In this document: in pieces, positions 1 through 37,774 of the stretch
Position numbering within the stretch: position 1 is the stretch's first letter
How the letters are laid out: each line of letters begins with the position of its first letter
IMG/VR virus record: IMGVR_UViG_3300007734_000655
Coordinates: 1 to 37,774 of that record
Length of the DNA: 37,774 bases
From: a virus
Strand: one strand, 5' to 3'
Translations under genes and position numbers: made by a program
Notes under the pieces: generated by a model
Told to the model about the DNA's origin: nothing
The model's input: only the letters and a program-made list of their open reading frames with translations
The model's database searches: none

Positions 1-46
1 CGTCAATGAGGGAAGTTATGGTAATCTCTGGCTCTGGAACTTGCAT
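1..46 (-). CDS. Cas4-like exonuclease, N-terminal fragment (cut by window edge)
   Basis: On the minus strand an ATG at 46-44 opens a frame reading MQVPEPEITITSLID before the window ends. The complete gene at 35983-36699 begins MNIPEPEITITSLID, so this is the start of a variant of the same gene. It is truncated only because the window stops. It supports reading the window as circular: the leftward operon continues from position 1 to 37774. Confidence 0.85.
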   Translation of the reverse strand, partial: MQVPEPEITITSLID

Positions 47-70
47 GTTGTTTACTCCTGAAAGTTGGTT

Positions 71-101
71 GACCCCGCCGTCAAAAGCGGGGTCTTTTTT
101 T
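71..101 (+). terminator. Rho-independent terminator, plus-strand orientation (left copy)
   Basis: GACCCCGC (71-78) pairs perfectly with GCGGGGTC (87-94) across an 8-base loop and is followed by seven T residues (95-101). The U-tract is present only for plus-strand transcripts, although both flanking genes are on the minus strand. The element is kept in the other repeat copy at 36735-36766. Confidence 0.8.
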
Positions 102-103
102 GC

Positions 104-595
104 TTACTTCTTAGCCCAAGGCGGCGCAGACTTAGCCGGTGCAGCACCAGTAGCAGGCCCAACGGGCTTGAACGGCGCTACAGCAGCCGGTGTCACCCCG
201 CCCAATGCGCGGTAGCCTTTGATCTCATTACCGGCATACTCGCCCGTCTTGACCACCAGCTTGATGCCCAAGTTCCCGCCGATAAGTTGGTCGGTGTCAG
301 TCACCTTGGCAAGGCCAATGGCTCGCATGATGTCGCCAAGCTGTTGGCGACCGATCTCCTCGGCCTTGGTGCTGGCGTTCTTGATGTTCAGGTTGCCAAA
401 CACCACTCGGCCCTGATGGCTGGGGCCAGTAATGGTGTACTTGGCGGCAATGTACTTGCCGTCGCCTGCCTTGGTTGGCTTGACTTCAGCGCCGGTGATG
501 CTGGCGTTGTACCAACCCTCCGGCAAAGGCTCAAAGTTGCCAGTGTTGCCTTTCGGCAGCGTGTCGAGAGTGAATTCTTCGTCAAGAAAGGCCAT
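104..595 (-). CDS. DUF669 family ssDNA-binding-like protein (left variant)
   Basis: This 163-residue protein has the DUF669 pattern seen in phage recombination cassettes: LPEGWYNASITGAEVKPTK near residues 24-42, GDGKYIAAKY near 44-53, and GRVVFGNLNIKN near 62-73. The C-terminus is a Pro/Ala-rich linker ending PPWAKK. Such proteins sit beside Sak4/Erf-type annealases and nucleases and are thought to act as phage single-strand-binding proteins; that role is inference here. It lies in the leftward early operon, 2 bases from the preceding gene's stop. It differs from the 36769-37260 copy at nine residues (for example K15V, A51C, V98L/T99K). Confidence 0.75.
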   Translation of the reverse strand: MAFLDEEFTLDTLPKGNTGNFEPLPEGWYNASITGAEVKPTKAGDGKYIAAKYTITGPSHQGRVVFGNLNIKNASTKAEEIGRQQLGDIMRAIGLAKVTDTDQLIGGNLGIKLVVKTGEYAGNEIKGYRALGGVTPAAVAPFKPVGPATGAAPAKSAPPWAKK

Positions 596-597
596 GA

Positions 598-972
598 TTA
601 TTCCTTAGTGATAGTAAAAGTGGGACGTCCAGGTGTGGACGTAATGGCACCAAGCAGAGGCCCGGTAACGGCGTCAGCAGCCGCGCCCCATGCCTTCGCA
701 TTGATTTCGGGCTTCCAGCGAAAAAGGCTGGAAAGGTGTTCGGACAGACCAGCTTCAGCGGCCAGCATTTGCAACTTGTCGGCGTCGATCTTCTTGTTGA
801 TGCGGCCCTCCGTTTTGATGACGTAACCGTCAATGGCGTGTTTGACCGTGCCGTCCAAGTCCTTGGGGATGGCGAACGTCTCGACCATCAGGTCTTCCAG
901 TTCCCGGCGCTCGGTCACGGCAGCGGCCTCCAGCTTTTTGGCGTCAAGCCAGCGTTGGTAAAGGGTGGTCAT
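598..972 (-). CDS. Conserved phage early protein, unknown function (left variant)
   Basis: This 124-residue soluble protein begins MTTLYQRWLDAKKLEAAAVTERRELEDL, with a charged helical N-terminus (about residues 5-32). A conserved middle (VKHAIDGYVIKTEGRINKKID) and a C-terminal region ending TPGRPTFTITKE follow. Its start overlaps the preceding stop in ATGA (969-972), so translation is probably coupled. Its position between a recombinase ATPase and DUF669 suggests a part in recombination or replication, but no catalytic motif is visible. The second variant at 37263-37640 has one extra Thr and five substitutions. Confidence 0.75.
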   Translation of the reverse strand: MTTLYQRWLDAKKLEAAAVTERRELEDLMVETFAIPKDLDGTVKHAIDGYVIKTEGRINKKIDADKLQMLAAEAGLSEHLSSLFRWKPEINAKAWGAAADAVTGPLLGAITSTPGRPTFTITKE

Positions 973-1163
973 GGTTGTTCCTGTGAATCTTTAACGTACT
1001 TCGTGAGGGAAGCAAGGGAGTAATTAGCGTCACGCACATACTTGGCGAACTCGTCTAATTGAGCGTCATCCATCTGGTGAATAGCCATGCTTTTCATATG
1101 TTCCAGATTGGCGGACAATTCACCCGTCCACATAGCAATCATTCCGACTGAGGCTTGGCTCAT
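969..1163 (-). CDS. Small phage protein, 64 aa, unknown function
   Basis: I chose the ATG at 1163-1161 (MSQASVGMIAMW) because it overlaps the preceding stop in ATGA. A longer frame to 1229 would lie inside the neighbouring gene. The product is helical and charged, with no known motif and no membrane segment. It is co-translated with the next gene through another ATGA at 969-972. A partial second copy lies at 37637-37774. Confidence 0.7.
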   Translation of the reverse strand: MSQASVGMIAMWTGELSANLEHMKSMAIHQMDDAQLDEFAKYVRDANYSLASLTKYVKDSQEQP

Positions 1164-1444
1164 GCTGCACCCCCGGTGGCTTTGGCGATGGCAGCGCGGG
1201 CCCTGGCGCCATCCGATCCGCCAATGCAACCGTCAGCCATCAGCAGTTGAAGCGCCTCCAGCAGATCAGGTGCGGCGGCAAACAGACAGGCGTTAGCCTT
1301 TGCCGTACCGTCATCCGGCTCGTCAGAACACTGAGCAACAAACCAATAGCCGTTGCACGCTTTAACGTCATGCTTGACTACATCCCAGTCATCGCTATTG
1401 CCAAAATTAATCGCCAGCAAAGGCCCCGACGTATGCCCGCTCAT
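1160..1444 (-). CDS. Small phage protein with ANA.LFAAAPDLLEAL motif, 94 aa
   Basis: The product carries NACLFAAAPDLLEALQLL near residues 51-68, a signature of a widespread family of small phage early proteins of unknown function. The start overlaps the Sak4 stop (ATGA at 1441-1444) and its own stop overlaps the next start (1160-1163). It ends GGAA-stop, exactly like the upstream Sak4 gene, and the two junctions share 17 identical bases. Function unknown. Confidence 0.7.
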   Translation of the reverse strand: MSGHTSGPLLAINFGNSDDWDVVKHDVKACNGYWFVAQCSDEPDDGTAKANACLFAAAPDLLEALQLLMADGCIGGSDGARARAAIAKATGGAA

Positions 1445-2106
1445 GCTGCACCCCCAATCTTGGCAATAATCTCGCCCAAGTCAGGCGCTTCCCAGGTTCC
1501 CAGCTTGCCTGACCTATCCTTGGCAAGCCACAGGCCGTCAGAGTCGCACATCAAGGCGCGTTGGGTGTTTCCCTCGGCATCCTTCTCTACGCGCAGCGCC
1601 AGCACTTCATCAAAGAAGTAAGGCAATGCCTGCCCGGTCTTGTTACCCGGCATTGAAGGGCTGTACAGAACCCGGCCCATTTCGTCTTGGGTTTTCTCCA
1701 ACTTGGCGGTCATCAGGACATGGCGTCCGGGAATGTCGCGGAAGGCGCGGATGATATCGGCCATCTGCTCTTGCATACTGCCGTAGGCTGCGCGGGGATC
1801 TTTGTTGATTTTCTTCTCGGTGTTCAAACAGACTTCAGCGATCTCGCTGATGCTGTCCAGCGCCACCGACTTGTACTCAGACTCCAGCACCCAACTGTAA
1901 GCCTCGCGTAAGTCTTGCATTGAGGTGATCTCAATGTAAGGCAGGTCAGCGTCCTGTATAGACAGCAAACCACCTTCAGCGGACAGCACCACTGGATGCG
2001 GTAAAGTCTTGATCAGGCTGGTCTTGCCAGCCCCTGCTTGCCCGTAGACAAGCAGCTTGACACCGCTGGCACTAAGGCCGCTGGTGCGTTTCAACGAAAT
2101 AGCCAT
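1441..2106 (-). CDS. Sak4-like RecA-fold recombinase ATPase (AAA_24)
   Basis: This 221-residue protein has a Walker A at residues 22-29 (GQAGAGKT) and a Walker B-like strand ending at D84 (VALDS). Its length and layout fit the phage AAA_24/Sak4 group, small RecA-core ATPases that promote strand annealing together with a phage SSB. It is the first gene of the leftward early operon, preceded by AAGGAG six bases from the ATG. A DUF669 protein and a Cas4-like exonuclease follow, a typical Sak4-exonuclease-SSB set. No N-terminal DNA-binding domain is visible, so it is a minimal core. Confidence 0.85.
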   Translation of the reverse strand: MAISLKRTSGLSASGVKLLVYGQAGAGKTSLIKTLPHPVVLSAEGGLLSIQDADLPYIEITSMQDLREAYSWVLESEYKSVALDSISEIAEVCLNTEKKINKDPRAAYGSMQEQMADIIRAFRDIPGRHVLMTAKLEKTQDEMGRVLYSPSMPGNKTGQALPYFFDEVLALRVEKDAEGNTQRALMCDSDGLWLAKDRSGKLGTWEAPDLGEIIAKIGGAA

Positions 2107-2160
2107 TTGGCTCTCCTTCTGGTTGCGCTTCCGTCTGGACTCAGTTCGAAGCGTGGTTGC

Positions 2161-2191
2161 AGTGTAGCATAGGTTCGTGCTACAGTGTCAA
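2161..2191 (-). promoter_or_regulatory. Leftward early promoter with embedded palindrome
   Basis: On the minus strand a perfect -35 TTGACA (2191-2186) is followed after 19 bases by the extended -10 TGCTACACT (TACACT at 2166-2161). The spacer and -10 contain the inverted repeat GTAGCA/TGCTAC (2164-2183), which could be an operator. The arrangement would drive the Sak4 operon. The 19-base spacer is longer than usual; the TG extension may compensate. Confidence 0.55.
2164..2183. promoter_or_regulatory. Inverted repeat, possible operator between divergent early operons
   Basis: GTAGCA (2164-2169) and TGCTAC (2178-2183) form a perfect 6-base dyad with an 8-base centre. It lies in the 112-base gap between the divergent Sak4 and PAPS-reductase-like genes, overlapping the predicted leftward promoter. 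No repressor gene was recognised, so a host or phage regulator would be inference. Confidence 0.45.
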
Positions 2192-2218
2192 CAACTTTAT
2201 AACGAAAGATTTAAAAAG

Positions 2219-3046
2219 ATGCGTGACCCCTTCAAAATCACCGAGCCTACCTGCATCAGCTTCAGCGGTGGCCGCACCAGTGCCTATATGCTTTGGCGAG
2301 TGCTTGAGGCTCACCAGATGAGCCTGCCACCTGAAGCAGTGGTTTGTTTTGCTAACACCGGCAAGGAAGACGAAAAGACGCTTGAGTTCGTGCGGGATTG
2401 TGCTTTGAACTGGAACGTGCCGATCACTTGGCTGGAGTACGCCGAAGTGGACTTTACCATCGTTACGTTTGAGACAGCCAGCCGCAACGGTGAGCCGTTT
2501 GAAGCGCTGATCCGCAAGCGCAACTACCTGCCCAATCCAGTGACTCGCTTTTGCACCAGTGAGCTAAAGATTCGCCCGATTGGGCGCTACTTGCTGTCTT
2601 TGGGCATAGCAGAAACTAAGACTGAAGCCGCAAACATGAGCATGATTGGTATGAGAGCAGACGAACAGCGCCGCGCCGCCAAGATTGAAGACAAGTCGCG
2701 CATCCCCCTTGTAATAGCAGGCATTACCAAAGAAGACGTTGGCGCATTTTGGCGGAAGCAGTCGTTTGACCTCGGCCTGCCAAACAACAACGGCGTGACT
2801 ATGCACGGAAACTGCGATTTGTGCTTTCTAAAGGGGGGGGCGCAAGTGTTGTCCTTGATCGCTGAAAAACCAGAACGCGCTATTTGGTGGGCAAAAATGG
2901 AGGCACTGGCACTGGCAAGCAAGCCAAGCGGCGCAGTTTTCCGCTCCGACCGCCCCAGCTACGCCTCAATGCTGCAATACAGTAAAGATCAAACCAACCT
3001 TTTTGACCCTAACGAAGAAGCAATAGCCTGCTTTTGTGGAGACTAA
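2219..3046 (+). CDS. PAPS reductase/DndC-like PP-loop protein
   Basis: This 275-residue protein has the PP-loop SGGRTS at residues 16-21 in the context CISFSGGRTSAYM, typical of the phosphoadenosine-phosphosulfate reductase superfamily. Cysteines at 112 (RFCTSELK), 199 and 202 (NCDLC), and 271 and 273 (CFC) near the end could bind an iron-sulfur cluster. Known relatives act in sulfate reduction, tRNA thiolation or DndC-type DNA phosphorothioation; the phage versions are mostly uncharacterised. The ATG at 2219 is preferred over the GTG at 2177, which falls in the regulatory dyad. It heads the rightward early operon. An 8-G run (2833-2840) lies in frame. Confidence 0.8.
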   Translation: MRDPFKITEPTCISFSGGRTSAYMLWRVLEAHQMSLPPEAVVCFANTGKEDEKTLEFVRDCALNWNVPITWLEYAEVDFTIVTFETASRNGEPFEALIRKRNYLPNPVTRFCTSELKIRPIGRYLLSLGIAETKTEAANMSMIGMRADEQRRAAKIEDKSRIPLVIAGITKEDVGAFWRKQSFDLGLPNNNGVTMHGNCDLCFLKGGAQVLSLIAEKPERAIWWAKMEALALASKPSGAVFRSDRPSYASMLQYSKDQTNLFDPNEEAIACFCGD

Positions 3047-3051
3047 TTTTC

Positions 3052-5064
3052 ATGGCAGACCTCTCAAATATCCTCGGTGGCCCTTGGTCGCCACCAGCAC
3101 AAAAGCACATCAATTCACCAGAGGATCAGCTAAAAGATGCCATGTTGGCCGCAGGGCTAAAGCCACCTGACGCCATATCTCTTGACGGTAAGCTGCACCG
3201 CTTTAACTCAGGCACCAAAGGCGAGAAAGGCCACGACAAGCCTGGTTGGTATGTTGCCTTTTCTGATGGCGTACCGGCAGGTCGCTTTGGCTGCTGGCGC
3301 TCGGGATTTGAATCTAGTTGGAAAGCAGACATTGGCCGCAGCTTGACGCCCGTGGAGGAAATGGCACAGTCCCGCCGCTTGGCAGAAGCCAAGACCCAAC
3401 GTGATGCCGAGGTGAAAAAGGCGCGGGAGGTTGCTGCCAATACCGTCGATCTCATTTGGTCGCAGGCAGGGGCAGCAAGTCCAGAGCATCCATACCTGCA
3501 ACGAAAAGGCATCAAGGCGCACGGCGCACGGATTACGGGTGACGGCAGGCTGATGGTGCCGCTGTACAACTCAGACGGCGAACTCTCCAGCATCCAGTAC
3601 ATTGACCATCAAGGCGGCAAACTCTATCACCCTGGTGGACAGACCGGCTCAATGTACTGGCTGGTTGGCAGCATGGATGAGGCCACCACTCTCTACATTG
3701 CCGAGGGCTTTGCCACTGCCGCCACCATAGCCGAGGTCACAGGCCAGCCTTGCGCGGTGGCTTACAGCGCCAGCAATCTGGTGCCGGTGACCGGGATCCT
3801 GAAGGAAGGCCATCCGACGCTAGACATTTGCATTGTGGCTGATCATGACGCTAGTGGCGTGGGGCAGCGTTACGCCGAACAGGCCAGCGCAAAGTATGGG
3901 GTACGCATGACAACACCGCCAGTGCCGGGTGACGCCAATGATTATTTGCAAGCGGGGCATGATTTGGCTTTGCTGTTGACGCCATCAACTTCTGAATACA
4001 AACTTAACAAATTTATCATTACAGCTTCACAACCTGCACCGATCTCATGGCTTGTGAAGCACTGGATTCAAGACAAGGCGCTAGTGATGATTCACGGCCC
4101 GAGTGGTGGTGGTAAGACGTTTGTGGTTTTGGATTGGATGTTGCACATTGCCAGTGGCAAAGCCACTTGGTTCGGTCACAAGGTTCGACCCGGCAACATG
4201 GTGTACTTGGCTGGTGAAGGGCATCATGGACTGCGAAGCAGGATTGCAGCCTGGGGTCATAAAAACAACATTTCTGATCCAAGTTTTTGGTCATCTGAGG
4301 CTGGATGTGACCTCAATACTGCCGAGGGTTATCTGAAGGTGGTGGAGGCCATACGGGCGCTCAAGATCAAGCCTGATGTGATCACGGTAGACACGCTGCA
4401 CCGCTTCATGGCCGGTGACGAGAACAGCGCCCAAGACGCCAAGACCATGCTGGACGCCTGCGCAGCCCTCATGCAAGAGTTTGGCTGCACCGTCATTCTG
4501 GTACACCACACAGGCGTATCTGAGGAAGCCCAGCACCGGGCGCGAGGCTCAAGCGCATGGCGTGGTGCCTTGGACATTGAGATCAGCGTCATACCCGCCA
4601 AGGGCGACAAGTCCATTGAGATCGTCCAGCGCAAAAGCAAGGACGCCGAGATGGCAGCGCCGGTCTACGTTGACCTGGAATCGGTGGCGATACCCGGCTG
4701 GATGGATGAAGATGGCGAGGCGGTAACCAGCGCAGTGGTGGTGAAGGGAAAAGTGCCAGAGTCCAAGCAAAAGGATAAGTCGCTAGGGTTTGCAGATTTT
4801 GAGAAAGCCTGGTGGGCATCAGGCGCAGAAGAGCGAGGTGGCGCACCTTACCTCACCAAGTCAGTGATGCGCGATTGGGCCGTTACCAATGGCATATCAA
4901 ACTTTCCTGGCGCACTTGCGGCTGGTTCACGCCGAAACCTGATTGATGGAAAGAACGCCCGATACATCATCAATCTGATTGAAGCCAAGCTGATTGAAGT
5001 CCATGAAAACGGCTGGATTGTGATTGACCCCGGTACAGCATCAGGAATGATGTTGAAGAAGTGA
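3052..5064 (+). CDS. Toprim primase-helicase (bifunctional replication protein)
   Basis: This 670-residue protein has an N-terminal primase-type region, then a Toprim domain with the Glu motif YIAEGFATAAT (E218) and the DxD-type motif VADHDASG (D264, D266). A C-terminal RecA-like helicase domain carries Walker A GPSGGGKT (349-356), Walker B VITVDT (D447) and VILVHHTG. It should unwind DNA and prime synthesis at the fork. The ATG at 3052 has GGAG 10 bases upstream; a TTG at 3034 lies inside the previous gene. No obvious zinc-binding Cys set is seen at the N-terminus. No phage DNA polymerase accompanies it. Confidence 0.9.
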   Translation: MADLSNILGGPWSPPAQKHINSPEDQLKDAMLAAGLKPPDAISLDGKLHRFNSGTKGEKGHDKPGWYVAFSDGVPAGRFGCWRSGFESSWKADIGRSLTPVEEMAQSRRLAEAKTQRDAEVKKAREVAANTVDLIWSQAGAASPEHPYLQRKGIKAHGARITGDGRLMVPLYNSDGELSSIQYIDHQGGKLYHPGGQTGSMYWLVGSMDEATTLYIAEGFATAATIAEVTGQPCAVAYSASNLVPVTGILKEGHPTLDICIVADHDASGVGQRYAEQASAKYGVRMTTPPVPGDANDYLQAGHDLALLLTPSTSEYKLNKFIITASQPAPISWLVKHWIQDKALVMIHGPSGGGKTFVVLDWMLHIASGKATWFGHKVRPGNMVYLAGEGHHGLRSRIAAWGHKNNISDPSFWSSEAGCDLNTAEGYLKVVEAIRALKIKPDVITVDTLHRFMAGDENSAQDAKTMLDACAALMQEFGCTVILVHHTGVSEEAQHRARGSSAWRGALDIEISVIPAKGDKSIEIVQRKSKDAEMAAPVYVDLESVAIPGWMDEDGEAVTSAVVVKGKVPESKQKDKSLGFADFEKAWWASGAEERGGAPYLTKSVMRDWAVTNGISNFPGALAAGSRRNLIDGKNARYIINLIEAKLIEVHENGWIVIDPGTASGMMLKK

Positions 5065-5088
5065 TAGTTCTGTGATAAACTTTCTGAC

Positions 5089-5253
5089 ATGAACAGACTA
5101 ACCCAACTCAAAGCTAAGTTGAGGGCCGCACAGGCTGAACTTGCAATCCGCACCCGGACGCACAACAGTGCGAGTCGGGCCTATAACAAGGTGACTGCCC
5201 ATATCACCGAACTGGAGAAGAGAATTGCTGACTTGGAGAAAATTTCAAAGTGA
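5089..5253 (+). CDS. Small coiled-coil protein, 54 aa
   Basis: The frame begins ATG at 5089 (MNRLTQLKAKLRAAQAELA) and ends TGA at 5251-5253. It is almost entirely charged helix with Leu/Ala heptads, ending in a second helix (ITELEKRIADLEKISK). It lies 24 bases after the primase stop and overlaps the following gene's TTG start. Function unknown; coiled-coil dimerisation is likely. Confidence 0.6.
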   Translation: MNRLTQLKAKLRAAQAELAIRTRTHNSASRAYNKVTAHITELEKRIADLEKISK

Positions 5254-5413
5254 ACTGACTTCATACAGTGAGGCCGAACTATTGGCCCTACTGGATGAGG
5301 AAAAATTAAAACACCGCAGAGTGTCCATGCTGGAGCGTATTCACCAACGCTACTGCACCTTACGCGCCAGCCGGGAACGGCTGGAGATACTAAAAGAAGG
5401 AAAAAGACCATGA
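5225..5413 (+). CDS. Small phage protein, 62 aa, TTG start
   Basis: This protein contains SEAELLALLDEEKLKHRR and ERIHQRYCTLRASRERLEIL, a helical pattern of a small phage family of unknown function. I start it at TTG 5225 because GGAG sits 7 bases upstream and the frame otherwise has no ATG before 5328. This start overlaps the previous gene by 29 bases. The stop overlaps the next start in ATGA. Confidence 0.6.
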   Translation: MLTWRKFQSELTSYSEAELLALLDEEKLKHRRVSMLERIHQRYCTLRASRERLEILKEGKRP

Positions 5414-5607
5414 CCCTAACGCAACAATTCAAGAGGATGACCCGCCGCCTGACCCCTGTGGAGATGGCAGCAACAGAGTTGGCAGAAGCCGAACTGCACC
5501 GCCTAGAGGCGCACAGTGCGGTGGAGTACGCCACCAGCGTTGTCAGCTACGAAGACGCCAGGATCAAGCGCCTGCGTAAGTTTTTGGCAGATGCGGAGAA
5601 AGTATGA
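5410..5607 (+). CDS. Small phage protein, 65 aa, helical
   Basis: This protein begins MTLTQQFKRMTRRLTPVEMAA and continues as one long amphipathic helix rich in Glu, Ala and Arg. AAGGAAAAAG precedes the ATG, and the start overlaps the upstream stop in ATGA. Similar small proteins recur in phage accessory regions; function unknown. It overlaps the next gene in the same way. Confidence 0.7.
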   Translation: MTLTQQFKRMTRRLTPVEMAATELAEAELHRLEAHSAVEYATSVVSYEDARIKRLRKFLADAEKV

Positions 5608-5810
5608 CTACCAATGAGATTAGCCTATTGGCATGGCATAAGTTCAAACAACACGTTGACGAAAAGGAATTGAAAGTTATGGAAGCCGCCTGCAAAGAAG
5701 AACGAGCCAGGATTGTTCGTGAGATTCAGCGAAGCGCCAAAGCCGTTGACGCTGGCGTTAGCAAGCCCGATCTATGGCAACTGGCAAACTATATTGAAGG
5801 AATGCTATGA
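5604..5810 (+). CDS. Small phage protein, 68 aa, unknown function
   Basis: This helical charged protein (MTTNEISLLAWHKFKQHVDEK at the start) carries one conserved-looking Cys at about residue 30 (EAACKEERARI). It starts in an ATGA overlap with the previous gene and ends in one with the next. No motif indicates an activity. Confidence 0.65.
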   Translation: MTTNEISLLAWHKFKQHVDEKELKVMEAACKEERARIVREIQRSAKAVDAGVSKPDLWQLANYIEGML

Positions 5811-5902
5811 CCATCTGGCCCTTTCCAACTGAACTACCACCCAACCGGCCTGTACCGCCGATGCCTTTCAACCCGAACAACCATGAGGAGAGTCCGCTAT
5901 GA
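5807..5902 (+). CDS. Tiny proline-rich ORF, 31 aa
   Basis: ATG 5807 opens MTIWPFPTELPPNRPVPPMP, and the frame ends TGA at 5900-5902. It fits exactly between its neighbours through ATGA overlaps at both ends (5807-5810 and 5899-5902), which is the main support for translation. It is Pro/Asn-rich with no predicted fold. Confidence 0.5.
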   Translation: MTIWPFPTELPPNRPVPPMPFNPNNHEESPL

Positions 5903-6180
5903 GTGGCGGACACTTTAACTACAAGCAGCACCATCTTTTGGACATGGCAGATGACATAGGCGGCTTCATCCTGAGCAACGACAGCAAAGAAAAGAATGAG
6001 TTTGGCGACAACATCGGCAACCGCTACAGCCCTGAAACCATTGCCCAGTTTGAGAAGGCAGTGAAGGCTTTGAAGCTGGCCTATGTTTATGCACAGCGCA
6101 TTGACTGGCTGTTGTCTGGTGATGACGGCGAGGATAGCTTTCACATACGGCTACAAGCACAAATTGGAGAACTGAAATGA
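5899..6180 (+). CDS. Conserved phage protein with MSGGHFNY start, 93 aa
   Basis: The opening MSGGHFNYKQHHLLDMADDI and the later YSPETIAQFEKAV and AQRIDWLLSGDDGEDSFHIRL are typical of a widespread phage protein family of unknown function. GAGGAG lies about 10 bases upstream of the ATG. It is acidic, soluble and about the usual length. Its stop overlaps the start of a small membrane protein. Confidence 0.75.
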   Translation: MSGGHFNYKQHHLLDMADDIGGFILSNDSKEKNEFGDNIGNRYSPETIAQFEKAVKALKLAYVYAQRIDWLLSGDDGEDSFHIRLQAQIGELK

Positions 6181-6293
6181 AAGACGATGAAGTAGAAGAC
6201 CTCTTCGCTTGGGGCTGGGGGGACGCTGCGGTTGCCGTGGCTGTCCTGTGTGGCATTGCAGCGGTGGGATTTTTCGTGGGGTACTTGCTATGA
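6177..6293 (+). CDS. Single-pass membrane peptide, 38 aa
   Basis: An acidic N-terminus (MKDDEVEDLFAWGWGD) leads into one hydrophobic stretch of about 24 residues (AAVAVAVLCGIAAVGFFVGYLL). The gene is linked by ATGA overlaps on both sides. It probably sits in the inner membrane. Function unknown; host takeover or superinfection immunity is possible but unsupported. Confidence 0.6.
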   Translation: MKDDEVEDLFAWGWGDAAVAVAVLCGIAAVGFFVGYLL

Positions 6294-6367
6294 AACTACC
6301 TGAACCAAACTTAATCAACAAGTACCCGACACCGGGGCACTGGCCGATGAGGGGCTGTGATGACTGA
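6290..6367 (+). CDS. Tiny ORF, 25 aa
   Basis: ATG 6290 encodes MKLPEPNLINKYPTPGHWPM and a short tail ending CDD. Its start overlaps the previous stop (ATGA) and its end overlaps the next start by eight bases. Evidence for translation is the overlap pattern alone. Confidence 0.4.
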   Translation: MKLPEPNLINKYPTPGHWPMRGCDD

Positions 6368-6692
6368 CAGAGAACTACTTGAACTGGCAGCGAAGGCTGC
6401 TGGTATTGAATCGTTGTGGTGGACTAAAGATGGTAACAAACTATTCCAGCGCAACGGTGGCGAACAAAAGCCTTGGAACCCCCTCACAGACGATGGCGAT
6501 GCGCTGCGGCTGGCGGTGAAACTCCGACTCGACATTGGCTTTGAAAAGCTGCACACAGTTTCCGTGGGGGTTAGCCCCCACGGCAAATGGATTACCGAGT
6601 ACTGCGACGATGGTATGGGTGCAGACATTTCCGAAAAAACCCGCCGCGCCATCGTCAGGGCAGCAGCAGAAATTGGAAGGAGTATGAAATGA
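6360..6692 (+). CDS. Conserved phage early protein, 110 aa
   Basis: The protein shows ELLELAAKAAG (about 5-15), WNPLTDDGDALRLAVKL (about 39-55) and a C-terminal TRRAIVRAAAEIGRSMK. This pattern occurs in many phages and prophages with no known function. GAGGGG precedes the start; GTG at 6357 is an alternative one codon earlier. It is probably a small helical regulatory or accessory protein. Confidence 0.75.
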   Translation: MTDRELLELAAKAAGIESLWWTKDGNKLFQRNGGEQKPWNPLTDDGDALRLAVKLRLDIGFEKLHTVSVGVSPHGKWITEYCDDGMGADISEKTRRAIVRAAAEIGRSMK

Positions 6693-6931
6693 CAGGCTTC
6701 AACTCAAAGCGCCAGATGGCGCAGGACAAGCTGACTGATGAGGCAGACACGCTGACCATTGTGTACCAAAGAGGGTTTGCCGATGGCAAGCGATCAGCAG
6801 AGCGCAAGCCGCTGACGGATGAGGAGATACAAAAAATATGGGACGGTGCTGCTGGTGCGATACCCGGATGGTCGCGTCACATTGCATACGGCCAAGCCAT
6901 TGAAGCCAAACTGAAGGAGAAGAACACATGA
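6689..6931 (+). CDS. Small phage protein, 80 aa
   Basis: I use the ATG at 6689 (MTGFNSKRQMAQDKL) because AAGGAG lies six bases upstream and it overlaps the previous stop. A longer frame from 6587 would run inside the upstream gene. The motif RKPLTDEEIQKIWDGAAGAIPGW is common in small phage proteins; the C-terminus (YGQAIEAKLKEKN) is helical. Function unknown. Confidence 0.7.
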   Translation: MTGFNSKRQMAQDKLTDEADTLTIVYQRGFADGKRSAERKPLTDEEIQKIWDGAAGAIPGWSRHIAYGQAIEAKLKEKNT

Positions 6932-7719
6932 CTTACGGCCCCGCCGTCCTCAAGCAGTGCGAACACTGCAAGAAAGAATACAAGTGCCCCAACAGCAGGG
7001 CAAGCAAGTCGCGTTTCTGCACAATTACCTGTCGCAATAAATTCGGTTCGTTTGAGCGCATTGAGTACACCTGTGTCACCTGCAACGACAAGTTTATGGC
7101 GCTGCCTGACCACGGCGCGGCGCGGCGTTTTTGTAGTCGTAAATGTTTTTTGAAAAACTGCGTACAGCCCGAAGATAAAGAATGTAAAAACTGTGGTGCC
7201 GTATTCACCGCAATGCGATCCGCTACCGTTACGCATGGCGATGGTCGGCGACTGTACTGCTCCAAAAAATGCTATACAGAACATTCCCGTAAGTTTGAGG
7301 AAAAGAACTGTAGTTTTTGTGGAGAACTTTTTTACCCTCACAGCGTTAGTCGCGACATGACGCAAAAAACATGTTCATTGAAATGTAGGACGGCGTTTTT
7401 CTCCGGTGTTAACGCACATAATTTTCAAGGAGGGGCGCACAAACCGCAAGACTCTGCCCACAAGATGGTGCTCATTGGTAAACGTAAAGGATACGTGGGC
7501 AAATACACAGCGGAACATCGCGTGTTTATTGCTAAGCACTTGGGAAGGATGTTGACGCGAAACGAAATCGTCATACATATAAATAACCAAGGGCTTGACA
7601 ACAGGCTGTCAAATTTATTTATATGTGCCTCAATGAGTGAGTACTCTCGTAGGAGGGGTGGGTCTTTGCCGTGGCCCAAGAAAAGTAACTTGGAAAATTT
7701 TAAGGAGCGCAACACATGA
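6928..7719 (+). CDS. HNH endonuclease with four tandem zinc ribbons
   Basis: This 263-residue protein has four regular CxxC...CxxxC modules: C11/C14 with C31/C35, C49/C52 with C69/C73, C86/C89 with C111/C115, and C128/C131 with C149/C153. A C-terminal HNH_3-like nuclease region reads EHRVFIAKHLGRML (H197), then IHINNQGLDNRLSNL (H217). The domain normally cuts DNA with a metal ion, and the zinc modules should bind DNA or bridge to a partner. It is richer in A+T than its neighbours and sits in the small-gene train, as a free-standing homing endonuclease would. SD GAAGGAG is good. Confidence 0.75.
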   Translation: MTYGPAVLKQCEHCKKEYKCPNSRASKSRFCTITCRNKFGSFERIEYTCVTCNDKFMALPDHGAARRFCSRKCFLKNCVQPEDKECKNCGAVFTAMRSATVTHGDGRRLYCSKKCYTEHSRKFEEKNCSFCGELFYPHSVSRDMTQKTCSLKCRTAFFSGVNAHNFQGGAHKPQDSAHKMVLIGKRKGYVGKYTAEHRVFIAKHLGRMLTRNEIVIHINNQGLDNRLSNLFICASMSEYSRRRGGSLPWPKKSNLENFKERNT

Positions 7720-7898
7720 TCACTGAAGATGATGAGTTTGAGCGCATTGAGCGCGAGATTGAGCAACGGAAAAAGAAAGTTGACGATGATCTCATGGTGG
7801 TCTACTCATTGCGGCTAACTAAAGCACAGCGCGTCAAGATGTTGCAACTTGGTGGCCCGAAGTGGATAAGGAATCAAATTGATAAGGAAAAAACATGA
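7716..7898 (+). CDS. Small phage protein, 60 aa
   Basis: A strongly charged helix (MITEDDEFERIEREIEQRKK) precedes YSLRLTKAQRVKMLQLGG and a basic tail. ATGA overlaps link it to the HNH gene before and the 143-residue gene after. The last segment could bind nucleic acid, but no known family is recognised. Confidence 0.6.
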   Translation: MITEDDEFERIEREIEQRKKKVDDDLMVVYSLRLTKAQRVKMLQLGGPKWIRNQIDKEKT

Positions 7899-8326
7899 GT
7901 ACAAATCAAGAATATTGGGATGCTTGTTTAATACGGACTTGGCGTCAGGCAGGAACTGTAATAGATGCGATTCAAATGTTTCAGAGCATAACAAAGAAAG
8001 ACTTTGTAGAGGAAGTACCACGCCTGAAACGTGTTCCCAAACTTGGGTATCCGTGGCACACCGGAATCCGGGTTTTTGTGAGTAAACACCTTAGCAAAAT
8101 AAGCAAACGTCTTTGGGATCAGCCTCCAGAAAAAGACTTGCCGCTTTTACAGAAACTAAAAACGTCCGACTACGATACCGAAGTAGATGTTTTATCAGAG
8201 GATAAAGAGTTACAGAAAGAATATAGATTGCTAAGATTTAACAAAAAAATAAATGAACTTCAAACTACTAAGTACAGCAAACGAAATCAAAAAACAGATT
8301 GGAATGTTCATCAAGGCCCACGATGA
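7895..8326 (+). CDS. Unrecognised AT-rich accessory protein, 143 aa
   Basis: This basic, soluble protein (MSTNQEYWDACLIRTWRQAG) has no family I recognise. Base composition is clearly more A+T-rich than the replication genes upstream, which suggests recent acquisition. Start and stop both overlap neighbours (7895-7898 and 8323-8326). Its last segment is Lys/Asn/Arg-rich. Such end-of-operon genes are often host-takeover or anti-defence factors; that is inference only. Confidence 0.6.
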   Translation: MSTNQEYWDACLIRTWRQAGTVIDAIQMFQSITKKDFVEEVPRLKRVPKLGYPWHTGIRVFVSKHLSKISKRLWDQPPEKDLPLLQKLKTSDYDTEVDVLSEDKELQKEYRLLRFNKKINELQTTKYSKRNQKTDWNVHQGPR

Positions 8327-8517
8327 CCGATCTGCCTAACTTTGCGGCCTGGGAGCGAACGACACTGGACAGGTTTGCCCTGGACGCTTACCTGAGACTT
8401 CAGGCACAGCAAGAGGCACTTGAGCAGTTGCGGCAAGACCTGCGGGATGCTATGGCTGAACTACGTAAATGTACGTGTGCCGCTGCGGTCAATGATCAAC
8501 GCCTGCCGTCTAGGTAG
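8323..8517 (+). CDS. Small helical protein, 64 aa, last gene of rightward operon
   Basis: ATG 8323 (MTDLPNFAAWERTTLDRFA) overlaps the previous stop. The middle (LRLQAQQEALEQLRQDLRDAMAEL) is a predicted coiled coil, followed by KCTC. The last 57 bases are antisense to the 3' end of the M15 endolysin gene, so the two operons converge and overlap without a spacer. Function unknown. Confidence 0.6.
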   Translation: MTDLPNFAAWERTTLDRFALDAYLRLQAQQEALEQLRQDLRDAMAELRKCTCAAAVNDQRLPSR

Positions 8518-8883
8518 CAGGACTGATGTGTTGGGGATGCTGATATGCGTCCATGAGTCATACTCGCGGATGATCTGGTCATACGGCAACTTGGCTGCAA
8601 TGATTGCCCTCACAACGGCGTCAGGAGCCATCCCAGGCACTCGGAAATCACAGGCTAGTCCTTGCCTATGCTGAGAGGTATCTTTGCTGCCTACAGCGTC
8701 ATTAACGGCTTTTGAGCGAAAGGCAGAGTTGATCATTATGGGCTTGCCGTCCAGTTTGGTCTTGACCAACTCCAAGAACTGCGCCAGCCGGGTCAAGTTG
8801 GCAATCTCAGCCGCATTGGGTGTGTTGTCCAGGCTGCGGTGGTCTGTCACCGTCAACTCGGCAAGGCTGAAATGCGGGGTCAC
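8461..8883 (-). CDS. Endolysin, peptidase M15 (DD-/LD-carboxypeptidase type)
   Basis: This 140-residue protein starts FSLAELTVTDH and has the M15 zinc signature: SAFRSKAVNDAVG, then SQHRQGLACDF with ligands H72 and D79, then WTHISI with H113. The family cleaves peptide cross-bridges in peptidoglycan; here it would release virions. It has no signal peptide, so the upstream holin should give it access. The start overlaps the holin stop (ATGA, 8880-8883). It is the last gene of the late operon. Confidence 0.85.
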   Translation of the reverse strand: MTPHFSLAELTVTDHRSLDNTPNAAEIANLTRLAQFLELVKTKLDGKPIMINSAFRSKAVNDAVGSKDTSQHRQGLACDFRVPGMAPDAVVRAIIAAKLPYDQIIREYDSWTHISIPNTSVLLPRRQALIIDRSGTRTFT

Positions 8884-9266
8884 TTTGATGCTACGCCTTG
8901 GGTCTTCTCAAACGTCCGCAACCCGCCCAGGCCCAGCATCCCCATCATCAACTGCCATAAGTTATCGTCCAAGCCAGGAAAGGCCAATTCAGGCAGGAAG
9001 GCAGTCATAAAGGGCCGAGCTAGGTACTGGTAGGCCATCGCCAAAGCGCAGACCCAGCCAATTGCTGGACGCCAGCCCGACACAAACACGCTTGGGTTGC
9101 TGGCCTCTGCTTTGTTAATCTCAGTCTGCGCGGTCATCGCTGCCAGTTCGCCTGACTGTTGCAGCTTGAGCAACTCCAACCTCGCCGCATCTTGCGCGAC
9201 AGGATCCGGGATCAGCTTGTCAATCAGCTTGCTGCCAATCCCCAGAATAGCGTCAAGGCCGATCAT
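8880..9266 (-). CDS. Holin, 3TM (GTA-type) family
   Basis: This 128-residue protein has an amphipathic N-terminus (residues 1-55) containing PDPVAQDAARLELLKLQ, then FVSGWRPAIGWVCALAMAYQ (61-80), the hallmark of the GTA_holin_3TM family. More hydrophobic segments follow up to about residue 117. Holins of this kind open the inner membrane to let the endolysin act. ATGA overlaps join it to the secreted protein before it and the M15 endolysin after it. Confidence 0.8.
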   Translation of the reverse strand: MIGLDAILGIGSKLIDKLIPDPVAQDAARLELLKLQQSGELAAMTAQTEINKAEASNPSVFVSGWRPAIGWVCALAMAYQYLARPFMTAFLPELAFPGLDDNLWQLMMGMLGLGGLRTFEKTQGVASK

Positions 9267-9793
9267 GGCAAGTTACCGCCGACAGGGTAAGCAGACCCAA
9301 CAGGCGCAGAGGTCACCACAGTGGCCCCAACAGGCACTACAGCGCCGTTCCAAGGGCTTTCGTTCAATGGCCCAAGGCAATCTGCCAAAGTAGCGCCGTT
9401 GACCTTCTTGGGCCGAATGACGCAAGGGTATGACCACTGGTTCGCCATGCCGCCAGCGCCAGCCGTGGTGACAAATGTGCGTGGCTGCGCTTTGACCACC
9501 GCCCAGGTTGGCGCTTGGGGATAGTTCATCTCGGTTGAAAACAGCGACCAAACCGTGTTCTTGCCTTTCGGCGGCTTGCAGGATCCAATCAAATTGCGGT
9601 CACCGACAGCTTTGCCTGTCAGCACAGGGCAGACTGAAGTGCCTTCTTGGAAGGTTACGCCGCCAATGACCATCGTCTTGCTGGTTGGCGTTGTCGGACT
9701 GGCGGCGCAGAGCGCGTACTGTCCATCACACATGATGAGCGCCGGTTCAGCGTAGGCCGAGGCGACAAATAACAAAAATAGGTATTTCATCAT
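9263..9793 (-). CDS. Exported Cys-containing protein in lysis cassette, 176 aa
   Basis: The N-terminus (MMKYLFLLFVASAYAEPA) is a clear signal peptide with a likely cut after SAYA. The mature part has at least six cysteines (MCDGQYALC, SVCPV, GSCKPP, YPCVI, ADCLG), suggesting periplasmic disulfides. I use ATG 9793, which overlaps the previous stop; a frame to 9865 lacks a good start. It sits between an XhlA-like protein and the holin. Family not recognised with certainty; a spanin-like, exclusion or envelope role is only inference. Confidence 0.7.
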   Translation of the reverse strand: MMKYLFLLFVASAYAEPALIMCDGQYALCAASPTTPTSKTMVIGGVTFQEGTSVCPVLTGKAVGDRNLIGSCKPPKGKNTVWSLFSTEMNYPQAPTWAVVKAQPRTFVTTAGAGGMANQWSYPCVIRPKKVNGATLADCLGPLNESPWNGAVVPVGATVVTSAPVGSAYPVGGNLP

Positions 9794-10044
9794 TTTTTCC
9801 AGAATTGAACAAGTGAATAGACAATGGCCGCAGCCGCCCAGACGCCAACGCCACGATTGACCCACTGATCGACTTTGCGGTCAACCCTTTGCAGAGAAAC
9901 CTCATGGATGCCAATTTTGGTTTCTGCGTTGCTGAGTCGCTGGCCTTGGGTGGCCTGCCGTTCCTCAAACAAAATCAACTTGCCAACAGCGTCAGTTAGC
10001 TTGTCAACCTTGCTTTCCAATCGCCTGAAATCATCGTCAGTCAT
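9790..10044 (-). CDS. XhlA-like coiled-coil membrane protein
   Basis: This 84-residue protein has a charged coiled coil (MTDDDFRRLESKVDKLTDAV through HEVSLQRVDRKVDQW) and a single C-terminal membrane segment (VGVWAAAAIVYSLVQFW) with a Lys-Lys end. This is the layout of XhlA/haemolysin-type lysis proteins, which help holins at the membrane. Its position at the head of the lysis genes agrees. It overlaps both neighbours by four bases. Confidence 0.6.
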   Translation of the reverse strand: MTDDDFRRLESKVDKLTDAVGKLILFEERQATQGQRLSNAETKIGIHEVSLQRVDRKVDQWVNRGVGVWAAAAIVYSLVQFWKK

Positions 10045-10949
10045 CTGAATGTCCCGTTGTTGATAGCATCCATCATGCGCTTGCCGTACTTCTCCACCGC
10101 CGCCTTGGTGATGACGTACTCACCGCCCTGTAGCGCCCCGTAGCCATCGTCTGGTGCAGGAGCGCGGCCTTTGAGGTGTTCTGCATGAACCATACCGCCG
10201 TTGGCGTACAACCCAAATCCACCGCCAACGCCTGCATCCCCGTCACCACTGCCGCCCAATCCCCCGCCGCCAAACCCGCCGTAGCCACCCATGCCAGCAG
10301 AAGCATCGCCGTACAAGCCTGTTGAGCCAGAAGAGCCGCCGCCTTGCAATCCGCCACCCAAAGCGCCCAAAGCCGTCCCGGCAACAGATGACTGCGACAC
10401 CGGCGAACTCACAGCTTCATAAGCCATAGGGGCCAAAGCCGTCCCGGCAACAGATGACTGCGACACCGGCGAACTCACAGCTTCATAAGCCATAGGGGCC
10501 AAATCCGACCCAGTAATATTTGACTGACTCATTGGGCCACCAACGGTAGGCCCACTAAAGCCTAGCCTGTCGCCGCTGTCGTCAACATAACCATAATCTG
10601 GAGTGGCGTAGCCTGACTTCTCACTCGCCTGAAACCCCTGCCTAGCCGCAGCCATCGCCGCATCCGCAGGCGAAAGCTGAGACTTGTCGTACTGAGACAT
10701 ACCGTAGTTAACTGCTTTTGCAAGGCCAAGCGCGGGGCCAACACCAGGCATCATAGACATGGCAGCACTTGCAAACGGACTCATACCGTTAATTGCATCC
10801 CGCCAACCAGACCTATCCTGCGCTGGGCCTAACCCCATTGGGCCAGATGGCGGGGCATTACCAACGCCTTGATAGCCCTCACCACCCATCATCTGGTTTT
10901 GCTGCTGACGCCGCCGCAGCATCTCGTTGAAAGCATTGAGGTAGTACAT
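10041..10949 (-). CDS. Gly-rich virion-associated protein with internal tandem repeat
   Basis: This 302-residue protein starts MYYLNAFNEMLRRRQQQNQMM. The middle is Gly/Ser-rich with a 22-residue unit (APMAYEAVSSPVSQSSVAG) present twice and a weaker third copy. The C-terminus (GALQGGEYVITKAAVEKYGK..MMDAINNG) matches a conserved end found in phage virion proteins. AGGA lies seven bases before the ATG. It follows the ejection-protein genes, so a minor internal or tail protein is likely; no enzyme motif is visible. Confidence 0.65.
   Translation of the reverse strand: MYYLNAFNEMLRRRQQQNQMMGGEGYQGVGNAPPSGPMGLGPAQDRSGWRDAINGMSPFASAAMSMMPGVGPALGLAKAVNYGMSQYDKSQLSPADAAMAAARQGFQASEKSGYATPDYGYVDDSGDRLGFSGPTVGGPMSQSNITGSDLAPMAYEAVSSPVSQSSVAGTALAPMAYEAVSSPVSQSSVAGTALGALGGGLQGGGSSGSTGLYGDASAGMGGYGGFGGGGLGGSGDGDAGVGGGFGLYANGGMVHAEHLKGRAPAPDDGYGALQGGEYVITKAAVEKYGKRMMDAINNGTFR
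10369..10506. repeat. 66-bp tandem repeat, two near-identical copies
   Basis: Units 10375-10440 and 10441-10506 are almost base-for-base identical and keep the reading frame (22 residues). A degenerate partial unit follows at about 10507-10540. Near-perfect DNA identity indicates a recent duplication, probably by slippage or unequal recombination. Confidence 0.9.
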
Positions 10950-10957
10950 ATGTGTTC

Positions 10958-13405
10958 CTACTGCGTCATGGCGTTGGTGTTAGTAGCTTTAGGTGCTAAT
11001 TTGTTTTGGCCCGGAATGTCACTAGCAAAGCTAAACCCTGCTGCGCCAAGACGCCCAGCAGCAGAACTAGAGTAGCCTGCCACGCCTTGCAATATCAGCC
11101 GTCGAATCAAGCCTAACTTTTCTGCTTCAGACCCTGGTTTAGCGCCAATTTTTGCTAACTCTGCGGATATAAAGTCTGCCTCTTCTTTGCTTAGCATACC
11201 AAACTTTTCCAGCGCGGGACGCATCTGTTCGTTGAACTTTCTAATTGCCCCAGGCCCGGTTGCCATCTCTGAGGTAACTTGGCGCACAGCGTCAAACACT
11301 GCTTTCTTTGCATCTGGCGAACGCTCTATGACGGGCGCAATAGACGCCCACCTGTTTATGTCCCCGCCATTGACGGCATCCCGCACATTTTTTAGCGCCG
11401 CAGAACTGCTGTCCCAAATTTGATCCGCTAATGCCGCAGATTTGCTGCTCACTGCGCCAGCTTCTTTGGTAAGTGCTGCGGAACCAGCACGACCTTCAGT
11501 CAGCATTTTGTTGGCGGCTGCTTTTGCTTGGGGCGCCAGCGCGTTCAACTGAGGACTCAACCCCTTAATTTTTGCGCCTATGTTGGCTATTTCCCGTTCG
11601 CTGTTTTGCAATGTGTTTTGGTAGGCAATCACAGATGCCTTTACCTCTGGCACAGCGTTTAGAAACTCACGGTTGGTTGTCATCCAAGTACCCACCTCTT
11701 TGGAGGTTTGCTTGGACGCCAACTGGTTAGCTGTGTACTGTTTGGCGGCTTGCGTTGCCAACTCCTTGTCGCCAACCATCTCCACCAAAGACGCGAACAT
11801 TTTTGGCGTGGAGAAAAACGCGGTTGGTATCTTTGATGGGTCGCTGGCAAATTGCGTCAACGCACCTTTGTCAAGGCCGGTCAATTTAGTACCCGCCTTA
11901 GACCCAAAGACTTCTAGACCTGGGCGCGAGTCAGCGTATTGAGTCAGCAACCGAGTCTGAGCGTCACCAGCAAAATCTTTTTGGACTTGAGACACTAGCC
12001 CATAAAATTCTTTTTGCGCTACGTTACCAATGGCTTTATAGCCTTCATCCGCCTCACCCCTAAACGCCTCGCCCAACATACGCCGCGCATCGTCAATAGC
12101 TTGAAACGTGGGTTTTTCTGGCGGTTTGGCCGGGCTTTTGATAGACACAACACCACCACCGGGAACAGGCTGAAACGCCACAGGCGCTTCGCCGACTCTT
12201 GTTGGTACGGTAATCTGGTCAAGTATTTTTTGGTAGCCCCTAGCCACATCTGGAGAGTGAACGCCGGGTTTTAATTCTGCTTTTAGTCTATCTACCAACG
12301 CCTTGTATGAACTTAAATCAGTGACTGAATTATTTGTTGCTTCTAAGTTAGAAACAATATCGTCCACTTCAGTTTTAGTTTTTGTGTACGCCGCAGATGC
12401 TGCGGTTTTTAAGTCGCCTTGGCGTTTTGCTGCTGCGTTTTGTAACTCACCGCCTATAGTGGCTAAAGGCCGGTTCTCACCAATCGTGCTGACTGTGCTT
12501 AACCCAGCATTTCTTGCTTGGTCTTGAAGTGTTTTAAGGTACGCTTGTTGAGACTGAATGTCGGCCCGTTGACCTGGCACTTTTGCCAGTTCTGCATCTG
12601 CCGCCAAACTTGCTCTTCGCGCCACGTCAGCGGCTTGTGAATGCAATGCGGTCGCCCTAGCTTCACCAGCGGCCCGTGCTTCTGAAGCCCCCAACTCCAT
12701 TGCTTCGCCAAGTTTTAACATGGCTCTGCCGGGTTCTTGTTCGCCCATAACGCTGGACTGTATTTCAGTAAGCTGTTTCTGCTCGGCAGGCGATAAACGC
12801 CCGTTAGTAAGTTTGGCAAGCATTGACTTTGCATAACTTATGGCGGCTTGTTGTGGGCCACCTGAAACCGTAAACTTACCCAACTGCAAAGCCAATGGCG
12901 CTAGTTCAGGCGTCACAGCGCCGCCAGCAAGCCTTGCTATTTCAGCCACTGGTTGACTAGCGCCTGACACTTCAGCAACTTGCCCAGATGTTTCGCTGGC
13001 TAAACCGCTAACGCCTCCGCTTATGCTTCGCATTGCTGGCCCGGCAGCTTTTGCACCAGCGGCCATAAAATTTAACGCGCCGCTTATAGGTCGCAAAAAA
13101 GGTACGCCTTGAGCCAGCGTTGACGCGCCTTGCAATATTTGAGGCGCTACTGCGCCCATAACAGTCCCTATCGCGCCAGCCCCGCCTATGGCTGTCAATG
13201 GGTCTATACGGCTGGTGTCTTTTGGGCCACCGTACTTCCGCTCTGCCATTGGGTTGCCTGTGGCAGCGCCGCCCTCTGTGGTCTGAAAAGCTAAATGAGG
13301 ATTCTGTTTAATAACTTCCGCTTCTACTTCACTTTGCGTAGCCCCGTCAGGGCCGTCAAGTCTGTAAGTTTTACCGTCGGGCGCTGAAATGCTATATGTT
13401 GCCAT
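10958..13405 (-). CDS. Large ejection/internal virion protein (gp16 position)
   Basis: This 815-residue protein starts YSISAPDGKTYRLDGPDG, followed by ATQSEVEAEVIKQNP, a motif found at the N-termini of phage DNA-injection proteins. Hydrophobic, Gly/Ala-rich stretches follow (about residues 70-150), then long Ala-rich coiled coils. It has the place of P22 gp16 (609 residues), the last of the three ejection proteins, but is longer. It probably leaves the capsid with DNA and helps form a channel across the envelope. AAAGGAAATT lies before the ATG. No transglycosylase motif was identified. Confidence 0.7.
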   Translation of the reverse strand: MATYSISAPDGKTYRLDGPDGATQSEVEAEVIKQNPHLAFQTTEGGAATGNPMAERKYGGPKDTSRIDPLTAIGGAGAIGTVMGAVAPQILQGASTLAQGVPFLRPISGALNFMAAGAKAAGPAMRSISGGVSGLASETSGQVAEVSGASQPVAEIARLAGGAVTPELAPLALQLGKFTVSGGPQQAAISYAKSMLAKLTNGRLSPAEQKQLTEIQSSVMGEQEPGRAMLKLGEAMELGASEARAAGEARATALHSQAADVARRASLAADAELAKVPGQRADIQSQQAYLKTLQDQARNAGLSTVSTIGENRPLATIGGELQNAAAKRQGDLKTAASAAYTKTKTEVDDIVSNLEATNNSVTDLSSYKALVDRLKAELKPGVHSPDVARGYQKILDQITVPTRVGEAPVAFQPVPGGGVVSIKSPAKPPEKPTFQAIDDARRMLGEAFRGEADEGYKAIGNVAQKEFYGLVSQVQKDFAGDAQTRLLTQYADSRPGLEVFGSKAGTKLTGLDKGALTQFASDPSKIPTAFFSTPKMFASLVEMVGDKELATQAAKQYTANQLASKQTSKEVGTWMTTNREFLNAVPEVKASVIAYQNTLQNSEREIANIGAKIKGLSPQLNALAPQAKAAANKMLTEGRAGSAALTKEAGAVSSKSAALADQIWDSSSAALKNVRDAVNGGDINRWASIAPVIERSPDAKKAVFDAVRQVTSEMATGPGAIRKFNEQMRPALEKFGMLSKEEADFISAELAKIGAKPGSEAEKLGLIRRLILQGVAGYSSSAAGRLGAAGFSFASDIPGQNKLAPKATNTNAMTQ

Positions 13406-13416
13406 AACAATTTCCT

Positions 13417-15183
13417 TTAGTTGCCGACTACGGTAGCGCGACCAAAACCTGCTGATGGGGTTATAGCGCCGCCTGCTGCTGGCGCAGTAGTTCCTCTTTT
13501 GTATTCATAGGTCAAGTCGTAAGCATCTTGCAACCTTCCCAAACCTCCTTGAAGTTCTTTAATAAGATCGTCAAGCGCAGTTCGAACATCGTTTGCGTTT
13601 TGCTTTCTATCTATGGCTGCGAATGATGCTTTAAGTTGTTGATTCTCTTTGTCAGATACATTGCCTAACGCACCTCCAGTTTTAGACATATCACGCATTT
13701 CTTGCAATGATTGAAAACCGCCTTTAGCAATTACTTTATCGTACAGCGCCACGGTTCGGCGACCAGCGTCTGTAAGACCCGGCGTTCTTCCCGCTGCAAA
13801 CCCAGTAACAGAGTCAAGACCTGGACTATCTCGCAAAGCCTCAAGGTCTTTAATAAACAACGCCGTTTTGTTTTGATGCCCTCTTAATGCGGTTGTTGCT
13901 TGTGGATAGCTAGCTTCTAGCTTTTGCCGCATCTGCGGCGTTAATCCTTCAATTGCTTTAGCTGGGGTCAATCCTTCGGCTACAGCCCTTGCTTTGGTAA
14001 CAATAATAGTTTTTGTGCGATCTTTTGGATCAACAACTTCCACTGTGCCAGTGCCTGCTGCTCCACCAGCCCCACCACCTTCACCGCCACCAGATTTAGC
14101 CGTCAATCTTGCCATTTGTGCAGCAAATTCTTTGTTGTACGCAGGTGTACCCAGTTCGCCTTTTAACCGTGCAAACGCATCTGCGTTTTTCATTTCTGTT
14201 GAAGGTGCTGGCGGTGCGGCTATAGGTTCGGCTTTAGTTGTTAATCTTGCAAGTTCTTTTTGCAGTCTGTCGTTGTACGCAAGAGAACCTTCTGGGCCTG
14301 CGCCTAATGCTATTGCCTTAGCGTTTTTAATTTCATTGGTTGTGGGTTCTGGTGCTGTTACAGGCGTTTTAGTTTTGAGTTCGTTATAGTACGCAAAACC
14401 TTCTGGCGTTTCTGGTATGCCCAATGCTCTCATTTCGCCAATAGCAACTGGTGGCGCAGCAACAGTAGGCGCTGCACGTTTAGCAGCTTCATAAGCTGCG
14501 TCACCAGCGGCGTCCATTGAGTACCCCAACGCCTTCATTATCTCCAGTTTTTCTGGCGGTTTAGCCGCTGCCGCTACTGCCGCTGGTGCAGTTGCAACTC
14601 CCGTATATCCCCGTGGAAAACGTGTTTGCCCAGGACTTAAAGTAAATCCAGGCTCTGGCTTCTGCCCCTCCAACACACTGGCTGCGGTAACAATAAGCCT
14701 TTGCTTGACATCTGCGTTCCATGCGGCAGGCATATGCGGTGCAAGTTCCGGGTACTGAGCCAAAACGCTTTCGCGAAGCGCCATGTAACTTGGCGCGTCA
14801 GTTGGGTCTATTCCTGCAACCGCATCTCTAGTTTGAGCAACGGCATTTTTCAAAATGTTGGATTTGTGCAGCGCGGCTTGAGAAGATGCTTGTTCAGCTA
14901 GCCGTCGCTCTTTATCCCCTTCAGCCAACGTCTTATAGACGCCTTGCCCCGTTGCGCCATAGCCCAGCAACTGACTGCGGTTACCTTCATTAAGACCAGG
15001 CAAGAATTGACGCAAGGCGTTGCTCTCTTGCTGCGCCCTTACATATTCATCCATCTTCATCTGGTTTAGCGCGTTGGTTTGCTGCCCCTGCTGCAACTGC
15101 TGCATCCTGCCGTATTGGACAAACGGGTCAATCGGCGCTTGGAACTGAGCGCCTTGGGCGATCATAGAGTTTAGGTCAGCCAT
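13417..15183 (-). CDS. Ejection/internal virion protein (gp20 position)
   Basis: This 588-residue protein begins MADLNSMIAQGAQFQAPIDP. Its N-terminal 100 residues are Gln-rich and helical. The middle is Pro/Ala-rich with repeated E-(I/M)-K-N-A-x-A and AYN-type segments (about residues 270-370). A helical C-terminus contains LEALRDSPGLDSVTGFAAG. I use the ATG at 15183, one base past the gp7-like stop, with GGGGG seven bases upstream. It occupies the gp20 place in the P22 order and is probably a DNA-ejection protein; sequence alone does not prove this. Confidence 0.65.
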   Translation of the reverse strand: MADLNSMIAQGAQFQAPIDPFVQYGRMQQLQQGQQTNALNQMKMDEYVRAQQESNALRQFLPGLNEGNRSQLLGYGATGQGVYKTLAEGDKERRLAEQASSQAALHKSNILKNAVAQTRDAVAGIDPTDAPSYMALRESVLAQYPELAPHMPAAWNADVKQRLIVTAASVLEGQKPEPGFTLSPGQTRFPRGYTGVATAPAAVAAAAKPPEKLEIMKALGYSMDAAGDAAYEAAKRAAPTVAAPPVAIGEMRALGIPETPEGFAYYNELKTKTPVTAPEPTTNEIKNAKAIALGAGPEGSLAYNDRLQKELARLTTKAEPIAAPPAPSTEMKNADAFARLKGELGTPAYNKEFAAQMARLTAKSGGGEGGGAGGAAGTGTVEVVDPKDRTKTIIVTKARAVAEGLTPAKAIEGLTPQMRQKLEASYPQATTALRGHQNKTALFIKDLEALRDSPGLDSVTGFAAGRTPGLTDAGRRTVALYDKVIAKGGFQSLQEMRDMSKTGGALGNVSDKENQQLKASFAAIDRKQNANDVRTALDDLIKELQGGLGRLQDAYDLTYEYKRGTTAPAAGGAITPSAGFGRATVVGN

Positions 15184-15184
15184 G

Positions 15185-15964
15185 TTAGTAACCCCCACCT
15201 GGTTGCATTGGAATCATGGTATTGGCGTTGTACGGCGTATTGGTGTACTGAGGCGCGTCATACAAACTAGGCCGTCTTTGCGACGCCAGCCATCTGTCAA
15301 AGTTGCTTTGATTTTGATAGCCGCTTGCCATTGTGCCAAGCGCGTTGTTAAACGTATTGCCTGTACCCAACTGACCTGCGGCAGTGGCTTGACCAGCTTG
15401 GCCCATCAAGTTACCCGCATTGGTGGCATAGTTTTGACCGGCAGTGCCAATTTGAGTGCCTGCTGTTTGACCTACATCAGCAAGCCCCGCCAAACGGTTG
15501 TAACCAGTGTTGGAACGTGCAACTTCAGAGTTGTAGCCTGTCAAAGCACGGTTGTAAGCATTTCCATATTCTTGTGACGCCGTGTCTTGGCCGTAATTTC
15601 CCGCAGCTTTAAGAGCCGCGCCAGACATTAGCCCACCTCTAGCAGCAGCTTGCCGGTCAAGAGCTTTTAACCCTTCACTCATGCGAAAGTTGTAGCCGGG
15701 GTCTAAAACCATATCGCCAGCGCCAAACTTGAACGGGCCTGGTTGTGCAAACGCGCCGCTTTGCATCTGAGCCAATGCGTTGTTACCTACGTCTAGTCTA
15801 GGCTGTAGCCGCGCTATGTCTTCGCGCCGTTGCTGTGCTTGCAAATCAATAGCGCGATTAGCGGCATCCGATGAAGTGCTTGCCGCAGCCTGCTGGCCTT
15901 GCGAACTGATTAGCCCACCTAAAAGTGACGCACCAGCGGGGATTGCAATTTCTGGACTAGGCAT
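15185..15964 (-). CDS. DNA ejection protein, gp7-like
   Basis: This 259-residue protein contains LDPGYNFRMSEGLKALDRQA, ARGGLMSGAALKAAGNYGQD and TASQEYGNAYNRALTGYN, highly typical of gp7-type DNA-transfer proteins of short-tailed phages. The N-terminus has a Gly/Ala/Leu hydrophobic patch (AIPAGASLLGGLISSQG). I place the start at ATG 15964 (MPSPEIAIPAG), with GAGGAG seven to eight bases upstream; the longer frame to 16036 has no RBS. P22 gp7 is 229 residues, so the length fits. Confidence 0.8.
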   Translation of the reverse strand: MPSPEIAIPAGASLLGGLISSQGQQAAASTSSDAANRAIDLQAQQRREDIARLQPRLDVGNNALAQMQSGAFAQPGPFKFGAGDMVLDPGYNFRMSEGLKALDRQAAARGGLMSGAALKAAGNYGQDTASQEYGNAYNRALTGYNSEVARSNTGYNRLAGLADVGQTAGTQIGTAGQNYATNAGNLMGQAGQATAAGQLGTGNTFNNALGTMASGYQNQSNFDRWLASQRRPSLYDAPQYTNTPYNANTMIPMQPGGGY

Positions 15965-16412
15965 CTTCAAACTCCTCAAAAGCGTAGAACTCGCGGATTT
16001 CGCGGGACACCTTACGCATATGCTCAAAACCACCAATCAAAAAGGCAGTGGCGATATGTATTTCAATCCCAAAATTACGGATGTGAAACGCTAAATTCCG
16101 CAAGTGCTTTTTGTCACTTTTGCACATCTCATTTGCGTCATGGAACCCATTGATTGACGCCATAATCAAAGGCTGGTAATAGGCATAGTTTGCCACAAAC
16201 CAGCGGTTAGCAGGCAACACAAACATCAGCGACAAAAACGCCCGATTGATGTGTTCGTCTGAGATTGGAACATCCTTGTCAATCAGATCGTCCCACAACT
16301 CAACTGCGTCAAAAAAGCAGTTCACAAAGTCGATAGCTTCTTGGTGGCCTAAAAACCACCGCAGTTTATTGGCCTTACTGTCTTCTTGCCATTGGGCGGA
16401 CATGATAGGCAT
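15957..16412 (-). CDS. Late-operon protein of unknown function, 151 aa
   Basis: This soluble, mostly helical protein contains WFLGHQEAIDFVNCFFDAVELWDD near its start and aromatic-rich segments (PANRWFVANYAYYQP) in the middle. The start is coupled to the upstream stop in TAATG (16410-16414). It sits between a fibre-like protein and the gp7-like gene and is well kept in frame. The helical bundle character recalls the DUF5856 protein at 25647-26009, but clear homology is not visible. It could be a late-assembly helper. Confidence 0.6.
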   Translation of the reverse strand: MPIMSAQWQEDSKANKLRWFLGHQEAIDFVNCFFDAVELWDDLIDKDVPISDEHINRAFLSLMFVLPANRWFVANYAYYQPLIMASINGFHDANEMCKSDKKHLRNLAFHIRNFGIEIHIATAFLIGGFEHMRKVSREIREFYAFEEFEDA

Positions 16413-17131
16413 TACCCAACCACCCAGGCCGTGCCATTGTCAAACACCGGGCAAACCACCGCACCACCACCGACGGGGGCAGCTAAAAATGTAGGGGCTA
16501 AAGCGTTAGTCACCCATGCCCTGCGGCCTTGCGTACCGGGTGTTGGCAGGGTCGCCACCGTGTAGGCTGCACCTAGCCCATTACCGCCATTGGCTACGGG
16601 TAGGATACCAGATACCTGCGTGGTCAGGCTCACCCCACTCAGCGCCCCGCCAAGCGTCAAACTGCCTGATGTGGTTACTGTGCCGGTTAGCGTAATGCCG
16701 TTAACTGTGCCCGTACCACCTACGCTGGTCACTGTGCCCACAAAGGCATCGTTGCTGGTGATGGTGAAGTTGGGATATGTCCCGGTCACCACCGTCGTTC
16801 CAGCACCCGTCAGCACCACCGTCAAGTCGGGCAGGCTGTTAGTCACTGTAATGGTACCTGCGCCGTTGGTCACAGTGATGCCGGTGCTGGCCGTCAGAGT
16901 GTGCAAGGCATAGCCCGTGCCATTGCCGATCAGCAGTTGGCCGTTGGTTGGGATAGTGTTAAGTCCCGTCCCACCGTTGATGACTGGCGTGATGCCAATG
17001 CCGCCGCCCGTGATGGTGTAGACGTTGTTGAACCAGAGAAACCATTCCATTGATACAGCGCCCGTCTGCGCGTTTAGCAGCGGGACGCGAGGCGCGGGGA
17101 TCTGGGTGATATTGGTGTTGGTGGTCGCCAT
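16412..17131 (-). CDS. Fibre-like tail protein; tail-needle candidate
   Basis: This 239-residue, Gly/Thr/Val-rich protein has short beta repeats (NGGTGLNTIPTNGQLLIGNG; TASTGITVTNGAGTITVTN) characteristic of trimeric phage fibres. It ends in a small domain finishing GGGAVVCPVFDNGTAWVVG. It follows the gp10-like gene directly (one base between them), exactly where P22 encodes its tail needle gp26 (233 residues). A needle or short fibre is thus a positional inference; gp26-like heptads are not obvious. Confidence 0.65.
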   Translation of the reverse strand: MATTNTNITQIPAPRVPLLNAQTGAVSMEWFLWFNNVYTITGGGIGITPVINGGTGLNTIPTNGQLLIGNGTGYALHTLTASTGITVTNGAGTITVTNSLPDLTVVLTGAGTTVVTGTYPNFTITSNDAFVGTVTSVGGTGTVNGITLTGTVTTSGSLTLGGALSGVSLTTQVSGILPVANGGNGLGAAYTVATLPTPGTQGRRAWVTNALAPTFLAAPVGGGAVVCPVFDNGTAWVVG

Positions 17132-17132
17132 A

Positions 17133-18575
17133 TCAGTCCTTAGTCGGACTGAGTACCAACTCAGCGCCCATGATGCTGACCTTTACCGGGTCAGTGCCGC
17201 TGATCTCATACACCCGGTCGCGCAGCTTGAGCGTCATGCCTAGCCGACGCCAGAACGTGCGGTAGCCGTACTCGCCGATCTGGCCCATGCTAGCCCAATG
17301 CTCGTTTGACCAAGTGTGACCGCCATCATCGCTCCAACGCAACATACATTGCGGGTCAGAGCCTTGGCCGTTATTCAGCCCCACGCCTGATTCAGCATTG
17401 AGTTGCAGGGTATGGTGAGCCGTGCGCTTGAAGTTGTTCTGACCTGGCGGCAGCGCCCTCCATGAGCGCAACCACTTTTGAATGCCGCCGTTGTCAGCAA
17501 AAATGTCTAGATTGAACTTGTAGATGTTGCCGTTCTCAAAGTCACCAACAATGATGTTGCCGCCAAAGTTGCACTGGCAATTGCTGCGGTGCCGCATAAA
17601 TAGGCCGTTATCAAACCTTGCGCGTTCATGCCATGCTTCAGTAGCTACATCGTAAACCCAAGTGGCGTTGCCTGATGGGAACGTTAGCACATAAAAGGCA
17701 TGGCCTTCCTGCTGGTACGTGTAGGCAATGGCGTCCGAGATGTTGCCGTACTGGGCAATAGCGTACTCAACGGCATGGGTAGAAACCCGAGTTCCGGTGT
17801 AGCCGTTGGCGCGGTAGACGATGCCCTGTCCACGGGCGTCTGTACCTAGCCAGAACAGGCCATTGTCAAGTTTGGCTATGGAGTATGCAGAGACGCAGCC
17901 AATCTCGTTAAACGCGCCTTGGATGCGCTGCAAAGGGAAGTCAGCAGTGCCTGCGTCATACCAGACCTCTACCGAGTCAGTACCAAACACCCATAGTTGC
18001 CGGTGGTCAGCAATAAGCCCCACTACACCATCGGGCGAGCCTTCAGCAGATGCGAAATCCAGCGGGTCAACTGAAGAGCCGTCCAGCAACTGCGATACCC
18101 AAATGATCTGGCTGTTTGGCTGGTTGAAGACAAAGTAACCGTCAAGGTACGCCACCGTCACAGCGCCAGCAAAGTCTGGGTCTGTGATCTGCGCAAACAC
18201 GTTGGTGGTTTCGTTGTAGATGTAGCCGTCTGGATTGCAGGCAAAGAAGATTTGAGTGCCGTTGTCCGCAATGGATACCGGGCCGGTGCCTGTCACCGTA
18301 CCAAGCAAAGTCGGTGTAGCCGTCATGCCGGTCAACTTGTAGACTTCATAGCCCGACACGACATAGAAGTCGCTGCCGTTGGTCTGGTGCGCCCACAGCG
18401 CCCGGATAGGGCCGGTTCCTACAGATTGCAGAAACTCCAGCCCTGGGGCGCGATTCAGAAACCCAGCCTCTAAGCCACCAGCAGGAATGGCTTCAGGGAA
18501 CAGGTTGACCATTCTGTTGTTTGCAGCGTTGACGCTACGCGCAACATAGGCGCTGCCAAGAATTGGCGTGTGCAT
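17133..18575 (-). CDS. Packaged DNA stabilisation protein, gp10-like
   Basis: This 480-residue protein fits P22 gp10 (472 residues, Phage_stabilise family). The N-terminus has ARSVNAANNRMVNLFPEA and RAPGLEFLQSVGTG; later come DGYFVFNQPNSQ, LWVFGTDSVEVWYDAG and a beta-propeller-like series of strands. Proteins of this family assemble below the portal and gp4 to close the tail machine and keep DNA in the head. The start overlaps the stop of a 36-codon ORF in TAATG. Confidence 0.85.
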   Translation of the reverse strand: MHTPILGSAYVARSVNAANNRMVNLFPEAIPAGGLEAGFLNRAPGLEFLQSVGTGPIRALWAHQTNGSDFYVVSGYEVYKLTGMTATPTLLGTVTGTGPVSIADNGTQIFFACNPDGYIYNETTNVFAQITDPDFAGAVTVAYLDGYFVFNQPNSQIIWVSQLLDGSSVDPLDFASAEGSPDGVVGLIADHRQLWVFGTDSVEVWYDAGTADFPLQRIQGAFNEIGCVSAYSIAKLDNGLFWLGTDARGQGIVYRANGYTGTRVSTHAVEYAIAQYGNISDAIAYTYQQEGHAFYVLTFPSGNATWVYDVATEAWHERARFDNGLFMRHRSNCQCNFGGNIIVGDFENGNIYKFNLDIFADNGGIQKWLRSWRALPPGQNNFKRTAHHTLQLNAESGVGLNNGQGSDPQCMLRWSDDGGHTWSNEHWASMGQIGEYGYRTFWRRLGMTLKLRDRVYEISGTDPVKVSIMGAELVLSPTKD

Positions 18576-18685
18576 TAAATAAACCCCTTTTTCACTGGTT
18601 TGGGCCAGAACAACAAGTTGACCCTCTCCGCCTTCAAACGGTGTTTGGTAGAGTGCCCCCTCGGGGTTTGCGTTGTAAAAAACAT
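18575..18685 (-). CDS. Small basic ORF, 36 aa, coupled to gp10-like gene
   Basis: ATG at 18685 opens MFFTTQTPRGHSTKHRLKAE, and the frame ends TAA at 18577-18575, overlapping the gp10-like start (TAATG). The upstream gp4-like stop lies only four bases before the ATG. No SD is visible, so translation would rely on coupling. The product is very basic (His/Lys/Arg) with no known family. It may simply couple ribosomes to the next gene. Confidence 0.4.
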   Translation of the reverse strand: MFFTTQTPRGHSTKHRLKAERVNLLFWPKPVKKGFI

Positions 18686-18689
18686 CGTA

Positions 18690-19406
18690 TCAGAAATTGC
18701 CAGCGTAGATGTTGTACCGTTGGCGATTTGCCACAATACCGTAAGGCATAGCCATCACATCATCTGGGTTATTGATGCGCTTAATGTTGCGCTTGCTGGT
18801 CATGGCAATGCGTGAGACTTGCGGACTTGGCTCGACGCCAAACTCTGCGGCAATCTCACAGGCCAAATTGAACCTAAAGGCTCGCAGATAACCTGGTGGG
18901 AACGACAGCGTAGTCGCCAGCGTTGCCGGTTGATGCAGCTCTTCAACTGAAATAAAGTGCCATTCCAGCGGACGCAATGGCACTGGATAGACGTACATCT
19001 CAATGTCGGGGTACGTCATGTTGATCCACAGAACTTGCGGATACGTGCTGGTCACTGTCTTGACTGCAATCCCATCGTACTGCTGCTGGTTGATGATCTT
19101 AATGCCGTAGCTGACGTTGGTAGCTGCGTCCCTGAAGTAGGTAGCATCGTCAATCAAGACCGGCCTATTGCCGACAAAATCACCAGTGGGGCCTAACGTG
19201 CGGCTTTTAGCACTTGCAGGCCAAGTAAACACCTGATCCTGAGTGCTGAATATTGACAGTCGCTCAGTGTTCCATGAGTCGATCATCTGATTGAGCGCCG
19301 ACAGCGCGTCTTGAGATGCCGCCGCTGAAGGTGTCTCACCCTCTGCCAGCATCCCAATCAGGCGCATGGCCCCGTTTATCTGGTCGCCAGCAGATGTGGT
19401 ACTCAT
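18690..19406 (-). CDS. Head-to-tail adaptor, P22 gp4-like
   Basis: This 238-residue protein contains ALNQMIDSWNTERLSIFS, FTWPASAKSRTLGPTGDF and RPLEWHFISVEELHQP, as in P22 gp4 tail accessory factors (gp4 itself is 166 residues). These bind the portal and form the platform for gp10. A putative GGAG lies five bases before the ATG. The gene order gp4-gp10 is that of P22. The C-terminal third (about residues 170-238) is an extension relative to the P22 protein, with unknown role. Confidence 0.8.
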   Translation of the reverse strand: MSTTSAGDQINGAMRLIGMLAEGETPSAAASQDALSALNQMIDSWNTERLSIFSTQDQVFTWPASAKSRTLGPTGDFVGNRPVLIDDATYFRDAATNVSYGIKIINQQQYDGIAVKTVTSTYPQVLWINMTYPDIEMYVYPVPLRPLEWHFISVEELHQPATLATTLSFPPGYLRAFRFNLACEIAAEFGVEPSPQVSRIAMTSKRNIKRINNPDDVMAMPYGIVANRQRYNIYAGNF

Positions 19407-19595
19407 TTACGCTCCTAGTTCAGCAACCTCAACTCGCGGCCTGCCACGGGGACGCCTCATTTCGTTTACCGTGGCAGGTGGCTCAACGTCACCTAAATCA
19501 TACCTCACCCAGCCATTTTTTTCGTCGTAAACAGCTTCCTCTTCAGCGCAAGCCACTTTCGTACCGTGGACCGGGTGACGTAGATAAATGACCAT
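19407..19595 (-). CDS. Small late protein with RHPxHGTKVA motif, 62 aa
   Basis: The sequence starts MVIYLRHPVHGTKVACAEEE and continues DEKNGWVRYDLGD. This is a recurring small protein of phage structural operons with unknown role. It ends directly before the gp4-like ATG (TAA-ATG). A basic RRPRGRPR stretch lies near the C-terminus. No strong SD is seen. Confidence 0.7.
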   Translation of the reverse strand: MVIYLRHPVHGTKVACAEEEAVYDEKNGWVRYDLGDVEPPATVNEMRRPRGRPRVEVAELGA

Positions 19596-19597
19596 TT

Positions 19598-20014
19598 TTA
19601 CGCTGCGCCGTGAATGACTGAGAAATTGATAATTACCGCTTCAGAGTATGAAGTGGCAGCAGTCAGATTTCGCAACGTAATCAAGGCAGAACCAGCAGCC
19701 AAATATGAAACGTAAGTTGTGTAAGCACCAAGCGCACTACCAGTGGTATTGCTTGATACGTTCACAATGATGGTGTCATTGATGGAAATCATGCTGTTGG
19801 TCAGAATAAACGAAACAGCGGTGGCTCCAGCCAAAGCTGCGTTGTTCATCGTAATGCGCCCAGCAGACTTGTTCAGAGTTACCCCTGTGCCTTTGTCTGT
19901 TGCTTGCGTTACGGTGCCTTGAGCAGCCGTAGAGTAGCCAATTTCTTGGCTTGCGTAGCAGGTAGTAAATTCCGGGTCGGCGTAAGCAACGCCGATTGGT
20001 TGGGTATTGGGCAT
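19598..20014 (-). CDS. Virion structural protein, beta-rich, 138 aa
   Basis: This protein contains SAGRITMNNAALAGATAVSF, ILTNSMISINDTIIVNVSS and LITLRNLTAATSYSEAVIINF, a beta-sandwich pattern common to small phage structural proteins. Its place just after the coat gene suggests decoration or head completion. AAAAGGACATACC stands before the ATG, directly behind a UUCG hairpin. Confidence 0.7.
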   Translation of the reverse strand: MPNTQPIGVAYADPEFTTCYASQEIGYSTAAQGTVTQATDKGTGVTLNKSAGRITMNNAALAGATAVSFILTNSMISINDTIIVNVSSNTTGSALGAYTTYVSYLAAGSALITLRNLTAATSYSEAVIINFSVIHGAA

Positions 20015-20026
20015 GGTATGTCCTTT

Positions 20027-20044
20027 TAGGGGCCGAAGCCCCTA
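20027..20044 (-). promoter_or_regulatory. Intercistronic UUCG hairpin
   Basis: On the minus strand TAGGGGC-TTCG-GCCCCTA forms a perfect 7-bp stem with an extra-stable UUCG loop. It lies between the stop of the 140-residue gene and the SD of the 138-residue gene. No U-tract follows (AAAAGGAC instead), so it is more likely an RNA-stability or processing element than a terminator. Confidence 0.65.
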
Positions 20045-20050
20045 TTTGGT

Positions 20051-20473
20051 TTAAGCAACCCGATACACAGTGTAAGCAGCATCGCCGGTCTTGCGGAACA
20101 AGAACTGCCCTGCGCCGCTAACCCCAGCCGCACTGCCGGTAATTGCAATAAGCAAGTTGCCAACAGCAGTAATGCCAGTACCAACAACCATAGTGACAAT
20201 ACCAGATGAAGTGCCCAAGTTAACGACTTTTAGTTCAAAGGTGCTATTGACCTTTGCGTTAACAAACACAGCGTCAATTGCTGCTGCCGTAGGCATCGTA
20301 TAACTTACGGCGCCAGTGCCAGCAGTAGCTACCAAAAGACCACCAGTAATTTGCGCTGCGGTCAGAGTGGCCGTAGCAGTTGCGGTCTGGGGCGCTGCTT
20401 GAACGCCCATAACGATTTCATTGGTGTTGCCATCAGTAAACTGATACCCACCGCCAGAATTAGGGAGAGCCAT
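20051..20473 (-). CDS. Virion structural/decoration protein candidate, 140 aa
   Basis: This low-complexity, Ala/Thr/Gly-rich protein starts MALPNSGGGYQFTDGNTNEI and contains SYTMPTAAAIDAVF and NSTFELKVVNLGTSSGIVTM, consistent with a beta-sandwich virion protein. It is the first gene after coat and is bracketed by two UUCG hairpins, suggesting separate dosage control. AAAGGAAATTATC precedes the ATG. A capsid decoration role is inference from position. Confidence 0.7.
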   Translation of the reverse strand: MALPNSGGGYQFTDGNTNEIVMGVQAAPQTATATATLTAAQITGGLLVATAGTGAVSYTMPTAAAIDAVFVNAKVNSTFELKVVNLGTSSGIVTMVVGTGITAVGNLLIAITGSAAGVSGAGQFLFRKTGDAAYTVYRVA

Positions 20474-20501
20474 GATAATTTCCTTTGAAAGATGTTACGA
20501 A

Positions 20502-20519
20502 GAAAGGGGCCGAAGCCCC
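20502..20519 (-). terminator. UUCG hairpin after coat gene, possible weak terminator
   Basis: On the minus strand GGGGC-TTCG-GCCCC (20519-20506) is followed by TTTCTT, a short imperfect U-tract, eight bases after the coat stop codon. It may cause partial termination, or protect the coat mRNA 3' end. The stem core is the same as in the 20027-20044 hairpin. Confidence 0.55.
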
Positions 20520-20526
20520 ATTCAAT

Positions 20527-21741
20527 TTAGCCCCACAGACGGCAAGCCATCTGAGGACGAATAGTGCCAAAACCGTACAAAACGTCAATACGGCAAGGCA
20601 TACGGTCATTGTTAATATCGTACTGGCGAACCACACGAAGCGAGATACCGTTATGGTTTGCGCGAGCAGCCATATCTACCCCCTGGGGCATGAGGAGGTC
20701 AGCCGTAGCAAATGTTATTGCGTCCTTGTGGTAAACCAAATTCTGTGGATAGCCAGTTGATGCAGTACCAACAAACGTCACGGCAGCGTTATCAGCAGGG
20801 AAACTGTCAACGGTAGCCAAGGCGCTGGCGCTGGTGTAGATTGCTGGGCTGATTGCAATGCTAGTCCATGAACCGCTGGATGCGGTATTTGTAGCGGTAC
20901 AAACAAACTGTTGCAAAGAACCAGTGGACTCACGGGTTTGTGGATTAACTGCGTACACACCGGCAATGGTAAATACGTCACCAGTCACAACGGTTGCAGC
21001 ACCAGTACCGCCGTCAATGCTGATCGTAGATTGGCCTTGGGTGCTAACAGCACCGTTAACCAAGATCGTGTCGGCAGTAGACCGTGTACCAGTGGTGTGA
21101 ACCTTGATGGATTGGCTCATGTTGACTTCATCAAACCCAAGCACACCAGTACCCATCATGCCGTTCTTGAACTGGCGTGACACGGTATCGGTGGGGTTAA
21201 ACAAGCCCTTCATGCCCTCAACCAAACCAGCGTTGGCGGCAGGATTGACGGTAGCGTAGCGCGGGGACATTACAGCAGCGTTCTCGTTCAGTTTTTGCTG
21301 CGCTTGCAACAGAACCAAAGAGGTAGCTGGGGTCGTGCCAGGAGTGCCAACAGTCGCGTAGATCGACTTGTAAGCGTTAGCAACGTCAGCGTCAATGCTG
21401 GAGGCCAACTGAGAGATACGGGGCTTGAGAACCCGTTCTGCAAAGTCATCCAATTGCAGGGTCAGTTCAGCGGTTGTGAAGTTCACGCCGATGTGTTTCT
21501 GGCTTGCCACGGTCAGGGTTGTGAACTGCTCGTTGTCGTCCTGAACTTGCAGGGCGGCACCGTCAGTCACCAGAGCGCGGTCAGGCAGGCGGATACGCAG
21601 GGTAGAGCCGATTTTGGCACCGTTAACAGCAAAGCTGTCATCGTACTGTCGGTTCACGTTGCGGGTAATCACCAGGTTGTTCTCAAGGATTTCGAGAGCC
21701 TTCCGGGTAATCATGTCAATGGTAAGAATGCTATTAGCCAC
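20527..21741 (-). CDS. Major capsid protein, P22 coat-like
   Basis: This 404-residue protein opens MANSILTIDMITRKALEILE, has RIRLPDRALVTDGAAL (about 50-65) and HIGVNFTTAELTLQLDDFAE (about 83-102), as in P22-type coat proteins (P22: 430 residues). Then come NPAANAGLVEGMKGLF and GFDEVNMSQSIKVHTTG. The start codon is GTG (21741-21739) with AAGGAAAAATC upstream, odd for the most abundant protein. A small inserted Ig-like region is possible between about residues 225 and 350 (Thr/Ser-rich). Confidence 0.85.
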   Translation of the reverse strand: MANSILTIDMITRKALEILENNLVITRNVNRQYDDSFAVNGAKIGSTLRIRLPDRALVTDGAALQVQDDNEQFTTLTVASQKHIGVNFTTAELTLQLDDFAERVLKPRISQLASSIDADVANAYKSIYATVGTPGTTPATSLVLLQAQQKLNENAAVMSPRYATVNPAANAGLVEGMKGLFNPTDTVSRQFKNGMMGTGVLGFDEVNMSQSIKVHTTGTRSTADTILVNGAVSTQGQSTISIDGGTGAATVVTGDVFTIAGVYAVNPQTRESTGSLQQFVCTATNTASSGSWTSIAISPAIYTSASALATVDSFPADNAAVTFVGTASTGYPQNLVYHKDAITFATADLLMPQGVDMAARANHNGISLRVVRQYDINNDRMPCRIDVLYGFGTIRPQMACRLWG

Positions 21742-21762
21742 GATTTTTCCTTAGAAAATAAA

Positions 21763-22533
21763 TTAAAACTTACGCGCCTGCAACGCTTTCATTTGTCGCG
21801 CTCTGTCGGCCTCAATCCACTGGCTGGTCGTCATGGTCTTGGTAGACCTTGGATCAGTCGTGTCATAAGACCCAGAACCCACCCCACGGGCGGTGACTGG
21901 TGAAATCGGTTCAGGCGCACCAGAAGTGCGCTTTTGAACGGGGTTATCGGCTAACTTAGCCTCAAGTCGTCCAAGTTCTTTGGCCTGCAAAATAGGCGAT
22001 AACCGAGAAATACGATCTGCCTCTTTCGGATTAGAGCCAAGGTGATAAACCAAGTCAGGCCCAATGTCCGACGATTGAATCGTCTGTGCCATCACGGTCG
22101 TAATTTTGAGGCTGGGGTTGTAAGCAACTTGTTCAAAGTCGCTGTACTTAGACCTAGCCGTTTCTTCACGCTCATGATAGTTGTCAAGAATCTCAGCTTG
22201 CTGTTTCTGGAGTTCCCGCTGCTCGATTAGTTTGTAAGCCTTGGCCTCTGCGTAAGCATCGACCGACTCAAACTGATCTTGCGGAGGTAAGTCCACTGCC
22301 ACTGCTGGCGCAGGCTGTCGCTCTCGTTCCCACTTTCGCTGCTCTCTTGCGAGATTTCTTTCGTACAACGCTCGTTGTTTTTGCGTATGAAAATTAAATT
22401 CTTCTTCCGTATAAACACGGGGCGTTTTTTCAGAGTTTTCCTCTGCCGGCGTTTCAATTACACGTTCTGGGCTAACCGCCGTGGCTTCCAGTTCCGGCGC
22501 GGTGACTTCCGCTGATTGCTCTTCATCTGACAT
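21763..22533 (-). CDS. Scaffolding protein
   Basis: This 256-residue, very acidic then basic helical protein lies directly upstream of coat, as scaffold does in P22 (303 residues). The N-terminus is Glu-rich (MSDEEQSAEVTAPELEATA), the middle is coiled coil (TQKQRALYERNLAREQRKWE), and the basic C-terminus (IEADRARQMKALQARKF) would bind coat. The ATG at 22533 has AGGA six bases upstream; the longer frame to 22572 has no RBS. Assignment rests on position and composition. Confidence 0.75.
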   Translation of the reverse strand: MSDEEQSAEVTAPELEATAVSPERVIETPAEENSEKTPRVYTEEEFNFHTQKQRALYERNLAREQRKWERERQPAPAVAVDLPPQDQFESVDAYAEAKAYKLIEQRELQKQQAEILDNYHEREETARSKYSDFEQVAYNPSLKITTVMAQTIQSSDIGPDLVYHLGSNPKEADRISRLSPILQAKELGRLEAKLADNPVQKRTSGAPEPISPVTARGVGSGSYDTTDPRSTKTMTTSQWIEADRARQMKALQARKF

Positions 22534-22575
22534 TTTGATTCCTGAGAATCCCTGGTCATTGGGCCAGTACAAATA

Positions 22576-22917
22576 TTATAGACCTTCCCCCGGCGTTATG
22601 TAAATCGTCGTGGCAGAAGCCGCAGTTGCGGTGAAATACCAAGTTGGCGGGAAACTAAAGACTTCCACAGCGCCAGCCACTATGGGCATGGCATTGCCGG
22701 TTGTAGTGACTGCCGCAGCGTTAGTTCCGGCAATTGCGGCAGTTGCACCAGCCCCTAAAAACGCCGTTACTGAGCCAACATTGACAACCCGGTATTGATT
22801 ACGGGGTGGGGTGGAGGCTGTAAAGTTAGGCGGAATTTGTACAGCAGTAGGTGCGCTGGAGTTTGCGGTAATAGCCGCTGTAGCGCCATTTTGAAGGAAT
22901 GCAGTGGTATCAGTCAT
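22576..22917 (-). CDS. Small structural protein, beta-rich, 113 aa
   Basis: This Ala/Thr-rich protein contains QYRVVNVGSVTAFLGAGATA, GNAMPIVAGAVEVFSFPP and ends TIYITPGEGL, a pattern of small phage proteins with a jelly-roll-like fold. It is coded just upstream of scaffold. A structural or head-assembly role is likely, exact function unknown. Confidence 0.65.
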   Translation of the reverse strand: MTDTTAFLQNGATAAITANSSAPTAVQIPPNFTASTPPRNQYRVVNVGSVTAFLGAGATAAIAGTNAAAVTTTGNAMPIVAGAVEVFSFPPTWYFTATAASATTIYITPGEGL

Positions 22918-22926
22918 GTTTGTCTT

Positions 22927-23190
22927 TCAGGGTTGTTCAGCGGCTCTTGCCTCAACTTCATACGGATTCATTTTATAACCATAGCGCAACATCCAATAGC
23001 TGTACTTGATCAGGTACAGCAGCTTTCCATCTTGCCGCATCTGTTCTAGGTGCGTCATCTCATGCCGTATCAAGGCGTTGTTCAACTCATAGCCCGGAGC
23101 CATGTAGATGACGTTCCAAAAGCTAGTCCAGCCTTGGAAACCACAGGCTTTCATGTAGAGCAAGATTGGGCCAGAAGCAGTGCGGATCAT
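22927..23190 (-). CDS. Small HExxH zinc metallopeptidase-like protein
   Basis: This 87-residue protein carries ALIRHEMTHLEQM with the zinc motif HEMTH (about residues 43-47), then GYKMNPYEVEARAAEQ, whose Glu could be the third ligand. The preceding segment is hydrophobic (WTSFWNVIYMAPGYELN). Small proteins of this sort occur in phage and bacterial genomes, function uncertain. Its place between tailspike and structural genes suggests virion maturation or envelope processing. No SD is evident before the ATG. Confidence 0.6.
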   Translation of the reverse strand: MIRTASGPILLYMKACGFQGWTSFWNVIYMAPGYELNNALIRHEMTHLEQMRQDGKLLYLIKYSYWMLRYGYKMNPYEVEARAAEQP

Positions 23191-23193
23191 GAT

Positions 23194-24483
23194 TTAAAGA
23201 TTAGCCATTGCAACCCAAGTGCCTGGTGTTCCAGCCACCGTACACATCCAACCAATAGGTTGACCAACTGTTGCGGATAAGTTGTAGCAGATATCACCTT
23301 GAATCCAAGCTACAAGTTGAGTTCCTGTTCTGGCAGAAGGTATATCGTTGCCCCAATGCAATTTTGAGTTGCTGACTTGGACATAATGGCTGCTTGGGTG
23401 AACTGATGATCCAGATGCACCAGATAACCCTAAACCAAACGAGAATTTAGTTGCGTTTGCGTCCAACGATCCACCGTTAATTACACTGACGCTGTTTCGG
23501 TAATAATTTACAGATTGCAATGTTCCATCACCAACATAAACAAGCCATGAAGGTGCGTAATAATTTTCTTGCTTTGGGCCAAATCCAGTAAGAAGAGATT
23601 TATATTGCCAAATTTGTGTTGGTGTATTGCTTGTTTTTTCAACATATGGATTGCCAAATGCTGAAGTTATGTGGCCTTGAAAGTTGTTGCCAATAAAATA
23701 ATTATTGGTGTTGCCTTCCATATCGGTTTCAAACACACCGCCATATGAATTATCGGCAACATAGATACCGTACTCAAACTGCTCAAGCGTGCCGCCATAC
23801 ATACAAGTGCCAATACCATTGGTAAGCGCACTCATGTAAATGCCGTAAGTACCAACACGGGGGATTCCTGCCGACAAAATTCCAGCAGCCCAAAAGTTGT
23901 AAATTGAAACCGTTGTCCAAGTAGCGGTATTAATGTTTGCGCCATCCATTAAAATGCCATATTTGAACTGAAGTGCGTAACTATTGGAAATAGTGATTCC
24001 ACCAGAAAAACCAACGCCATCGTACAGGTAAATGCCAGCGCCAAGAGTTGTTGCGCCAATAGCAGTAGCATCAAGATACACTGCATCAATGGAGCAGTTT
24101 CGAGAGTTGTTGCCTGCTTGAATAGCGTTAGAACCTATTTGGTAAGTATAGATACTAAGTGCAGCAATTCGACCACCCCAAGTGCTTGCAATAATACAAC
24201 TGCCACCATGTTGGCATTGAAGTTTAGTTCCATCTTTTCCATCACCAATCAACCAGTTATTGCCTGAGATTGTCAACGTAGCTTCTAGTCGATAAGTACC
24301 TGCTGGCAACCGCAAAACTTTTTTAGCCGCAGTTGCATCAGTAATAGCTGCTTGAACAGCAGTTGCAACATTAAGACTTGCAGTGTTGCTTGTTACATCC
24401 GCAATCTGAGCAGGCGTCATGTAATCAAATGCGTTGATTACCTCGCCTTGAATCATTGAATAGGAAACTTTTGTAAGTGACAT
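23194..24483 (-). CDS. Tailspike with pectate-lyase-like beta-helix
   Basis: This 429-residue protein has an N-terminal region with AVQAAITDATAAKKVLRLPA and GTYRLEATLTISGNNWLIGD, the typical start of a Pectate_lyase_3 beta-helix. Repeated short strands follow (GAGIYLYDGVGFSGGITISN, FKYGILMDG). It probably recognises, and may cleave, a surface polysaccharide. The DNA is richer in A+T than its neighbours, as expected of an exchangeable receptor-binding gene. SD GGAAATTAACT. Confidence 0.8.
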   Translation of the reverse strand: MSLTKVSYSMIQGEVINAFDYMTPAQIADVTSNTASLNVATAVQAAITDATAAKKVLRLPAGTYRLEATLTISGNNWLIGDGKDGTKLQCQHGGSCIIASTWGGRIAALSIYTYQIGSNAIQAGNNSRNCSIDAVYLDATAIGATTLGAGIYLYDGVGFSGGITISNSYALQFKYGILMDGANINTATWTTVSIYNFWAAGILSAGIPRVGTYGIYMSALTNGIGTCMYGGTLEQFEYGIYVADNSYGGVFETDMEGNTNNYFIGNNFQGHITSAFGNPYVEKTSNTPTQIWQYKSLLTGFGPKQENYYAPSWLVYVGDGTLQSVNYYRNSVSVINGGSLDANATKFSFGLGLSGASGSSVHPSSHYVQVSNSKLHWGNDIPSARTGTQLVAWIQGDICYNLSATVGQPIGWMCTVAGTPGTWVAMANL

Positions 24484-24529
24484 AGTTAATTTCCTACTTA
24501 GATTCTAATACTGTTAATCTTGCGGTTAA

Positions 24530-25183
24530 TCATGGTTTGATTTCAAGTTGTGCGACACGGGCGCGGAGGGATTGGAGTTCTGCAATCAGGTTGGCAATGA
24601 TTTCGGCGCTGGAATAATCCATGCCTTGCATCTCTTCGCCGTCTTTAGTGCCTGTTGCCACCGTGGTGCGGCTGGCCTCTTGGACTTCATGGGCAATCAG
24701 GCCAACAAAGGTAGCGCCGTCCGCTTTCCATGTGCCTTCAACGGGCTTTAAGGAGTCGATGTATGCGCCACTGGTGGTGATAGGGCCAGTGATGTTTTTT
24801 AGGCGGTAGTCAGACGATGTATTGTAAGCAGTCGTTGATGTTGTTGATTCTATAGAGCCAATGCGTGATGTGTTTGTCCCAGTAAAGAAATCAATCTGAC
24901 GCATTGTTCCAGAACCATTGGTATTAATGCAACTAAGCGATGTTTGAGTTGCCGATCCATCATTACTAACAATTACCCTGCCGCCAAATGATGCGCTTGT
25001 AGTCCCCACCAACAAACTTGTCCCATCAAAATTTAGCACAGACCCAGAGGCAAGGGTTGTTGATCCTGATGCGTACACTACTCCGTTAACGGTGTAGCTA
25101 GTAAGACCTGTGCCACCATTTGCTACTGGAAGAGTGCCTGTAATCCTGCTGGCACTAATAACTGAATTTGCTACTTTTAACAT
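24530..25183 (-). CDS. Tail fibre with C-terminal S74 chaperone domain
   Basis: This 217-residue protein contains fibre-type beta repeats (GTLPVANGGTGLTSYTVNG) and an intramolecular chaperone (peptidase S74): SSDYRLKN near residues 122-129, GLIAHEVQEASRT, then a coiled coil AEIIANLIAELQSLRARVAQ. The S74 domain helps trimer folding and can cut itself off before the Ser of SDYRLK. It is short for a fibre, so it probably attaches to another tail protein. Confidence 0.8.
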   Translation of the reverse strand: MLKVANSVISASRITGTLPVANGGTGLTSYTVNGVVYASGSTTLASGSVLNFDGTSLLVGTTSASFGGRVIVSNDGSATQTSLSCINTNGSGTMRQIDFFTGTNTSRIGSIESTTSTTAYNTSSDYRLKNITGPITTSGAYIDSLKPVEGTWKADGATFVGLIAHEVQEASRTTVATGTKDGEEMQGMDYSSAEIIANLIAELQSLRARVAQLEIKP

Positions 25184-25191
25184 GGCGTTTC

Positions 25192-25650
25192 CTAGTTGTA
25201 AACAACTTCAATAATGGATGTGTAGGGCGGTGCTTGGCTAAACGTTACCGTGCCGCTGGTTACCGTGTAGGTATTGCGGTTCTGGTACACGCCGTTGATG
25301 TAAATGGCGGTGAAACCATTGACTACTGAGAAAGCAGTTGTTGTTCCGTTACCCGTTGCATTAGAGGCAAAGGTGCTGCCGTTGATGTTGTCTACTGTCC
25401 AGATTAGCACGTTCGTGCTGTCGTACAGAGCAAACTTATATATAGCCCCACTGAGCCATACATTGGCCTCGCCACGGCTGTCCAGAATAACGGGGTTAGT
25501 GTTGGCAGTGTTTCCCGTGCTGTCAGTGTAGGACGCCAATGGCGTAGTCGTACCAGCAGCATAGGTGTACAGTTTGCCACCTACCAACGGTGCGCCGTTA
25601 GCATCAAAAAATTGCAGCTTGGGCGTTGGGGCTAAAGATGTGGTACTCAT
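25192..25650 (-). CDS. Tail fibre/spike N-terminal adaptor-like protein
   Basis: This 152-residue protein has LQFFDANGAPLVGGKLYTYA and TTPLASYTDSTGNTANTNPV followed by ILDSRGEANVWLSG, a domain often found at the N-terminus of phage tailspikes and fibres. Here it is a separate protein, with a C-terminal beta region (FSVVNGFTAIYINGVYQNRN). It may bridge virion and receptor-binding proteins. The start overlaps the DUF5856 stop (25647-25650). Confidence 0.75.
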   Translation of the reverse strand: MSTTSLAPTPKLQFFDANGAPLVGGKLYTYAAGTTTPLASYTDSTGNTANTNPVILDSRGEANVWLSGAIYKFALYDSTNVLIWTVDNINGSTFASNATGNGTTTAFSVVNGFTAIYINGVYQNRNTYTVTSGTVTFSQAPPYTSIIEVVYN

Positions 25651-26009
25651 GCTAAGAACCTCAACTTGTATAGGGTACGCAAATAAATTTCAACAATGTT
25701 GTCAATCAGTTGCTGGAGCGAAGTGTCAGTTTTGTCGCACACTTCATATCGTACTTTTTCAATTTCGTCCAATTGACCTTGAAGAAAATCAATGATGTTG
25801 GCCGTTTTTTTGTTGCTGCCCAACGTAATCTGGCCCATCAGGCCATACCTGCCTTGGTAAGTTTCAGCAAAGTCGTCAGCAGCACCAACAATACGCTCGT
25901 AAAAAATATTGAGCGCCGTGTGCTTGCTAAAGCTGCGGGTATTTAGGTGAACGCTGTGCGCTACATCCCGCGCTAGAAACAGCATCCCTACAAACTCGTT
26001 ACCTTTCAT
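25647..26009 (-). CDS. DUF5856-like helical protein, 120 aa
   Basis: The sequence MKGNEFVGMLFLARDVAHSV then HLNTRSFSKHTALNIFYE and AETYQGRYGLMGQI resembles a phage helical-bundle family (DUF5856). It overlaps both the portal stop (26006-26009) and the adaptor start, so it is tightly linked with them. The His/Glu-containing helices recall ferritin-like bundles, but metal binding is not shown. Confidence 0.65.
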   Translation of the reverse strand: MKGNEFVGMLFLARDVAHSVHLNTRSFSKHTALNIFYERIVGAADDFAETYQGRYGLMGQITLGSNKKTANIIDFLQGQLDEIEKVRYEVCDKTDTSLQQLIDNIVEIYLRTLYKLRFLA

Positions 26010-28201
26010 TGCGGCATTCCTTGTGGTTGTGGCTCCATGCCTTCTTGTGGCATCTCCATACCCGGCATATCAACATCTCGCCCAGGCATTTCGTTGATTA
26101 AGTCGCCGCTGGTAATCATGCCGTGGATTGTACCTAGTACCACCTCTTGCACCTGATCTGGCGTCATAGCTGCTGACATGGCGGTCATACGCTTGGTTTC
26201 AGCATCATACGCCTTGACCTCAGAATCAAACTGCTTAATTTGCAGGTCTTGCGCTTCCATCGACTGCTGAACGTTCTTGAGCATTTGGTGCATCTGCTCC
26301 ATTTCGTGCCCCATTGCCTGCATCTGCATATTGGCAGCTTGTAGGGCTGGGTCGTTCTCATCACCCATCAGTTTGGGGTCAATGGTCTTAGCCAACCGTT
26401 TAGCCAACTCGTCAGCACCAGGCCAGTCCATGTTCTTGACGAACAGGTCGCCAGCCACAGCCCACAGTTGCGGGTTGCCTTGAAGCAGGTTTGCCATCTC
26501 TTCCCGAGTCTCCACCCGCTTGGTGCTGTAACTTGGGCCGGTGGTCACCACCACATCGTATTTGCCGACATTGGGGTTGTAAATCTTGGCAATCTCAATG
26601 CCCTGCTGGTCAACAATCTTCTTGACCGGCTCGGGCTGCGACGGGTCAATCCGTGCCATGTTTGTCTCACCGTCTTCGCCAATAATTCGCGCAACCCGCT
26701 GGGTGTCGTAGATTTTTGGAATTAAGTCCACCAGTTGCCGGGTCACGTACCGAATGGCACGGGCCAGGTTATCAACATAGTGATAGGTTCCAACGTCACC
26801 CTCGCGCTGACGGGCTAGGATAGCCTTGCCGCTGCGTTCGTTGCCGCCCATGCCCAGACTAGCGTTGTACTGCCCAGTTGCAGCTTTAATGTCTTCAGAT
26901 GCCCCTGATTTAGCCTGTAGGAGGCCGCTGGAGGCCATTGGGGGCTGGGCACGTTGAGGTAGTGGCAGAGCAGCACCAGCGCCGTCTGTAACGTCTGGGT
27001 TGACCTCCAGATACGGCCAGTTGGTCGTATTGGCAGTCTTCCACTGAGTCTCGTAACCTTCAAACTGCCCACCGTAGCCAATGAACGGAGCCTTGGGCGC
27101 TAGGGCCAGCATCTCTGCTTCTTGGCTTACCCAGTAGTTGTACATCCGCTGAGCGTCTTTTGCGTTCCGCACCAGACCGGAAACATAGATCTGCCCGTCA
27201 ACTTCAAACTCGTTGCCTACCACGCGCACAATGGGGATGTACTTACCCGCCCAATCGCGCTTCTTTAGCGCTTCGTAGCCGTTGGTCTTGACCCAGCAAA
27301 CTTTCTCCCGCTGCACAACCCGGTTCTTCAACGGTTTGCCGTAGAGCGCCTTCAATTGCTTGTCATCAGGCGTGTTATTGAACGCCGTGATGTTGTTGGG
27401 GTACAAATTCAGGGTTTCTGCCTTGTACTCTACGTAGAAATACTCAGCAATCCGCACTGTCTCGTCGCGCAGCCACTGCGTTAGGTCTTGGTCGCCAATC
27501 CCAAGGGACTGCAAGCTGCTAATCGGCGCAGCGTCCGGGTACAGGCGTTCGTACTCGTCCTTTGGCACATCCTCCGTGACAAAGCACCACCGCGCATCTG
27601 CACCGCATGGATCTTGGATAGCGGGATCCATAAACACCGAGAACGAATTCCGAACCCGGCCAATCTTTAGATCCTGGTCAAAGCTGTTTTCGTCGCAATA
27701 CTCAGTCAGTACCCGAATGTAGCCTTCGCCGTAAGTCACCTGGTTCTCGCAGGCGGTGTCGTAGGCCGTGTCAGCGTCACTGATGTATTCAATGTGCCGC
27801 ACGATGCCGTTAAAAATCTCAGCCATCTCCGTGTTGGCAATCTCATCCGCAGGGATGACCTTACCGCTGGGGCGGTTGTGGCGCTGGTCGTTGGTGACTT
27901 GGCGAACGTGCTGCGGCAGCTTGTTAATAGTCAGGCAGGGACGGGCGTTGATGGTCTGCCCCTGCACCGCCCCGCGAGTCGCCAATACGTCAGCAGGCCA
28001 TTGCCACTGATTGTCTGGGCTACCCGCCATAAACCGCAAGTCATCCAGTTCGTTGCTGCGCGAGTCGCTGTAGGCATTCACCGCCATAGTCAGGCGTGAG
28101 CGCATTGTCGCCAGCATATCGCGCTGGTCGTCCTTCTCACCCGGCCCACCGCCGACGTTGGCAACCTGACCGACCTTGTTGATACCCGTGTAATCAGCCA
28201 T
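26006..28201 (-). CDS. Portal protein, P22 gp1-like
   Basis: This 731-residue protein is close to P22 portal (725). Recognisable features are TACENQVTYGEGYIRVLTEY, a long crown/wing region, and an extended C-terminal helix (about 600-690: MQMQAMGHEMEQMHQMLKNV) that would form the barrel. It ends in a Met/Pro/Gln-rich tail. I use ATG 28201 (MADYTGINKVGQ), which overlaps the TerL stop as TAATG; an in-frame upstream codon at 28216 lies within TerL. The portal is the DNA entry and exit ring. Confidence 0.9.
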   Translation of the reverse strand: MADYTGINKVGQVANVGGGPGEKDDQRDMLATMRSRLTMAVNAYSDSRSNELDDLRFMAGSPDNQWQWPADVLATRGAVQGQTINARPCLTINKLPQHVRQVTNDQRHNRPSGKVIPADEIANTEMAEIFNGIVRHIEYISDADTAYDTACENQVTYGEGYIRVLTEYCDENSFDQDLKIGRVRNSFSVFMDPAIQDPCGADARWCFVTEDVPKDEYERLYPDAAPISSLQSLGIGDQDLTQWLRDETVRIAEYFYVEYKAETLNLYPNNITAFNNTPDDKQLKALYGKPLKNRVVQREKVCWVKTNGYEALKKRDWAGKYIPIVRVVGNEFEVDGQIYVSGLVRNAKDAQRMYNYWVSQEAEMLALAPKAPFIGYGGQFEGYETQWKTANTTNWPYLEVNPDVTDGAGAALPLPQRAQPPMASSGLLQAKSGASEDIKAATGQYNASLGMGGNERSGKAILARQREGDVGTYHYVDNLARAIRYVTRQLVDLIPKIYDTQRVARIIGEDGETNMARIDPSQPEPVKKIVDQQGIEIAKIYNPNVGKYDVVVTTGPSYSTKRVETREEMANLLQGNPQLWAVAGDLFVKNMDWPGADELAKRLAKTIDPKLMGDENDPALQAANMQMQAMGHEMEQMHQMLKNVQQSMEAQDLQIKQFDSEVKAYDAETKRMTAMSAAMTPDQVQEVVLGTIHGMITSGDLINEMPGRDVDMPGMEMPQEGMEPQPQGMPQ

Positions 28202-29724
28202 TACGATCCCATCCATCCAGTAGATACCGCCGAATAGTCAGAGTACCGCCGAACTGACGGCTCCTTGTACTCCCGATGCGCCACAGGGAAAGCAAACGTC
28301 ACGCATATCGCATCTGCGGCATCTGGACTGGCTAAACCCCGTGCTTTCATTTCTTTCTTGCTCTCCAAGAAGATCGTACCCCGTGAATCAGGCTTCATCA
28401 AGGGCGAAATTAGGTCTGTCTTCAAAAACCTATCGTGCGGAATACTAGCAGATTTCAACCACGCTTTCATATCCCCCCACATCTGCGCCCTCATATTTCC
28501 ATACATTATCGGGTTTTTTGCCTTGTTTCCAAAGTTCACCCCCTTGATCTTGTACCGCTGCTCCTTCAACCTATCCACAATCCCCGCCCCCAGCCCACCC
28601 TCATCAATCACCACCATTGTTGGTTTGTACTCCTCCATCGCCTCAATGATGTGCCCCACCACCGTCATCGTGTCATCGCCCCGGTACTTCTTAATAGCCA
28701 CAATATCCCGCCCCTGCCGCACCGCAATCACAGTTGCATCCGCCCCAAACCGCGCAGGATCCACACCAATGATGATGGGGGCACTTGCATCCTTGTACTT
28801 TGGCCTCTTCATGGCCTCATCAACCACATCACTCGGTATAAACTGGTCATCACCCGCCCGTGGGAACTCACCGTACACCTCAACGTGCGCCTGGGCGCTG
28901 TCCGGCCCGTACTCCGCAATAATCCGCTCATAAACCGCCTTGTCCGTCCCCTCCACCGTCCGCGCATCCACCACCTTAGTCACCCAAAAGTCCCTTTTTG
29001 AGTTAAAGCACTCATAAAAGTACCCCGTATTGCGCCGTGGGTTAGAAAACGCCAACCAGAAACGATTCGGCGTGTTTTCCGTGAAGAATCCACCAGTGAC
29101 CGACCAGATCGAATCGTCAATACCTGACGCCTCATCAAAAATCACCAGCACACCATCAAAATTATGCACACCAGCATAAGCATCCGGGTTCTCTGCTGAC
29201 CATAACCTACCCTCCACGCCCCAGTACCGGGTGCCTTTCTTCAGGTCGCGCTCGACTAACTCTGTCAGCCACTTGGCTGGGGCTACTCTGGTGGCACTTA
29301 CCTCAAACCAGTGGCTGTTTAGCCCCATAGCCAACCATTTAGTTATCTCCGCCCAAGTAATTGACCGTAACTGGTTCTCGCTATTTGCCGAAATAATTGT
29401 CGTGCTACCAATCCTTGTGGACACCATCCATATAGTCAGCCAAGACACTAATGCCGACTTACCAATACCACGACCAGAAGATATTGCTTCTTGCATTACA
29501 GAGTAATTTACTTTGCCATTATTCTTAGCAATATGGTCAGTAATATCTTGCAATACTTCCCTTTGCCATTTTCTTGGGCCAGAGAAATGCTCCAGTGGAG
29601 TATTCTTAACTCCCCAAGGAAATACATACTTAACAAAAGCCAGTGGATTATCTTTTAATGCTGGACTCCATAGTATCGCCATTAACTCTTGCTCATCTTC
29701 TGGTTTGTATATAGTTGTTTGCAT
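28201..29724 (-). CDS. terL: Terminase large subunit
   Basis: This 507-residue protein has an ATPase domain with Walker A SGRGIGKS (83-90) and Walker B VLVIFDEAS (D197, E198). A nuclease domain follows with IIIGVDPARFGAD (D322), MVVIDEGGLGAG (D374) and SPDAADAICVTF (D468, D471). It packages DNA into proheads, cutting at headful; P22 gp2 is 499 residues. The coding DNA for the ATPase part (29250-29724) is clearly more A+T-rich than that for the nuclease part (28250-29230). Confidence 0.92.
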   Translation of the reverse strand: MQTTIYKPEDEQELMAILWSPALKDNPLAFVKYVFPWGVKNTPLEHFSGPRKWQREVLQDITDHIAKNNGKVNYSVMQEAISSGRGIGKSALVSWLTIWMVSTRIGSTTIISANSENQLRSITWAEITKWLAMGLNSHWFEVSATRVAPAKWLTELVERDLKKGTRYWGVEGRLWSAENPDAYAGVHNFDGVLVIFDEASGIDDSIWSVTGGFFTENTPNRFWLAFSNPRRNTGYFYECFNSKRDFWVTKVVDARTVEGTDKAVYERIIAEYGPDSAQAHVEVYGEFPRAGDDQFIPSDVVDEAMKRPKYKDASAPIIIGVDPARFGADATVIAVRQGRDIVAIKKYRGDDTMTVVGHIIEAMEEYKPTMVVIDEGGLGAGIVDRLKEQRYKIKGVNFGNKAKNPIMYGNMRAQMWGDMKAWLKSASIPHDRFLKTDLISPLMKPDSRGTIFLESKKEMKARGLASPDAADAICVTFAFPVAHREYKEPSVRRYSDYSAVSTGWMGS

Positions 29725-29732
29725 GGTGTATT

Positions 29733-29747
29733 AATGCCGCAGGCATT
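29733..29747. promoter_or_regulatory. Short hairpin upstream of TerL start
   Basis: AATGCC (29733-29738) and GGCATT (29742-29747) form a perfect 6-bp stem with a 3-base loop, nine bases before the TerL ATG on the minus strand. An A+T-rich tract follows at about 29751-29772. It could affect TerL translation or mark a packaging or processing site. Confidence 0.35.
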
Positions 29748-29823
29748 TGGTTATATATTAAAAAATAAAAATTGTGCGCGGAGGCTCCGTAGCCGTGACC
29801 TCGGCCAGCCGGCCCTCCCTCCC

Positions 29824-30300
29824 CTACCCGAGATTGTCCTCGCCTTGCACATCATGCACATTCGATGCACTCAGGCGCGGTGTAACGTCCACAACGTTTA
29901 CAAGCCTAGCCTGTGCAGCTTGGAGCGCTCCACTAATACTAATGCGTGTGTCACTGACTGACACGTCCAGCCTATCGCCGTAGACTTTCGGAGCTAGTTT
30001 AGAGGCTCTCCAACGCATCGAATCGAGCACAACCCGTGCAGCATGGCTATCCATCGTGCCAGCAGCTACAGCCTCCTCCACAGCCTCCATGCGGTCGAAT
30101 AGGGTATCGGCTTGGGCAGTCCGAGCGCGCGCGTACCTGGTGGCAAGAGCGGCATCGTCCCGCATCCACCGAATCACAGTCGTGTGATCTGGCATGCCAT
30201 CCATGCGACACACTTCCCGCATTGACTTGCCGGTTTCAATCTGCACCAGCAAAGCATCCACCATCGCATTTTTTGTTGCATCGTCATACGCCACATACAT
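29824..30300 (-). CDS. Terminase small subunit
   Basis: This 158-residue protein has a helix-turn-helix-like N-terminus (ALLVQIETGKSMREVCRMDG then DHTTVIRWMRDDAALATRYA) and the helical ARTAQADTLFDRMEAVEE with VVLDSMRWRASKLAPKVYGD, as in TerS proteins. It should recognise the packaging site and recruit TerL. P22 gp3 is 162 residues. It is the first gene of the leftward late operon, next to the palindrome cluster. AGGGG precedes the ATG by nine bases. Confidence 0.8.
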   Translation of the reverse strand: MYVAYDDATKNAMVDALLVQIETGKSMREVCRMDGMPDHTTVIRWMRDDAALATRYARARTAQADTLFDRMEAVEEAVAAGTMDSHAARVVLDSMRWRASKLAPKVYGDRLDVSVSDTRISISGALQAAQARLVNVVDVTPRLSASNVHDVQGEDNLG

Positions 30301-30619
30301 GTTAGTAACCCCTAACTTAATTTACTGACCACCTGGTCAGCAATGCACCATTTTATGCACAATGGTCTTACACAATTGCACATATCTTAAGATATATGTG
30401 CATGCAGTGTAAGGGTATACCCTTGTTTTGTCACAATCTTACACAATGCATTGTGCATACATTGTGTAAGAAATGTAAGGGTAAACACCTAGAAAATAGT
30501 GCGATAAAAGATGTTGCAGTAGCATTGACTGCGATAGAATCTGTTACATGGTGTAGCAATAGGGCTGCACCAAAGCCAGGGCTAATGGGCAATTATGCCA
30601 AATCAACCTAAGGACAATT
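30301..30619. promoter_or_regulatory. Non-coding control region with nested palindromes; origin or promoter candidate
   Basis: This gap between divergent TerS and clamp-like genes holds at least four dyads: CTGACCA/TGGTCAG (30325-30340), ATATCTTAAGATAT (30382-30395, extended to TGCA ends at 30377-30402), AAGGGTATACCCTT (30411-30424), and an 11-bp-arm repeat CTTACACAATG/CATTGTGTAAG (30438-30470) that itself contains CACAATGCATTGTG. A -10-like TAGAAT lies at 30535-30540 with TTGCAG 15 bases upstream. SD AAGGA precedes ATG 30620. No ORF was found here. Confidence 0.7.
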
Positions 30620-31285
30620 ATGGAACACGCAACTATCGAAACCACCACCACCACTGTCGACAATGATCTGATGATCATGCCAGGGCATTTAGCAGCTATT
30701 GCCATGTTCGCAGCTAAGAAAGATATTCGGCACTATCTGATGGGTGTTTGCATTGATACCGGCCCCACTGGTGCATTTTTAATCGCTACCTGCGGGCACA
30801 CTGTCGCAGTGCATCAAATTGACACTGTGGCGCGACCTGCTGGTCAACTTATCATGCCACTAATGCCACTTGTTAGCATGATCAAGGCAAACAGGCGCGT
30901 CGGTATCAAGTTAACCCTGCCTTCTGGTTTTGCAGGAACCTATAACAACAATATGCGAGTGAAACGTCAGGTAACGCTCGAATCATTGAAGGGTGAAATT
31001 GCAATTATCCCTGAGCTGGACGGTATTTTCCCGGACTGGCGCCGAGTGGCGCGGTATGACGATGCACCATACCCGCACCAGGTATTTTTTAACCCTCACT
31101 ATCTGGTCCGAGTGGCCGATGCTGCTGATCTGATCAGTGAACGTAAATTCTCGGTCCAAGTTCGTCCAGGTGGCACTGGTGTCGGGTTTGCCACATTGGA
31201 CCATGAGGGTAAGACAGTGGCCTACATCATGCCAATCAGGGGCACCATTGCCGATCTGCCCAGCAAGCCCACAATGACCTACTGA
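30620..31285 (+). CDS. Sliding clamp-like protein (DNA pol III beta-type)
   Basis: This 221-residue protein contains KKDIRHYLMGVCID (34-47), LIATCGHTVAVHQ (54-66), matching the clamp motif LxATDGHRLA except that Asp is Cys58, and IIPELDGIFPDWRRVARYD, matching the beta-clamp DGxFPDYRRV. Bacterial beta clamps are about 366 residues with three domains; this protein is shorter and resembles phage clamp-like homologues. It may tether host Pol III or compete with the host clamp. It heads a separate rightward operon. Confidence 0.65.
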   Translation: MEHATIETTTTTVDNDLMIMPGHLAAIAMFAAKKDIRHYLMGVCIDTGPTGAFLIATCGHTVAVHQIDTVARPAGQLIMPLMPLVSMIKANRRVGIKLTLPSGFAGTYNNNMRVKRQVTLESLKGEIAIIPELDGIFPDWRRVARYDDAPYPHQVFFNPHYLVRVADAADLISERKFSVQVRPGGTGVGFATLDHEGKTVAYIMPIRGTIADLPSKPTMTY

Positions 31286-31301
31286 TCAAATAACCCTCAA
31301 G

Positions 31302-31324
31302 CCCTTACCCTGTAAGGGTTTATC
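31302..31324 (+). terminator. Hairpin after clamp gene, possible attenuator
   Basis: CCCTTAC (31302-31308) pairs with GTAAGGG (31312-31318) across CCT and is followed by TTTATC. The U-tract is poor, so leaky termination or attenuation is more likely than a full stop. The right arm is within TGTAAGGGT, the word also found twice in the 30301-30619 control region. Confidence 0.5.
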
Positions 31325-31346
31325 ACTATTATTTTAGGAGTGAACC

Positions 31347-31529
31347 ATGAAACTGTACCAATCATACGAGTCAATGCCAGCAAACCCGGTCTATCTGGGC
31401 TCTGACGATACACCGAATTGTTTGAGTGAGCATACCGCCAACATGATCGACGAGGAATCGTGGGGCAAACCCTTGGCCTATGTCGTCGACGAAAACGGGT
31501 TCCGTTCGTTCTTTACGTGGGGCAAATAA
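31347..31529 (+). CDS. Small protein, 60 aa, unknown function
   Basis: The protein starts MKLYQSYESMPANPVYLGSD with AGGAG before the ATG. It is acidic, aromatic and without a known motif. It overlaps the next ORF at the stop (TAATG, 31527-31531). Part of the clamp-led operon. Confidence 0.6.
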   Translation: MKLYQSYESMPANPVYLGSDDTPNCLSEHTANMIDEESWGKPLAYVVDENGFRSFFTWGK

Positions 31530-31624
31530 TGCGACGCATTCTATGGACTATCACGCAAGCCCTACTTGGCGCGGCCATCTGGGGTGGGCCATTCATTTAC
31601 TATTTTTGGAGCATGAAACCATGA
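31529..31624 (+). CDS. Tiny membrane peptide, 31 aa
   Basis: ATG 31529 opens MRRILWTITQALLGAAIWGG and continues PFIYYFWSMKP. It is one basic-ended hydrophobic segment and so probably inner-membrane. It is coupled to both neighbours (TAATG upstream, ATGA at 31621-31624). Confidence 0.5.
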   Translation: MRRILWTITQALLGAAIWGGPFIYYFWSMKP

Positions 31625-31959
31625 GTTACAAACAAGTAAACAGCAAAGGCTGGGAATATATCAAAGAATGGATTCTTTTGACTCAAAACGACGACCAAGA
31701 GTATTCTTTTGACTCTCGCGCTGCTGAAGCCTGGTGCAGCGAAGCCGAGGAAAGTATGGGCAATGGTAACCCGCCGATAGTTGAAATGCAGGCTAGTGCC
31801 ACGCTTAGCGGACGAACGGAGACATTTATTGTCCCTAAAGATGGGGTTTATGAATGTGATCCGGAACCCGGCATCTGCCCGGCCTGCTCGGGCAGTGGCG
31901 AGGGGATGTACGAAGGCACCAGGTGCGTTACCTGTAAGGGAGCAGGGGAATGCTACTAG
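31621..31959 (+). CDS. Protein with C-terminal DnaJ-type zinc knuckles, 112 aa
   Basis: I use ATG 31621 (MSYKQVNSKGWEYIKEW) because it overlaps the preceding stop; a frame from 31480 lies in other genes. The C-terminus has two CxxC pairs, C86/C89 (CPACSGSGE) and C102/C105 (CVTCKGAGE), as in DnaJ-like CxxCxGxG zinc domains. The N-terminal part is acidic with no known fold. Chaperone cofactor mimicry is conceivable; zinc binding is likely, function unknown. Confidence 0.65.
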   Translation: MSYKQVNSKGWEYIKEWILLTQNDDQEYSFDSRAAEAWCSEAEESMGNGNPPIVEMQASATLSGRTETFIVPKDGVYECDPEPGICPACSGSGEGMYEGTRCVTCKGAGECY

Positions 31960-32003
31960 CTGCTATCTTCGCCGCCCTGCTGGCCCTGCTGCTAAACCTG
32001 TAA
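31950..32003 (+). CDS. Very small hydrophobic ORF, 17 aa
   Basis: ATG 31950 encodes MLLAAIFAALLALLLNL, wholly hydrophobic. GGGAG is about eight bases upstream, and the start lies within the end of the preceding gene. It could be a membrane micropeptide. Very short ORFs of this kind arise by chance, so confidence is low. Confidence 0.3.
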   Translation: MLLAAIFAALLALLLNL

Positions 32004-32026
32004 CGATACCTGAAACGATAAACACC

Positions 32027-32155
32027 ATGCAACAAAACAAAATTTATCACTTTGACTATTGGTTCAAATGGAACGGTCACTGGATTTTTCCCAACAGAGA
32101 AGCTGCGTGGCAATGCTACATTACGCGCGGAATTGAGGGTTTAGAAGACTGGTAA
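32027..32155 (+). CDS. Small aromatic protein, 42 aa
   Basis: ATG 32027 opens MQQNKIYHFDYWFKWNGHWI and ends GIEGLEDW. The high Trp/Tyr/Phe content and stable frame up to the operon terminator argue for a real gene, but no convincing SD is present. Last gene of the rightward clamp operon. Confidence 0.45.
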   Translation: MQQNKIYHFDYWFKWNGHWIFPNREAAWQCYITRGIEGLEDW

Positions 32156-32157
32156 AC

Positions 32158-32526
32158 TTATTCCCACCATTCAATGCCCACCTTGTATTCGGTGGGCTTT
32201 TTTACGTCTAAATCAAGTATCTGGCGCTTCGCATCCTCAAAACCACGCCCTACGATTACCCGGTGGCCTATGCTCTCCAGGTACGCTATCCAATCCCTTT
32301 GAACTGGCGATACCACGCCGCCAGCCTCGCGTTTCATCTCCACCCATAAAAGCCACTCAGGCACGCAAAGGTCAGGCACCCCAGGGGTCACCCCTTCTGC
32401 CTTCAACGATGCGCCCTGAGACGCTCCACGGTGGCCCCCATTGGGGATAGCGAATATCCTCACGCCCGGATAGCTGCGCCGAAACCAGCTAACCAGGCGC
32501 ACCTGCTGGAGATGTTCGGATTCCAT
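32158..32526 (-). CDS. VRR-NUC domain nuclease
   Basis: This 122-residue protein shows IFAIPNGGHRGASQGASLKA, then EGVTPGVPDLCVPEWLLWVEMKR as core motifs of the VRR-NUC (PD-(D/E)XK) family: the Asp of PDL and Glu-x-Lys of VEMKR are the catalytic residues. SPVQRDWIAYLESIGHRV follows. Stand-alone phage VRR-NUC proteins are structure-specific nucleases or Holliday-junction resolvases. It is the last gene of the leftward early operon and overlaps the stop of the zinc protein before it. Confidence 0.85.
   Translation of the reverse strand: MESEHLQQVRLVSWFRRSYPGVRIFAIPNGGHRGASQGASLKAEGVTPGVPDLCVPEWLLWVEMKREAGGVVSPVQRDWIAYLESIGHRVIVGRGFEDAKRQILDLDVKKPTEYKVGIEWWE
32176..32203 (+). terminator. Rho-independent terminator of the clamp operon
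   Basis: GCCCACC (32176-32182) and GGTGGGC (32191-32197) form a perfect 7-bp stem with an 8-base loop followed by TTTTTT (32198-32203). It ends the rightward 30620-32155 operon. It lies wholly inside the last codons of the opposite-strand VRR-NUC gene. Confidence 0.85.
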
Positions 32527-32717
32527 CAGAAAGGCACGGCTTCAATCCACAAGGCGCAGCCCCCAGGCTCGGATGCGAACTCAGGTGGTGGTGGCTCATT
32601 GAATTCAGCGCATACCCCATCGGGCCTGTAATGGTCGCACGTATGGCAGACCCTCGGCGGTTCGGCCTTCAATGTGGCGCGGTATTGTGTAACGATTGCG
32701 GGTTCGGGGTGTCTCAT
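32526..32717 (-). CDS. Small Cys4 zinc-binding protein, 63 aa
   Basis: C24/C27 (VCHTCDHY), C36 (GVCAEF) and C54 (GGCALW) form a Cys4 set typical of a small phage family of unknown function. It lies between the helicase and VRR-NUC genes and overlaps both. The 120-residue protein at 34964-35326 has a similar Cys spacing. Confidence 0.65.
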   Translation of the reverse strand: MRHPEPAIVTQYRATLKAEPPRVCHTCDHYRPDGVCAEFNEPPPPEFASEPGGCALWIEAVPF

Positions 32718-34306
32718 AAAAATGTCCTCTTTAATACGGTAAAAAAACGGCCTTCTCTCTTAAATTCTATGGCGCTCGGTGGCCTGCCCTCGGTCATCTG
32801 CCCGGCCATCTGGTGCAGTTCAGAAACCCCATAGTCCAGCACTACGCCTGATCGGTGGGCGATCTCTGCAAGTAGGCGGCGGGACTTCTCCCCGGCATAC
32901 CCGTCGTGCGTTACTGCCAGGTATTCGGTCACTGGTGGGTCTGACAAGCCCCCGTAGTACGTACAACTAAGCATTTCACGGCCACTGGCGCGAGATATAT
33001 GCTTGCGCCAAGTCCAGCTACTGACTTCCAAGTCAGTACCATCTTGGCCCATGATGTCCTGATTGTGCAGCTTCAAAGCTGGGCGCTCGGGTTCAGGGAA
33101 TGCTTCACCGCAGGCCGGGCACTCTCTTACGCTCAAGGCGCAGATTTCCTGACAGTTCTCGCACACCTTGACCGGCGCTTCGCCCTGCTTGTCGCCCTTC
33201 TTTGGTGGCGCTCTCACGGCGGTGATGGGGCCATGCTGTTCCACTACGCCTGCAAAGTCCAGCACCAAACAATGATCGGTGTGGGACTTGGGTCGCAAGC
33301 CTCTGCCGGCCATCTGCACATACAACCCAGGCGACATGGTTGGCCTCAACATGGCGATCAGGTCAATGTCTGGATAGTCGAAGCCCGTTGTCAACACGTT
33401 GGCATTCGTCAGCGCCCTCAATTTCCCATTCTTGAAATCCTCCAACATTTGCTGGCGCTCTTTGTGCGGCGTGTCGCCGGTCACGCAATCAGCGGCTATG
33501 CCGTTGTCTCGCAATACTTGGGCAATATGGTGAGCATGATTGACACCAGTGCAGAAAAATAACCATGCTTTTCTTTCTCCAGCAAGGTTTATGACTTCGC
33601 GCACCACCGATTCGTTCTGCTCATTGGTATCGACTGCAGCCTGCAATTCGGCTTCAATGTACTCTCCACCACGCTTTTTGACTTGGGATATATCCAGCTT
33701 AGATTTGGTCACTTTTGACCGCAGCGTCGATAAAAATCCTTTGTAAATTAATTGCTCAATACTGACTGATTCAATCAACTCATCAAAGATGGCCGGCTTA
33801 TCAGTGATCAGGCCATGCCCCAGGCGGTAGGGAGTGGCGGTCAGACCAATCACCCTCAAGGAAGGATTGATTTTGCTCAGTTCGGCCAACAGGCTGCGAT
33901 AGCCACCTTCATCCTTGTGAGCCACAAGATGGCATTCATCAATTATTGCGATATCGATATGCCCTATCTGCTTGGCTTTCGTCCTGACAGACTGAATGCC
34001 TGCAAACGTAATCGGCTCCCCCAGGTCGCGGCGTTTCAAGCTGGCGCTGTAGATTCCCATTGGCGCTCCTGGCCAGTGCTGGCGCATTTTGTCGGCGTTT
34101 TGCTGAAGAATTTCTTTCACATGAGTGAGCATAAGTATTCTGGTTTCAGGCCAATTCTGCAAAGCGTCTTTGCACAAATATGCAATTACATGACTTTTAC
34201 CGGCTCCAGTTGGAAGAACCAAACAAGGATTTCCGTTGTTTCCAGATTCAAACCATTCATATATTGAATTAACGGCCTTTAATTGATATTCACGAAGTTG
34301 TTGCAT
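32714..34306 (-). CDS. DECH-box SF2 helicase with zinc ribbon
   Basis: This 530-residue protein has motif I PTGAGKS (32-38), motif II DECH (123-126), motif III TATP (156-159) and motif VI QMAGRGLR (331-338). A zinc ribbon follows, with C382/C385 (CENC) and C396/C399 (CPAC). It belongs to the ResIII/UvsW-like SF2 helicases of phages that remodel replication or recombination intermediates. I use ATG 34306 (MQQLREYQ); a TTG at 34318 is possible. The start overlaps the endonuclease VII-like gene. Confidence 0.88.
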   Translation of the reverse strand: MQQLREYQLKAVNSIYEWFESGNNGNPCLVLPTGAGKSHVIAYLCKDALQNWPETRILMLTHVKEILQQNADKMRQHWPGAPMGIYSASLKRRDLGEPITFAGIQSVRTKAKQIGHIDIAIIDECHLVAHKDEGGYRSLLAELSKINPSLRVIGLTATPYRLGHGLITDKPAIFDELIESVSIEQLIYKGFLSTLRSKVTKSKLDISQVKKRGGEYIEAELQAAVDTNEQNESVVREVINLAGERKAWLFFCTGVNHAHHIAQVLRDNGIAADCVTGDTPHKERQQMLEDFKNGKLRALTNANVLTTGFDYPDIDLIAMLRPTMSPGLYVQMAGRGLRPKSHTDHCLVLDFAGVVEQHGPITAVRAPPKKGDKQGEAPVKVCENCQEICALSVRECPACGEAFPEPERPALKLHNQDIMGQDGTDLEVSSWTWRKHISRASGREMLSCTYYGGLSDPPVTEYLAVTHDGYAGEKSRRLLAEIAHRSGVVLDYGVSELHQMAGQMTEGRPPSAIEFKREGRFFTVLKRTFL

Positions 34307-34928
34307 TGTGTTTCTCAATATATTTAGATGCTTTTAAAAACAATATCTCACTTTCTTGCAGCAATCCAATTGCTTGATTGCATTTTTGACAAAGCAAACC
34401 TCTTACTTTTTTAGTTAAATGACAATGGTCAATGTGGTAACCTTTTTTAATTTCAACATTGCAAATTACACACTGGCAATTTTGATTAATTAACATTTGC
34501 GTTACGTCAAATTCAGACAAACCATAAAGTTTTTGCACACGCGCCCATCGAGTTTTGTCTGTTCTTTTGGCTCTTGATTCAACATCGCAATCAATGCAAT
34601 TGTTAGTTGTCACATATCGACGGTAATGCCCATGTGGACAAGCGGCATCAGCCAAATATTCCAAAGCGCCATCATTTATTGCTGCCAACGCAGACGCATG
34701 ATTTACAGCAGATCGTTTGCTTGATCTACCACTTGAATTTATGGACGCCTTGCCACGCGCTTTAGCAATGCACTCAACGCAGTTGCCAGAAGATGCGTAT
34801 CGTGGTGACAAATGCTCCTTCAAGCATCTTTTTCCGCTGAAATACAGCGTCTGTCCAAGTTCTCTGGCCCGAAAACCAGTGGCTGGAAGTTTTGAAAACT
34901 CTTGGTGAAATTCGTGTTTCTTTGCCAT
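34290..34928 (-). CDS. Endonuclease VII-like HNH protein
   Basis: This 212-residue protein ends with C153/C156 (CVIC), YHIDHCHLTKKVRGLLC (D167, H168, H170, C180) and C183-N184, the recombination endonuclease VII signature. Two preceding CxxxH...CxxC modules (C35-H39-C50-C53 and C97-H99/H101-C111-C114) are duplicated N-terminal zinc fingers. It may resolve branched DNA during packaging, or act as a free-standing homing endonuclease. The DNA is A+T-richer than neighbours, suggesting acquisition. Confidence 0.85.
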   Translation of the reverse strand: MAKKHEFHQEFSKLPATGFRARELGQTLYFSGKRCLKEHLSPRYASSGNCVECIAKARGKASINSSGRSSKRSAVNHASALAAINDGALEYLADAACPHGHYRRYVTTNNCIDCDVESRAKRTDKTRWARVQKLYGLSEFDVTQMLINQNCQCVICNVEIKKGYHIDHCHLTKKVRGLLCQKCNQAIGLLQESEILFLKASKYIEKHNATTS

Positions 34929-34963
34929 GATGTACTCACATTAAATAATGATCTATCATAACA

Positions 34964-35326
34964 TCATCCCACCACCCTGCCATCCCATTCCTTCCGCAAA
35001 TCCATCAAAAACGGATCACCACTCGCACAAGCCGCAGCATTGGCTAACAGTTCTTTTGAGCCGTAAACCCCCTCGCCCGGCTCACCATTGGCAATTCCCT
35101 GCCCGTCGATCTCATAGACTGCCACCCAGTCGCTTGGCCCTTCCAGGCGTTTCCACGGCACCAGATCAGGGTGCAGGACATGGCTCTCGCAGCCGATATG
35201 CTGGGCATCAGTCGGCACAATGTCATCCCACTTGGCGCAGTGCCAGGTTGAATCACTCAGTGGCGTAATGTGGGCGCAGGTGCGGCAATTCACCTGAATG
35301 TATTTAGCCCAATCGTTATTTGACAT
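34964..35326 (-). CDS. Zinc-binding phage protein, 120 aa
   Basis: I use ATG 35326 (MSNNDWAKYIQVNC), with AAGGAG eight bases upstream; a longer frame to 35401 runs into the previous gene. Cysteines C14/C17 (CRTC), C30 (WHCAKW) and C46 (GCESHV) suggest zinc binding. The C-terminal half has ANAAACASGDPFLMDLRKEW. Function unknown; an early-operon accessory protein. Confidence 0.7.
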   Translation of the reverse strand: MSNNDWAKYIQVNCRTCAHITPLSDSTWHCAKWDDIVPTDAQHIGCESHVLHPDLVPWKRLEGPSDWVAVYEIDGQGIANGEPGEGVYGSKELLANAAACASGDPFLMDLRKEWDGRVVG

Positions 35327-36014
35327 TTTTATATCTCCTTTGATTTTTAACTTGTTCAGATGCAGTTGACCACTTGCAATTTTTTGGCTCGTAATTTCCA
35401 TCTACATCAATTCGATCAATAGACATTCCAATAGGACGTTCACCCATGTCTTTTAAAAAGTTTTCAAAACTGCTCCAGTGTTCACATACAGATATTCCAC
35501 GTCCACCGTAGTGTTTGAAATTTCTTGCGTTTGGATTTCCACATCTTGTACGCATGGAATACCAAGAAACGTAAGTTGGTGATAATTTTCCAGATCGTGC
35601 ATGACCATGTTTTGTGTGTGTTTCAAGCAAAACATCCAAATGCAAACAACCGCATGATCTTTTGTTCCCACTTCGAAGTTCGACCCCAACTGCAAGCGTT
35701 ACTTGACCACAATCACAAACACATTTCCAGAGAATATGGCGCTTCAAATTGCTTGAGTTTTCAGCTTTCAAAACAAGCAAACGATCAAACTTTTTGCCAG
35801 TCAAATTATGTTTTTGTCTTTGAAAATCTTTAGATGCACACCCACAACTTGGCTCACGACCAGTTCTAAGAGAAACAGCAGTTTTTACACATTGATTTCC
35901 ACAATCACAAACACATTTCCAGCTTGGATGACGACCTGTAACGCGCTCTCCAATCATTTCCAACACTATCAATCTGCCAAATTTATTGCCCATCATTGCT
36001 ACGCGCTCTTTCAT
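35316..36014 (-). CDS. Putative mobile endonuclease with duplicated DCG/SCGC zinc modules
   Basis: This 232-residue protein has two tandem modules, CVCDCG (34-39) with SCGC (56-59) and CVCDCG (98-103) with SCGC (120-123). A C-terminal region then reads SMRTRCGNPNARNFKHYGGR, GISVCEHW, FLKDMG and IDRIDVDGNYEPKNC. This family is spread among phages and is usually called HNH- or homing-endonuclease-like. SD AAGGAG lies seven bases before the ATG. It overlaps the exonuclease 3' end by 32 bases and the next gene by 11, as an inserted mobile gene might. Confidence 0.65.
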   Translation of the reverse strand: MKERVAMMGNKFGRLIVLEMIGERVTGRHPSWKCVCDCGNQCVKTAVSLRTGREPSCGCASKDFQRQKHNLTGKKFDRLLVLKAENSSNLKRHILWKCVCDCGQVTLAVGVELRSGNKRSCGCLHLDVLLETHTKHGHARSGKLSPTYVSWYSMRTRCGNPNARNFKHYGGRGISVCEHWSSFENFLKDMGERPIGMSIDRIDVDGNYEPKNCKWSTASEQVKNQRRYKNVK

Positions 36015-36699
36015 GATTTACTCCTTGTTCACGAAAGCACACTATACCATAAGCAGGACACATCTTGCACTCAAACCAAGTCGGGTCAGTGCTTATCGGT
36101 GGTGGCAGACGGTCAGTCAGCGCCAGCCGTTGGCCCTTCTCAATAGCCTTCACCGCATGGTCTTTGTCGTACTCAAGCCGTTCGGTGTAAATTCGGTCAT
36201 CATCTTTGCAGACGGCAACGTACAAGGCACGTTTCAAGGCAGTCCCGTGCATATACACTTGGCATTGGGTGAAATGCTGGGGCTTACTCTTTGCCACGCC
36301 ATTCTTCTCTAGGTCATTGAATGACTTGAGACTGTGGGTCTTGAACTCCAGAACGTGTTCAGTCTTTGGCGCACCAAGCACGCCCTTGCCAATACCATCC
36401 AGACTCCCGCTAACGTGACTGCCAAAGTCAACCCGGCGCTGGGTTCCGCTAACGCTCATGCCAATAGCGCGTAGGTCGCTGATGATGGTGGCCTCCTCGG
36501 CAAAGCCACGCCTGAACAGTCTCAGGATTCTGCCTTGGAACTTCTCAACGACTGCCCAGCGAAAACTGAGCCAAAGCCAGCGTTCGCAATGGTGGCCCAG
36601 CGTAGAGCAACCCATATGGGCGCGGGGCTTCTCAATTCGTTCCTGATGGGCAGCGTCAATGAGGGAAGTTATGGTAATCTCTGGTTCAGGGATATTCAT
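35983..36699 (-). CDS. Cas4-like PD-(D/E)XK exonuclease
   Basis: This 238-residue protein shows C31/C38 in GCSTLGHHCERWLWLSF, the nuclease Asp in SGSLDGIG (D101), E118 and K120 in HVLEFKTHS, and a QxxxY motif (Q145, Y149). C211, C214 and C221 (CKMCPAYGIVC) lie at the C-terminus. One N-terminal plus three C-terminal Cys is the iron-sulfur pattern of Cas4/AddB-type exonucleases. With Sak4 and DUF669 it forms a recombination or end-resection set. The other end of the window carries its variant start (1-46). Confidence 0.85.
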   Translation of the reverse strand: MNIPEPEITITSLIDAAHQERIEKPRAHMGCSTLGHHCERWLWLSFRWAVVEKFQGRILRLFRRGFAEEATIISDLRAIGMSVSGTQRRVDFGSHVSGSLDGIGKGVLGAPKTEHVLEFKTHSLKSFNDLEKNGVAKSKPQHFTQCQVYMHGTALKRALYVAVCKDDDRIYTERLEYDKDHAVKAIEKGQRLALTDRLPPPISTDPTWFECKMCPAYGIVCFREQGVNHERARSNDGQ

Positions 36700-36734
36700 G
36701 GTTGGTGTTCCTGTTGTATGTTGTTGCTCATATT

Positions 36735-36766
36735 GACCCCGCCGTCAAAAGCGGGGTCTTTTTTTT
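36735..36766 (+). terminator. Rho-independent terminator, plus-strand orientation (right copy)
   Basis: The stem GACCCCGC/GCGGGGTC (36735-36742 and 36751-36758) is followed by eight T residues. The stem and loop are identical to 71-94 although the sequence upstream differs, so it is conserved. It points against the flanking minus-strand genes. Confidence 0.8.
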
Positions 36767-36768
36767 GC

Positions 36769-37260
36769 TTACTTCTTAGCCCAAGGTGGCGCAGACTTAG
36801 CCGGTGCAGCACCAGCAGCAGGCCCAACAGGCTTGAACGGGGCTACAGCAGCCGGTGTCACCCCACCCAATGCGCGGTATCCCTTGATCTCATTTCCGGC
36901 GTAGTCGCCCGTCTTGACCACCAGTTTGATGCCCAGGTTGCCGCCAATCAGTTGGTCGGTGTCCTTCAGTTTGGCAAGGCCAATGGCCCTCATGATCTCG
37001 CCAAGCTGTTGCCTTCCGATCTCCTCCGCTTTGGTTGAAGCGTTCTTGATGTTGAGATTGCCAAACACCACGCGCCCTTGATGGCTGGGGCCGGTGATGG
37101 TGTACTTGCAGGCAATGTACTTGCCGTCACCCGCTTTAGTGGCCTTGACTTCCGCGCCTGTGATAGTTGCGTTGTACCAGCCCTCGGGCAGTGGTTCAAA
37201 GTTTCCGGTGTTGCCAACGGGAAGGGTGTCAAGGGTAAATTCTTCGTCTAAAAAAGCCAT
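36769..37260 (-). CDS. DUF669 family ssDNA-binding-like protein (right variant)
   Basis: This 163-residue variant of the 104-595 gene differs at nine residues (V15, T32, A40, C51, E88, L98, K99, D119, A149). Motifs are unchanged, so both forms should be functional. Substitutions are mostly conservative, fitting an allele rather than a decaying copy. It lies between the 125-residue gene and the exonuclease. Confidence 0.75.
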   Translation of the reverse strand: MAFLDEEFTLDTLPVGNTGNFEPLPEGWYNATITGAEVKATKAGDGKYIACKYTITGPSHQGRVVFGNLNIKNASTKAEEIGRQQLGEIMRAIGLAKLKDTDQLIGGNLGIKLVVKTGDYAGNEIKGYRALGGVTPAAVAPFKPVGPAAGAAPAKSAPPWAKK

Positions 37261-37262
37261 GA

Positions 37263-37640
37263 TTAATCCTTAAAGATTGTAAAAGTAGGGCGTCCAGGGG
37301 TGGACGTAATAGCACCAAGCAAAGGCCCAGTCACGGCGTCAGCAGCCGACCCCCAAGCCTTTGCATTGATTTCTGGCTTCCAGCGGAAAAGGCTGGAAAG
37401 GTGTTCAGACAGACCAGCCTCTGCAGCCAGCATCTGGAGTTTGTCGGCGTCGATCTTCTTGTTGATGCGGCCCTCCGTTTTGATAACGTAACCGTCAATA
37501 GCGTGTTTGACCGTGCCGTCCAAGTCCTTGGGAATGGCGAACGTCTCGACCATCAGGTCTTCCAGTTCCCGGCGCTCGGTCACGGCAGCAGTCTCGATTT
37601 TCTTGGCGTCAAGCCAGCGTTGGTAAAGGGTGGTTGTCAT
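37263..37640 (-). CDS. Conserved phage early protein, unknown function (right variant)
   Basis: This 125-residue variant of 598-972 has one extra Thr (MTTTLYQRW) and five substitutions (I/L, T/A, S/A near residue 98, F/T and D/E at the end). I use ATG 37640, which overlaps the upstream stop in ATGA; a longer frame to 37655 has no RBS. The conserved centre is intact. Confidence 0.75.
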   Translation of the reverse strand: MTTTLYQRWLDAKKIETAAVTERRELEDLMVETFAIPKDLDGTVKHAIDGYVIKTEGRINKKIDADKLQMLAAEAGLSEHLSSLFRWKPEINAKAWGSAADAVTGPLLGAITSTPGRPTFTIFKD

Positions 37641-37774
37641 GAGTTTTCCTGACATTCTTTAACGTACTTGGTGAGGGAAGCAAGAGCGTAATTAGCGTCA
37701 CGCACATACTTGGCGAACTCGTCTAATTGAGCGTCATCCATCTGGTGAATAGCCATGCTTTTCATATGTTCCAG
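37637..37774 (-). CDS. Small phage protein, C-terminal part (cut by window edge)
   Basis: The minus-strand frame reads LEHMKSMAIHQMDDAQLDEF onward for 45 residues to a stop at 37637. It matches the C-terminal 45 residues of the 64-residue protein at 969-1163, with a different end (KECQENS instead of KDSQEQP). The missing N-terminus is only the window edge. Confidence 0.75.
   Translation of the reverse strand: MEHMKSMAIHQMDDAQLDEFAKYVRDANYALASLTKYVKECQENS

Follow-up and report, generated by a model that had tools for sequence, protein, structure and literature searches.

The window, by which we mean the whole 37774-base stretch of viral DNA analysed here, begins and ends with versions of the same sequence. 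Alignment with BLASTN and MAFFT gave a single plus/plus match from end to end between positions 1-1106 (copy A) and positions 36654-37774 (copy B), with 87% identity and an E value of 0. The repeat lies exactly at both ends of the window and in direct orientation, and the MAFFT alignment contains 131 substitutions and 15 gap columns. This bears out the first-pass annotation, which had described diverged direct copies at the window ends that agree exactly over 31 bases on the left side and over 87 on the right side. A chance likeness of the two ends is ruled out by 87% identity over the whole length with E = 0. The repeated segment contains, on the minus strand, the start of an exonuclease gene, a complete DUF669 gene, a complete DUF7173 gene, and the end of a 64-amino acid open reading frame (ORF). 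The features of the two ends and their surroundings are as follows:

1-1106, no strand assigned: copy A of the repeat at the left contig end (BLASTN/MAFFT against 36654-37774)
36654-37774, no strand assigned: copy B of the repeat at the right contig end (BLASTN/MAFFT)
1-31, equal to 36654-36684, no strand assigned: exact 31-base left run, at the start of the exonuclease gene
1020-1106, equal to 37688-37774, no strand assigned: exact 87-base right run, from the alignment of both ends
104-595, minus strand: DUF669 copy A, 163 aa (PF05037, E 2.2e-10; phrog_6015, E 2.9e-25, a single-strand DNA-binding family in PHROGs)
36769-37260, minus strand: DUF669 copy B, 163 aa, nine residues unlike copy A (PF05037, E 1.8e-11)
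598-972, minus strand: DUF7173 copy A, 124 aa (PF23791, E 1e-15)
37263-37655, minus strand: DUF7173 copy B, 130 aa as called, with the homologous start at 37637 (PF23791, E 2.1e-15)
35983-36699, minus strand: exonuclease of the Cas4-domain type (phrog_1990, E 3.1e-76)
969-1163, minus strand: 64-aa ORF, complete at copy A and truncated by the right contig end at copy B; its homologue in relatives is called orf4
1441-2106, minus strand: AAA_24 ATPase (PF13479, E 7.6e-29), the upstream neighbour of the operon and single-copy in the window

The first 15 codons of the exonuclease gene have an altered second occurrence at 1-46 in copy A.

The differences between the copies are concentrated at third codon positions, which account for 54 of the 70 differences in DUF669 and 28 of the 36 in DUF7173. 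Nine codons of DUF669 and six of DUF7173 are altered in the amino acid they encode, and the alignment agrees with the earlier count of nine differing residues out of 163 in DUF669. The Nei-Gojobori dN/dS was approximately 0.07 (0.046/0.68) for DUF669 and approximately 0.08 (0.033/0.39) for DUF7173. Both copies appear to be under purifying selection and look like functional genes with separate histories, their differences having the character of old coding alleles.

The rest of the window is that of a P22-like podovirus. It contains genes for a P22-type portal protein at 26006-28216 (PF16510, E 1.4e-175) and a phage stabilisation protein similar to gp10 at 17133-18575 (PF11134, E 3.1e-8, 33.1 bits against a cut-off of 25). 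This gene content suggests that the DNA is packaged by the headful mechanism and is circularly permuted and terminally redundant. The window resembles phage DSL-LC05 (OR003940) and other P22-like freshwater podoviruses, with a TerL of DSL-LC05 that is 67.6% identical over its full length and a structural gene set of the same kind. The DSL-LC05 record is of a circular, complete genome of 37,569 bases and describes no end repeat. A peptidase M15-type endolysin adjoins a three-transmembrane holin of the GTA_holin_3TM family at 8461-9266, and no tRNA or other integration landmark was found within the window. On the plus strand at 2204-3046 there is a gene similar to phosphoadenosine phosphosulfate reductase (phrog_424, E 2.8e-46, below the Pfam cut-off) that is present in only some relatives and has a possible auxiliary metabolic or DNA-modification role. 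The stretch at 35297-36055 carries an HNH endonuclease gene (35316-36014, phrog_374) between the exonuclease and 34964-35401. In locus L054 and many other relatives, only about 40 bases separate the flanks of this stretch, so the stretch looks like a mobile homing-endonuclease insertion. Two more nuclease genes, one of the endonuclease VII type (PF02945) and one of the HNH type with FCS zinc-finger-like motifs, are located at 34290-34928 and 6928-7719. One contig of the group, IMGVR_UViG_3300023184_000103 (G006, locus L045), has a single-copy early operon in 68272 bases, nearly twice the usual genome length of the group; it could be a larger phage, include a prophage region, or be chimeric.

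The first-pass annotation had also proposed that removal of one copy leaves an unbroken early operon and a genome of about 36.65 kb. This proved correct for either copy. Without the right copy 36,653 bases remain, and the resulting join of 36653 to 1 retains DUF669, DUF7173, and the 64-aa ORF together with an intact 238-aa exonuclease that has the N-terminus of copy A. Without the left copy 36,668 bases remain, and the join of 37774 to 1107 leaves the same three ORFs intact. Both joins are seamless, and each gives one continuous leftward operon of a genome of about 36.65 kb.

There are hundreds of relatives of DUF669 in IMG/VR. We examined 82 related loci, 68 of which hold AAA_24, DUF7173, DUF669, and the exonuclease. 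These four flanking genes were single-copy and collinear across the join of the window in all 68. DUF669 occurred once in each of the 29 whole records and also once in each of four further records that have it. Among these 68 four-gene loci, and for DUF669 among the 29 and four records, no relative had a second copy of the segment.

We compared copies A and B with other strains over DUF669 and DUF7173 combined. The two copies share 87.8% identity, and each shares 88.1% with L054, the best match among independent genotypes. A and B are thus as far apart as separate strains of this group are, which suggests that at least two strains approximately 12% apart at this locus were together in the sample. 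Trees joined A and B in 0% of bootstraps with the full set and in 1% with the subclade; A and B as sisters were not rejected by the AU test (p 0.71 for the full set, p 0.41 for the subclade). The subclade tree is star-like and places A or B with no particular relative, and by itself the tree would be weak evidence on the origin of the two copies. Exact-pattern scans of IMG/VR found no partner strain carrying the A or B alleles or the 87-base run, and a degenerate DUF7173 pattern matched one contig, 3300011114_000270, the source of L054 and L083. The exact 87-mer was absent from all other fetched loci. The 98 bases at 1054-1151 are identical to locus L006, showing that the area of the 87-base run is conserved between strains.

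The position of the right end may reflect an assembler stop. A de Bruijn path that follows one allele stops at the first k-mer shared with the other allele after their last difference. In the coordinates of copy A, the copies last differ at 1019, and the contig stops at 1106, which is the final base of the first 87-mer that they share beyond that difference. From these positions k would be 87 for this contig, a value that is suggestive only. The shared run at the left end is 31 bases, against the approximately 87 expected from a plain bubble at k = 87. Because of this shortfall, it is likely that the assembler trimmed or cut the left end, or that the contig was retained from a lower k. The earlier description of the window as a bubble between coexisting haplotypes would need this refinement at the left end.

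A k of 87 is in use for freshwater viromes. MiSeq reads of the Lake Soyang virome 3300011114 were assembled with SPAdes at k values of 27, 47, 67, 87, 107, and 127 (PMC7553992), and the Han River viromes were assembled with the same SPAdes series, 87 included (PMC7265639); the MiSeq reads in both studies were 2 x 300 bases. At least one sample from these studies, 3300011114, is represented in this phage group, being the source of the near-complete relative G007. Circular contigs with end overlaps of k length (maxK) were described with COBRA, where within-population variation was also simulated as a cause of contig breaks (PMC10914622), and de Bruijn assemblers cannot pair upstream with downstream contigs where a region is conserved over more than k (PMC11443906). 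The window is like the circular contigs described with COBRA in that its ends repeat each other and its right end is exact over a k-like 87 bases. It is unlike an exact maxK repeat in that the overlap extends to 1.1 kb and is diverged, with the two ends most likely following different strains.

We compared the ends of 22 near-full-length relatives (33.8-40.1 kb). Six had an exact end overlap, of 125, 127 (four times), or 169 bases, seven had an imperfect one, and nine had none. Four of the seven imperfect overlaps were short, 126-157 bases at 98.5-100% identity, and either contained a mismatch or had a ragged tail. Raggedness like that of the left end of the window occurs in G001, G004, G055, and G059. 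Two others, G030 (IMGVR_UViG_3300023184_000293) and G033 (IMGVR_UViG_3300011335_000533), share with the window a direct imperfect overlap of 1.1-1.35 kb, and their unique sequence likewise amounts to about 36.5 kb. They differ from it in that the overlap is not in the early operon: in G030 it covers 1097 bases of the portal gene at 93.2% identity, and in G033 it covers 1349 bases of the coat/scaffold region at 97.6% identity. The remaining one, G031 (IMGVR_UViG_3300010970_000096), had an overlap of 392 bases at 83% identity, and its ends had no match to the proteins of the window. The site of the overlap thus moves between contigs, as is expected when assembly cuts a circular map at strain variation and not when a conserved operon is duplicated.

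Based on these results, the repeated ends are very probably an assembly overlap of a circular-map phage genome across two co-occurring strain haplotypes, with one copy in each virus. The contig would represent a P22-like genome of about 36.65 kb, circular or circularly permuted, opened at one point into a linear sequence. At the left end the assembler would have entered the early operon on the allele of one strain, and at the right end it would have come out on the allele of a second strain, halting where the alleles match for 87 bases, and we infer that the join was made by the assembler. Beyond the overlap itself, this reading, which the first-pass annotation had favoured, is supported by the single-copy and collinear relatives, by a divergence between A and B equal to that between strains, by the seamless joins, and by the diverged overlaps in sister contigs. 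Counting against it are the left run of 31 bases, which obliges one to assume trimming or a lower-k contig, the AU result that leaves A and B acceptable as sisters, and the failure of the IMG/VR scans to turn up an exact partner strain contig for either copy. The earlier wording of a circular genome stands as far as the map is concerned, but the P22-type genes suggest that the packaged DNA is linear, headful, and circularly permuted.

Headful packaging would also allow another origin for ends of this kind. After a mixed infection, a headful cut from a recombinant concatemer could yield a terminal-redundancy heterozygote, a molecule with the allele of one strain at one end and that of the other strain at the opposite end, and the contig could represent such molecules. 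The portal and stabilisation proteins suggest the required packaging, the overlap at 3% of the genome is a plausible redundancy, and those of G030 and G033 are of like size (1097 and 1349 bases). Molecules with different alleles at their two ends are known for phage T5, according to Fischhoff et al. 1976 as cited in PMC6375668. The T5 heterozygote, as presented there, is a transient state of a single molecule and would need single-molecule data to appear in a contig. Since headful packaging gives each molecule permuted ends, a short-read assembly should not reproduce the ends of any one of them. The MiSeq reads in the two virome studies were 2 x 300 bases, and at least one of the samples, 3300011114, is in this group (PMC7553992, PMC7265639). 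The exact halt at a shared 87-mer likewise fits an assembler and not a packaging cut. We consider this origin improbable, and it is slightly less probable still that the window, G030, and G033 all capture heterozygote headful molecules formed between co-infecting freshwater strains. If they did, inter-strain recombination in mixed infections would be readable directly from wild phage DNA.

A real tandem duplication of DUF669 and DUF7173, diverged and kept in one genome, would account for two copies that are both intact, conserved, and under purifying selection, and the AU test did not reject A and B as sisters. Yet no relative has two copies, the copies lie exactly at both contig ends with each cut mid-gene, their divergence equals that between strains, and the diverged end overlaps of other contigs fall in unrelated genes. 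The first-pass annotation had listed a duplication as the lesser option, and we agree in regarding it as very improbable. Fixed direct terminal repeats of a linear genome of the T7 type that have drifted apart would explain a direct orientation at both ends but are hardly credible here, being rejected on the continuity of the operon through the join in all 68 related loci, with end positions that vary between relatives, a P22-type portal, and replication through concatemers that normally keeps the terminal repeats of linear phages identical.

Thus, the repeated ends are most likely an ordinary assembly artefact and not a new kind of genome end, and the window most likely represents all or nearly all of a circular-map genome from a mixed-strain sample. 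The record would then be of a complete genome entered at more than its unit length, with two genes falsely duplicated, and is best trimmed to one copy. Gene counts or claims of duplication drawn from such records would be wrong. The same effect in several contigs of the group means that complete genomes with ends from different strains escape searches limited to exact terminal repeats. Screening IMG/VR systematically for imperfect terminal overlaps would probably uncover complete genomes with unrecognised end repeats.

Follow-up and report, generated by a model that had tools for sequence, protein, structure and literature searches.

The element at positions 30356-30471 of the window, i.e. the whole analysed stretch of 37,774 nucleotides, is most probably (roughly 85%) a phage replication origin whose iterons the phage's own primase-helicase would read with its C-terminus. 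It is located in the interval 30301-30619 between terS, encoding an Sf6-type small terminase (Pfam; 29824-30300, minus strand), and a clamp-like gene (30620-31285, plus strand). An origin was one of the options raised in a preliminary description of this DNA, and it is strongly supported by the covariation of the array with the primase-helicase C-terminus and by arrays that directly follow that gene in isolated phages. A group of freshwater phages that is widespread and unannotated would thus gain a specific initiator and origin.

All four dyads described previously were found between terS and the clamp-like gene. These are CTGACCA/TGGTCAG (30325-30331/30334-30340), ATATCTTAAGATAT (30382-30395), the palindrome AAGGGTATACCCTT (30411-30424), an accessory operator-like element that is independent of the word type (see below), and CTTACACAATG/CATTGTGTAAG (30438-30448/30460-30470), with the palindrome CACAATGCATTGTG (30442-30455) inside and overlapping it. 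Their density is indeed far above chance. Perfect palindromes of at least 14 bp occur only three times in the 37.8-kb window, all within 75 bp, and simulations with the interval's own dinucleotide content gave three 14-mers in 0 of 20,000 cases and two in 33. The local 6-mer repeat score at the array is the maximum of the window and lies above all 5,000 simulations, and the local-repeat scan revealed no other comparable iteron cluster in the window.

As a unit, the four dyads hold only in part. Relatives have retained two of them, namely the inverted pair CTTACACAAT/ATTGTGTAAG and the hairpin at the centre. The other two do not belong to the core: of 50 relatives, only 2 have a perfect CTGACCA dyad, and 25 contain AGGGTWWACCCT in the region of the array. 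Judged by retention in relatives, the conserved parts are the hairpin at 30377-30402, with an outer stem at 30367-30373/30407-30413, and the inverted words at 30437-30471. Iteron cluster 1 (30356-30413) comprises TGCACA (30356), TTACACA (30368) and TGCACA (30377) on the plus strand and complements at ~30397 and ~30407 on the minus strand, with a word spacing of 9-12 bp within each arm. Iteron cluster 2 (30437-30471) consists of the inverted words TCTTACACAAT ... TTGTGCA ... ATTGTGTAAGA, and relatives have a cluster at the homologous position. Over the whole array, TTACACA and TGCACA occur in both orientations 9-13 bp apart, save at two places, the loop of the hairpin and the T-rich block GTTTTGTC (30425-30432, plus strand) that separates the two clusters. 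As in iteron origins, short repeats of one motif are clustered in non-coding DNA.

More than 100 relatives were collected in two scans of viral contigs and one pattern scan; a blastn search of phage records with the 1.5-kb region yielded no near relatives. The array is conserved as an architecture, not as a sequence, and homologous, differently worded clusters are found in ~50 relatives, all independently assembled contigs. Each phage carries one short word that recurs in either orientation at intervals of about 10 bp and surrounds a slipped hairpin. The word is TTACACAA in the window and TGCAC, TGCGT, GCATC/GATTCA, TGCATAGT/AACTATGC, TTCAC or GCACC elsewhere, and the locus-specific word fills both hairpin arms, the outer stem and the second cluster. 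Common to the word types are a right-hand AGGGTAAAC element (46 of 50) and a GTTTTG(T/C)C-like block (GTTTTGCC/GTTTTGTC-like; 45 of 50), the latter count being biased upward because the block itself was used for detection.

The preliminary description had suggested looking for conserved arms with compensatory changes, and these were found in the central slipped hairpin TGCACATATCTTAAGATATATGTGCA. In an alignment of 15 distinct 26-mers, 98.7% of the cells in the arms are paired, and seven of the ten pairs have changed on both sides, with strict Watson-Crick replacements and no one-sided change. The two arms are unequal in most of the ~50 loci, one being 1-3 nt longer by micro-duplication.

The proposed cognate initiator is a Toprim primase/RepA-like helicase of 676 aa (3034-5064, plus strand), whose homologues start at Met 7 (base 3052). 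It contains Toprim_3 and AAA_25 domains, and the helicase domain matches RSF1010 RepA (1g8y, E=1.2e-4), i.e. a hexameric helicase of the RepA family. The AlphaFold model of the whole protein is poor (pLDDT 42). The last 98 residues (579-676; 4768-5061, plus strand) were modelled at pLDDT 80 with the order H-E-H-H-H-E-E and are predicted to be winged-helix-like: many winged-helix proteins are among the structural neighbours (Z ~6), with weak Foldseek matches (E of at least 0.14). The P4 origin-binding domain is absent among the structural matches listed for the C-terminus, an absence of no evidential weight, and sequence searches of this part against PDB and Pfam gave nothing significant. No relative was found in the host and prophage genome contigs scanned with the primase. 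Just upstream of the primase-helicase gene, the window encodes a phosphoadenosine phosphosulfate reductase-like protein (2177-3046), and the isolates described below encode a small transcriptional regulator there.

Primase-helicases were collected from the same contigs as the arrays. Their alignment is near-constant up to residue ~609 and again from ~644, and the stretch between switches type together with the word. In the window, this hypervariable patch, SVMRDW...GKNAR, spans residues 610-643 (4861-4962, plus strand) and, in the predicted model, covers the helix-turn-helix half of the winged-helix-like fold. The word TTACACAA pairs with the patch ...FPGAKADGSRRNLIDGKNARYI, AACTATGC with ...FPKSKEKGSRRNLIDGK-APYI, GCATC with ...GLKNKKYTKDSLRAQIPADGNKGKYI, TGCGT with ...EGTKQKRITDAIKPDLISGSFI and TGCAC with ...LIGTKSKTWRNILREDGTFI. 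The 6-mer similarity of the arrays correlates with that of the patch at r=0.85, and given the rest of the protein the partial Mantel correlation is 0.76 (p=0.0002; 24 phages in both cases), where the sequences are related and the independent word types number only about seven. The patch was delimited with the alignment in view; the unbiased version, a sliding-window scan, peaks at 0.83-0.87 and only at the C-terminus. For the same 14 contigs, the correlation is 0.87 for the patch, 0.63 for primase residues 1-620 and 0.21 for TerS. In L192/L058 the primase is divergent overall, yet the patch is of the TTACACAA type and the words are TTACACAA. Linkage cannot explain the association between word and patch, as the array of the window lineage is ~9 kb away from the primase-helicase gene and adjoins terS. 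The covariation is consistent with repeats that are specific for the DNA-binding domain of a cognate initiator, as in iteron origins.

Among cultured phages, the primase-helicase has its closest relatives (51-55% identity) in Salicola phage CGphi29, Idiomarinaceae phage 1N2-2 and the Alteromonas phages XX1924 and PB15. Their arrays were identified by a local-repeat scan without the use of the window sequence, and in all four isolates the array starts right after the stop codon of the primase-helicase gene. The word is GGTACA in 1N2-2 (11 copies), GGTTCA in XX1924 and PB15 (12 copies each) and GGGACA in CGphi29 (6 copies). XX1924 and PB15 have near-identical proteins and the same word, and the others differ. 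Among the local repeat clusters of each genome, the array ranks second in CGphi29 and first in the other three isolates. A word-flanked central hairpin of the same kind is present in at least 1N2-2 and PB15; in these two phages the left hairpin arm is the longer, and among the freshwater phages it is mostly the right arm. The four isolates thereby also gain candidate origins directly downstream of the primase-helicase gene (L284, ~7141-7360; L285, 34201-34420; L286, ~24321-24545; L287, ~19741-19985). Their records carry no origin annotation, and no paper on an origin in these four phages was found. No clear array follows the gene in the more distant relative MW202475 (ct76p945; 43%).

We infer an origin that would operate as follows. 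The iterons of 6-8 bp, in both orientations and ~10 bp apart, would be bound by the winged-helix C-terminus of the primase-helicase. Binding at the two clusters around the T-rich GTTTTGYC block and the perfect-stem hairpin, if the latter forms, would load the helicase, which would open the DNA and permit priming, and other replication proteins would then extend. In the window lineage, the origin would have moved from its place behind the initiator gene, as seen in the isolates, to a place beside terS. Several points speak against an origin: the GC skew has no turning point at 30.4 kb, where the preliminary description had suggested looking for one, the rest of the primase also correlates with the array (0.63, see above), the independent word types are few, the patch was delimited after inspection, the Foldseek matches of the C-terminus are weak, and the array of the window lineage lies at a divergent-promoter junction ~9 kb from the initiator gene. 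Iteron origins frequently adjoin the gene of their initiator, but need not do so. As for DnaA boxes, TTATGCACA is found in the window and TTATCCACA in some relatives, with no conservation in others.

A multi-operator switch, which was also suggested initially, is unnecessary for the core of the element, but its edges carry AAGGGTAWACCCTT-like and promoter elements with a possible role in transcriptional regulation. The right border (30477-30552, plus strand), with a AAGGGTAAACACCTAG element and a conserved AATCTGTTACATGG, is likely a rightward early promoter, as judged from its sequence; a good sigma-70 hexamer pair was not found there, and the search for terminators and sigma-70 promoters inside the array gave nothing convincing. 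The sequence AAGGGTAAACACCTAGNAAATA (30477-30498) is present exactly in 77 viral contigs, several of which have no iteron array (L118, L122, L132, L163 and L186), and looks like an early-promoter or operator element common to otherwise diverse phages. The AAGGGTAAACACCTAG element is related to the AAGGGTATACCCTT palindrome and occurs independently in the 77 contigs; as some contigs have it but no array, it is a part of its own. In its stronger form, this explanation regards the whole element as an operator array, by which the primase-helicase C-terminus or a linked regulator controls divergent late and early promoters, with replication starting elsewhere. The divergent genes on both sides, the promoter-like conserved edges and the AAGGGTAWACCCTT elements fit such an array, and covariation alone indicates recognition, not initiation. 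It is nevertheless unlikely: the arrays of the four isolates are located directly downstream of the initiator gene and not at the same divergent promoter, the window contains no comparable second cluster, and recognition by a primase-helicase most simply means initiation. A second, regulatory role of the origin at the divergent-promoter junction is possible.

The third proposal of the preliminary description, a packaging start, would make the element a pac or cos site bound by the adjacent TerS. In line with this, nearly all relatives with a readable site have the element immediately before terS, L246 and L254 have it immediately before other terminases, and there is some correlation with full-length TerS. 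Over 50 loci, however, the word correlates with TerS at r=0.06 (N-terminus) or 0.23 (whole protein), and specificity is not matched to TerS. Identical TerS N-termini, the DNA-binding part, are combined with different words (L001/L041 and L042/L044), and conversely N-termini with only 21-30% identity share the same words. Moreover, the array is 5-6 kb away from terS in PB15 and XX1924, contigs run through the array, and the window's own ends overlap elsewhere. The proposal is contradicted by the TerS comparison, by which a TerS-bound pac array was rejected, and a packaging site is accordingly very improbable.

The terminase neighbourhood itself varies. In the contigs L246 (68 kb) and L254, an array of the same type borders on terminase large subunits that are non-homologous (PHROG 38 versus PHROG 2). 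It is thus not part of one terminase cassette, and packaging modules have been exchanged next to a retained, probable origin. The location beside terS as well as beside unrelated terminases suggests that the origin moved with, or next to, the start of the late operon. The genes to the right of the array vary, and most relatives have 0.9-1.8 kb of other sequence separating TerS from the clamp-like gene. The clamp-like protein of the window matches PHROG 947 (processivity factor) weakly and PHROG 3007 ('RusA-like') more strongly; the 'RusA-like' label may be a mis-annotation. Over 1.1 kb, the contig ends (1-1106 and 36654-37774) share 88% identity and carry one pair of genes in common, an SSB-like gene and PHROG 2480, with 94-96% amino acid identity. 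The contig probably represents a circularly permuted genome in full, whose overlap was put together from two strain variants.

The strong compensatory changes would also fit transcription of the region into a structured non-coding RNA or leader, and both strands fold better than shuffled sequences (z -4.5 and -6.9). Nonetheless, the 35 double changes in the hairpin include no G-U or one-sided intermediates, and the missing G-U intermediates favour a constraint at the DNA rather than the RNA level. Over 48 hairpins, 525 Watson-Crick pairs stand against only a handful of mismatches, and the sole G-T stems from a false positive (L136), although these hairpins were picked by Watson-Crick pairing, which overstates the perfection and biases the G-U count. 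The region has no match in Rfam, so that neither a known family nor RNA-type covariation including G-U was found, and the words turn over together with a DNA-binding domain. An RNA is hence about as improbable as a packaging site. Palindromes arising by chance or as an assembly artefact are practically negligible as an explanation, considering the simulations above and the retention of the array in ~50 independent contigs and four sequenced isolates.

If the element is the replication origin, its specificity might, as a tentative proposal, be a rapidly exchangeable cassette, with iterons and both hairpin arms rewritten in concert between near-identical flanks and ~35 residues of the primase-helicase swapped to match. 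There would then be many mutually non-cross-reacting replication types in one group of lake-water phages, and the exchange would perhaps protect against co-infecting phages or satellites that parasitise or interfere. Provided that concerted rewriting is adaptive, phage origins would diversify like incompatibility groups, with a bearing on the replication competition of co-infecting phages and satellites. The approximately seven word types, matched to patches on a near-constant scaffold, represent a natural dataset for a protein-DNA recognition code.

Several known systems resemble the proposed origin in part. The helicase of the P4 alpha protein is of the SF3 type, whereas that of the window is RepA/AAA_25-like and not of the SF3/D5 type. 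The origin of the window further differs from that of P4 by its conserved hairpin and its distance of ~9 kb from the initiator gene, and no second word cluster resembling the crr region was found in the window. Because of the differing helicase class and the lack of a crr-like second region, the element was not filed as a P4-type replicon. The likeness to P4 alpha/ori consists in the iterons and in a Toprim primase, a helicase and a (here predicted) winged helix in one polypeptide: P4 alpha is outlined in PMC4234260 (citing Ziegelin and Lanka 1995 and Yeo et al. 2002) as a Toprim-type primase and helicase with a C-terminal winged-helix origin-binding domain that reads iterons.

In the pri-rep systems of PICI/SaPI, two iteron sets flank an AT-rich region, and four allelic variants of Pri-Rep are known in E. 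coli (PMC6092414). Two iteron sets around a weak region and allele-specific initiators are thus shared features. The window, in contrast, belongs to a freshwater phage and not to a satellite, and has a central hairpin, a short T-rich block only and an unrelated initiator architecture. At oriV of RSF1010, as summarised in PMC4234260, RepC binds the iterons, RepA unwinds and RepB' primes at the stem-loops ssiA/ssiB. A RepA-like helicase, iterons and short stem-loops at the origin are common to both. In the window, however, helicase, primase and recognition domain are fused, the covarying element being the primase-helicase's own C-terminus in place of a separate iteron-binding RepC, and the hairpin is at most a candidate priming site. 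In pRN1, the primase-helicase ORF904 ends in a winged helix, and the stem-loop origin downstream of its gene also works when moved (PMC4234260). pRN1 resembles the system proposed here in its C-terminal winged helix (predicted in the window) and in a stem-loop origin that is conserved in structure and variable in sequence, but has an archaeo-eukaryotic primase, an SF3 helicase and no iterons, and no covariation with the protein is reported in PMC4234260. Geminiviruses, as ssDNA plant viruses with a rolling-circle Rep, provide an evolutionary parallel only: their iterons are under diversifying change that is matched by changes in the recognition segment of Rep (PMC12548392).
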